From: Pseudomonadota bacterium | Lineage (GTDB): Bacteria > Pseudomonadota > Gammaproteobacteria > Steroidobacterales > Steroidobacteraceae | Length of the DNA: 46,133 nucleotides | Assembly (NCBI GenBank): GCA_947454465.1 | Contig: CANGJP010000012.1 | Coordinates: 1 to 46,133, forward strand | Direction of reading: 5' to 3' | Part shown: positions 1 to 46,133 of the stretch, piece by piece | How the letters are laid out: each line of letters begins with the position of its first letter | How positions within the stretch are numbered: position 1 is the first letter of the stretch | The notes under the pieces: generated by a model | The model's input: only the letters and a program-made list of their open reading frames with translations | What the model was told of the DNA's origin: nothing | Databases searched by the model: none | Translations under genes and position numbers: made by a program

Positions 1-257
1 AGCAACTCAGCTTCATTTTGGTGATGGGGAAGCCGAGAAAACTCACTTGCAGCACTCAGATGGACTAAAGACTGAAAATAATCTTCCTGATAAAAATAAA
101 ATAATGCATCGCCATAGTACAAATCGCGTACGGTTTGTGGACGAGCAATTGATGAATCTGCCTCAACCTTTGCGGCACAAAATGTCAATGACGCCACACA
201 AGCAATCCAAGACATCAGTACGCGAGTTTGAGAATGTTTTACAAAAATGTGATTCAT
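1..257 (-). CDS. TPR-type exported protein, N-terminal fragment (cut by left window edge)
   Basis: An open frame reads leftwards from an ATG at 257 to the window edge with no stop, giving 85 residues. The N terminus looks like a signal peptide: MNHIFVKHSQTRVL, then a hydrophobic stretch (SWIACVASLTFCAA). The mature part contains VRDLYYGDALFYFYQEDYF and ends near SRLPHHQNEAEL, which resembles a TPR helix pair and the start of periplasmic TPR proteins found in gammaproteobacteria. It lies 34 bp downstream of another minus-strand exported protein, so the two are probably co-transcribed. No strong ribosome binding site precedes the ATG; a second ATG 14 codons in is possible. The coding strand is seen directly; the family call is my inference and the function is unknown. 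Confidence 0.7.
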   Translation of the reverse strand, partial: MNHIFVKHSQTRVLMSWIACVASLTFCAAKVEADSSIARPQTVRDLYYGDALFYFYQEDYFQSLVHLSAASEFSRLPHHQNEAEL

Positions 258-291
258 GGTTGAGCAGAATCGCAACAAAAATCGGCCACGC

Positions 292-849
292 TTACTGCCA
301 ATCCTTCACAATAAACTCTGGCTGCTCCTTGACCTGACTGTCGCTAATTTTAAGTTCCAAGTATTTGGAAGTCACACCCTTAGTGAAGGTCAAAGTAGTG
401 CCGCGCTTATAATCTCTCTGGTTAGGCCCCTTGCCCGTAAAAAACGCCACCAACTCATGCTCACCTACTTTTAGGTTGCCGATAAAAATACGCTGCACCC
501 CACCCTTTAACAGCGCCTGAGTCTCACGACTCGTATACAAATAATTTGCAACAGTTTTATCGTCTAATTTTAAAGTAACCGTATCCAAACCGAAAAAAGC
601 GCCCACATCCATTGAAACAAAGACGGCCACCTGGGTATCTGCCGGATAAAACAATTCCTCCTCCAACATCAACAAGTCTCGATTTAGATCGATAATTTCT
701 TTTTTTAAGGTTTGTACATCACGATCAATGGCAGTGAACTCAGTCTGGGTCAGATCAATCGAATTCACATCCTGAGCATGCGCAGGAATTCCAATTGAAA
801 CAATCACATACACCAGTGTAATGAAAAATAATTTCATATGGGACTTCAT
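292..849 (-). CDS. Exported hypothetical protein with a short coiled coil
   Basis: I do not recognise a named family. The start is uncertain: ATG codons lie at 867, 849 and 837, all leading into the same signal peptide (MKLFFITLVYVIVSIG, cleavage near AHAQ). The mature protein begins with a charged heptad-like segment (DRDVQTLKKEIIDLNRDLLM), probably a short coiled coil, followed by a beta-rich domain containing TVTLKLDDKTVANYLYT and a motif around GNLKVGEHELVAFFTGKG. This looks like a small periplasmic protein with an immunoglobulin-like fold. It is immediately upstream of the TPR-type exported protein on the same strand, so the pair probably form an operon and may act together in the envelope. 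The function is unknown. Confidence 0.7.
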   Translation of the reverse strand: MKSHMKLFFITLVYVIVSIGIPAHAQDVNSIDLTQTEFTAIDRDVQTLKKEIIDLNRDLLMLEEELFYPADTQVAVFVSMDVGAFFGLDTVTLKLDDKTVANYLYTSRETQALLKGGVQRIFIGNLKVGEHELVAFFTGKGPNQRDYKRGTTLTFTKGVTSKYLELKISDSQVKEQPEFIVKDWQ

Positions 850-867
850 TGAAGGTATCAATCTCAT

Positions 868-1210
868 TCAACAAACTGGATTGCTTGGCAGAACACTCCA
901 CAGTAGACCAGCGACCCAGCTTAATCCTGAAGATTAAAAATAAAGGCGCCCATGGTACTACCAAAAAATGTATTTTTTGGACTTCAAGTGGATTTTTTAC
1001 AACAAGCGACGATTAAAAATGGAAATCTGAATACTGATCTCCTATCTCAATACTCAACCTAACACTTAAAAATAGTAGCTCACCCCTCCGCGGGTAGTTG
1101 AAGAGACAATCTTTTACTCATGGAAGTTAGGTTAATTAAGTAAACCGGCCGGAAATAAACCAGCGGGGAATCAATTTATAGCTCAGTGACCACCTAAAAG
1201 CACACGAAAT
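868..1210. other. Intergenic region without a recognisable gene
   Basis: No convincing coding frame was found. It should hold the promoter of the minus-strand exported protein that starts near 849. At 961-980 there is a perfect palindrome with 9-bp arms (CCAAAAAAT / ATTTTTTGG) around a 2-bp centre; it could be an operator or a small hairpin. Nothing else stands out. Confidence 0.5.
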
Positions 1211-1243
1211 AAAAAAGGGTGAAGACCGTTAAGCCCTCACCCT
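1211..1243 (-). terminator. Rho-independent terminator of the repeat-peptide gene
   Basis: On the minus strand the 7-bp stem AGGGTGA / TCACCCT (1237-1243 with 1216-1222) is followed by a run of six T. It lies about 95 bp downstream of the stop of the repeat-peptide gene, in the right orientation to end that transcript. Confidence 0.65.
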
Positions 1244-1336
1244 CAAGTTCACGCAATAAACCGACTTATCGCTTCGAAACAATCACGAGCACTCTGCAAT
1301 CATAAAAGTCAAAGCAAGGTCAAAAGCCTAAAGCTT

Positions 1337-1579
1337 TTAGACGGAATAGATGTCAGCATGGGGAATACGGCCACCGGCTAACTTAACGTCAGCATGCGGA
1401 ATACGGCCACCGGCTAACTTAACGTCAGCATGCGGAATACGGCCACCAGCTAACTTAACGTCAGCATGCGGAATACGGCCACCAGCTAACTTAACGTCAG
1501 CATGCGGAATACGGCCACCGGCAAAAACCGGAGCAGCAGCTAAAACAATCGATGCAAATAAAAACAATGACTTACGCAT
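1337..1579 (-). CDS. Small secreted protein of five tandem 12-residue repeats
   Basis: An 80-residue protein. Residues 1-20 are a clear Sec signal peptide (MRKSLFLFASIVLAAAPVFA, with an A-x-A-like cleavage site). The rest is five head-to-tail copies of the unit AGGRIPHADVKL, the last ending in ADIYSV. If cleaved after VFA, the mature chain is four GGRIPHADVKLA units plus a terminal GGRIPHADIYSV. The repeats differ only at third codon positions, which supports real translation and selection on the peptide. The frame extends upstream to a possible start at 1624, but MRKSLFLF fits a signal peptide best. A terminator lies downstream and a CRP-type palindrome lies about 100 bp upstream. I know of no family with this repeat. 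It could be a precursor of a processed peptide, a metal- or ligand-binding repeat protein, or a structural peptide. Confidence 0.75.
   Translation of the reverse strand: MRKSLFLFASIVLAAAPVFAGGRIPHADVKLAGGRIPHADVKLAGGRIPHADVKLAGGRIPHADVKLAGGRIPHADIYSV
1352..1522. repeat. 36-bp tandem direct repeat, four full copies plus 27 bp
   Basis: Copies start at 1352, 1388, 1424, 1460 and 1496, head to tail with no spacers. They differ at only two positions: C/G at the tenth base of the first copy, and G/A in the Ala codon of copies three and four. Both are silent in the minus-strand reading frame. The array encodes the 12-residue repeats of the secreted protein. Confidence 0.95.
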
Positions 1580-1666
1580 GATTTTGTCATCCATATTTAT
1601 GGAAAGTAAACTGAAGTAGCTCAAATTCGAGTTTCCATAATAACAGGCTTTTTTTCATAAGTGTTA

Positions 1667-1694
1667 TTTATTTGTGACTTATGTCACAAATAAA
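1667..1694. promoter_or_regulatory. CRP-type binding site (TGTGA-N6-TCACA)
   Basis: The sequence TGTGACTTATGTCACA at 1673-1688 matches the CRP/Vfr consensus core exactly. The palindrome extends to 12-bp perfect arms (1667-1678 and 1683-1694) around a TTAT centre. It sits about 100 bp upstream of the repeat-peptide start. A possible minus-strand -10 element (TATTAT, 1638-1643) lies between them. Binding by a CRP-family regulator is inferred from the consensus only. Confidence 0.65.
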
Positions 1695-2198
1695 ATACTA
1701 AGCACCTTAGAGCTTTAGGAGGTCATGATGTTTTTTTATTTTTTTCATAATTATTTAACTCAATTCCATAATCTAAGATTTTTTGTGGGCTAGTTCCATG
1801 TTTTATTTAGCTGCCTCAGCCTAACTCAAGCACATACCCCCATGAAGCTATACCAATAAGTCCAATTAATTCATAAATTTATATGATTAATTTAAATATT
1901 TTTTACCATCCATTCTAACAACCGCATCGATCAATTTTTTTAGCCACCCCACCACCTCCAATCAAATTCACCGCAAAGCCCTGCTCTACGATCAGAATGA
2001 AATCCAAGGGATGTCTTAAAAACCTGACCTGACACACAGATTCATTCCAACCAATGCAGCGAAAATAGACTGCAAGATGATGTTTCTAATCGGGCTTCTT
2101 CAATTGGATTAGTTAATACACACCGTTTGCATACCCTGAAACCGAATCATTCCAGAGCTCACAAACACAATTCTCCACACCGCGCCCATCTAAGCAGC
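1695..2198. other. AT-rich intergenic region with one tiny ORF carrying a strong ribosome binding site
   Basis: No gene of normal size is visible before the kinase. At 1717-1722 there is a perfect AGGAGG, followed by ATG codons at 1725 and 1728 and a 22-codon phenylalanine-rich frame ending at 1793. This may be chance in AT-rich DNA or a small hydrophobic peptide. The region should also hold the promoter of the plus-strand kinase. An imperfect AT-rich inverted repeat lies around 1867-1895. Confidence 0.4.
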
Positions 2199-4913
2199 AT
2201 GAAAACCGTTACTCGCCGATGGGCACGAATCCAAGATTTATTTGGCCAAGTCGCCAACTTGCCCGAGAATGAACGTCGTAATTTTTTGCATGCTGAATGT
2301 GCCGACGACCCTGATTTAAGACAAGAAATGGAGAACCTGCTCACCGCAGAATCTCTCCTACCCAAAATTACTCCCCAAGCCACCGAAACCCGCCTGCTGA
2401 CTCGATCAAGTCGGGTGGAAAGAAATAAGGACAAACGGGCCAGACGCAGCAATGAGCTTATAGGCCATGTAATTGGCGCCTACCGCCTCAGCTCGATCCT
2501 AGGACAAGGCGGTGCCGGTACTGTGTACCTCGGTGAACGAGCAGATCGACAATACTCGGCGCAGGTAGCAATTAAGATTGTCGAAAATTCGTTGATCGAT
2601 AACGATGTTACAGATCGTTTTACCGCCGAACGGCAAATCCTAGCCAGCCTGAATCATCCTAATATAGCCCGCTTACTCGATGCCGGAGAAACGCGCACAG
2701 GACATCCTTACCTGGTGATGGAATATGTCCACGGCGAACCAATCGATCAATACTGTGACAGCAAGAGACTCGATATAACGCAACGACTGGAATTATTCCT
2801 TAAAGTTTGCTCAGCCGTTCAATACGCTCACCAAAACTTGATAGTCCACAGAGATATTAAGCCAGGAAACATTCTGGTGACGCCAGATGGCACACCAAAA
2901 CTACTCGATTTCGGCATCGCCAAACTTATCGACAACGGAGCCAAAGTATCAGTTAATGGTACCAAGCCTGGGCTGACACGTCACAACGACCGGGTATTGA
3001 CCCCAGAATACGCCAGTCCTGAACAAATTATTGGTGAACACATCACCACCGCCAGCGATGTTTATGCATTAGGAGTGGTGCTCTATCAGCTCTTATCTGG
3101 AAATCGCCCTTATGAAGTACACGCACTCAGCCAATTAGAACTTGAGCGCATCATCTGCATTCTCGATCCCCCTCGCCCCAGCCAGTTATTGACTCAGACC
3201 CTGAATAGACAAAATGCACCCATACCCGATTTAACCGCCATTACCTCAGCACGGCGCATCACTCCAAAGCGACTCCGGCAAGCATTGGTGGGTGATCTGG
3301 ATGCGATTATTTTACGCGCCTTACGCAAAGAACCTATCCAACGCTATAGATCGGTCGAGAAATTTACAGATGATATTCATCGCTATCTTGACCATGAACC
3401 CGTTGAGGCACGTCAAGGCAACTGGATTTATTACTCGAAACGATTCGTTTTTCGTCACACCCTAGGCGTATTCAGTGCCACACTGGCTCTATTGGCGCTG
3501 ATAGGGTTCAGTATTTTCGTCACCCTGCAGAACCAACGCATTACCGAACAGCGCGACCTGGCCACACAGGAAACGACGCGCGCCGAACATGTGTCTAACT
3601 TCATGCTCGAAGTATTCAGTAACGCCGATCCATTTACCAACCAAGGCAAAAACATCACCGCCAAAGAACTCTTGGACAAGGCGGGATTTCGATTAACCAA
3701 CGAAAACGAATTACATCAACAACCCGAAGTGAAAGCTAAGTTGCTGGAATCAATTGGGCGCGCCTATCAACGACAAAATCAACCCGATTTAGCGATTAAA
3801 TACCTGCAATTATCTCTGGGGATGCAACGGGCATTACCCAATACTCAGCACGAATCACTGGCAAACACACTTCAGTTTCTTGGTTCCGCACAAAAAGAAA
3901 AAGGACTGTATACGGAGGCCGAGGCGTCTCTTAAAGAAGCCCAATCCCTGCTTGAAAAAAATAAAAGAACCAACACTTCGACATATATCGAGGTGCTTTC
4001 TGAAATTGGTAGCCTTGAAATTTATCAAAGCAATCCAAGCCAAGCACTTCCACCATTGGAATTATCTTTGTCACTCGCCAGAAAAAAATACACGCCCAAC
4101 AACCCTAAAATAGCTTCTATTCTGATCAACCTTGCTCAATGTTATGGATGGATAAGCCAACTGGATAAAGCGACAAAGATAGCAAGGGAAGCTGTAAACA
4201 TTAGCCAACAGAGTCTACCTGAACATCACCCAGATCGCGCCATGGCCAATTATACAATTGGGGACTTATTGTCTCGCCAGGAAAAATACGCAGAAGCAGA
4301 GCCAACGATTGAGCAAGCACTAAAAAGTCAAGAAATATTATATGGGCCATCGAACCCGATACTAGCTAATACACTAGACGCGCTTGCGCTAATTAAATTG
4401 TCATTAAAAAAATACAATTTAGCAGAGTATTTTTCCAGAAAAGCGCTAACGATTACTCAAAATGGACTGGGTAAAGAAAACATTAATACCGTCTATTTCC
4501 ACTCAACACTAGCTTACATATTAATCTCAATTAAAAAATATCCCGAAGCAGAAAATCATCTCCAACGCGCCAGATCAATACTGATAAAAAATAATGCAAC
4601 AGACCATCAATACATGGCATCAGTAGAATATTTACTAGCAAAGTTACTGCATGAAACAAACCGGAATCAGCAAGCCGAATCTCTACTTATAAAAAACATC
4701 CAACACTGGCGAAAAAACAATTCTTCTGCATGGCGAACAGCTCGTTCTGAAAACTTACTTGGCGCAGTTCTGGTAAGCCTCAACAATAAATCAGAAGGAT
4801 TGGCCATGCTTAAGCGTTCCTATAAAGACCTAACTGAAATAAATAGTGAAGCCCCAAAACAAGTCGTTACCGAAGCCAGAGTCCAACTGCTGCAAGCAGG
4901 ATTAATCCCCTAA
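2199..4913 (+). CDS. Membrane Ser/Thr protein kinase with TPR sensor domain
   Basis: A Hanks-type kinase of about 904 residues. Residues 1-60 form the helical lead-in common in this proteobacterial group (RWARIQDLFGQVANLP...). The kinase domain follows: glycine loop GQGGAGTVY near 102, VAIK lysine near 126, catalytic HRDIKPGN from 217, DFG from 237 and the activation segment TPEYASPEQ. A single transmembrane helix lies at about 422-444. The rest is a long TPR array (for example LLESIGRAYQRQNQPDLAIK) that would face the periplasm and probably sense a ligand or partner. Start choice: ATG 2199 matches the usual family N terminus; an upstream ATG at 2127 would add 24 residues of low-quality sequence. 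All catalytic residues are present, so it should be active. Its substrates are unknown. The downstream SYLF gene follows after 96 bp. Confidence 0.9.
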   Translation: MKTVTRRWARIQDLFGQVANLPENERRNFLHAECADDPDLRQEMENLLTAESLLPKITPQATETRLLTRSSRVERNKDKRARRSNELIGHVIGAYRLSSILGQGGAGTVYLGERADRQYSAQVAIKIVENSLIDNDVTDRFTAERQILASLNHPNIARLLDAGETRTGHPYLVMEYVHGEPIDQYCDSKRLDITQRLELFLKVCSAVQYAHQNLIVHRDIKPGNILVTPDGTPKLLDFGIAKLIDNGAKVSVNGTKPGLTRHNDRVLTPEYASPEQIIGEHITTASDVYALGVVLYQLLSGNRPYEVHALSQLELERIICILDPPRPSQLLTQTLNRQNAPIPDLTAITSARRITPKRLRQALVGDLDAIILRALRKEPIQRYRSVEKFTDDIHRYLDHEPVEARQGNWIYYSKRFVFRHTLGVFSATLALLALIGFSIFVTLQNQRITEQRDLATQETTRAEHVSNFMLEVFSNADPFTNQGKNITAKELLDKAGFRLTNENELHQQPEVKAKLLESIGRAYQRQNQPDLAIKYLQLSLGMQRALPNTQHESLANTLQFLGSAQKEKGLYTEAEASLKEAQSLLEKNKRTNTSTYIEVLSEIGSLEIYQSNPSQALPPLELSLSLARKKYTPNNPKIASILINLAQCYGWISQLDKATKIAREAVNISQQSLPEHHPDRAMANYTIGDLLSRQEKYAEAEPTIEQALKSQEILYGPSNPILANTLDALALIKLSLKKYNLAEYFSRKALTITQNGLGKENINTVYFHSTLAYILISIKKYPEAENHLQRARSILIKNNATDHQYMASVEYLLAKLLHETNRNQQAESLLIKNIQHWRKNNSSAWRTARSENLLGAVLVSLNNKSEGLAMLKRSYKDLTEINSEAPKQVVTEARVQLLQAGLIP

Positions 4914-5009
4914 GCCCCCTCCTATCAGTTTTTTTAACAAAAACTTAATGGCTGTTTCTTACCACCGATACAGTTAGAATCCCCACGTTTTCCCTGAGCA
5001 GGATTCATC

Positions 5010-5837
5010 ATGCGCCAGCTTTATATTTTTTTGTGGTCTTCCCTGAGTGTACTTTTACTCGGCTTCAGCCCCAGTCAGGCGGCTGCCCCGCGTCAAGAAG
5101 CAACTCTTTTGAACGCAACACAAGTCTTAAGTGAGTTACTGAACGCACCAGACCAGAATGTTCCCCACTGGTTACTCGACCGAGCCTATGCAGTTGCCGT
5201 CTTACCGGAAGTCATTAAAGGCGGTTTGGTATTTGGTGGGCGGTATGGCTCAGGCGTCATGAGCCTTCGCCAACCCGATGGCAGTTGGAGCAACCCTGTC
5301 TTCATCACCATCGCAGGAGGCAGCTGGGGCTTTCAATTTGGCGTGCAATCCACTGATTTGATGCTGGTCTTCACTTCTAAGGCCAGCGTGGAAGGATTGA
5401 TTGGCGGCAAGGTCACTTTAGGTGCAGATGCGTCAGTCGCCGCCGGCCCGCTTGGTAGACAAGGCGCAGCAGCCACTGACATTGGCATGAATTCGCAAAT
5501 CTATTCTTACTCTCGCAATAAGGGCTTGTTTTTCGGAATCGCTTTGGACGGCTCAGCCATCAGCATCGACCATAAGGCCAATGCCAGTTACTACGAAAAG
5601 CCAGGCATCCTCGCCAGTGACATCACCTCACCTACTGCCAGCCACACCCACGAATCCGGTGAGAAATTCATTGCAACACTGCTGGGTCGATCTGTACCGC
5701 TAACCACGCCAACACCTCAGCCCGTAGCAACGCCGTCAACCCCGCCAGCCGCCAAATCCGAGCCCTCACCTCAAGCCAGCGGCTTGGTCACCTACCCTAT
5801 GGAAGATCAAAAGCCAGGCTCCGAGCCCCCTAAATAG
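5010..5837 (+). CDS. SYLF/Ysc84-domain exported protein
   Basis: A 275-residue protein with an N-terminal signal peptide (MRQLYIFLWSSLSVLLLG, cleavage near SQAAA). Residues about 35-200 match the SYLF (Ysc84) lipid-binding domain: AVAVLPEVIKGGLVFGGRYG, the repeated glycine-rich strands GGSWGFQFG, and LMLVFTSKASVEGLI then KVTLGADASVAAGP. The C-terminal 60 residues are Pro/Ser/Thr-rich and probably disordered. Bacterial SYLF proteins are thought to bind membrane lipids in the envelope, but their biological role is poorly known. An AGGA ribosome binding site precedes the ATG. It lies 96 bp after the TPR kinase on the same strand and is convergent with msrA. Confidence 0.88.
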   Translation: MRQLYIFLWSSLSVLLLGFSPSQAAAPRQEATLLNATQVLSELLNAPDQNVPHWLLDRAYAVAVLPEVIKGGLVFGGRYGSGVMSLRQPDGSWSNPVFITIAGGSWGFQFGVQSTDLMLVFTSKASVEGLIGGKVTLGADASVAAGPLGRQGAAATDIGMNSQIYSYSRNKGLFFGIALDGSAISIDHKANASYYEKPGILASDITSPTASHTHESGEKFIATLLGRSVPLTTPTPQPVATPSTPPAAKSEPSPQASGLVTYPMEDQKPGSEPPK

Positions 5838-5865
5838 GCGCAACCACACAGAGTCAGCCCGCCGG

Positions 5866-6507
5866 CTACTGCCTAAGCGGACAAATGATGCCTGTTCCAC
5901 CCATACCACAATAACCCTCTGGATTCTTTGCTAAATACTGTTGGTGGTAGGCTTCGGCAAAGTAAAAAATAGGAGCATTTTGAATTTCAGTAGTGATAGC
6001 GCCATATCCAGCTATTAACAGCATTGGCCCATAAATTTCGCGACTTTGCTCCGCTAGGAGACGCTGCTCATCGCCATACACATAAATACCAGACCGATAT
6101 TGAGTACCGCGGTCATTTCCCTGACGCATCCCTTGCGTAGGATCGTGGGACTCCCAGAATACTTTTAATAACTCAGTATAAGAAACCTCTTGAGGATCAA
6201 ACGCAACCTGCACGACTTCATTGTGACCAGTCATACCTGTACAGACTTCTTCATAGTGAGGATTAGGAGTGAAGCCTCCAGCATACCCAACTGCCGTACT
6301 GAACACGCCTGACTGCTGCCAAAACCTGCGCTCCGCACCCCAAAAACACCCCAAGCCAAACAATGCGACCTGGATAGGCTCCGGGAAGGGGGGGGCTAGT
6401 GGATGCCCGTTGACGAAGTGGTAGGCGGAAGTCTGAATGGGCTCAACTCGGCCTGGCAGTGCATGCTCCCTACTTAGCATCAGTGATTTGATAACATTGA
6501 AACCCAT
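5866..6507 (-). CDS. msrA: Peptide-methionine (S)-S-oxide reductase
   Basis: A 213-residue protein close to the length of E. coli MsrA (212). The active-site motif GCFWGAER carries the nucleophilic Cys54, and the C terminus has the two resolving cysteines (GYCGMGG, Cys200; IICP, Cys209). Other conserved stretches are [24 protein letters not shown] and [16 protein letters not shown]. It reduces methionine-S-sulfoxide in oxidised proteins using thioredoxin. The leading [11 protein letters not shown] also aligns with the long enterobacterial form, so the start at 6507 is reasonable; a GAAGGTG ribosome binding site lies just upstream. It is divergent from the small gene at 6567 and convergent with the SYLF gene. 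Confidence 0.97.
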
Positions 6508-6566
6508 TTGTTTTCACCTTCTTAAGTTACAATCACTAACCGTCTAGTCAATCCTCGCCACACACC

Positions 6567-6812
6567 ATGCCTTCTATCTGTCAACCTCATAACCTCGTCA
6601 CACCCATTGCCAGTCAAAAGAATTTTGGCATCCGAGTTAAGGTACGAAGTTCTGATCCATTCCGCAATCTGGTCGGAGATGACTGGCAACGAGAGCACTG
6701 GTTTACCAACGCGACAGAACGCGATGATGCGCTAAAAAAGATGAGCGGAAAATATATCTATTTCCGTCCTGGTGACAAACCCAGTCTAGATTTTGAAAAA
6801 ATTGAAAAGTAA
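6567..6812 (+). CDS. Small conserved hypothetical protein
   Basis: An 81-residue soluble protein with no signal peptide or membrane segment. It contains FGIRVKVRSSDPFRNLVGDD, then WQREHWFTNATERDDAL and a C-terminal YIYFRPGDKPSLDFEKIE. The composition and the pattern (DPF..L.GDDW...HWF...ERD) look like a short protein conserved in gammaproteobacteria, but I cannot name a family or function. It is divergent from msrA, with about 60 bp between the starts, and convergent with the CNB kinase. Confidence 0.7.
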   Translation: MPSICQPHNLVTPIASQKNFGIRVKVRSSDPFRNLVGDDWQREHWFTNATERDDALKKMSGKYIYFRPGDKPSLDFEKIEK

Positions 6813-6841
6813 CAACGCAAAACGGAATATATCCGAATTGA

Positions 6842-8191
6842 TCAGACCTCATCACCTAGAGGATTCTGTAAACGATTAATTAAGTTTTTTAGAAATACCT
6901 TGTTAAATCGCAACTGGCAGGCTGCTGAAGCCTGCTCAATCAAGGTTGAACTTACCTTAATAACAGTAAGATTCGTCAACGCCTGGATTGTGGCCTGCCG
7001 TTTAGCACCACGAACGTAACTGGCTTCACCAAAACAATCTCCGTCTTGAATTTTAGCTATTTTTATTCCGTGCTTTAAAACTATCGCGCTACCCGAAACG
7101 ATAACAAAGAAACGATCATCCATCTCTCCTTCTCGCACTATCTCCTCACCCGAATCATAATTTTGCCATTGACTGGCACGGAGAATTTCCATGATTTCGT
7201 TGTGAGAAAAATCGTGAAAAAACTTTAGTTTGCGCAGTATTGAGAACTGCTCCTGTCGATCAATGGCATTAGAAACCTCTCGCAAATGGTGGTGCACACG
7301 AGTCAGATCAGCCGCAAACTCTAGTCCATTAAGGTAACGAGCATCCGGCTCTTTTTGTAAGGCCTTAGCCACCACGCCTTCTAGTAAGTCGGGTATTTCA
7401 GGCCGTAATTCACGAATCGACTTAGGCGGGGTGAAAACAATTTGGTGCAGAAGTTTATTAAGATTATTAGCACGGAACGGACGGTGTCCAGTCAACAACT
7501 CATACATGACTGCGCCAAGCGAATAGATATCTGAGCGATTAGTAAGCTCTTCCGATTGCACCTGCTCTGGCGACATGTAGGACGGACTACCCGCGATACC
7601 ATCAATGATGGAAACATCTGAATCAGCCACGAGAGCAATACCGAAATCAATGATGCGAACATCGTTATCTTGTGTCAGCATCAAATTAGATGGCTTTATA
7701 TCGCGATGGATAACGCCACGACTATGCGAGTAATGCAATGCTCTTGCACATTTATAGATAATCTCGACGACATCTTCGACAGGTAACAGATTTTCTGGTT
7801 TACAGTACGCAGCGAGCGTACGAGCACCATGAATATGCTCCGTCACCACATAGCAACGCTGATCTTCTTCACCCGCATCATAAATTGGCAAAATATTAGG
7901 GTGCTGTAATTTACCTACCATCTGCGCTTCGGATAGGAACATCTTACGCGCAAGGCGAGCCTTGTCATCATCTGAGACTTCAATGTTATAAACCTTGATC
8001 GCTACATCTCGAAGGTAATATGGATCATGAGAGAGATAAACCACGCCCGTGCTACCTCTACCCACCTGATTGATTATCAGGTACTTACCGATCTTGACCA
8101 AACCATGATCATTAGTTTTAGATACCAACTTACCGCTCGTAATGCGGTATGTTTTATCATCACTTGAGTGAAGTAAAGTGGTTGCTTTCAC
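6842..8191 (-). CDS. Ser/Thr protein kinase with C-terminal cyclic-nucleotide-binding domain
   Basis: About 449 residues. The kinase domain has glycine loop VGRGSTGVVY (43-52), VAIK lysine 66, HRDIKPSN from 162, DFG from 182 and activation segment GSPSYMSPEQ. Residues about 324-445 form a CRP/PKA-type cyclic-nucleotide-binding domain: EEIVREGEMDDRFFVIVSG, then the phosphate-binding cassette GDCFGEASYVRGAKRQATI, which keeps the Glu and Arg contacts. There is no transmembrane helix, so it is cytoplasmic. No suitable ATG exists: I chose GTG at 8191; a TTG at 8215 overlaps the pgpA stop. It is the last gene of the run from thiL and pgpA. Kinase activity gated by cAMP or cGMP is inferred from the domain pair. 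Confidence 0.88.
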   Translation of the reverse strand: MKATTLLHSSDDKTYRITSGKLVSKTNDHGLVKIGKYLIINQVGRGSTGVVYLSHDPYYLRDVAIKVYNIEVSDDDKARLARKMFLSEAQMVGKLQHPNILPIYDAGEEDQRCYVVTEHIHGARTLAAYCKPENLLPVEDVVEIIYKCARALHYSHSRGVIHRDIKPSNLMLTQDNDVRIIDFGIALVADSDVSIIDGIAGSPSYMSPEQVQSEELTNRSDIYSLGAVMYELLTGHRPFRANNLNKLLHQIVFTPPKSIRELRPEIPDLLEGVVAKALQKEPDARYLNGLEFAADLTRVHHHLREVSNAIDRQEQFSILRKLKFFHDFSHNEIMEILRASQWQNYDSGEEIVREGEMDDRFFVIVSGSAIVLKHGIKIAKIQDGDCFGEASYVRGAKRQATIQALTNLTVIKVSSTLIEQASAACQLRFNKVFLKNLINRLQNPLGDEV

Positions 8192-8211
8192 AAAAACCCA
8201 ACACAGCCATA

Positions 8212-8691
8212 TCAAACAATTTGGATTAATCCATGCAGCAAGGCACAGGAAAAAACCCCTGCGAGGATGTCGTCAAGCATAATGCCGATCCCCCCAGACA
8301 AACTGTGATCAACCTCGCGTATCGGCCATGGTTTTACAATATCGAAAAAACGAAACATTACAAAACCCAAGAGCAGATTTAGCCATGAAAAAGGGACGGC
8401 CGTCATCGTGATTGCCATCCCGACGAATTCATCCCAAACGATACCCGGGTGATCATGAATCCCTAAGCGTCGTGCACTTTCACCACAGATATAAACCCCG
8501 AAAATTGTCAACACAACCAAACAGACCAAATACCCCCACAGGGATGAATGCATCATCATCAACACCATCGGTAGGGAAACCAATGTACCCACAGTACCCG
8601 GCGCTTTGGCACTTAAACCTGAACCAAAGCCGAATGCTAGAAAATGAACCGGGTTAGAAAAAATGACCTTAGGTGCGACTCTGAATTGCAT
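8212..8691 (-). CDS. pgpA: Phosphatidylglycerophosphatase A
   Basis: A 159-residue integral membrane enzyme that dephosphorylates phosphatidylglycerophosphate to phosphatidylglycerol at the inner membrane. The family opening is clear (NPVHFLAFGFGSGLSAKAPG, then TVGTL), followed by the acidic motif HDHPGIVWDEFVGMAIT and the C-terminal DDILAGV. Several hydrophobic segments are present. It follows thiL by 24 bp, the standard order in gammaproteobacteria, and is immediately followed by the CNB-domain kinase. Confidence 0.95.
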   Translation of the reverse strand: MQFRVAPKVIFSNPVHFLAFGFGSGLSAKAPGTVGTLVSLPMVLMMMHSSLWGYLVCLVVLTIFGVYICGESARRLGIHDHPGIVWDEFVGMAITMTAVPFSWLNLLLGFVMFRFFDIVKPWPIREVDHSLSGGIGIMLDDILAGVFSCALLHGLIQIV

Positions 8692-8715
8692 GAAGTTTTG
8701 GTCTTGTAACGATAA

Positions 8716-9687
8716 TCAATTAGATTCGGCAAAGTGATCAAAGCCAGCATCAGCTATCGTGATCGGCGTATTTTTTCGAAAGCACTGAACAGCACCAGAG
8801 CGAGTGATGCGTCCTATTCGTGTACACGGCACACCGGTCATCTTGATGACCTGCTCCAAGGATGGCAAACGCTCTTCAGGTACAGTAAACAACAATTCGT
8901 AATCATCACCACCTTGTAAGGCAAACTGCTCAGCCATTGCTTCGCCAAAAACATTAATAAGTGGCGGCGAAGCCGGTAGCAACTCCAGATCAATTTCTGC
9001 ACCACATTGACTGGCAGCGCATAACTTGCGCAAGTCGGTTAACAAACCATCAGATATATCCATTGCAGCCGTAGCCAAGCGATTATTTAATTGCCGCCCC
9101 AACTCTACTCGGGGTATTGGCCGGTAAAAACGATGCAGCAAATGCCGAGCAAAAGATAATTCAGCTTCGATATTGGGATTGAGTATCAATTGCAAACCAC
9201 CCGCGGCCTCGCCCAATACGCCGGAAACAAAAATCAGATCCCCTTGCTGAGCACCAGAACGGGTTAGCCAGTGTGCTTGATCGACCACACCCATTATTTG
9301 GATTGAAATATTGAGCGGACCTTTTACCGTATCGCCCCCGACCAGCTGTACAGCATATTCCGTGGCCAAGTCGCTTAGGGCAGAGCCAAACTCGGATAAC
9401 CATTCATTTTCAGCGCTGGGCACGCATAAAGACAAAGTAAACCAACGTGGCAGAGCGCCCATCGCGGCCATGTCACTCAAGTTAACTGCTAATGCCCTGT
9501 AAGCAACATTCGCCGCCGATGTGCCAATTGGAAAATGAACACCTTCTACAATGGTATCTACTGCAGCAACCAGTCGAGACTCTTGCGGAACCGCCATTAC
9601 TGCCGCGTCATCCCCCACACCCAACAACACGTCTTCTGAATAATGACCAGGAGTGAAATAACGCTTAATGAGATCAAATTCACCCAT
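8716..9687 (-). CDS. thiL: Thiamine-monophosphate kinase
   Basis: A 323-residue kinase that phosphorylates thiamine monophosphate to thiamine diphosphate, the cofactor used by SucA encoded in this window. Motifs in order: MGEFDLIKRYF, GVGDDAAVM, VDTIVEGVHFP, AVNLSDMAAMGA, GGDTVKGPLNISIQIMG and AMDISDGLLTDL. Length is normal. It follows nusB by 78 bp and precedes pgpA by 24 bp, the usual gammaproteobacterial order. Confidence 0.96.
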   Translation of the reverse strand: MGEFDLIKRYFTPGHYSEDVLLGVGDDAAVMAVPQESRLVAAVDTIVEGVHFPIGTSAANVAYRALAVNLSDMAAMGALPRWFTLSLCVPSAENEWLSEFGSALSDLATEYAVQLVGGDTVKGPLNISIQIMGVVDQAHWLTRSGAQQGDLIFVSGVLGEAAGGLQLILNPNIEAELSFARHLLHRFYRPIPRVELGRQLNNRLATAAMDISDGLLTDLRKLCAASQCGAEIDLELLPASPPLINVFGEAMAEQFALQGGDDYELLFTVPEERLPSLEQVIKMTGVPCTRIGRITRSGAVQCFRKNTPITIADAGFDHFAESN

Positions 9688-9765
9688 AGTGCACTACCTG
9701 ATACCAGAGATAAGAGTTGCCTTCATTCAACTATGATCAGGTTCATCCAAAACAACACAGAAGCA

Positions 9766-10281
9766 TCAAGCCCGAGAATGCCGCCTTTCAGCCGCACGGA
9801 TATCTCGTGCCGCACGATCCAACAATGCATTAATGTATTTATAACCATCGGTTGCACCAAATTGCTTAGTTAACTCAACCGCTTCATTGACTACCACACG
9901 GTAGGGCACTTCAGGACAATGCATCAACTCATACATACCAATCAACAAAACAGCGCGCTCAATAGGATCCATCTGACTCCAAGGCCGATCAGCGAACTCA
10001 CCCACCCGCACAGATAGAATTTGATGGTGTTCTATTGTCCCTGACAGCAGTTGATGAAAATAAGCCGACTCAGCAGTCTTGTATTCATCCCTTTCAATGA
10101 ATTGCGCAAGGATTTCAGAAAAACTCTGCTCCGTCAGTTGCCACTGATACAGCGCCTGCATAACACAACGTCTTGCCTGACTACGGGCACGCACCGAGCC
10201 TACTCTTGATTTTCTTTTTTTAGGTTCAGCAGAAAGACCGTCTGAAAGATCGACCCTGGAATTAGAAACGAGGTCAGACAT
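9766..10281 (-). CDS. nusB: Transcription antitermination factor NusB
   Basis: 171 residues. The conserved core begins RSQARRCVMQALYQWQLTEQ and includes RPWSQMDPIERAVLLIGMYE, then VNEAVELTKQFGATDGYKYI and NALLDRAAR. NusB binds boxA RNA with NusE/S10 in rRNA antitermination. The first 35 residues are a basic, Ser-rich extension longer than in E. coli NusB (139 residues). The ATG overlaps the ribH stop by one base, so the genes are translationally coupled. Confidence 0.95.
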   Translation of the reverse strand: MSDLVSNSRVDLSDGLSAEPKKRKSRVGSVRARSQARRCVMQALYQWQLTEQSFSEILAQFIERDEYKTAESAYFHQLLSGTIEHHQILSVRVGEFADRPWSQMDPIERAVLLIGMYELMHCPEVPYRVVVNEAVELTKQFGATDGYKYINALLDRAARDIRAAERRHSRA

Positions 10282-10757
10282 TATCGATCCAACTGTGGTA
10301 ACAAATTCGCCATCTCAAGCGCTACCAAGGCCGCATCGCTTCCTTTGTTACCTGCCTTAGTACCCGCACGCTCAATCGCCTGTTCGATGGTATCGGTGGT
10401 CAGTACACCAAAGGACACCGGAATACCCGTTTCATGACTCACACGAGATAAGCCACTAGCACATTCGCCACAGACATAATCGAAATGGGGAGTCGCTCCT
10501 TTAATCACCGCACCTAAAGCAATGATGCCCTGATAACGCTTACTCTGTGCCAAACGTCGCACGGCCAGCGGTAACTCAAAAGCGCCAGGAACTCGAACCA
10601 GTTCGATGTTCTTATCACTGGCACCGTGGCGCTTCAGGGTATCAATAGCACCCCGCACCAAGGACTCAACGATGTAATCATTAAAACGCGCTGCCACAAT
10701 CACGAACTTTAGATCGCGCGCCAGCAAATCGCCTTGAATTGTCTTAATTGCGTCCAT
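10281..10757 (-). CDS. ribH: 6,7-dimethyl-8-ribityllumazine synthase
   Basis: 158 residues, normal length. It condenses 5-amino-6-ribitylamino-uracil with dihydroxybutanone phosphate. Visible motifs: [63 protein letters not shown] and [12 protein letters not shown]. It sits between ribBA (105 bp upstream, with no recognisable FMN riboswitch between them) and nusB (1-bp overlap). Confidence 0.96.
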
Positions 10758-10862
10758 TAGGACTCCGCAAAACTAGTTAAAGGTAGCAATACCCAATCAA
10801 CAGTATTACCGAATGGAGGCAGAGTATAGCCGGCAGCAGCGCCCTTTGCCTGTCACAACTCA

Positions 10863-11966
10863 CTATTCCACGTATCCGACCACTTCAAGGTCAAAACCAG
10901 ACAATCCCTGCAATTGCCTAGGAGCAGATAACACTCGCATACGGTGAATACCTAAGTCACGCAGGATTTGTGCACCTATACCATAGGTTCTCAATACTCC
11001 CGCCGCAGGGGGTCGCGGACGCTGACCTTGTAGATTCACTACCGCTCCGATCAGATCACGAGGTTCCTCTTTAGGTTGCAGCAGCACAATCACACCCGTA
11101 CCTTCTGCAGCCACACGCTGCATCGCGGCCCGCAAAGACCAACTTCGTTTCGTATCATGAACACCAACAAGATCGCGCAACGTATCCTGCAAATGAACGC
11201 GCACAAGAGGGGCATCCACTTTGGTGGGCTCGCCACAGACTAGAGCGAGATGCACCGAACGATTCACATGATCCTCGAAGCACATCATACGGAATGATCC
11301 GAAGTCAGTTTCAATCTGCTGCTCCGCTATACGCTCAACAGAACGCTCCTTATCGATGCGATAGCGAATCAGATCGGCAATCGTACCAATTTTCAAGCCA
11401 TGCTGAACCGCGAATGTTTCAAGATCAGGACGACGCGCCATAGTACCGTCCTCATTGAGAATCTCAACGATGACTGACGCAGGCGACAAGCCAGCCAACC
11501 TAACCAAATCACAACCCGCTTCGGTATGACCTGCACGTGTCAACACGCCACCAGGCTGTGCCATGAGGGGGAAGATATGCCCAGGCTGACGTAAGTCCTC
11601 AGGTTTCGCATCACTTTTCACCGCAGTTAACACGGTGTGCGCGCGATCATGTGCAGAAATGCCAGTTGTCACCCCTTCAGCAGCCTCAATCGATAACGTA
11701 AAATTAGTACGGTGGTCTGAGTCGGTATCAGACACCATTAACGGCAACCGTAACTGTTTGCAGCGCTCACGAGTCAACGTCAAGCAAATCAGTCCACGTC
11801 CGTAACGAGCCATAAAATTAATGTCCTCAGGACGCACCAACTCCGCTGCCATCAATAGGTCACCTTCATTCTCACGGTCTTCATCATCCATGATCACGAC
11901 CATCTTACCGGCCGCTAGATCAGCAAGAATCTCATCAACACTATTAAGCTTGCCTGAATAATTCAT
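10863..11966 (-). CDS. ribB: 3,4-dihydroxy-2-butanone-4-phosphate synthase with degenerate GTP cyclohydrolase II domain
   Basis: 367 residues. The N-terminal half (about 1-205) is the RibB domain: MDDEDRENEGDLLMAAE, HTEAGCDLVRLAG and the conserved acidic and His residues that convert ribulose 5-phosphate to dihydroxybutanone phosphate. The C-terminal half has the RibA fold outline, but the zinc-binding cysteines and catalytic segment normally found around CLTGD...RCDCG are absent; here that stretch is HLQDTLRDLVGVHDTKRSW. It is therefore unlikely to have GTP cyclohydrolase II activity, and a separate ribA is expected elsewhere. Such RibB-plus-degenerate-RibA fusions are common in this class. 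Its ATG overlaps the ribE stop (ATGA). Confidence 0.94.
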   Translation of the reverse strand: MNYSGKLNSVDEILADLAAGKMVVIMDDEDRENEGDLLMAAELVRPEDINFMARYGRGLICLTLTRERCKQLRLPLMVSDTDSDHRTNFTLSIEAAEGVTTGISAHDRAHTVLTAVKSDAKPEDLRQPGHIFPLMAQPGGVLTRAGHTEAGCDLVRLAGLSPASVIVEILNEDGTMARRPDLETFAVQHGLKIGTIADLIRYRIDKERSVERIAEQQIETDFGSFRMMCFEDHVNRSVHLALVCGEPTKVDAPLVRVHLQDTLRDLVGVHDTKRSWSLRAAMQRVAAEGTGVIVLLQPKEEPRDLIGAVVNLQGQRPRPPAAGVLRTYGIGAQILRDLGIHRMRVLSAPRQLQGLSGFDLEVVGYVE

Positions 11967-12577
11967 TTAATTATCTCTACCTGCTGCATGCGCTCGAAGT
12001 AACGCGCCACAATATCAATTTCAAGATTCACAATCGTGCCCACCACATAGCTATTGAGAATAGTCATAGACAAAGTATGTGGCACTAAATTAACTTCAAA
12101 CCAGCTTAATGCCGGCTCGTCTCCCACCTGATTAACCGTCAAACTAACGCCATCCACTGCGATAGAACCCTTTTTGGCAATATATCTTGCCAATTTCCTA
12201 GATGCTGAAAATCTCATACGCACAGAACGTGCATCTTCATGGCGGTCGAGCACCTCACCCATTCCATCCACATGACCCGACACATAATGGCCACCCAATG
12301 CATCACCCACACAAAGGGCCTTTTCAAGATTTAGATATTGACCAACCTGCCAATTTTGCAAGGTTGTAACCTGTAGGGTCTCACGCGAGACATCCGCAGC
12401 AAATGCATCTGGCCATAGTTGCATGACCGTCAAACAACAGCCATTTACGGCAATGCTGTCACCTAACTTGGTGCCCTTCAAGAAACTTTCACTGACCGAA
12501 AATATCAACTGAGCATCGCCATGGATTGGATGAAAGCTTCTAACCTGCCCTACTTCTTGAATAATTCCAGTGAACAA
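11963..12577 (-). CDS. ribE: Riboflavin synthase alpha chain
   Basis: 204 residues with the duplicated lumazine-binding domain: MFTGIIQEVGQV opens the first half and HYVSGHVDGMGEV the second. VNGCCLTV and VDGVSLTVNQV are the repeated ligand-binding strands. It dismutates two lumazines to riboflavin. It is 2 bp downstream of ribD and overlaps ribBA by 4 bp, within a tightly coupled riboflavin operon. The symbol ribC is used in some species. Confidence 0.96.
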   Translation of the reverse strand: MFTGIIQEVGQVRSFHPIHGDAQLIFSVSESFLKGTKLGDSIAVNGCCLTVMQLWPDAFAADVSRETLQVTTLQNWQVGQYLNLEKALCVGDALGGHYVSGHVDGMGEVLDRHEDARSVRMRFSASRKLARYIAKKGSIAVDGVSLTVNQVGDEPALSWFEVNLVPHTLSMTILNSYVVGTIVNLEIDIVARYFERMQQVEIIK

Positions 12578-12579
12578 AT

Positions 12580-13662
12580 TTACCTCTTCAACTCATAACG
12601 CAAGCGTAAATCAGATCCTATTGGCTTAGACTCTACCAACCTCATAGCAATACGATCACTCATCTTTTCGATCAACGGCAAACGCAGCAATGGACATGCA
12701 TCTTGACCGAGCAATACCGGAGCAACATACAACAGCAACTCGTCCACCAACCCTAACTCAAAGAGACGTCCGCATAATGTAGCGCCGGCCTCAACTAGAA
12801 TTTCATTACAACCACGCGCTGCCAGGTCTCGCAAGATAAACGGTAAATCCACACCCGCTTTACTATCGCTACCAACCTGCACCACCTCACTGATACCCCT
12901 CGACTGAGGAATGGAGGTGGTATAAATCAGCGCGCCATCATGTTGCACAAGACGTGCTGCATGCGGAGTACGTAGTTGTGAATCACAAACAACCCTCAGC
13001 GGCTGCCGCCCATGTAAATCAATACCTGCATCACGCACTGTCAGTTGTGGGTCATCCGCCAATACGGTTCCAATCCCCGTCAAAATTGCGGAACTACGCG
13101 CCCGCCAATGCTGTACATCAGCACGCGATTCTTCACAACTGATCCACTGACTCACCCCGTTAGCCAACGCAGTACGGCCATCTAGACTCGTCGCCAACTT
13201 AACACGCACCCAAGGCAGACCCGCACTCATGCGTTTGATAAAACCCAGGTTCAATACCTTGGCTTCGGACTCCAATAGTCCCAGATTCACTGTGATACCA
13301 GCAGCGGTTAATGCCTTAATCCCTTCACCATTCACTAGTGGATTAGGATCTGCTGTAGCAATAATCACACGCGCCACACCGGCTTTAATTAAGGCCTCAG
13401 CACACGGCGGAGTACGCCCATGGTGACTGCAGGGTTCTAGCGTGACATACGCTGTCGCGCCACGGGCACGTAACCCTGCTGTTTCCAAAGCGCCGACTTC
13501 CGCATGCGACTGGCCTGCCTTGCAATGCCAGCCCTCACCCACCACCTCGCCATCACGCACCAACACACACCCAACACGAGGATTTGGTTGCGTCGTGTAC
13601 AAGCCCTGCTGCGCCAACTCAAGCGCACGAGCCATGAACAAATGATCAGTCGCGTTAAACAT
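12580..13662 (-). CDS. ribD: Bifunctional riboflavin deaminase/reductase
   Basis: 360 residues. The N-terminal deaminase domain (about 1-145) carries the zinc motifs HAEVGAL and PCSHHGRTPPCAEALI. The C-terminal reductase domain starts near VRVKLATSLDGRTALANG and includes WRARSSAILTGIGTVLADDP and EILVEAGATLCG. It catalyses two successive steps after GTP cyclohydrolase II. It lies 11 bp downstream of nrdR and 2 bp upstream of ribE. Confidence 0.97.
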   Translation of the reverse strand: MFNATDHLFMARALELAQQGLYTTQPNPRVGCVLVRDGEVVGEGWHCKAGQSHAEVGALETAGLRARGATAYVTLEPCSHHGRTPPCAEALIKAGVARVIIATADPNPLVNGEGIKALTAAGITVNLGLLESEAKVLNLGFIKRMSAGLPWVRVKLATSLDGRTALANGVSQWISCEESRADVQHWRARSSAILTGIGTVLADDPQLTVRDAGIDLHGRQPLRVVCDSQLRTPHAARLVQHDGALIYTTSIPQSRGISEVVQVGSDSKAGVDLPFILRDLAARGCNEILVEAGATLCGRLFELGLVDELLLYVAPVLLGQDACPLLRLPLIEKMSDRIAMRLVESKPIGSDLRLRYELKR

Positions 13663-13673
13663 GAAATCGGCGA

Positions 13674-14204
13674 TCAGCGCTTAGACTTAGGCTTTATCGC
13701 ACTGACCCCATCCCATAAGGCCAATTGCGACCCTTCTACATCGGTTTTCAATTGATGACGGCGCAGTTGTTCGATTTCCTCACGAAAGGCATCCACATCT
13801 TGAAAACTGTGATAGACCGAAGCGAAGCGAACATAGGCCACTTCATCTAAATGCCTTAATTCATCCATGACCAACTCACCGACCATACGAGCAGGCACTT
13901 CACGCTCTCCAAGGGCACGCAGCTTGTTACAAATATGCAGCACTGCAGCATCTACAGCCTCAATTGCCACAGGTCGTTTCTCTAAGGCCTTCAGCATACT
14001 ACTCTTGAGCTTCTGTTCATCAAAGGGCTCACGTCGTGAATCACTCTTCACCACACGCGGCATGACCAGTTCAGCCGTTTCAAAAGTAGTAAAACGCTCA
14101 GCGCACTTTAGGCACTCACGACGACGACGGATCTGCTGACCCTCGCCCGCCAAACGTGAATCAATCACCTTGGTTTCTTCGTAACTGCAGAAAGGACAAT
14201 ACAT
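13674..14204 (-). CDS. nrdR: Transcriptional repressor NrdR
   Basis: 176 residues. The N-terminal zinc ribbon is intact (MYCPFC, then RRRRECLKC, with RFTTFE after it), followed by the ATP-cone domain ([20 protein letters not shown]). It represses ribonucleotide reductase genes according to the ATP/dATP state. It is first in the rib run, downstream of glyA and a hairpin. The C-terminal 25 residues are somewhat longer than usual. Confidence 0.96.
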
Positions 14205-14224
14205 GAATCAATATTTAAATTAAG

Positions 14225-14254
14225 GACTGCGGCATCGACAGTGCTGCCGCAGTC
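14225..14254 (-). terminator. Hairpin between glyA and nrdR
   Basis: A perfect 10-bp inverted repeat (GACTGCGGCA / TGCCGCAGTC) starts 9 bp after the glyA stop. In the minus direction it is followed by a T-rich but interrupted tract (CTTAATTTAAATATT). It is probably a glyA terminator or attenuator; the imperfect T-run suggests incomplete termination into nrdR. Confidence 0.55.
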
Positions 14255-14263
14255 GCTTAGGCA

Positions 14264-15517
14264 CTAGCCATATACTGGAAATTGCTTGCAAATGGCCAAC
14301 ACTTCAGCCTTCACGCGCGAAATAGTTGTTTCATCGTTGATGTTATCAAGCACATCAGCAATGAGTCCCGCCAAGCGAATCGCTTCCGCTTCTTTGAAGC
14401 CACGAGTCGTAATGGCCGGCGAACCAATACGCAGACCACTGGTCACAAAGGGTGAACGCGGATCATTAGGTACAGTATTTTTGTTCACAGTGATATTGGC
14501 TTTCCCTAACGCCGCATCCGCGTCTTTTCCTGAATAATCACGGCCAATCAAATCAAGCAGGAACAAGTGATTATCGGTACCCCCAGAAACCACCTTGTAA
14601 CCTCGACTGACCATGGTTTTCGCCATGGCGCGAGCATTAGCCACTACCTGTTTTTGATAATCAACGAAATCAGGTTCCAAGGCCTCCTTGAAAGCGACCG
14701 CCTTTGCTGCAATGACATGCATCAATGGACCGCCTTGAGTACCCGGAAACACCAAGGTATTGAGCTTCTTGGCGATTTCTTCGTTATGCCGGGCAAGAAT
14801 CAAACCGCCACGCGGACCCCGCAACGTCTTGTGGGTCGTGGTCGTCACAACATCGGCAAATGGCACAGGATTCGGATAGAGCCCTGCGGCCACCAAACCA
14901 GCCACGTGTGCCATGTCTACCACCAAGTATGCACCCACCTCATCAGCGATGGCTCTAAAACGAGCAAAATCCAGTTCACGTGAATAGGCGGAGAATCCAG
15001 CAATAATCATCCGTGGCTTATGCTCACGGGCGAGTCGCTCAAGTTGATCATAGTCAATCAATCCATTGTCAGCTCTCACGCCATATTGCACAGCATTGAA
15101 AATACGACCAGAGAAATTAATTTTGGCGCCGTGAGTCAGGTGACCGCCGTGATCCAAACTCATACCGAGAATGGTATCGCCCGGGTTGATCAGTGCCAGA
15201 AAGGTGGCGGCGTTGGCCTGAGATCCGGAATGCGGCTGAACATTGGCATAGTCAGCCCCAAACAGTTGCTTGGCTCGATCGATAGCCAATTGCTCCACCA
15301 CATCCACATGCTCACAACCACCGTAATAACGCTTTCCGGGATAACCTTCGGCATACTTGTTGGTAAGCACCGTCCCCTGCGCCTGCATCACTCGAGGACT
15401 GGTATAGTTTTCAGAGGCAATCAACTCAATATGCTGCTCCTGACGCAAGCGTTCGGCATCGAGCGCTACCTGCAACTGCGGGTCAAAATCAGCTATTTTC
15501 AGTTCTGCTGCGAACAT
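14264..15517 (-). CDS. glyA: Serine hydroxymethyltransferase
   Basis: 418 residues from ATG 15517, matching E. coli GlyA (417). The frame could be read from 15610, but [15 protein letters not shown] is the family N terminus and a GGGAGA ribosome binding site precedes it. Motifs: [31 protein letters not shown], and the PLP-lysine segment [15 protein letters not shown]. It interconverts serine and glycine with tetrahydrofolate, supplying one-carbon units. Confidence 0.98.
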
Positions 15518-15630
15518 ACGATCTCCCAGAAAATTTACGCTAAAAAATTGGCGCCATTCTACAGCAGCCAGGAGATAGATTCGTCGCAGAATGACCAGGA
15601 GGAGCTTCAAGACCTGGCCTGAGACTGGAT

Positions 15631-16536
15631 TCAGGCCGAGACGATTCGGTTACGTAACTGACCGAGCCCCATAATGCGCGACTCCACCACATCACCAACC
15701 TTCAAGTAGTGGGGTGGAGACATGGCATACCCGACACCGGATGGGGTACCCGTCGAAATGATGTCTCCCGGCTCAAGGCTAAGACCGGCAGACAAATGCG
15801 CAATGATTGCTGGAATATCAAAAATCATCTGGCCCAATGTAGCGCGCTGCCTTACCTCATCGTTAACACTCAAAGATATCTCTAAGTCATTGATATTTAA
15901 TATTTCATCTTTGCTAACCAGCGCAGGCCCAAAGGGAAACGTCGTGTCCAACGACTTACCCTTGAACCATTGCTCATGACGACGCTGAAGATCGCGGGCA
16001 GTAAAATCATTAGCCACACAATACCCAAACACATGTTCAAAAGCCCGCTCCCTTGGAATATCCCGCCCACCCTGACCAATCACTACCGCCAACTCCACTT
16101 CGTAATCCAACTTGGTCGTGATGCTGGCATCCAGCCTGACTTCCCCATGGGGGGCGTTCACGGCATGCGTTGCCTTGGTAAAAAACTGGGGAACCTCAGG
16201 CAATGACACCTCAGCAGGCTTGCCCGGCATCCCTTCCTTGATGTGCTCGAGATAATTGCGCCCGACACAGAAAACATTACGAACAGGGCGTGGAATGGGG
16301 GCCAACAATTGAACCTGACCCAGAGGTAGATACGCTAACTTAAACTCGTCAGCACGCAGCAACACTTCAGAGAGAGCTTCCAGACTAACTGTTGAACTTC
16401 GGACTATTGCCAGGACCGATGACACATCTATGTCCAAGCCCGCAGCCTGTACCGCATACGCCAATGGCAGTATGGATTCACCCAACAACAAACCAGTCTG
16501 CTGCTGATCCGCATGCTCGAATGTTACCAATCGCAT
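15631..16536 (-). CDS. Fumarylacetoacetate hydrolase-family protein
   Basis: 301 residues from ATG 16536, which has AAGGAA upstream; the longer frame to 16716 adds sequence unlike the family. The FAH fold is clear: [34 protein letters not shown] with the metal-binding Glu residues, [25 protein letters not shown] and TGTPSGVG. Family members include acylpyruvate hydrolases, oxaloacetate decarboxylases and 2-hydroxyhepta-2,4-diene-dioate isomerases; substrate cannot be assigned from sequence alone. It lies 19 bp downstream of dcd, probably in the same transcript. Confidence 0.9.
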
Positions 16537-16555
16537 AATAAATTCCTTAGTAACT

Positions 16556-17122
16556 TCAGGCCTTAGGCAGAGTGACACCCGTTTGACCTTGGTACTTACC
16601 GCCACGATCCTTGTATGACGTGTCGCATACTTCGTCGGATTCAAAGAACAACATTTGCGCCACACCTTCATTGGCATAAATTTTTGCCGGCAAGGTAGTG
16701 GTATTGGAAAACTCAAGCGTTACATGTCCTTCCCACTCAGGCTCTAATGGGGTGACATTTACAATAATTCCACAGCGAGCATACGTTGATTTACCCAGAC
16801 ACACTGTCAACACACTGCGCGGGATACGAAAGTACTCCACTGTTCGCGCCAGCGCGAAAGAATTCGGAGGGATAATGCACACATCGGCCGTCACGTCCAC
16901 GAAGCTAGCAGGGTCAAAAGACTTCGGATCAACAATCGTGGAGTTAATATTAGTAAAGATTTTAAACTCGTTAGCACAACGAACGTCATATCCATAGCTT
17001 GAAGTGCCATAAGAAATAATCTTTTGATCATTTGCAACACGCACCTGACGCGGGGCAAAGGGTTCGATCATGCCGTGGCTTTCGGCCATGCGACGAATCC
17101 AGTGATCTGACTTTATACTCAT
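16556..17122 (-). CDS. dcd: dCTP deaminase
   Basis: 188 residues, the expected length. It deaminates dCTP to dUTP, feeding dTMP synthesis. Motifs: [30 protein letters not shown], the nucleotide-binding segment [20 protein letters not shown] and [15 protein letters not shown]. It sits 46 bp downstream of mrp, a pairing common in gammaproteobacteria. Confidence 0.97.
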
Positions 17123-17168
17123 CTTGATTTACTCTCGCTATCGAAGTTCGTGTATTCAACAACCATGC

Positions 17169-18272
17169 TTAAGTGGCTTCAACCGTAATACTAGGCATCG
17201 GCTTAATGCATTGCGCAGCATACCTCGCCAGACGCGAAGTGGTGCGCCGCGCAAGACCGAAATAAGCATCAGCAAGCTTACCGCATGGATCAGCCTCTAC
17301 AGTTGGCCGGCCATTATCCGCCTGTTCTCTAATCTGTATATTCAGCGGCAATTCAGCCAACAAATCTACCCCATATTGAGATGCCATCCGGGCACCGCCG
17401 CCCGCACCAAAAATATGCTCTTGATGACCACATTGAGAACAAACATGGGTACTCATGTTCTCAACAATACCCAGTACCGGCACCCCCACTTTTTCGAACA
17501 TCTTGAGGCCCTTACGGGCATCAAGCAAAGCAATATCCTGAGGGGTCGTGACAATCACTGCACCGCTAATCGGCACACGCTGCGACAGCGTTAATTGTAT
17601 ATCCCCAGTTCCAGGTGGCATATCAACAATCAAGTAGTCCAATTCACCCCACCGGCAATCGTTTAAGAGCTGAGTAAGGGCTTGAGAGACCATTGGCCCC
17701 CGCCAGACCATGGGCTGCTCATCATCAACCAATAACCCAATAGACATGACCTTCACCCCGTAGGCATCAAGGGGCGCAAACGTCTTGCCATCTAGACTGA
17801 CAGGACGCTGGCCAGCCAACCCCATCATTCGTGCCTGACTAGGGCCATAGATATCGGCATCTAACAAACCGACCGCAACCCCATCGCGACTCAACGCAAG
17901 TGCGAGATTGGCCGCCGTGGTGGACTTACCCACCCCACCCTTGCCCGATGCCACTACTAGAATATTTTTAATACCCTGAACCGGCTTGAGGTTTTGCTGT
18001 ACTGCAGAAGAAAAAACTTTACAGCCGACAGTGATATGGATCACACCAAACTCAGCCAGTGCGTGACTTAATTGCTCAGCCAGAACCGCCGCACCCTCAC
18101 CGACTGGATAGGAAAGCGTGACGCTGAGGGAAATAGGCTGACCTAAGGCAGGCTCAGTCCAATCGAAGGTTGCAACCGTATCAGCAAGGCATATCCCTGC
18201 ATTAGGATCGACGAATGACGCTGCAGCCAACTCAACGGCCCGACGGTCGATAACTGGATTTGTTGCATACAT
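17169..18272 (-). CDS. apbC: Iron-sulfur cluster carrier ATPase (Mrp/ApbC)
   Basis: 367 residues from ATG 18272 (the longer frame starts at a TTG). The deviant Walker A VASGKGGVGKSTTAANLALA, DADIYGPSQARMMG, DYLIVDMPPGTGDIQLT and the conserved C-x2-C (VCSQCGHQE) identify the Mrp/Nbp35 family, which carries Fe-S clusters to apo-proteins. The N-terminal part (about 1-90) is a MIP18-like domain. In many gammaproteobacteria this gene is directly divergent from metG; here a kinase and two PilT-type genes lie between. Confidence 0.95.
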   Translation of the reverse strand: MYATNPVIDRRAVELAAASFVDPNAGICLADTVATFDWTEPALGQPISLSVTLSYPVGEGAAVLAEQLSHALAEFGVIHITVGCKVFSSAVQQNLKPVQGIKNILVVASGKGGVGKSTTAANLALALSRDGVAVGLLDADIYGPSQARMMGLAGQRPVSLDGKTFAPLDAYGVKVMSIGLLVDDEQPMVWRGPMVSQALTQLLNDCRWGELDYLIVDMPPGTGDIQLTLSQRVPISGAVIVTTPQDIALLDARKGLKMFEKVGVPVLGIVENMSTHVCSQCGHQEHIFGAGGGARMASQYGVDLLAELPLNIQIREQADNGRPTVEADPCGKLADAYFGLARRTTSRLARYAAQCIKPMPSITVEAT

Positions 18273-18489
18273 GAAAGTTCGGCCCAACGGCAATACAAGC
18301 CCCGCATTGTAACGGATACCCCGCCCTAGGATGGCGAATGATGAACGGAATAGACATGAAAATACTGAGCACTAGCCATCCTAAGATCGAGAAAATCGCA
18401 CCGGCACACCACTCATCCACCCTCAAGATTTTTGCCTTTCGTCAGATAACGTCTAGAGCAGTCCAAGAAGCGGACACCGAGACGGGCCG

Positions 18490-20886
18490 ATGAAGTTTTT
18501 TGATGATTTAAGAGCCGAACGGTTTCTAGAAGAAATCCGTAGCAGTGGCGACGTGCAGCATCCCGATGCGCAAAAAGCATTGCAAAAGCTCATCCGATTA
18601 GGCAGTGCCAGCATTCCCAAAATTCTGGAAGTATTGCCCGCAGCCAATAAACAGGAAACACAACTGTATATTGATCTCATGGCGAAGTTAGTGGATGCGA
18701 AGAGCTTTTGCCTATTTGCAAACACCTTACCGAATGCCGAAGTGCGCACTCGAAGTGCCATCCGTACCGCACTGACTATCAGCCAGAACTACCCACCGCA
18801 ATTGCTACTAGAAGAACTCAATCGGGAAGAGTCCCCCAAATCGACAATCCTAGAAATCATCAGCGCCCATAAGAACCGCTTTGGTATCCGCGAACTACTT
18901 GACCAAGCTTGCAAGCAAAAGCAAGCAAATCAAGCTTTGATGTTCAAAATTATTGGTGACATCGCCACCGAGCAGTCCATTTTTGAACTACTGAGCCGCA
19001 TCGATGGTAAAGACCCACTAACCCGTACATACATTATCGATATTCTGTCACGCTTCGACCGCCCTGAAGTTGCGGTTGCATTACAAACACTCCTGAAAGA
19101 TCCCAATAGACAGATCCGCCAATCAGCATTGACAGGACTATTACGCAATACGGTGCCACTGGAGATTAAACCAATCTGTGAATTGCTCCTTGACACGGAT
19201 ATCGAAGTTCAGAACAAAGCCGTGGAACTCATCATTCGAGCGCAGCACCCAGACACCATGCGTTTTCTGATCCCTGCCCTAAAAGACGAAAACGAATACA
19301 GCAGACGCGCGGCGGTTGAAGTCATCAACGCTTTAGCCACGGCAAAAGATATCAAACAATTACTACAGATTATTCGCGACGATGATTGGTGGGTGCGTAG
19401 CCGAGCCGGTGATGCACTGGGAAAGATTGGCGGCCCGCGTGTTGTTGAAGCCGTACTACAACTCATTGGCGATGAGGATGAAGAAGTACGCCGCGCAGCG
19501 ATTGAAATACTGAACCATACACGAGACGAACGAGCTATCGACTTTCTTATTAGGGCAACAGACGATGAGGACTGGTGGGTTGCCGAAAGAGCCATAGATA
19601 CATTAGGCGAAATCGGCAGCCATAAAGCAGTACCCACCTTAATTAAATTGGCCAATAGCACCAACACTCAAGTATTTCCAGCCGTGGCACGCGCACTGGG
19701 AAAAATCAAAGACCCACGCGCTATTGACACACTGATAAGCCTAATGAATCAAGGTGAACGCGCCTCGAAAATCGAAAGCATCATTGCTCTGGGAAACATG
19801 ACTGAAGCACATTATGCGGATACCATCATTTCACTAATTAAAAACACAGTGAAAAGCTTGGATGATGCGGCCATTATTCAGGCGGCCGAGCACGCAATAG
19901 AAGAAATCCATAACCGGAATTTTCCAGGCAGACCTAAGAAACAGGCTCAACCCAGCAACCCAGCACAACCTACGAAAACATTATTGCTAGAAAAAACCGA
20001 TGTAAATGAAATAATCAATCATGCAGAAAGGATCAGTGATGCACAGAGGCTGGACATTAACAACCTAAAAACAGGTGACCTGATTGATGGACGCTACAAG
20101 TTTATCGAAAAAATAGGTAAAGGAGCATTTGGGACAGTACTATTAGTTCAAGACTCAGTAGTAGAAGAACAACTAATCTTAAAGTTCCTGAATAATAACG
20201 TAGCTCAAGATGAAGAGACTATGAAACGGTTTGTATATGAACTTCGTTATTCCAGAAAAGTCACACATAAAAACATTATCCGCATTTATGACTTTCTTCA
20301 TATGCGTGGTCTTTATGCTATTTCAATGGAGTACTTTCCATCACACCCTTTGAACAAAGAAATCATTAACGAAAAGCCAATGGCTATTACTCAAGCCATA
20401 CGTTACGGCTGCGAGATTGCAAACGGTATGTCATCCGCTCATTCAGCAGGCATTGTGCATAGAGACCTCAAACCCGCCAACATTCTCGTTAATGAATCAG
20501 GAGAACTTAAAGTAGTCGATTTTGGCGTGGCTGCCGCCTATAAAGAAGGTGACACGCAATTAACGAAAACAGGCTTTGTTATCGGCAGTCCAAAGTACAT
20601 GGCGCCAGAACAAATAATGGGTAAAAAAGTCGATGAACGTGCTGATATCTACAGTCTGGGCATTATTCTTTACGAGATGCTAACGGGTGTCGCACCCTAC
20701 TCAAAGGGCGATCATATGGCTGTGATGTTCCAGCACGTACAAGGCAAAGCCAAGCCACCGATTGAACTCAACCCTACCCTACCCAAGGCGCTATCTGACA
20801 TCGTACTAAAGGCGATGCTAGTGGATAAAACAATGCGAATTCAATCCATGGATGAATTGCGTATCGCCCTGACCACTTTCCTATAA
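18490..20886 (+). CDS. HEAT-repeat Ser/Thr protein kinase
   Basis: 798 residues. Residues 1-480 are HEAT/PBS-lyase-type repeats, for example DWWVRSRAGDALGKIGG and DDEDWWVAERAIDTLGEIG. A Pro/Gln-rich linker follows. A complete Hanks-type kinase occupies about 534-798: IGKGAFGTVLL, lysine in LILKFL, HRDLKPANILV from 657, DFG from 677, and GSPKYMAPEQ. No signal peptide or membrane helix is seen, so it is cytoplasmic. It is followed after 101 bp by two PilT-type ATPase genes on the same strand, so a role in control of pilus retraction or related motility is plausible but inferred. The kinase at the C terminus, behind a long scaffold, is the reverse of the TPR kinase arrangement. Confidence 0.92.
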   Translation: MKFFDDLRAERFLEEIRSSGDVQHPDAQKALQKLIRLGSASIPKILEVLPAANKQETQLYIDLMAKLVDAKSFCLFANTLPNAEVRTRSAIRTALTISQNYPPQLLLEELNREESPKSTILEIISAHKNRFGIRELLDQACKQKQANQALMFKIIGDIATEQSIFELLSRIDGKDPLTRTYIIDILSRFDRPEVAVALQTLLKDPNRQIRQSALTGLLRNTVPLEIKPICELLLDTDIEVQNKAVELIIRAQHPDTMRFLIPALKDENEYSRRAAVEVINALATAKDIKQLLQIIRDDDWWVRSRAGDALGKIGGPRVVEAVLQLIGDEDEEVRRAAIEILNHTRDERAIDFLIRATDDEDWWVAERAIDTLGEIGSHKAVPTLIKLANSTNTQVFPAVARALGKIKDPRAIDTLISLMNQGERASKIESIIALGNMTEAHYADTIISLIKNTVKSLDDAAIIQAAEHAIEEIHNRNFPGRPKKQAQPSNPAQPTKTLLLEKTDVNEIINHAERISDAQRLDINNLKTGDLIDGRYKFIEKIGKGAFGTVLLVQDSVVEEQLILKFLNNNVAQDEETMKRFVYELRYSRKVTHKNIIRIYDFLHMRGLYAISMEYFPSHPLNKEIINEKPMAITQAIRYGCEIANGMSSAHSAGIVHRDLKPANILVNESGELKVVDFGVAAAYKEGDTQLTKTGFVIGSPKYMAPEQIMGKKVDERADIYSLGIILYEMLTGVAPYSKGDHMAVMFQHVQGKAKPPIELNPTLPKALSDIVLKAMLVDKTMRIQSMDELRIALTTFL

Positions 20887-20987
20887 CTGACCAGAAAACA
20901 TGCAAGCCTGTGAGATACTTCACATGCAGAAGACGTGGAAGCAGCAAAAAACAGCTTTTACGACTATTTAAGCTAATAATTCAGTCT

Positions 20988-22082
20988 ATGGCGCGTATTG
21001 ATGCATTCTTGAAACTCGGCACTGACCAGGGCTGCTCTGATATACATTTTGCTGTCGGAGTACCGCCTATGCTCCGCATGCACGGCGACCTCATTCCCGT
21101 AAAATTTCGTGACCTCACGCAGGCTGAATTAGAAGGCTACATCGCCGAAGTCACCACCAAAAGCCAACAACATCAGTTACGACACGGCAGTGACCTCGAT
21201 TTCTCTTATGTAGCCGGCAACGGGAATCGCTTCCGCACCAATATTTATCGTAAAGCAACTGGATTAGGTGCAACGTTTAGAACCATCAGCAACACCATTC
21301 CCTCACTGGAATCGTTACAGCTTCCCACCACCATCAATAATTTATGCGAATATCATCAAGGCATGATTTTAGTTACCGGGTCGACAGGAACCGGTAAATC
21401 AACCACATTGGCGGCAATGATTGAACATCTTAATAACACTCGAAATTTGAACATCATTAGCCTCGAAGATCCGATCGAATTTGTTCACAAAAGTAAAAAA
21501 TGTCAGATCATCCAACGCGAACTGCACACTCATATTCCTAGCTTTTCCGAAGGCATGCGTGCAGCAATACGAGAAGATCCAGATGTTATTCTGGTTGGCG
21601 AACTGCGCGATGTAGAAACCATACGCTGGGCCATGACCGCTGCTGAAACCGGACATCTTGTTTTAGGTACTTTGCACACCACTAGCGCAGTAAAAACCAT
21701 AGATCGCATCATGGATGCGCTACCCGTCGATGAACGAGAACAAACCAAGGGTTTTCTGTCACAAAACTTACTCGCCGTAATCACTCAAGTATTAGTGAAA
21801 GGCGCAGATTTACGTAGCCGCAAGGCAATCTGTGAAATCATGTTGATGAATCGAGCAATCAGCAAACTGATCATGAATGATCAGTCATACCAGATTCAAT
21901 CTCAATTACAGACTGGCAAAGATCTCGGTATGAATAGCTTGGATCAGGCGCTACTTGACGGCATTCTCAGCAAACACATTGATGCCGACAGCGCCTATCT
22001 ATATGCCCAGGACAAACAGGCCTTCGCACGTTACGTCATCGATACCAGCATCTTACCGACATTCACGTTGGCCACAGGTTAA
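20988..22082 (+). CDS. PilT-family twitching ATPase, paralogue 1
   Basis: 364 residues from ATG 20988; the frame is open upstream to 20910 but the family starts at MARIDAFLKLG. Motifs: GCSDIHFAVGVPPMLRMHGD, Walker A GSTGTGKSTT, EDPIEFVH, Walker B VILVGELRD preceded by IREDPD, and the His box LGTLHTT. PilT hexamers power pilus retraction. The segment equivalent to the AIRNLIRE motif of classical PilT reads AISKLIMNDQ, so it is divergent. It is 8 bp upstream of a second paralogue. It may be an accessory motor rather than the main PilT. Confidence 0.92.
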   Translation: MARIDAFLKLGTDQGCSDIHFAVGVPPMLRMHGDLIPVKFRDLTQAELEGYIAEVTTKSQQHQLRHGSDLDFSYVAGNGNRFRTNIYRKATGLGATFRTISNTIPSLESLQLPTTINNLCEYHQGMILVTGSTGTGKSTTLAAMIEHLNNTRNLNIISLEDPIEFVHKSKKCQIIQRELHTHIPSFSEGMRAAIREDPDVILVGELRDVETIRWAMTAAETGHLVLGTLHTTSAVKTIDRIMDALPVDEREQTKGFLSQNLLAVITQVLVKGADLRSRKAICEIMLMNRAISKLIMNDQSYQIQSQLQTGKDLGMNSLDQALLDGILSKHIDADSAYLYAQDKQAFARYVIDTSILPTFTLATG

Positions 22083-22090
22083 CCTAGAAC

Positions 22091-23221
22091 ATGAACGGCC
22101 AATCCACCTCACTTAGCTATCAGCACAAAGGGCCAAGCGGTACCAGTGCGGAAGCTGCCTCTAACCGCATTGACTCCTATCTACAAGAAACCCTCATTCA
22201 GGGCGGTTCGGACTTGCATTTCATAGCCGGCGAACCACCGCGCATTAGACTTCATGGTGAATTGTGCTCTTTAAGTCCCGAACTGCTTGAACCGACCTTT
22301 GTGGAAGAAGCGTTACGAGAAATGACACCTGCATTCGCACTTCTGGAATTAGAAGCAAAGAACGGAACTGACTTTGCTTATGTTATTCAGGGTGTATCAC
22401 GTTTTCGCGTCAACATTCTGCGACACCTTAACGGCCTAGGTGCCATATTTCGCGCCATCCCACCTAGCGCCAAAACTATGGATGAGCTCAAAATTCCAGA
22501 TGCCGTACGCAATCTGTGCAAATTGACTTCAGGACTGGTTCTCGTCACAGGTAAAACCGGCTCAGGCAAATCGACCACCTTGGCCGCCATGATCGATGAC
22601 ATTAATCGCCGCAGAAAAGGCCACATCATCACCATTGAAGACCCTATCGAATTTGTCCACAGCCGCAAGAACTGCCTAATCAGCCAACGGGAAATCGGTC
22701 TACATACCCCTACTTTCTCTGATGCATTGCATTCTGCACTTCGAGAAGATCCGGATGTCATCCTTGTTGGTGAAATGCGTGATTACGACACCATCAGTAC
22801 CGCCGTCACTGCGGCAGAGATGGGCATTCTAGTCATGGGCACGCTACATACCAATGGAGCGACCGCAACCATAGATCGCATCATCAACGCCTTTCCTGCA
22901 GATAAGCAGTTACAAGTGCGCTCGATGCTCTCTACGTCACTGCGCGGAGTCATTTCGCAGCAACTGATTCCCACCAAAGCCAGACCCGGTCGGGTTGCCG
23001 CCATGGAAATCATGATCAATACGCCCGCTGTTGCCAACTTAATTCGCCAAGGAAAATTAGATCAGCTGGAAAATACCCTCCAGAGTGGTGCCGCAACAGG
23101 CATGTGTACCATGGACAACGCCATACAGGAATTACTCGATAAAAACATCATCAGCGGCAGAAATGCCTACCTGAAGGCAATTCACAAGCCAAAATTCGAA
23201 GCCTGTAAAGAACAGACCTAA
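22091..23221 (+). CDS. PilT/PilU-family ATPase, paralogue 2
   Basis: 376 residues. It has an N-terminal extension of about 30 Ser/Gly-rich residues before the family start (IDSYLQETLIQGGSDLHFIAG). Motifs: Walker A GKTGSGKSTT, EDPIEFVHSRKN, REDPDVILVGEMRD, and GTLHTNGATATIDRI. The AIRNLIRE-like segment is AVANLIRQGK, closer to classical PilT than in paralogue 1. The two genes are adjacent and share length and layout, which suggests tandem duplication or a PilT/PilU-like pair working as a hetero-motor. The symbol is left empty because the true pilT/pilU locus may be elsewhere. Confidence 0.92.
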   Translation: MNGQSTSLSYQHKGPSGTSAEAASNRIDSYLQETLIQGGSDLHFIAGEPPRIRLHGELCSLSPELLEPTFVEEALREMTPAFALLELEAKNGTDFAYVIQGVSRFRVNILRHLNGLGAIFRAIPPSAKTMDELKIPDAVRNLCKLTSGLVLVTGKTGSGKSTTLAAMIDDINRRRKGHIITIEDPIEFVHSRKNCLISQREIGLHTPTFSDALHSALREDPDVILVGEMRDYDTISTAVTAAEMGILVMGTLHTNGATATIDRIINAFPADKQLQVRSMLSTSLRGVISQQLIPTKARPGRVAAMEIMINTPAVANLIRQGKLDQLENTLQSGAATGMCTMDNAIQELLDKNIISGRNAYLKAIHKPKFEACKEQT

Positions 23222-23331
23222 ACTTTCGGCGTCCGGAAATAACGGCCTTTTTCCGTAAAGCAACCGCGCCCAGAACCCGACGCCATGGCATAATTAGCAC
23301 CTTATTTTTCTCTATGTATGCCTAATCAAGA

Positions 23332-25383
23332 ATGACCGCCAAACGCCGAATCCTAGTCACCAGTGCCTTACCCTATGCCAACGGTCCCCTGCACCTGGGC
23401 CACATGGTTGAAACCATTCAAACTGATATCTGGGTTCGCTTCCAGAAATTACGTGGGCACGAATGCATGTATGTTTGTGCTGATGACACTCATGGCACGC
23501 CCATCATGCTACGCGCACAATCAGAAGGCATCACGCCTGAACAACTCATCGCACGCGTTGCTCTTGAACACAAAGCCGATTTAGATGCATTCAACATTGG
23601 CTTTGACAACTATCACAGCACGCACTCTGAAGAAAATCGCGAACTGACATACCGTGCCTATGAAGCGCTAGAACGCGGCGGACATATTGAACGTCGTATG
23701 GTGCGACAGGCCTATGATGAAAAAGCAGAAATGTTTTTACCCGATCGTTTCGTAAAAGGCACGTGCCCACGCTGCAATGCTGCAAACCAATATGGAGACA
23801 GCTGCGAAAACTGTGGAGCCACCTACTCTACAAATGAATTGATTGATCCCGTCTCAGTGGTCAGTGGCAGCACGCCAGTAGAACGCGAGTCAGAGCATTT
23901 ATTTTTCAAGCTAGCTAATTTCGAAACCATGCTACGTGAATGGACACATTCGGGCACGTTACAACAAGCGGTTACCAATAAACTGGAAGAATGGTTTTCA
24001 ACCGGCTTGAAAGATTGGGATATATCCCGAGATGCACCCTACTTTGGTTTTGAGATTCCAGATGCACCAGGGAAATATTTTTATGTTTGGTTAGATGCAC
24101 CCATCGGCTACATGGCGAGTTTCCTCAATCTATGTCGTGAACACGGTTGGGGATTTGAAGCCTGGTGGAAGCCTGGCAGCCCCACTGAGCTCTATCACTT
24201 TATTGGCAAAGATATCCTTTATTTCCATTCATTATTCTGGCCCGCAGTATTGCATGGTGCCGGCTTCCGCACCCCTAACGCAGTGTTCGTTCATGGCTTC
24301 CTCACCATCAATGGTGAAAAGATGTCGAAATCTCGCGGCACCTTTATTACCGCCAGCAGTTGGCGCGAGCATTTACCCACCGAACCGTTACGATACTTTT
24401 TTGCATCGCGACTTGGATCGGGGCTCGACGACCTCGATTTAGGCTTACATGATTTCGTAACCAAAGTGAACTCAGATATCGTCGGCAAACTGGTTAACAT
24501 CGCAAGTCGTTGCTCTGGCTTCCTGGCACGAAACTTCGATAACCGACTTGCCATCAAACTACCTGAACCGGATTTATACGAAGAATTTCTGCATAAATTA
24601 CCAAGCATCGCCGAATCCTATGAACAACGCGACTATGCTGGCGCTTTGCGTGAAATCATGGCTTTAGCTGATCGAGCAAATCTTTATATCGACCAACAAA
24701 AACCATGGTTGCTGGCAAAAAATCCCGAACGTGCCAACGAAGTTCACGGTGTATGCACACAGGCCATCAACTTATTCCGCATTTTGATCATGCTACTCAA
24801 ACCCGTCCTACCAGAACTTGCCGGAAAAGCGGAAGTATTCCTAGGCGGCCATGAATTAGCTTGGGAAGACGTACAACGGCCGTTACTAGGCAGCAAAGTT
24901 AATCATTATGAAGCACTCGCTACCCGTATTGACCCTGCCGCCATAAGCGCACTGATTGCCGCCAACCAACAACCACAAATAGCAAGCACTCAGCCTGCTA
25001 CTGTCAATACGTCCGCCACCACCAATGCTATTGGCATGAGCGAGGCAACTATTGATGACTTCGCCAAACTGGATCTACGCATTGCTAAAATCATCAATGC
25101 CGAACACGTTGAAGGCACTGACAAATTATTAAAACTTACCGTTGATATCGGTCCAGAACTAGGCACACGCACCATTTTTGCCGGCATTCGCGCCGCCTAT
25201 GAACCGCATCAACTCATTGACCGACTGACGCTGGTATTTGCCAATCTCACACCACGCAAGATGCGCTTCGGGCTCTCCGAAGGGATGGTGCTAGCTGCAG
25301 GCTCAGATGCCACCGATGGAGACAAGAAGATTTTTATTCTGTCACCAGATAGTGGTGCCATAGCCGGCATGAAAGTCAAATAA
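23332..25383 (+). CDS. metG: Methionyl-tRNA synthetase
   Basis: 683 residues, close to E. coli MetG (677). Class I signatures PLHLGH and KMSKSRG are intact, and the zinc knuckle has CPRC and CENC pairs. The C-terminal dimerisation and tRNA-binding domain (about 570-683) contains [12 protein letters not shown] and GMVLAAGS. It charges initiator and elongator tRNA-Met. It is first in a tightly packed run with rnfA only 4 bp downstream. Confidence 0.98.
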
Positions 25384-25387
25384 ACTG

Positions 25388-25957
25388 ATGAATAGTTTGC
25401 TCATCATTTTACTTGGTACTATGCTGATTCAAAGCTCGGCCATCGCGATGGGCAAAGCCAACCAAGAGGTAACTGCACGCGGTGTTTTTACTGCTGAATT
25501 TACTACGGCTATATTTACCACCCTAACACTCACGATCTCTTCGCTCACTGGCTACGCATTTAAACAAGTCCCAAGTGAACTGGAAGCGGGTTATTTTCGT
25601 ACTCCAATATTGATTGTCGCTTTAGCACTGATTTTCTTTGTCTGCCGACTTTTACTTCGGCGCATACCCGGCGCGGTTCGCTGGCCCAACTTTATTGCAC
25701 ACCTTAGTAATCAATGTGCCATGCTCGGAATGGCGTTATATAGCAGTGATTATCTGGAATCAGCTTCAGAAGCACTGTGCTACGGCGCAGGAGCAGCAAT
25801 CATGTTGACCACATTGAATACCAGCTTCAACACACTACGACAACGCGTAAACATGGCCAATGTCCCAGTAGTATTTCGTGGCATCCCTATCGCCCTCATC
25901 ACGGCTGGCTTTATGGCGCTAGGTTTACTTGGGTTTGCAGGCATGGTGCGCAACTAG
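25388..25957 (+). CDS. rnfA: Electron transport complex subunit RnfA (divergent)
   Basis: 189 residues with about six hydrophobic segments, versus 193 in E. coli RsxA. The second half aligns well: NQCAMLGMALY (Cys110) and VPVVFRGIPIALITAGFMAL. The first half is divergent: E. coli has GLCPFMG near residue 25, whereas here the equivalent stretch is AMGKANQ, with no cysteine. In RnfA/RnfE (and NqrD/NqrE) two cysteines from each subunit hold a membrane iron site, so one ligand is missing here. It is a subunit of the ferredoxin/NADH-linked Rnf (Rsx) ion-translocating complex. The expected rnfB does not follow; rnfC begins 20 bp later. Confidence 0.85.
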   Translation: MNSLLIILLGTMLIQSSAIAMGKANQEVTARGVFTAEFTTAIFTTLTLTISSLTGYAFKQVPSELEAGYFRTPILIVALALIFFVCRLLLRRIPGAVRWPNFIAHLSNQCAMLGMALYSSDYLESASEALCYGAGAAIMLTTLNTSFNTLRQRVNMANVPVVFRGIPIALITAGFMALGLLGFAGMVRN

Positions 25958-25977
25958 TTATTTGAGCGACCCAGACT

Positions 25978-27291
25978 ATGAGAGTAGTGCACTATCAGGG
26001 TCTTGATATTCCGAACCATAAAGACCAGACACGGAACATCGGTATCAGCTCGATACCTGCTTCATCTCAACTGGTACTACCACTCAACCAGCATCATGAT
26101 ACTTTACTCATTCCCTGTGTCATACCTGGACAGCGGGTTCTGGCCGGACAAGCCATCGCCAAACCTGCACACCGCCTAGGCGCATCGCTTCATGCACCCG
26201 TTTCAGGCCTAGTCCGTGCCATTGAACCATGTGCTACCGCTACGTCGCAAAAGAACACCACACCATCTATCGTACTATCCAACGATACACTAGCGCCCTC
26301 AGTCACGCATTCATCAACCACACCACACTGGCATAGTCTTTCCAGCATAACACTATGCGAACAACTCGCTTCGGGCGGCATTGTCGGTCTAGGTGGAGCT
26401 GTGTTTCCAGTGGCGACTAAGCTCGCCGCTCACACTCAACATCCTATTAATCAATTGATTATTAACGGAGTCGAATGCGAACCTTATATCAGCTGTGATG
26501 ATCATTTGATGCAAGAGCATGCTACGGAGATTCTGCAAGGCACCAAGATCATGATGCATGCCTGTCAAACATCTTCTGCCATCATTGCAATTGAAGCTGA
26601 TAAACCTGAGGCGATTGCTGCGATTGGCAATCGCTTGCACGAACTCAATGATAATCGTATTCGTGTACAAGTTATCCCTAGCACCTATCCGAGTGGAGAT
26701 GAAGGACAATTAATTCGACATCTAACAGGACAGGAAATTCCTCACGGTAAGCTTCCTGCACACATCGGTATCATCGTCAGCAATGTCGCCACGGTCTATG
26801 CCAGCGCTCGTTGGATACTACATGGTGAACCTCTGATAAGCCGGATCGTTACTGTGAGTGGGAATGGCATCTCCAAACCTGGGAATTATCGAGTACTTCT
26901 TGGCACTTCGATGCAGGACGTACTCCGACACTGCGGAGCAGTCTTCAAACCTGGTCAACGCCTGATTATGGGCGGTGCAATGATGGGACACGCCCTCGAC
27001 CATACCGGCTATCCCGTTATCAAAGCCACCAACTCGCTGATTCTCGCTGATGATCAGGAACTGAACCCAGTCGTTGTCGAACAAGCCTGTATTCGCTGCG
27101 GCGAGTGTGCCGAAGCCTGCCCCGTGCATCTCCTCCCACAACAATTACTGTCCCATGCGCGCCATGGTCATAAAAAAGCATTGCAGCAACTAGGACTGTA
27201 TGACTGCATCGAATGTGGTAATTGTGACTATGTCTGCCCAAGTCATATTCGACTGGTGACACATTTTCGTCGTGCGAAGCAGGTAACTTAA
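25978..27291 (+). CDS. rnfC: Electron transport complex subunit RnfC
   Basis: 437 residues, without the long repetitive C-terminal tail of E. coli RsxC. The NADH/FMN part shows GIVGLGGAVFPVATKLA and INGVECEPYISCDDHLMQ. Two [4Fe-4S] motifs are intact: CIRCGECAEACP and CIECGNCDYVCP. It is the peripheral subunit carrying FMN and Fe-S centres. It follows rnfA directly, where rnfB normally sits. Confidence 0.94.
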   Translation: MRVVHYQGLDIPNHKDQTRNIGISSIPASSQLVLPLNQHHDTLLIPCVIPGQRVLAGQAIAKPAHRLGASLHAPVSGLVRAIEPCATATSQKNTTPSIVLSNDTLAPSVTHSSTTPHWHSLSSITLCEQLASGGIVGLGGAVFPVATKLAAHTQHPINQLIINGVECEPYISCDDHLMQEHATEILQGTKIMMHACQTSSAIIAIEADKPEAIAAIGNRLHELNDNRIRVQVIPSTYPSGDEGQLIRHLTGQEIPHGKLPAHIGIIVSNVATVYASARWILHGEPLISRIVTVSGNGISKPGNYRVLLGTSMQDVLRHCGAVFKPGQRLIMGGAMMGHALDHTGYPVIKATNSLILADDQELNPVVVEQACIRCGECAEACPVHLLPQQLLSHARHGHKKALQQLGLYDCIECGNCDYVCPSHIRLVTHFRRAKQVT

Positions 27292-27297
27292 TCGATC

Positions 27298-28329
27298 ATG
27301 ACTTTACTAACTACGGCATCTCCGCACCTGCATCGTGCACCCAGCGTTCGTCTCATAATGGGCTTAGTGTTGCTGGCGCTTGTACCCGGAATCTGCGTTC
27401 AAGTGATGTTTTTTGGAGTAGGACTCATCTTCCAACTCCTGCTTGCAGCATGCAGTGGCCTGCTGTGTGAAGCGGCTGCCTTAAAACTGCGCCATCAACC
27501 ACTTACACCCACTATCACCGATGGCAGTGTATTGGTCACCGCAGCGCTCCTTGCTCTATCCATGCCCCCACTTGCTCCATGGTGGCTCATTATGAGTGCC
27601 GTCGCGTTTGCAGTATTGCTTGGGAAGCATGCCTATGGTGGTTTAGGTTTCAACCCATTCAACCCAGCCATGCTGGGGTATGCAGTACTGCTCGTATCAT
27701 TTCCTAAACCCATGACCACTTATTTACCGGCTAACACGGTGCACCCCATCAATTTAGGTTGGATGCAAAGCGCCCAAGCAATTTTTACTGGGCGCCTACC
27801 AGAGATCCTAACGGTTGACATTGTTTCAGCAGCTTCCCCCTTAGCAGCACTGAAATCAGGGCTATCTCAACGGCAAACCATTGATGAAATTTTATCTCAA
27901 CCTATCTTTGGCAGCTTAGGTGGCCAAGGCTGGCAGTGGGTTTCGACCGCCTTACTTGCAGGTGGCTTACTGTTGCTCGCACTGAAAATCATCCGCTGGC
28001 AGATCCCCGTTGGCGTGTTAGTGGGCTTAAGCCTTTGTGCGTGGTTTATGCACCAGATCGATCCCGGAAAACACGCTGATGTACTGTTCCATCTCTTTTC
28101 TGGCGCGACCATACTATGTGCTTTTTTCATCGCTACTGACCCTGTGACTGCCGCGACCAGTCCACGCGGACGATTGCTCTATGGAATCGGGATCGGCACC
28201 CTGACCTATGTGATCCGCGATTTCGGCAATTACCATGATGGCGTTGCTTTTGCGGTTTTACTGATGAATATGGCCGCACCACTGATCGATAAGTTCACTA
28301 TTCCACGTAAGTATGGTGAAGCTTCATGA
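27298..28329 (+). CDS. rnfD: Electron transport complex subunit RnfD
   Basis: 343 residues, multi-pass membrane protein. Conserved family stretches include MPPLAPWWLIM, YGGLGFNPFNPAMLGYAV and FFIATDPVTAATSPRGRL. The covalent FMN site in E. coli RsxD is the Thr of DGISQATPL; here the aligned stretch is DIVSAASPL, so the acceptor is Ser180 (codon TCC at 27835). Whether Ser is flavinylated is unknown. It overlaps rnfG by 4 bp. Confidence 0.94.
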   Translation: MTLLTTASPHLHRAPSVRLIMGLVLLALVPGICVQVMFFGVGLIFQLLLAACSGLLCEAAALKLRHQPLTPTITDGSVLVTAALLALSMPPLAPWWLIMSAVAFAVLLGKHAYGGLGFNPFNPAMLGYAVLLVSFPKPMTTYLPANTVHPINLGWMQSAQAIFTGRLPEILTVDIVSAASPLAALKSGLSQRQTIDEILSQPIFGSLGGQGWQWVSTALLAGGLLLLALKIIRWQIPVGVLVGLSLCAWFMHQIDPGKHADVLFHLFSGATILCAFFIATDPVTAATSPRGRLLYGIGIGTLTYVIRDFGNYHDGVAFAVLLMNMAAPLIDKFTIPRKYGEAS

Positions 28330-28955
28330 ATAGATACCGAATCAACCTTCGACAAGCCACACTGCTTATCATCATCAGCTTGATCTGCCTGATAGCCCTA
28401 TCCCTAACCAAGCAATGGACTAAAAACCAAATCGAACATAATGAACGAGCTTGGTTTGAAGCACAATTAAACGTACTCATCCCTGCAACCCTGCATAACA
28501 ACACATTATTGAATGACCGGGCATTCGTGGCCGACATCAACGACTTGAGCCCTACCAATCAACTATCGGTATATCGTGCTCGACTTGATGGAGCACCCAC
28601 TGCAGCAGTGATCCATGCCATCACACCTGATGGCTACAATGGCCCAATAGAACTACTCGTCGCTGTTGACTATAGCGGCATGGTGTTAGGAGTACGAATT
28701 CTCAATCATCATGAAACCCCAAATATGGGAGACGAATTTTCTCAACCTCAATCAAGATGGTTGGAAAAATTTGAGCATCGCTCTTTAACTGATCCTGACA
28801 CGCGCGGATGGAATATACGTAAGGATGGTGGTGACTTTGAGCAATTTACAAGCGCCACTATTACACCGAGAGCGATCATTCACGCAATTCAGCGCACACT
28901 GGATTATTATCAGCGTCATCGCGATTTAATATTCCAAACTCCAGGCAGCCCTTAA
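28326..28955 (+). CDS. rnfG: Electron transport complex subunit RnfG
   Basis: 209 residues. One N-terminal membrane anchor (ATLLIIISLICLIALSL) precedes a periplasmic FMN-binding domain. GPIELLVAVDYSGMVLGVRI and GGDFEQFTSATITPRAI are the family signatures; the Thr in TSAT (about residue 178) is the expected covalent FMN attachment site. Translationally coupled to rnfD through ATGA overlap and 1 bp before rnfE. Confidence 0.93.
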   Translation: MNRYRINLRQATLLIIISLICLIALSLTKQWTKNQIEHNERAWFEAQLNVLIPATLHNNTLLNDRAFVADINDLSPTNQLSVYRARLDGAPTAAVIHAITPDGYNGPIELLVAVDYSGMVLGVRILNHHETPNMGDEFSQPQSRWLEKFEHRSLTDPDTRGWNIRKDGGDFEQFTSATITPRAIIHAIQRTLDYYQRHRDLIFQTPGSP

Positions 28956-28956
28956 G

Positions 28957-29613
28957 ATGCACACTCCACCTCCATCGATGGACGTCAGCTGGCAGCATCC
29001 AACCTTTTTATTACCGCTGTTCGGCCTATGTACACTACTGGCTGCCACCGAGTCCCTGACCCTAGGGTTGAGTGTCGCCTTGATCGTTTTGCTCGTTACC
29101 CTATTAACCCATCTGCTGATGGTAACCCTGATCGGTATTGGAAATAGAGTTCCCACCACCAGCATCTGGTTAATTTCGACCAGCACTTTGACAGCACTCA
29201 TCGAGATACTGCTCCATGCATGGAACTATTCGCTATATAAAAAGTTGGGGCTATTTTTACCAATGATTGCAGTCATCCCACTTCTGCTAGGACGCAAGGA
29301 ACTACAGCATCACTATGCATCGCTTAATGTTTGCTTGATAAAGACGCTGCGTTTCAGCGCAGGTTACGCGATAGCAGCAATCGTATTAGGCGCAGGTCGC
29401 GAACTGGTAGGCCATGGCTCATTATTTACTGATGCCACCCAATTATGGGGCCCTTGGGCGGCGCCACTAGAACAACAGTTTTTCCCTGCAACGATGGGGT
29501 TTATGCTAGCCATACTGGCACCTGGTGCGTTTATTGCGCTGGGACTAGGTATCGCCTTGTATAACTTTCTGCAAGTGCAGCGACGCACTCGTGTCAAAGC
29601 AACTCAATCATGA
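28957..29613 (+). CDS. rnfE: Electron transport complex subunit RnfE (divergent)
   Basis: 218 residues, about six membrane segments. It keeps the first conserved cysteine (FGLCTLLA, Cys25), but the second is lost: E. coli has FIPLIVTNCIVVGR, here FLPMIAVIPLLLGR. The C-terminal stretch LAPGAFIALGLGIALYNFL is typical. RnfE partners RnfA in the membrane. Combined with the loss in RnfA, only two of four expected iron ligands remain. It overlaps nth by 4 bp. Confidence 0.88.
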   Translation: MHTPPPSMDVSWQHPTFLLPLFGLCTLLAATESLTLGLSVALIVLLVTLLTHLLMVTLIGIGNRVPTTSIWLISTSTLTALIEILLHAWNYSLYKKLGLFLPMIAVIPLLLGRKELQHHYASLNVCLIKTLRFSAGYAIAAIVLGAGRELVGHGSLFTDATQLWGPWAAPLEQQFFPATMGFMLAILAPGAFIALGLGIALYNFLQVQRRTRVKATQS

Positions 29614-30329
29614 ACCAGGAGCAACGTCGCGATTTTTTCTCGCGTTTAAAACTCTTAAATCCAAAACCAACCACCGAGTTGGAATACCACAGCCCATTTG
29701 AACTCCTGATTGCTGTCATTCTATCAGCACAGGCAACCGACAAAAGCGTAAACCTTGCCACGCGCAAGCTATACAAAGTTGCCAACACCCCTAAAGAATT
29801 TTATGCCCTCGGCATTGCTGAACTTTCCACATTCATTAAAACCATCGGTTTATTCAATGCCAAAGCCAAAAACATCATTGCGACCTGCAAGCTATTACTA
29901 GAGCATCATGGTGGCGAAGTGCCACGTACCCGTGAAGCTCTGGAAGCATTACCAGGCGTAGGACGAAAAACCGCCAATGTCATCCTCAATACGGCCTTCG
30001 GAGAACCCACTATCGCAGTTGATACGCACATTTTTAGGGTTTCAAACCGAACGGGGTTGGCACCTGGAAGCACTGTTCTGCAAGTGGAAAAGAAATTACT
30101 CAAAGCAGTACCAAAAGAATATGCACTTGACGCTCATCACTGGTTAATTCTTCATGGTCGCTATGTGTGTAAAGCTCGAAAACCAGACTGCGCACACTGC
30201 GTGCTGATTGATCTATGTCATTACAAACGTAAACTTAAGCAAACCGAAAAGGCAGTTGCCTTGTTTCCCGCTACCAAACAAAATACAAAAAGCCACTCAA
30301 CGGGAAAAACCCAAAAACACCATGGCTAA
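29610..30329 (+). CDS. nth: Endonuclease III
   Basis: 239 residues. A DNA glycosylase/AP lyase for oxidised pyrimidines. The helix-hairpin-helix LPGVGRKTANVIL with catalytic Lys, the catalytic Asp in AVDTHIFRVSNR, and the C-terminal [4Fe-4S] loop (CKARKPDCAHCVLIDLC, spacing C-x6-C-x2-C-x5-C) are all present. The last 25 residues form a basic tail absent from E. coli Nth (211). The rnf-nth order is the standard one. Confidence 0.97.
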   Translation: MNQEQRRDFFSRLKLLNPKPTTELEYHSPFELLIAVILSAQATDKSVNLATRKLYKVANTPKEFYALGIAELSTFIKTIGLFNAKAKNIIATCKLLLEHHGGEVPRTREALEALPGVGRKTANVILNTAFGEPTIAVDTHIFRVSNRTGLAPGSTVLQVEKKLLKAVPKEYALDAHHWLILHGRYVCKARKPDCAHCVLIDLCHYKRKLKQTEKAVALFPATKQNTKSHSTGKTQKHHG

Positions 30330-30864
30330 TACAGTCAGCACCCGCACATTCGACTTTAATACGGTGATACAAGATCCGTCATTAAGCTTATTTCAAAAAG
30401 TACTACTTGCAACAGACGGCACTGTCACGCAATTACTTGAAATCTATACAGGACAATCGGTCAAGGTAGAAAAATTGGCGCAAATAATTGTGCATAACGA
30501 GGCATGCGACCGACTACAAACTCAAGCGAGTCATGCGTTACTGAAGCGCAGCATATTACTTTGCAATCATCAGCAGACCCTTCTATATGCTCAATCTTAT
30601 TTTGTGATTGATCGGTTACCGGACAGTATGAATCAAGCACTCCTTAATAGTGACCAACCCATCGGGCTGCTGTGGCGTGCAGAACGGATGGAAACTTATC
30701 GTGAGATCGCGCACTTTTCTCGACAAGCCGATCCGGCTCTTGCCCATTATTTTAACGTTGCTGATGACGAACCGTTTCTAGCTCGCACCTATCTGATCTT
30801 TCGCCAGCATCAGCCTCTAGGCATGATTACCGAAAAATTTCCCGTCAGTTATTTCCGTTCTTAG
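30322..30864 (+). CDS. Chorismate pyruvate-lyase-like (DUF98/UbiC fold) protein
   Basis: 180 residues from ATG 30322, which overlaps the nth stop by 8 bp. The sequence resembles the DUF98/UbiC-like family: LLATDGTVTQLLEIYTGQSV at the N terminus, LLNSDQPIGLLWRAERMET in the middle and FLARTYLIFRQHQPLGMITE then KFPVSYF at the C terminus. Family members split chorismate into 4-hydroxybenzoate and pyruvate, the first step to ubiquinone. Similarity is by pattern only, so the reaction is tentative. It lies between nth and the DUF1841 gene in one run. Confidence 0.7.
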   Translation: MANTVSTRTFDFNTVIQDPSLSLFQKVLLATDGTVTQLLEIYTGQSVKVEKLAQIIVHNEACDRLQTQASHALLKRSILLCNHQQTLLYAQSYFVIDRLPDSMNQALLNSDQPIGLLWRAERMETYREIAHFSRQADPALAHYFNVADDEPFLARTYLIFRQHQPLGMITEKFPVSYFRS

Positions 30865-30877
30865 CTCACCCAACACC

Positions 30878-31315
30878 ATGCCCTTCTTCGATCATCAACG
30901 CCGTGACCAGCTAAGGCTCAAGTATTTTGAGGCCTGGCACAAACACTCTCATCATCTCCCCCTGCAGCCCCTCGAAGCTCAGATTGCGGACGTGATTAAA
31001 ATCCACACCGAATACCATGCGCTGTTTCAAGATCCTGACACGGTACTGGATCAAGACTGGAAACCCGAAGACGGCAATACCAATCCTTTCCTGCATATGG
31101 GATTACATTTAGCGGTAAGAGACCAAGTGGCAACGGACCGCCCTACCGGCATCAAATCCGCCTATCAGTCATTAATGAAACGCATCGGAGATACACACTC
31201 AGTCGAACATAAAATGATTGAATGCCTTGCTACTGAACTGTGGAATGCACAGCGTGGAAACATTCCACCCGATGAGCAAGCCTATCTAACCAACATCAAA
31301 AAACTAGCTCAGTAG
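30878..31315 (+). CDS. DUF1841-family protein
   Basis: 145 residues, soluble, no signal peptide. The conserved pattern is clear: QLRLKYFEAWHKHSHHLPLQ, PLEAQIADVIKIH, NPFLHMGLHLAVRDQVATDR and the C-terminal HMIECLATELWNAQ-like segment. DUF1841 proteins occur in beta- and gammaproteobacteria, often beside nth; their role is unknown. It is the last gene of the metG run, 13 bp after the preceding gene. Confidence 0.9.
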   Translation: MPFFDHQRRDQLRLKYFEAWHKHSHHLPLQPLEAQIADVIKIHTEYHALFQDPDTVLDQDWKPEDGNTNPFLHMGLHLAVRDQVATDRPTGIKSAYQSLMKRIGDTHSVEHKMIECLATELWNAQRGNIPPDEQAYLTNIKKLAQ

Positions 31316-31384
31316 TAACATGGATAGCTGGAATCATTTTACTGATACCGCACTTATGATTGTCAGTACACCATAGATCAGCCA

Positions 31385-31418
31385 ATAAAAAACGGTGTAA
31401 GCCAAAACCTACACCGTT
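31385..31418 (-). terminator. Terminator downstream of lpd
   Basis: Perfect 9-bp arms AACGGTGTA / TACACCGTT (31391-31399, 31410-31418) are followed on the minus strand by TTTTTATT. It lies about 30 bp after the lpd stop. The plus side has a weaker T-rich tail, so it may also stop transcription from the convergent DUF1841 gene. Confidence 0.8.
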
Positions 31419-31447
31419 CATTATTTTAATGATGCAAGCGGATCGCT

Positions 31448-32887
31448 CTATTTATTCGGAAAATCAATCGCAATCTTATCCGCTGCCAAAGCGGCTTCAT
31501 GAACCGCTTCCGACAAGGTTGGATGAGCGTGAATGGTTCGTTGGAAATCTTCGGTACTAGCTGAATACTCCATCGCAAGTACAGCCTCAGCAATCAGCTC
31601 ACCCGCCATCGGCCCGATGATATGCACACCCAGCACTTCATCCGTATCCACCGCTGAAATCATTTTGCAGAAGCCCACAGCCGCCTCCATCGCCCGGGCA
31701 CGCCCACTGGCCATGAATGGGAATGAACCGACCTTGTACGCACGGCCACTTCCTTTTACTTGCTGCTCTGTTTGACCCACCCAAGCAATTTCAGGAGCGG
31801 TATAAATCACGGATGGAATAATGTTGTAGTTCACCTCTGCATGCTTACCAGCAATCAGATCAGCTACTACCACACCTTCTTCCTTACCCTTGTGTGCCAA
31901 CATCGGCCCACGGACCAGATCGCCTACCGCCCAAACATTCGCCACTCCAGTGCGGCATTCGTGATCCACTTTTACAAAACCACGCTCGTCTAGCTCAATG
32001 CCTGCGCCTTCCGCAAGCAAATTACCTGTAAACGGACGACGACCAATCGCCACCACAACCTTATCAACAACGAGGCTCTGCTCACCGGCAGAATCCGCGT
32101 ATTTAAGCGTAACGCCGTCTTTGCCTTTCGTGGCAGCAGATACCTTGGCACCGAGCTTCACATCTAAACCCTGCTTTTTAAAATTCTTCAATGCTTCCGC
32201 GGCAACCGCTTGATCAGCCATGGGTAAAAAGCTATCGAGCGCTTCGAGCACGGTAACCTGGGCACCCAAGCGGTTCCATACACTGCCCAACTCCAAACCA
32301 ATGACACCCGCACCAATCACACCCAAACGCTTTGGCACAGCACCCAATTCCAACGCACCCCATGAATCAATGATGTCCTTACCATCAAACGGTAAGCTCT
32401 TCAATTCAGTAGGAACAGAGCCAGTAGCCAGCACCACGTGAGTGGCACTCAGCACTTGCACCTTGCCCTCTTTATCGGTGTATTCAACTTTGTTTACGCC
32501 ACCTTCGGCCTTGAGTAATTTGCCATGACCTACTAACGCCGTGACGCCTGCACCTTTAAGCAAGCCAGCAATACCTTGAGTTGAAGACTTAACAATTTTG
32601 CTCTTACGTGCCTGCATGGCGGCGACATCAAACTCGACACCCTTGAGCTTAATGCCATGCAGTGCAAACTCATGTTGCGCGCGGTGATATAACTCAGAAG
32701 ATTCGAGTAACGCCTTGGAAGGGATACAACCTGCATTTAAACAAGTGCCACCAAAAGCATACGTACCATCATAATTTTTCCAACCATCGATACAGGCCAC
32801 TTTCAACTTATTTTGACCTGCACGAATTGCCGCAGGATAACCGGCAGGACCTGCACCGATGACGATCACATCATATTGTTCGGACAT
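31448..32887 (-). CDS. lpd: Dihydrolipoyl dehydrogenase (E3)
   Basis: 479 residues. The FAD-binding GAGPAGYPAAIRAG, redox disulfide GGTCLNAGCIPSKALLESS, NAD-binding GAGVIGLELGSVW and the C-terminal catalytic His-Glu segment (HAHPTLSEA) are complete. It reoxidises the lipoyl groups of the 2-oxoglutarate dehydrogenase complex encoded upstream. Last gene of the sucA-sucB-lpd run, but separated from sucB by a terminator-like hairpin. Confidence 0.97.
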   Translation of the reverse strand: MSEQYDVIVIGAGPAGYPAAIRAGQNKLKVACIDGWKNYDGTYAFGGTCLNAGCIPSKALLESSELYHRAQHEFALHGIKLKGVEFDVAAMQARKSKIVKSSTQGIAGLLKGAGVTALVGHGKLLKAEGGVNKVEYTDKEGKVQVLSATHVVLATGSVPTELKSLPFDGKDIIDSWGALELGAVPKRLGVIGAGVIGLELGSVWNRLGAQVTVLEALDSFLPMADQAVAAEALKNFKKQGLDVKLGAKVSAATKGKDGVTLKYADSAGEQSLVVDKVVVAIGRRPFTGNLLAEGAGIELDERGFVKVDHECRTGVANVWAVGDLVRGPMLAHKGKEEGVVVADLIAGKHAEVNYNIIPSVIYTAPEIAWVGQTEQQVKGSGRAYKVGSFPFMASGRARAMEAAVGFCKMISAVDTDEVLGVHIIGPMAGELIAEAVLAMEYSASTEDFQRTIHAHPTLSEAVHEAALAADKIAIDFPNK

Positions 32888-32905
32888 GAGAACTCCGCAA
32901 GATAC

Positions 32906-32949
32906 AAATAAAAACGGGCAGCCAAAACACGTGTTCTAAGGCTGCCCGT
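32906..32949 (-). terminator. Terminator or attenuator between sucB and lpd
   Basis: A perfect 10-bp inverted repeat (ACGGGCAGCC / GGCTGCCCGT; 32914-32923 and 32940-32949) followed on the minus strand by TTTTATTT. It starts about 20 bp after the sucB stop and ends about 25 bp before the lpd start. It should reduce read-through, making lpd partly independent. Confidence 0.8.
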
Positions 32950-32968
32950 ACGTTAAATCACCAATAGA

Positions 32969-34144
32969 TTACAGTTGCAGCAACAGACGCGCGGGGTCTT
33001 CCAGCGCTTCCTTAATGGCCACAAGGAACTGTACGGACTCACGACCATCGACAATACGATGATCATAAGTGAGTGCCAGATACATCATCGGACGGATGAC
33101 AATCTGACCCTCCACGACCACAGGACGTTCCTGAATTTTATGCATACCTAGAATAGCCACTTGGGGCATATTCAAAATCGGCGTTGACAGCAACGAACCG
33201 AACACACCGCCATTGGTAATAGTAAACGTACCACCGGTCAAGTCTTCCAAACCGATTGACCCTTCGCGGGCTTTCTTAGCATAGTTACCCACCGCAGCTT
33301 CAAGTTCAGCCATGCTGAGATTTTCAGCATTACGAATGACCGGCACCATCAATCCGCGCTCAGTGGACACGGCCACGCCCATGTCATAGAACTCGTGATA
33401 GACAATGTCATTTCCATCTATGGAAGCATTCACCGCAGGGAATTTGCGCAGCGCTTCAATGGCGGCCTTGATAAAGAAAGAAGAGAAGCCCAACTTGACG
33501 CCATGAGCTTTTTCAAACTTATCTTTGTAGCGATTACGTAACTCGTTCACTGCCGTCATGTCTACTTCGTTAAACGTAGTCAACATTGCAGCGGTGGACT
33601 GAGCCTCCACCAAACGTTCGGCAATACGGGCACGCAAACGAGTCATGGGCACACGTTGTTCAGTACGCGCACCCTTGGCAGCCGGTAAGTTGGCAGCCGC
33701 TGGCTTAGACAGATGCTGAATTACATCACCTTTAGTGACGCGACCATCTTTACCACTGGCGGCCACTTCTGCAGGATTGATTGTGTTTTCTTCCATCATG
33801 CGACGCGCAGCAGGACCCGACTTATCAGCACCTTGTTTTGCAGCAACTGCAGGTTGCTCGATTTTAGCCGCAGCAGGCGCAGCGGCAGGAGCTGTTGTCG
33901 CTACTGCACCAGCCTCTACAATAGCAAGCACCTGACCACTGGTCACCGTTGTGCCATTCGTGACTCGAATCTCTTTAAGCACACCACTAGCAGGTGCCGG
34001 CACTTCCAGCATCACCTTATCCGTTTCCAGATCGACCAAATTTTCATCACGGGTGACGGCCTCGCCCACCTTTTTGTGCCACTTGGCCAGTAACGCATCG
34101 GCAACCGACTCAGGCAACTGGGGAACTTTTACTTCAATACTCAT
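32969..34144 (-). CDS. sucB: Dihydrolipoyllysine-residue succinyltransferase (E2)
   Basis: 391 residues. One N-terminal lipoyl domain (about 1-77) with the modified Lys in [15 protein letters not shown], an Ala/Pro-rich linker, a peripheral-subunit-binding domain ([15 protein letters not shown] then [15 protein letters not shown]) and the catalytic domain ending in [15 protein letters not shown]. Core of the 2-oxoglutarate dehydrogenase complex. It follows sucA by 51 bp. Confidence 0.97.
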
Positions 34145-34195
34145 GAATCTGACTCTGTGAATAGAAACTGATGGTAATCGTAAATATAAATCGAT

Positions 34196-37072
34196 TTATT
34201 TGGTCTTAGCAGAAGCGCTCTGTACCGCGCCATCTGCACTGACCTGAGAACGCAATGCCGCATCCAACAACCCTTGCAACTGCATGGTATGCAGCTTTGG
34301 GATACCGGTTGCAGGTGCTGCTGCACCGGCTCGACCCGCATAGAACAACTCGTGTTTTGCACTCAGTGGCTCTTGCAGTCGATGACGAATCTGGTACCAG
34401 CTACCTTGATTTTGCGGCTCTTCCTGACACCAGACAATCTCATTGGCGTTCTTGTACTTCTTAACCACCGCGGCATACTCGCGAGTCGGGAAAGGATACA
34501 ACTGTTCAATACGTACAATGGCCACATCATTAATGGCATCGTTACGGCGTGACTCCAACAAATCAAAGTAGACCTTGCCGGAGCAGAAAACAACACGCTT
34601 CACCGTATCGGCTTTCATGTCGTCAACTTCATCAATCACATTTTTAAATGTGCCACTGGTCAGATCTTCCAACGAAGATACTGACAGCTTATGACGCAGC
34701 AAACTCTTTGGCGTCATCACTATCAGCGGCTTACGTAGCTTGCGCTTCATTTGACGACGCAGCATATGGAACATTTGCGCCGGTGTTGAAGGGACGCACA
34801 CCTGAATGTTGTTCTCGGCCGCCAACTGCAAGAATCGTTCAAGGCGCGCTGAAGAGTGCTCCGGCCCCTGCCCTTCATAGCCATGCGGCAAGAACAAGGT
34901 CAAACCACACAAACGTCCCCACTTAGCCTCACCAGAAGTGATGAACTGATCGATGATCACCTGCGCACCATTGGCAAAGTCACCAAATTGACCTTCCCAT
35001 ATGGTCAAACAGTTAGGTTCAGTAGTCGAGAAACCATACTCGAAACCCAATACTGCCTCTTCAGACAGTAACGAATCAATCACAGTAAATCGTGGCTGAG
35101 TCGGCGATAAATGTTGCAACGGTATATGGCTGTTACCCGTGGTCTGATCGTGCCATACCGCGTGACGATGGAAGAACGTACCACGACCACTATCCTGACC
35201 GCTGATACGAATCTCATGTCCTTCACTCAACAGCGAAGCATAAGCCATGGTTTCAGCCATACCCCAATCCAAGACCAACTCACCGGCTGCCATCTTTTCG
35301 CGATCTTGCACAATACGCACGATCTGACGATGTAATGTGACACCTTCAGGCACCTTAGTCAGCTTAGTGCCGTATTCACGCAACGATTCAAGCTTCACAC
35401 CGGTATCCGGCGACTCGCTCCAATCGGCATTCTGGTACTTGGTCCAATCCACCGTGTGCTTGTTGCCAATCAATCCTAATGACTGTGGCACGGGTGACTT
35501 ACCTTCATCCATCTCACGGCGATAGCGTTCAACCAACGCATCGGCATCCTCAACCGCAAGGGCTTTTTCACTGGCCAACCGCTCAGCATAAATCTGACGC
35601 GTAGTCGGCTTCTGACGAATCACTTGATACATGACGGGCTGAGTGGCTGCAGGCTCGTCGGCCTCGTTATGACCTAAACGACGATAGCAGACCATGTCAA
35701 TGACCACGTCTTTGTGGAAGGTATTGCGGTATTCCAACGCCAGACGAGCGACGAACACCACAGCTTCAGGATCATCACCATTAACGTGGAAAATCGGCGC
35801 CTCAATCATCTTCGCAGGATCACTGCTATACAACGTAGAGCGCGTATCGTGCGGATTGTGCGTGGTAAAGCCCACTTGGTTATTAATGATGACATGCACG
35901 GTACCGCCGGTCGCGTAGCCGCGAACCTGTGACAACTGCAGCGTTTCCATGATGACACCCTGACCTGCAAAGGCTGAATCACCATGAATCAGAATCGGCA
36001 TGACCTTATTGCCCGTGGTGTCATTGCAACGTTGCTGACGCGCACGTACCGACCCTTCTACCACCGGATTAACCACTTCTAGATGCGACGGGTTAAAGGC
36101 TAACGCCACGTGAACGTTGCCACCCGGCGTTTTAATATCAGTAGAAAAGCCCTTGTGATACTTCACATCGCCCGAACCCTGCATGTGATTTACATCGTAC
36201 TTGCCTTCAAATTCGGAAAACAATTGCTGAGGTGATTTACCCAACACATTAACCAATACATTGAGACGACCACGATGTGCCATACCAATGACAATTTCTT
36301 CAACACCCTGCACACCGCCCTGCTGAATGAGATCTTCCATCAATGGGATCAAGCTGTCTCCGCCTTCTAATGAGAAGCGCTTTTGTGCTGGATATTTAGT
36401 TGCCAAATATCGTTCAAGACCTTCCGCCGCGGTTAATTGCCACAGCAAATTTTTACGCTCTTCTGCGCTGAAGCCTTGATTAAGACGACCGTTTTGAAAT
36501 TTTTCCTGTAACCACAGGCGTTCATTCGTATCCGAAACATGGGCAAACTCGGCTCCGATGTTGCCGCAATAAATCTGACGATAGCGCGCCAGAATGTCAC
36601 GCAGCTTCATGCGCTTGGACTTCGCCGTGACATCGGTATGAGTAGAGATATGAAATTCGGAATCGAGATCCCGATCCGACAATCCAAAGTAACCCAGTTT
36701 GAGTACTTCAGGTTCAGGACGCTTCTGCAAGCCCAGGGGATCGATATCAGCGACTAAGTGACCGCGATTACAAATGACCTGTACCATGCGGGATACCGCA
36801 CCCTGCTTGGCCACCAGTTCTTCAGACACAGCACCGCTGCCGGTGGCTGACACTGCTGGATTCATTCGAGCACGCTGAGCCAGCGCTTCACGCACCGGCC
36901 CGTGAGCTACTTCACCCGCAGCCCCTTTACGCACCCCTCCGAAGTAATCCCGCCAGCGAGAATCAACCGATGCAGGATCGGTCAGAAATCGCTCATAAAG
37001 GGATTCTAAATAGGCGGCTTGGTCGGCCCCAAGGGCAGAAGTTTCGAGCAGCGCTCGCAATGACTCGCTCAT
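34196..37072 (-). CDS. sucA: 2-oxoglutarate dehydrogenase E1 component
   Basis: 958 residues, close to E. coli SucA (933). Family stretches: AAYLESLYERFLTDPASVD at the N terminus, EEIVIGMAHRGRLNVLVNVL, HGDSAFAGQGVIMETLQLS, VHVIINNQVGFTTH and CQEEPQNQGSW near the C terminus. It is the thiamine-diphosphate decarboxylase of the TCA-cycle complex. First gene of the operon. The 230 bp upstream presumably holds the promoter, but I could not place -35/-10 elements with confidence. Confidence 0.97.
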   Translation of the reverse strand: MSESLRALLETSALGADQAAYLESLYERFLTDPASVDSRWRDYFGGVRKGAAGEVAHGPVREALAQRARMNPAVSATGSGAVSEELVAKQGAVSRMVQVICNRGHLVADIDPLGLQKRPEPEVLKLGYFGLSDRDLDSEFHISTHTDVTAKSKRMKLRDILARYRQIYCGNIGAEFAHVSDTNERLWLQEKFQNGRLNQGFSAEERKNLLWQLTAAEGLERYLATKYPAQKRFSLEGGDSLIPLMEDLIQQGGVQGVEEIVIGMAHRGRLNVLVNVLGKSPQQLFSEFEGKYDVNHMQGSGDVKYHKGFSTDIKTPGGNVHVALAFNPSHLEVVNPVVEGSVRARQQRCNDTTGNKVMPILIHGDSAFAGQGVIMETLQLSQVRGYATGGTVHVIINNQVGFTTHNPHDTRSTLYSSDPAKMIEAPIFHVNGDDPEAVVFVARLALEYRNTFHKDVVIDMVCYRRLGHNEADEPAATQPVMYQVIRQKPTTRQIYAERLASEKALAVEDADALVERYRREMDEGKSPVPQSLGLIGNKHTVDWTKYQNADWSESPDTGVKLESLREYGTKLTKVPEGVTLHRQIVRIVQDREKMAAGELVLDWGMAETMAYASLLSEGHEIRISGQDSGRGTFFHRHAVWHDQTTGNSHIPLQHLSPTQPRFTVIDSLLSEEAVLGFEYGFSTTEPNCLTIWEGQFGDFANGAQVIIDQFITSGEAKWGRLCGLTLFLPHGYEGQGPEHSSARLERFLQLAAENNIQVCVPSTPAQMFHMLRRQMKRKLRKPLIVMTPKSLLRHKLSVSSLEDLTSGTFKNVIDEVDDMKADTVKRVVFCSGKVYFDLLESRRNDAINDVAIVRIEQLYPFPTREYAAVVKKYKNANEIVWCQEEPQNQGSWYQIRHRLQEPLSAKHELFYAGRAGAAAPATGIPKLHTMQLQGLLDAALRSQVSADGAVQSASAKTK

Positions 37073-37302
37073 CAGCGCAGTAGTCCTAGATACTTTATGG
37101 AAGAAATTGTCCGGCCAAAGCCGTTAAACAAGGCCGACAAGTTTAGCCGAACCCTCATCAAAATGAAAAAGATATAGACCAATTTGTGAGAGAAGGTTGC
37201 ATAAAATCTCTCCCCAACACCCATATTGGCCAGATTTAAGGCTCTAGGCAGGCCCCAACTGACCCCAATCGGCCTCACGGCAAGACTTAATCCTGGCGAC
37301 AC

Positions 37303-37992
37303 CTATCGGATCGGCCTCCATACTGCCAATAATCGAGCGGCCTCCTCCAATTGCGCGGGGGTCATCAGTTTGGCAAGAGCGTCCTTACCCTTAACAGCTA
37401 CGTCACTGCCTTGAGCCGCCGCCAGACTCCACCACAGGTAGGATCGAACATAATCCTGAGATACCCCCAGGCCTTTTTCAAACATCACACCCAGCGCAGT
37501 TTGAGCCTTAAGATCGCCCTGACCTGCAGCAAGCAGATACCATTTAGCCGCCTCAGCTTCATCTTTGGTGACCCCAGTCCCCGCAGCATACATGCCCCCA
37601 AGATTGGACTGACCTTTGGCATAGCCTTGCTCGGCAGCACGTCGGTACCACTTGACGGCTTCAACGGGATCCTTGCCAATACCATTACCATTGACGTAAC
37701 GCACACCAAGAAATACCTGCGCTTTGGCATGACCTTGCTCTGCTGCCAACTTCCACCATTGAGTAGCTGCAGCATCGTCATCCAGTACCCCCTCGCCGTT
37801 ATCGTACATCCAACCCAGAAAGGTCTGCGCAAACGCATCCCCCTGCTTGGCATGATCAGTGAAAATGGACACCACCGTGGCGTAATCTTTTTTGTTATAG
37901 GCGACCACTGCAGCAGTGGTGCTTGCTGCCCATGATGACGAGAACAGCAGCACAGACATGAACACGAAAATCGTGATGTTAGAGCACTTCAT
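37303..37992 (-). CDS. Exported Sel1-repeat protein 1
   Basis: 229 residues. Signal peptide (ITIFVFMSVLLFSSSWAAS) and then Sel1-like repeats of about 36 residues (for example AQVFLGVRYVNGNGIGKDP, then VEAVKWYRRAAEQGYAKGQ). The C terminus LMTPAQLEEAARLLAVWRP is shared with the two other Sel1 proteins nearby. Sel1 repeats are TPR-like helical pairs that mediate protein contacts; the partner is unknown. The first repeat region (VVAYNKKDYATVVSIFTDHA) is closely similar to that of the third Sel1 gene, which indicates local duplication. Confidence 0.88.
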   Translation of the reverse strand: MKCSNITIFVFMSVLLFSSSWAASTTAAVVAYNKKDYATVVSIFTDHAKQGDAFAQTFLGWMYDNGEGVLDDDAAATQWWKLAAEQGHAKAQVFLGVRYVNGNGIGKDPVEAVKWYRRAAEQGYAKGQSNLGGMYAAGTGVTKDEAEAAKWYLLAAGQGDLKAQTALGVMFEKGLGVSQDYVRSYLWWSLAAAQGSDVAVKGKDALAKLMTPAQLEEAARLLAVWRPIR

Positions 37993-38020
37993 AGAGATAA
38001 ATTAAATTCTTATAGTTGTA

Positions 38021-38052
38021 AAAAACAAAAGGGATCAATGATTGATCCCTTT
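38021..38052 (-). terminator. Terminator, distal of two, after Sel1 gene 2
   Basis: Perfect 11-bp arms (AAAGGGATCAA / TTGATCCCTTT; 38028-38038 and 38042-38052) with a 3-base loop. On the minus strand it is followed by TGTTTTTTAC. Confidence 0.8.
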
Positions 38053-38099
38053 GAAAAACCAAACTCAGGCCTTGAATACCGCAGCAACTCAAGGCCTGA
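38053..38099 (-). terminator. Terminator, proximal of two, after Sel1 gene 2
   Basis: Perfect 11-bp arms (TCAGGCCTTGA / TCAAGGCCTGA; 38065-38075 and 38089-38099) followed on the minus strand by GTTTGGTTTTT. It starts 12 bp after the stop of the 258-residue Sel1 gene, in tandem with a second hairpin. Confidence 0.75.
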
Positions 38100-38111
38100 A
38101 GTAAGTGTTCC

Positions 38112-38888
38112 TTATTCTGCAGCCATGCCACCGGCACCCATGCCGCCTTCAGCACCCGCTGCCATACCACCGCCCATGCCGCCAGCACCCATGCCAGCTT
38201 CACCACCACCCATGGCATCAGCAGCAGGAGCAGGACCGGCTGCTGGAGCAGGCGCAGCGGATTTTGGCTTCCATTCGGCGGCCAAACGCTGACCTTCAGT
38301 CACTTCAGCAGGCGTCATGCGCTTAGCCAGCAAATCCACATTCTTGCCAGCCGTTACGTTGCCTTGCGCAGCACCCAAACTCAACCACATGTAGGCTTGG
38401 ACATTGTTACGCTCAATGCCGTCGCCGTTGGCGTAATGCACACCCAGATTAGTCTGAGCCTGAGCCACACCTTGATCGGCAGCGGCACGGTACCACTTGA
38501 CGGCTTGAGCAGCATCCTTCGATGTACCCTCACCCTTATCAAACTTCATACCCAAATTGGACTGAGCATAGTCATGCCCCTTTTCGGCAGCCTGGCTGTA
38601 CCACTTCACAGCCGCAGCGTCATCTTCAGACACGCCATCACCGATGTCGTACTTTACGCCAAGGTTAAATTGAGCCGTTGTATCACCTTGACCTGCTGAA
38701 ACCAACCATTTATCAGCGTTAGCCCCGTCCTGAATCACGCCCTTACGGCTATCATAAGCAAATGGAATGCTGGTTGGCTTGAGCGCAGTGGTATCCGGCG
38801 CACCTGCGGCATAAGACAGAAGCCCGATGGACGTCATCGATATAAACGTAGCAACGGCAATGACAGGTTTACTGAACTTAGTGGTCAT
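38112..38888 (-). CDS. Exported Sel1-repeat protein 2 with Gly/Ala/Met-rich tail
   Basis: 258 residues. The N terminus is a signal peptide (VIAVATFISMTSIGLLSYAAG). Residues about 55-185 hold Sel1 repeats (AQFNLGVKYDIGDGVSEDD; AQSNLGMKFDKGEGTSKDA; AQTNLGVHYANGDGIERNN). After the shared RMTPAEVTEGQRLAAEWKP segment comes a 48-residue low-complexity tail of Ala/Pro then Gly-Gly-Met repeats, which the paralogues lack. The tail recalls the GGM tail of GroEL but is probably just flexible. AGGGGAAA is a good ribosome binding site. Two tandem terminators follow, so it is likely an isolated, strongly expressed gene. Confidence 0.88.
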   Translation of the reverse strand: MTTKFSKPVIAVATFISMTSIGLLSYAAGAPDTTALKPTSIPFAYDSRKGVIQDGANADKWLVSAGQGDTTAQFNLGVKYDIGDGVSEDDAAAVKWYSQAAEKGHDYAQSNLGMKFDKGEGTSKDAAQAVKWYRAAADQGVAQAQTNLGVHYANGDGIERNNVQAYMWLSLGAAQGNVTAGKNVDLLAKRMTPAEVTEGQRLAAEWKPKSAAPAPAAGPAPAADAMGGGEAGMGAGGMGGGMAAGAEGGMGAGGMAAE

Positions 38889-39319
38889 TAAGATTTCCCC
38901 TTATACAATTTGAAGGCATCAACTTGTGCAGATTGTGAACCGCAAGTGAACTACTCGGCCATGCTCACACCCGTACTTACAATCGCCCAGCGACCTAAGG
39001 CTACAGGCACTGGCCGCATTATTGATCAGCTAGCCTAGAGCGACAAGACCAAAGATTGTAAAGGTATGTTCACTTCGGCTTGGTTTGTAAAGCGTTGCAG
39101 GCTTCGTGAGCTTAGCAATTTGGGTTGCAGCCAGCCTGAACGCAACAAAGACGCGGTTGTCAATCACGACAAAATGGCTTTAACGATAGTCAAATAAGGG
39201 CACTAGCAGGCCTAAATCTTACTTCAACCCTTTAGCCATTGGCTTATCACCACAGGAGATTTGAATCTGAAGTACAGACAACTTGAAACGAGGCTAAATC
39301 CACATCCTGTGGAAACCAC
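38889..39319. other. Intergenic region without a recognisable gene
   Basis: Between two Sel1 genes on the same strand. No coding frame, long repeat or strong hairpin is visible beyond a 6-bp inverted repeat (TCCACA / TGTGGA near 39300) after the third Sel1 gene. It should contain the promoter of the 258-residue Sel1 protein. Confidence 0.5.
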
Positions 39320-39919
39320 TTAACTGGTAGGCTTCCAACCCACTACCAAGCGTTCTGCCTCTTCGATTTGAGCCGGACTCATTTTCTTCACAAGAGCATC
39401 CCGAAGCGTCTTGGCTTTGCCGGCACCCCGATTGGCCGCAATACTCACCCACTTATAGGCCTGAACCAGATCTGCAGTGAGGCCCTCGCCCTTGTCGTAC
39501 ATCGCAGCCAGACTGACCTGTGCATTAACGTCTCCCAGTTCTGCGGCTCGAGTGAACCACTTTGCTGATTCAACGAGATCTTTTTGCACTCCATTACCGC
39601 TTGCATAACGAGTAGCTAGAAAAACTTGCGCTCTGACATGACCTTGATCTGCCGCTTTTCGAAACCACTTCACCGCCTCAGCATCGTTTTCAGGCACACC
39701 CTCGCCGTTGTCATACATCCAACCAATGAAGGTCTGAGCAAACGCGTCACCCTGATTGGCCATGTCAGTGAAGATTTTAAATACAGTGGCATAGTCTTTT
39801 CGATTGTAGGCAACAACGGCATCATCGGGCGTGGATGCAGCTTTTGAGGTCGAGGCAAAAGAGATCGAGGTAGAGACCGCCCATAGCAGCGCAATCACTT
39901 GATGTGTTTTTGTTTTCAT
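39320..39919 (-). CDS. Exported Sel1-repeat protein 3
   Basis: 199 residues. Signal peptide (MKTKTHQVIALLWAVSTSIS, cleavage near SFAS or SKAA). Sel1 repeats include AQTFIGWMYDNGEGVPEND and AQVFLATRYASGNGVQKDL. It ends with KMSPAQIEEAERLVVGWKP. Its first 100 residues are strikingly close to Sel1 protein 1 (QGDAFAQTF-GWMYDNGEGV in both), with one fewer repeat, so the pair arose by duplication with the divergent second gene between them. Function unknown. Confidence 0.88.
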   Translation of the reverse strand: MKTKTHQVIALLWAVSTSISFASTSKAASTPDDAVVAYNRKDYATVFKIFTDMANQGDAFAQTFIGWMYDNGEGVPENDAEAVKWFRKAADQGHVRAQVFLATRYASGNGVQKDLVESAKWFTRAAELGDVNAQVSLAAMYDKGEGLTADLVQAYKWVSIAANRGAGKAKTLRDALVKKMSPAQIEEAERLVVGWKPTS

Positions 39920-40116
39920 TTTTGGTTTTCCAAGCTCAAAGCATGTAGTGCACCAAGGCCAATACCTGCTACCGCAAAATCTTAAATCTAGAACTCATTT
40001 GTACCATGTATTTTGATTATTTTATATGCCCCATCAACGCTGACGACAGGAATAAGTCACCGGCTTATGCTCATCATCTGATCTCGACAGATGAAACAGT
40101 TAACGGTATTAACACG

Positions 40117-40153
40117 GCAAAATAAAACGGCTGACTTTTTACAGTCAGCCGTT
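40117..40153 (-). terminator. Terminator after the giant phosphoesterase gene
   Basis: Perfect 10-bp arms (AACGGCTGAC / GTCAGCCGTT; 40126-40135 and 40144-40153) followed on the minus strand by TTTTATTTT. It lies 30 bp after the stop codon. Confidence 0.85.
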
Positions 40154-40182
40154 GGATTCCTCATTGTTTAAGCGTGCCGGTA

Positions 40183-43100
40183 CTAGTTACAGGTCACGCT
40201 GACATTGGTCACATTACTTCCGCTCGGGTAGGTAGCGATGCTGCCCGAACCGGCACTCACCGCACAAGTCTGCCCAGCAGGTTGTGCCCCCAATGTAACC
40301 GCATAACTGCCACCATTTAGAGTAGTCGGGAAGGTAAAACTCCCGTTTGCAGATAATGTCAGTGGGGTACCGCTATTCAACATCAGCGTCACGTATTTAC
40401 CGGCAGCCAAACCAGATACAGAACCACTCACGGAGTAGTGGTTATACCCATACCCAATCGCCGGTGGAGCATCAGCAAAGCAATGATAAGGATTCACCGC
40501 ATCATCACCCGGAGCAGAAACAGAATATGGCTGCCCAGACGTCAAAGTATAGGTAAAAGCCACCTCTCCGTTAGCATGACCGGCCAATGAATCATACAAA
40601 GTCTTATTTGCATCAAGCATCAGATCAATGGCTCGATAGGTGCGTATGTATTGCAGCTTCAGCAACTGCGGTGATACCGTCACATAAACAAACCCAGCAC
40701 CAGGCTTTGTCTGACTCCAATTAGCATCATAGTTACCGTAAGCACCGGCATACTCACTCGGAAATGAAGGAATACTAGTAGGTGAATAAGCACTGCAATT
40801 GTAAGCCCAGTAACTATTGTCCGAAGGATTAGCTAAGGATTGATAGATCACGCCATCCACTTCTTCACGTGCAAAGGCGTGGTCATGTCCTTGGAAGAAC
40901 ACCGTGAATCCATTGGCTGCCTTGGTATCGACCAACAGTTGATGAATCGGCTTAGGCCAATTGGTTGTTACCAAGCAACCGGGCGATCCAGCGCACTGAC
41001 GATTTGTTTTGAACGCACCGCTCGAATCTCCACCCCACTCCCCAACCATGACATTACTTGCGCCACCACGACCGGTACCGTTGATATGGTGTGTGAAGAT
41101 GAACTTATATTTCTTAGTACTGTTCTCCAATACACTTTTCAACCAGAAATATTGAACATCACCCATCGTACGCTGCCAAGTGGTCACAGCCAAATCACTG
41201 AACAAGCCATTATCCACCGTATTGGGTGAATGCCAGTAAGGGTCAATAGTAATGAACAAGGCATCACCCCATTCAAAGGCATAGTAATCGCGCAATAAGC
41301 CATCACCATCCACACCGGGATAACCCAGTAAAGCCACATGGCCGGTCGCAAACGACTCAGTATCACCCGAATAAAAGCCGGAACCTGTTCGACTCCAGTT
41401 AGAATAAGGCACGGCTGTGGAGGCAGGCTTCGGTTGTGGATAAAACTTATTACGCGCCGACGCACCAAACACCGCATTGTTATTAAATATGGTTCCCAAA
41501 TTAGCCATACTTTCCTGTTCATGATTACCATTGACCATGTACAGGTGAGTCGAATGCGACATCAAGCCCAGATACTTCTGCCGCTGCTCTAGATAGGTTC
41601 CGTAACCTGCAGCAGTGCTATCTCCCTCACCGATTTTCACCTGATTAAAGGGATTAGGTACCGATGAGGCAGCACTATAAGTACTAAAAGCAGATAAAGA
41701 ACCACCTTTACCATACAATGCCAAGGTGTAACCCGTAGTAGCCGCATTCGCAAATACTGCACCAGTGGCTTTGTTATTAGTTTCAAAATTAGTTATAAAT
41801 TTCTCGGTACTAAAATCATCACCCAACATGAAATATAAGTCTGGCTGACGCTTAGCAATTTCAGCCATGGTCAACTGATACAGCTCTGAATGGAACATTT
41901 TGTCGCCAAAGCGTTCTGGATGGGAGTCACCCTGAACTCCAAAGCTAAACGTACTGCCAGCTGCACGCTGCGTATAGAACGAATGCTCATTACCACCAAC
42001 GAATGAGCCGGTTGGCGTTTTGTAATACACTCGATAGTAGTACTTGGTATTTGGGGTTAAGCCCGTCAACGGTACCTCAATCACTGGCTGAGTACTGCCC
42101 AATGGGTACGCTGTAGTTGGCGCAGTCACTGTGCTTGAAGAAGTATACAATCCACCCGAGGAAGTACTGTAATCCACATAAGCACTACCACCCCATGCAC
42201 TGGTAGGAGCCAACACACTGATGGTCACTGAGTTTTCGGTGGCCTGACCCAAAACAACGTTATAGTCCGTTGCTCCTGAAGCAACACACGTCACCACCAC
42301 GCTAGTAATATTATTACTGCCCATCAAACCAGAGCCATTGGTAACGGTACAGGTCTGTCCAACCGGTTGAGTATTGATAAACACCGAGTACAGGCCATTG
42401 GTCGCCAAGGCAGAACTGAAAGCAAAACTGCCGTTACCACTCACACTTAGGGTCTGCTTATCGGATTGCAGTACCAAACCTGCACCGGTTAAACCAGAAA
42501 CGTTACCCCCAACTTGGTAAGTGTTAGTACTGCAGGCCACACTAATCGAAGTGACATTAGCAGCGAGATTAGTTCCAGAATTATTAAACAGGAAACAAGT
42601 TTGACTGGATGGCTGCGTGGCGATCGTCACTGTATAACTTGTACCCACGTTCAGTGGGTTGGCAAACGTGAACGAACCGTTAGTAGAAATTGACTTAGTA
42701 TCCGTGCCGTTATTTAGCAATGTCACCGATTGCGTTAGGCCTGACACCGTACCGCCAATGGTAAACGTACGGTTATCCACCACACACACCACACTGACAT
42801 TGGAAATATTAGTACCACCACCGGGACTGGTTCCAGTGCCATTCGTCACTGTACACAGTTGCCCCAAAGGCTGTGATGATACAGTTACATTGTAAGCAGA
42901 ACCCATGATCACATTGGTACCAAAGGTGAAACCGCCATTGGTAAGCATGACATTATTATCGCCACCGTTATTCAGCAACGTTAATGACTGTCCAGTAGAT
43001 AGACCTAATAAAGAACCAGAAATTGAACTAGTTTGCTGAACCGTATTCACGCAGGTCACGTTAATATTGGTGATTGAGCTATTGGCAACGGTATTGGTAA

Positions 43101-45498
43101 TGATGCCACTGCCGTTGTATACCGCACAGGTTTGACCCGTAGGCTGACTGGCTACCGTCACGCTATACACCCCCCCCGCAACAATCGCACCTGATAATGG
43201 ATCTGTAGATTGAGTATAGAAAGCAGGATTCCATGGCATAGTAAAACGAGTGGTACCAGCCTTTAGCGTCACTGAATCACCTCCGCTGTCGGTCAGCACC
43301 AAGTTGCCAGCCAAGCCTGAAATACTTCCACCAATCGACACCGCATTAGGCACATTTTTGGGCGTCACGCATTGAATTTCATACGTCATGTTCGCCGTGG
43401 TGATCACGCCCGACGGATTAGTTATCGCACACTGACCTTTATTGGTGGTGCTTAATGTCAACGCAATCGAATACGCTGTGCCTATCGGCTTAGCAACTGA
43501 AAATGCAGTAATCGCAGTGGGGCCCGTGTCCGCCAGCACCACATTAGATTTCGTTTCGGAGCTGCTATCACCATAGGTCACCGTTATAGTGGCGCATGTC
43601 GCAGTGCCCGTGCAGGCGGTGCCTGTACCGAAGTGGCCGCCATTCATCGTGATTGAACCACTGATGGTATAGGTAGGTGAACCAGCCGCACATGAAACCA
43701 CCACACCCCATACGTTGGCAGTGATAGATGCACCCGAACCATTCGATACGACACACGTTTGTCCCGTCGGTTGCGTCCCTACCGTCACCGTATATGGTGA
43801 GCCTGCCGACACCGGCGTGGTGAACACAAAACTACCATTGCTCGAAACAGGCAGTGCGTTTCCTGCATTATTGAGCAAGGTCACCGTTTGACCCACAGTC
43901 AATCCAAACACATTGCCTGCAACTGTATAAGATGAAGAAGAACAACTCACCGTCACACCAGTGACGTTACCCGTAATGGGGCTCGGTATTGTCGTACCGG
44001 CCACCGTACAGGGGGAACTACTCTTTGATGCCGAAACAGACACGCCTGTATTGCCATAAGTGGTATTGAATGTGATGCCAGTGGCCGTGGATGGCGCATT
44101 GGTTTGGGTCGTACCAGTGATGGATACGGTTGCACCATCAGGGTTAGAGACACCCAGCGTGTAGACATTAGGCGTACAAGTGATACTAAGATTAGACACG
44201 TTAGCCACAATCGGATTGGTGATCGTACCGACCACAGAGCAAGCGTTACCGACCTTAGTCGCGGCTACGGTAACGCTTTCACCGTGTTTAGCAGTAAAAC
44301 CAAACGTTGCCGCTGTCGTGGCGCTGTTGGACACACTGCTGCCGCCAATCGAAACGCTGGCGCCGGTAGAGTTGGTGCCGGTAATCGTATAGGTGGTATC
44401 AGTACAATTGACTCCAACGTTTGTAACATTTGCAGTTGAAGCGGTACCCGATGGATTTATCAACGAACAGGTCTTGCCTGTAGGCTGCGTGGCTACCGTC
44501 ACACTATAAGACGTTCCGGCATTAATCGCGGTAGGGAAAGTAAAAGTACCATCGGCCGTAATCGTTTTGGCATCACCGCTATTGTTGTTAAGCACCAGGG
44601 TGCCCGTACCCAAGCCAGAGACAGTGCCGCCAATAGTGTAGGTCGTGGGACTGGTACTGCAGGTCACCAACACCGACGAGACATTGGTACTACCCACAGT
44701 GCCACTACCCGTACCGATATTAACAACGCAGTTTTGACCCGTAGGTTGAGCCGCTACGGTAACGCTATACGCCGAACCTGAAGCCAGTGATGTTGAAAAA
44801 GTGAAGGTTGACGCTCCACTAGCCACTGTTTTCGTTGCGCCACCATTCAAATTCAAAATCAAGCCCGCTGCGGTCAGACCGGACACCGTCCCGCCAATGG
44901 TGTAACTCCTTACGCAAGACACGGCCACATTCGTGATATTGGCATTGGCCATGGTGCCCGATCCGGTTCCACTACCACCGCCTGTCACCGTACACAGATA
45001 GCCCGTGGGTTGAATACCAACTTTGACTTCATACGCAGAACCTGAGATCACGCCAGTAGCAAATTTGAACGACGTGGCGCCACTAGGAATAACAAGGTTG
45101 GCGGAATTATTGAGCTTAAGCACTAGGCCTGCTACCGACAACCCCGAAACCGTACCACTAACCATATACGCCGAAACACAGCTCACACCGACATTGGTGA
45201 CATTAGCCGTAATGCTGCTGCCGGAAGCATTGCTCACTGCACACTGCAATCCCGCAGGTTGAATCGCTACCGTCACATTCCATGGTGTGGACGCAGCCTG
45301 AGCCGGAAATACAAAACCACCGATAGCGGTCACATTCAACGTGCTTGAATTATTTTTAAGGACTACCGATTTACCTGCAGGTAAACCAGAAATATTCCCC
45401 GCCACTGTGTACGTGGCGGCTTGCGCCTGGGTACCACTCATCACACCCAATACCATTAGCGCGACGCATACCAGCCACTTATTAAGCCCCAACTTCAT
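40183..45498 (-). CDS. Giant secreted metallophosphoesterase with 13 cysteine-paired repeats
   Basis: 1771 residues. A signal peptide (LVCVALMVLGVMSGTQAQA) is followed by about 12 repeats of 75-110 residues (about 28-1078) with the pattern GGTVSGL...LNN...G.FTF...YSVTVATQPTGQTC...NVTNVSVTC, each with two Cys likely to form a disulfide. Repeats 5, 6 and 8 are divergent. Next come a purple-acid-phosphatase-like/FnIII domain (about 1080-1180; LTPNTKYYYRVYYKT) and a calcineurin-like phosphoesterase domain (about 1185-1560) with all metal motifs: GDSHPE, GDD, GNHE, HH and GHDH. One more repeat ends the protein (about 1686-1771). No anchor, RTX or autotransporter domain is seen, so it is periplasmic or released by an unrecognised route. 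Substrate is unknown; extracellular phosphate scavenging is a guess. Confidence 0.9.
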   Translation of the reverse strand: MKLGLNKWLVCVALMVLGVMSGTQAQAATYTVAGNISGLPAGKSVVLKNNSSTLNVTAIGGFVFPAQAASTPWNVTVAIQPAGLQCAVSNASGSSITANVTNVGVSCVSAYMVSGTVSGLSVAGLVLKLNNSANLVIPSGATSFKFATGVISGSAYEVKVGIQPTGYLCTVTGGGSGTGSGTMANANITNVAVSCVRSYTIGGTVSGLTAAGLILNLNGGATKTVASGASTFTFSTSLASGSAYSVTVAAQPTGQNCVVNIGTGSGTVGSTNVSSVLVTCSTSPTTYTIGGTVSGLGTGTLVLNNNSGDAKTITADGTFTFPTAINAGTSYSVTVATQPTGKTCSLINPSGTASTANVTNVGVNCTDTTYTITGTNSTGASVSIGGSSVSNSATTAATFGFTAKHGESVTVAATKVGNACSVVGTITNPIVANVSNLSITCTPNVYTLGVSNPDGATVSITGTTQTNAPSTATGITFNTTYGNTGVSVSASKSSSPCTVAGTTIPSPITGNVTGVTVSCSSSSYTVAGNVFGLTVGQTVTLLNNAGNALPVSSNGSFVFTTPVSAGSPYTVTVGTQPTGQTCVVSNGSGASITANVWGVVVSCAAGSPTYTISGSITMNGGHFGTGTACTGTATCATITVTYGDSSSETKSNVVLADTGPTAITAFSVAKPIGTAYSIALTLSTTNKGQCAITNPSGVITTANMTYEIQCVTPKNVPNAVSIGGSISGLAGNLVLTDSGGDSVTLKAGTTRFTMPWNPAFYTQSTDPLSGAIVAGGVYSVTVASQPTGQTCAVYNGSGIITNTVANSSITNINVTCVNTVQQTSSISGSLLGLSTGQSLTLLNNGGDNNVMLTNGGFTFGTNVIMGSAYNVTVSSQPLGQLCTVTNGTGTSPGGGTNISNVSVVCVVDNRTFTIGGTVSGLTQSVTLLNNGTDTKSISTNGSFTFANPLNVGTSYTVTIATQPSSQTCFLFNNSGTNLAANVTSISVACSTNTYQVGGNVSGLTGAGLVLQSDKQTLSVSGNGSFAFSSALATNGLYSVFINTQPVGQTCTVTNGSGLMGSNNITSVVVTCVASGATDYNVVLGQATENSVTISVLAPTSAWGGSAYVDYSTSSGGLYTSSSTVTAPTTAYPLGSTQPVIEVPLTGLTPNTKYYYRVYYKTPTGSFVGGNEHSFYTQRAAGSTFSFGVQGDSHPERFGDKMFHSELYQLTMAEIAKRQPDLYFMLGDDFSTEKFITNFETNNKATGAVFANAATTGYTLALYGKGGSLSAFSTYSAASSVPNPFNQVKIGEGDSTAAGYGTYLEQRQKYLGLMSHSTHLYMVNGNHEQESMANLGTIFNNNAVFGASARNKFYPQPKPASTAVPYSNWSRTGSGFYSGDTESFATGHVALLGYPGVDGDGLLRDYYAFEWGDALFITIDPYWHSPNTVDNGLFSDLAVTTWQRTMGDVQYFWLKSVLENSTKKYKFIFTHHINGTGRGGASNVMVGEWGGDSSGAFKTNRQCAGSPGCLVTTNWPKPIHQLLVDTKAANGFTVFFQGHDHAFAREEVDGVIYQSLANPSDNSYWAYNCSAYSPTSIPSFPSEYAGAYGNYDANWSQTKPGAGFVYVTVSPQLLKLQYIRTYRAIDLMLDANKTLYDSLAGHANGEVAFTYTLTSGQPYSVSAPGDDAVNPYHCFADAPPAIGYGYNHYSVSGSVSGLAAGKYVTLMLNSGTPLTLSANGSFTFPTTLNGGSYAVTLGAQPAGQTCAVSAGSGSIATYPSGSNVTNVSVTCN

Positions 45499-45909
45499 TA
45501 ATGATAGCCCTTGTTAATTCGAGATGATCAGGTACTAAGGTAAACACGCATTCACGGCAGGAAAACAGCCTGAGTGAATGAAGCAAATCCGCACAAAACT
45601 GGAATCATGCTTCCATGACTCACACCGAGATCCATAATTCCTTAAGTTTTCATCAAAGGTTGTTTTGATTAGATCGGCAATCTCATTGAGCGATCATAAT
45701 GCAGACCCATCACAATGTAATTTCTACACCCAGACCAATCCCATGAAATGCGAACCAGTTCTACAAATAAACACACATGCCTAGCTTGTATGAACATACG
45801 TGTACTGAAGATGAACACGCGCGGGCAGTTGTCTTGTTTTAATTGAAATTGAAGCTTAGTGCCGATTCACGTCACCAAGGAATGTCATAGGGTTGCTTAA
45901 GTGACGCGC
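45499..45909. other. Intergenic region upstream of the giant phosphoesterase
   Basis: No coding frame is supported. It should hold the promoter and 5' leader of the phosphoesterase gene. An interrupted hairpin lies at 45549-45580 (CATTCAC ... GTGAATG outer arms, CAGG / CCTG inner arms), about 50-80 bp upstream of the start codon. Confidence 0.45.
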
Positions 45910-45937
45910 AAAAAAAACGGCGACCCGAAGGTCGCCG
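45910..45937 (-). terminator. Strong terminator with UUCG loop
   Basis: On the minus strand an 8-bp stem CGGCGACC / GGTCGCCG closes a TTCG tetraloop and is followed by a run of T (plus-strand A-run from 45910). It lies about 30 bp after the stop of the partial gene at the right edge and confirms that a real transcript ends here. Confidence 0.92.
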
Positions 45938-45965
45938 TAGATTCACCTAAAAAGGTGGGTATCAG

Positions 45966-46133
45966 TTATCGATACGCAGCAACTAGGGCACCCGAGATAC
46001 TCATCGGCGTCCCGGCAGAGCCAATGCCAGAACTTGAATAACCGTACGTGGCTATTCCAGTTGGGGTGGCAAGATATAACTGCGTTCTTGAAGAACCCAG
46101 CGTGATACTGGTTACACCTGGTCCTACTGACAC
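45966..46133 (-). CDS. C-terminal fragment of an unrecognised protein (cut by right window edge)
   Basis: An open minus-strand frame enters from the window edge and stops at 45966 (TAA), giving 55 residues. It is rich in Ser, Gly, Thr and Ala with alternating hydrophobics (GVTSITLGSSRTQLYLATP; YGYSSSGIGSAGTPMSISG), as expected for a beta-rich exported or surface protein. A strong terminator follows at 45910-45937. No family can be assigned from the fragment. It may belong with the secreted repeat protein next to it. Confidence 0.65.
   Translation of the reverse strand: MSVGPGVTSITLGSSRTQLYLATPTGIATYGYSSSGIGSAGTPMSISGALVAAYR

Follow-up and report, generated by a model that had tools for sequence, protein, structure and literature searches.

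A gene for a small secreted protein made of a signal peptide and tandem repeats is paired, on the evidence of sequence and gene order, with one clade of transmembrane Ser/Thr kinases that carry TPR ectodomains (STPK-TPR kinases). A differing repeat protein lies at the same spot beside this one kind of receptor kinase in relatives, and it may therefore be the receptor's missing signal. We put at about 0.45, a little short of even odds, the reading in which the repeat polypeptide acts as a secreted, multivalent ligand for the receptor kinase encoded divergently from it, to which we infer that it binds.

A secreted tandem-repeat gene in the window

The window (the whole stretch of DNA analysed, 46,133 nucleotides) is the complete contig C12 of a genome of 2.14 Mb that is held in 87 contigs and is 93.5% complete. 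The features referred to below are:

1337..1579, minus strand: secreted tandem-repeat polypeptide gene, 80 aa, assigned from the ORF (ATG at 1579, stop at 1339-1337) and its syntenic family
1520..1579, minus strand: signal peptide of 20 residues with predicted cleavage after VFA, assigned from the sequence by a simple rule
1340..1519, minus strand: repeat array, with units at 1519-1484, 1483-1448, 1447-1412 and 1411-1376 and a partial unit at 1375-1340
1215..1244, minus strand: intrinsic-terminator-like hairpin
1656..1688, minus strand: promoter-like element TGTGACATAAGTCACA-N7-AACACTTATG, in which N7 is aataaat and the second box starts 86 nt before the ATG
2127..4913 (likely start 2199), plus strand: PknS-like transmembrane Ser/Thr kinase with a predicted extracytoplasmic TPR solenoid, the divergent partner gene
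292..867, minus strand: conserved secreted protein of 191 aa, encoded downstream of the repeat gene and used as a syntenic marker
5010..5837, plus strand: Ysc84-like secreted protein, downstream of the kinase at many clade loci

The stretch 1337-1579 is a real ORF on the minus strand. The original prediction had placed it correctly, and its description of a signal peptide plus repeats and little else is borne out by the protein, which reads MRKSLFLFASIVLAAAPVFA, four copies of GGRIPHADVKLA and then GGRIPHADIYSV. The five units that had been counted are slightly generous: four are full, and the fifth retains the first eight residues. TRF reports a 36-bp array of 4.8 copies with 97% match and a score of 321, and the window has a single further array in its output, with a score of 53. 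Hydropathy and an AxA-like rule, rather than a dedicated predictor, were used to call the signal peptide. The terminator ascribed to the gene corresponds to the hairpin at 1244-1215, and no second copy of the repeat gene was found in the same genome at E<=10. Elsewhere in the window, 40183-45498 encodes a very large secreted protein in which similar domains recur many times and in which a metallophosphatase-like part can be made out by eye, and 37303-39919 encodes three neighbouring secreted proteins with repeats that look Sel1-like by eye.

The four full units differ at one base, silently, and the stretch that they share with unit 5 holds one further silent change (CCG/CCC); unit 5 then diverges, and the between-unit differences of the array come to 3 silent and 1 replacement. 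Taken alone, the window is weak evidence for the selection on the peptide that had been read from it; the evidence becomes strong when 26 related arrays are pooled. With units compared at the repeat offset, the ORF frame gives a pS of 0.303 and a pN of 0.028 (ratio 0.09) and has no stops, although single arrays vary (pN 0.129 to pS 0.383 in G153; 0.058 to 0.124 in G190). The other frames give ratios of 1.8 to 6, except for one antisense frame (0.17) which has stops. By this codon-level measure, purifying selection acts on the units within each array set.

These data also bear on whether the minus-strand gene has been read correctly. The chance that there is no gene here but a DNA repeat, or that the gene lies on the plus strand (ORF 1350-1619, with GIRPPANLTSAC units), is negligible. 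The plus strand is also open and its GIRPP resembles the GGIRPP unit of G019, but this ORF does not begin with a signal peptide, and in the pooled arrays the ORF frame alone is both stop-free and lowest in pN/pS. It is the minus ORF that has the signal and the terminator-like hairpin, as well as the promoter-like element and the divergent orientation seen in relatives, and on these grounds the plus-strand gene was rejected.

Linkage of the repeat gene to one kinase clade

The gene had been called an orphan, a description that passed over the divergent Ser/Thr kinase gene with a TPR ectodomain about 0.6 kb away. The product of this gene has Pfam matches to Pkinase and TPR, contains VAIK, HRDIKPGN and DFG, and has a single hydrophobic helix, which starts at residue 422 of 904 and follows basic residues; from this sequence layout the kinase domain would lie inside and the TPR part outside. 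A structure model of the ectodomain is a TPR solenoid (mean pLDDT 86.9, pTM 0.82), with lower confidence over the first ~90 residues, which include the TM helix; the part beyond that helix is encoded by about 3585-4910. Among solved structures, the closest in sequence are kinesin light chains, some complexed with cargo peptides, and an engineered TPR; the closest by fold are APPBP2 in complex with an RxxGP degron and structures of KLC1, followed by other TPR proteins.

Searching for relatives, as had been proposed, gave no homologue by similarity; gene order, on the other hand, gave repeat ORFs with differing units in relatives. The window peptide found no relative in viral and genome contigs. 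Matches at E<=0.1 occurred in 38 of 98 genomes, its own included, and were judged to reflect chance or composition, except for those in L002 and L003. These two are the best-scoring non-self matches (E 6e-5 and 1.6e-4) and lie in lipoproteins with LPDVDV/GGQLP repeats; they are longer, with a lipoprotein-like signal and no clade kinase noticed there, and we judged them unrelated, their repeats being real but different. Both proteins (L002 1336-1803; L003 1291-1743) come from other families of the order and carry LPDVDV and GGQLPxF repeats. The peptide of G003 matched 6 of 200 genomes at E<=0.01, itself included, and three of the other five matches (L068, L069, L072) were set aside as repeats within or beside subtilase genes; the subtilase-like proteins concerned, from one genus of the family, have terminal YLWNTG repeats. 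Matches by tblastn in plasmids and phages were below 60% identity and were judged to be other repeats, and a viral scan with the G152b peptide gave none. Ten peptides scanned against Pfam and NCBIfam, and the degenerate G134 member scanned against Pfam only, gave no match above the curated cut-off with a placed domain; GST_N_2 on L086 had a whole-protein score above the cut-off, no placed stretch, and was judged spurious. In agreement with the original prediction, no described family was found in Pfam, in NCBIfam or among the papers listed by a literature search.

By synteny, a secreted tandem-repeat ORF was found upstream of, and divergent from, the genes orthologous to the neighbouring kinase gene. 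Two genus mates (G002 and G003) have the ORF in the same slot, with the Ysc84 and MsrA genes in the same order; that of G003 reads MRKLMIGMVSVAAVLAAGVVG followed by VTKLPRV-based units, and that of G002 has two LAAIRLPR units. Loci found through the kinase in other genera have the units ASSPGGIRPPQVL (G019), DGSGGGKRPVLQLA in eight copies (G030), DGTTVPLPPKFM (G014), DAHPANPPRFAVQ (G005) and, at the two loci of G006, AVSLPPSRPPAQV and AQFAAENNPPMRPL; further array types in the family are ADGDTGGKRPVL, AGDTGGAKRPLL, ADGVVGGKRPLL, ADETAGGKRPLF and DSPPTSPPRAIVM. Peptides distant from kinases were sought by similarity only. Output of the ORF filter that we set aside comprised low-complexity ORFs in L142 (ATG) and L135 (TTG), short GTG-start ORFs in L044, L091 and L127, and alternative-frame or antisense ORFs inside the arrays of L119, L122, L129, L130, L131 and L134. 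At many loci the repeat gene is followed by another small secreted ORF, of 64-75 aa (L084 3529-3756, L045 11524-11751, L147 2281-2499, L146 1492-1686 and others), and none was seen in the window. The 191-aa secreted protein is probably outside the system.

The kinase search gave 48 matches at E<=1e-140 in 217 genomes of the family; at most four candidates per genome were scored in this search, and at most two in a wider STPK-TPR search, and rich genomes may hold further clade kinases. The clade has 38 members, 34 placed by the tree and four (G153, two in G001, and G178:C115) by similarity or neighbours. Six of their loci could not be assessed, having a start at a contig edge (G166, G098:C37, G201, G001 twice and G178:C115). 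A repeat peptide was present at 32/32 of the assessable clade loci: 26 have clear arrays; three have arrays cut by the contig end (G122, and G133 twice); and three are degenerate, with two units in G002 (of the window's own genus), about three in G134 and one in G178. No repeat ORF was found at other STPK-TPR loci (0/50) in the upstream stretches fetched, with ATG starts alone considered for 40 of these loci and part of the remaining ones. The 50 consist of ten less similar matches (nine of the 48, and G000:C1) and 40 further STPK-TPR loci from several families of the order; the latter are those examined of about 55 unlinked matches of the wider search, three with less than 2.4 kb. G045:C5, a match of the first search that lies at a contig edge, was left out. 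The comparison of 32/32 with 0/50 has a Fisher p of about 2e-23, not corrected for relatedness.

In a tree of 55 kinases (a quick search with no bootstrap), 31 linked and three unassessable kinases are split from 21 unlinked ones by a branch with SH-aLRT 100, and peptide linkage maps onto it as one change when the unassessable rows are left out. The tree does not include G153 (a partial kinase, counted), the two of G001, n_G133 or G178:C115. Nine of 36 clade kinase sequences, two of them partial, fail one of three simple catalytic patterns; that of the window passes.

Where a genome has several clade kinases there is one peptide gene for each assessable kinase, and each has its own unit (three in G111; two each in G006, G143, G152, G160 and G172; two, cut, in G133). 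Across genomes, orthologues share an identical or nearly identical unit. In the close pair G152b and G160b a V/T difference (DGVVGGKRP versus DGTVGGKRP) recurs in every copy shown, a case of concerted change. Unit distance tracks kinase distance (Mantel r 0.70-0.72, from unit consensuses typed by eye that are not verbatim for G143a, G172a and G098a). Hypervariability of the TPR part, as a sign of co-evolution, was not found: identity in the TPR and kinase parts is 0.41 versus 0.65 among linked kinases and 0.36 versus 0.59 among unlinked ones, and the partial Mantel test singles out no TPR effect (TPR given kinase 0.24; kinase given TPR 0.30). Unit change thus follows the whole kinase rather than its TPR part, as simple co-inheritance would give.

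The units are 9-16 residues long, mostly 12-14, and differ in sequence between lineages. All 30 listed units have a Pro directly beside K, R or H, compared with a mean of 12.2 and a maximum of 21 in shuffles; for 20 representative units the figure is 20/20, reached in 0/3000 shuffles. This rule was noticed first and tested afterwards, and the 30 units leave out G134 and G178, take three from the TRF consensus of contig-cut arrays and include many close relatives. The window gene has the same form as its relatives, a signal peptide and then tandem units with Pro beside K/R/H. Metal binding, which had been named as one possibility on the strength of a His and an Asp in each unit, does not characterise the family, His being present in 5/30 listed units and Cys in 0/30.

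Composition also bears on what else the repeat could be. Its linkage to a Ser/Thr kinase would fit a phosphorylation substrate of that kinase, but its predicted export would take the polypeptide away from the cytoplasmic kinase domain, and Ser, Thr and Tyr are absent from 8/30 listed units. The unit of the window is among these eight, so that for it the idea was rejected as close to refuted by sequence; we consider it very improbable overall. Unlikely, though less so, is an antimicrobial or modified (RiPP-like) precursor that is cut into identical units. The mature region consists of repeats only, and the first unit starts at or within three residues of a signal-peptidase-like site in 19/29 loci, by a simple rule that often finds several sites per protein. 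Pro/Arg-rich units also recall proline-rich antimicrobial peptides. Against such a precursor, no modifying enzyme, protease, immunity gene or exporter was seen among the window ORFs, much as the original prediction had noted (four neighbours were domain-scanned, and other loci were probed with chosen markers); basic and acidic residues are often balanced in number (41 and 40 in G172a); Cys occurs in no listed unit; and the tie to a receptor kinase is left unexplained.

Promoter-like element and ECF43-type sigma genes

Most of the peptide ORFs are preceded by TGTGACGGGAATCACA-N7-GTCGCTTATG, of the form TGTGA-N6-TCACA-N7-GTCGCTTATG. The best match has a 7-nt gap in 22/29 loci when gaps of 2-13 are allowed, and its score exceeds all 20 shuffles of the locus in 23/29 (the exceptions being G002, G111b, G111c, G190, G099 and G195); the consensus was read from these same loci, which makes the scores partly circular and the fixed 7-nt gap less so. 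In the window the dyad and CTTATG are exact and GTCG reads AACA, for a score of 19/26 against a shuffled maximum of 18. A scan of the window with a pattern written after seeing the site has an expectation of 0.03 at two mismatches, and a second two-mismatch match lies at 20892-20924. In 26 whole genomes the commonest form has 16 matches, 14 of them at peptide genes, and a reversed control has 1; it has no match in 12 of the 26, that of the window included. The remaining two matches (L174 and L175), from two genomes, are orthologous to each other and stand ahead of an unrelated ORF of 292-294 aa.

At 20/32 assessable clade loci the kinase has an ECF43-like sigma gene next to it. QxTA is present in 20/20 of these sigma genes (19 QATA, 1 QPTA), and the one scanned, that of G134, matches PF07638/TIGR02999. 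ECF43 factors have a QTTA motif with a phosphorylated Thr, according to the text seen of PMC13147305. No ECF43-type sigma gene adjoins the kinase in the window, and none was found in its genome; at E<=1e-8 there is none in G000, G002 and G003, and G001 has one match of 41% elsewhere. The other 12/32 loci, mostly 'b' paralogues, have no adjoining sigma gene, and peptide and kinase are still paired there. Since G000, G002 and G003 keep the peptide and the kinase with no such sigma factor found in them, the link is more than that of a sigma factor to its target.

A sigma gene beside the kinase is the layout of EcfK-PknS (Xanthomonas citri), which like EcfP-PknT (Vibrio parahaemolyticus) pairs an ECF43-type sigma factor with a Hanks-type receptor kinase; it is matched at the 20 clade loci above, in contrast to the genome of the window. 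PknS is described, in the portion of PMC13147305 consulted, as having an N-terminal extension, a cytoplasmic kinase, a TM helix and periplasmic TPRs, and the window kinase has the same architecture. The secreted repeat polypeptide, present at the clade loci, is absent from the descriptions of both systems in the portions consulted of PMC13147305 and PMC8999054. Among the matches listed by an open-access literature search, none had a title or abstract dealing with a peptide of this kind beside such a kinase. The kinase-sigma cassette is already known, and as far as these searches go the repeat polypeptide has not been described as its third part.

The promoter and sigma data raise the main and serious rival to the ligand reading, one that we think possible at clearly less than an even chance: the repeat polypeptide would be an output, a secreted effector or envelope-protecting polymer switched by the kinase, via an ECF43-type sigma factor in many relatives and another regulator here, whose units drift as it is mainly their bulk properties that matter. 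The element is nearly specific to the peptide gene (the 14 of 16 matches, with 12 genomes lacking any), and ECF43-STPK systems drive defence outputs, namely T6SS against amoebae and polymyxin resistance, in the consulted text of PMC13147305 and PMC8999054. At the six loci examined in family f7 (L186, L191, L193, L194, L196 and L183), the gene that follows a similar element is a divergent ORF of 59-74 aa, non-secreted and with a conserved DHANK...NP motif, and the two of these ORFs that were scanned have no Pfam or NCBIfam match. An unrelated, non-secreted ORF of about 60 aa behind the element suggests that the divergent gene may simply be a target of the pathway. Bulk properties do not, however, explain the tight conservation of units within arrays (pN/pS 0.09) or the Pro-basic core, and an output via the sigma factor sits poorly with the pairing of peptide and kinase at the 12 loci that have no adjoining sigma gene and in three genomes where none was found.

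A candidate ligand for the receptor kinase

In the ligand reading, the mature polypeptide, whole or cut into units, would reside in the periplasm, where its Pro/basic units would bind the groove of the TPR solenoid; several copies of the unit could then cluster receptors and so switch the cytoplasmic kinase, on or off. Where an ECF43-type sigma gene adjoins, the kinase would phosphorylate the sigma factor, which may drive the peptide promoter in a positive feedback. The signal, the repeats, their selection, the linkage and the promoter-like element are read directly from the genomes; export, binding, clustering and feedback would follow from the model. Evidence against it comes from the degenerate peptides at three clade loci (G002, G134 and G178) and from the TPR part, whose divergence does not exceed that among unlinked kinases. 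TPR solenoids are common and bind many things, and no processing enzyme for the repeat polypeptide was identified.

Two known peptide-binding TPR solenoids close to the ectodomain in sequence or fold are kinesin light chain with its cargo peptides and APPBP2 with the RxxGP degron, which differ in having no kinase and no secreted repeat ligand; both are eukaryotic and cytoplasmic. A secreted peptide with a dedicated receptor is found in the RRNPP TPR receptors and agr-type systems of Firmicutes, where the genes are often adjacent, and in plant peptide hormones with their receptor-like kinases. The receptors are cytoplasmic regulators in RRNPP systems and histidine kinases in agr systems, and those of plants have ectodomains of other kinds, whereas here a Hanks-type kinase with a TPR ectodomain would be combined with a tandem-repeat polypeptide. 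We tentatively propose, at somewhat short of an even chance, a bacterial peptide-hormone system in which the exported tandem-repeat polypeptide is a dedicated, fast-changing multivalent ligand of a TPR-ectodomain Hanks-type kinase, with a private unit for each paralogue and a gene driven by the sigma factor where one is present.

The results show that synteny can recover fast-changing repeat peptides that similarity search misses. The periplasmic part of PknS has been suggested to inhibit auto-activation, and the consulted part of PMC13147305 leaves the route of activation, via the periplasmic TPR, to future work; the repeat polypeptide is a candidate ligand for one clade of PknS-like kinases, and it can be made synthetically. 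Should it bind, a bacterial Hanks-type receptor kinase would have a peptide ligand, and the paralogous pairs within one genome would allow tests of specificity.
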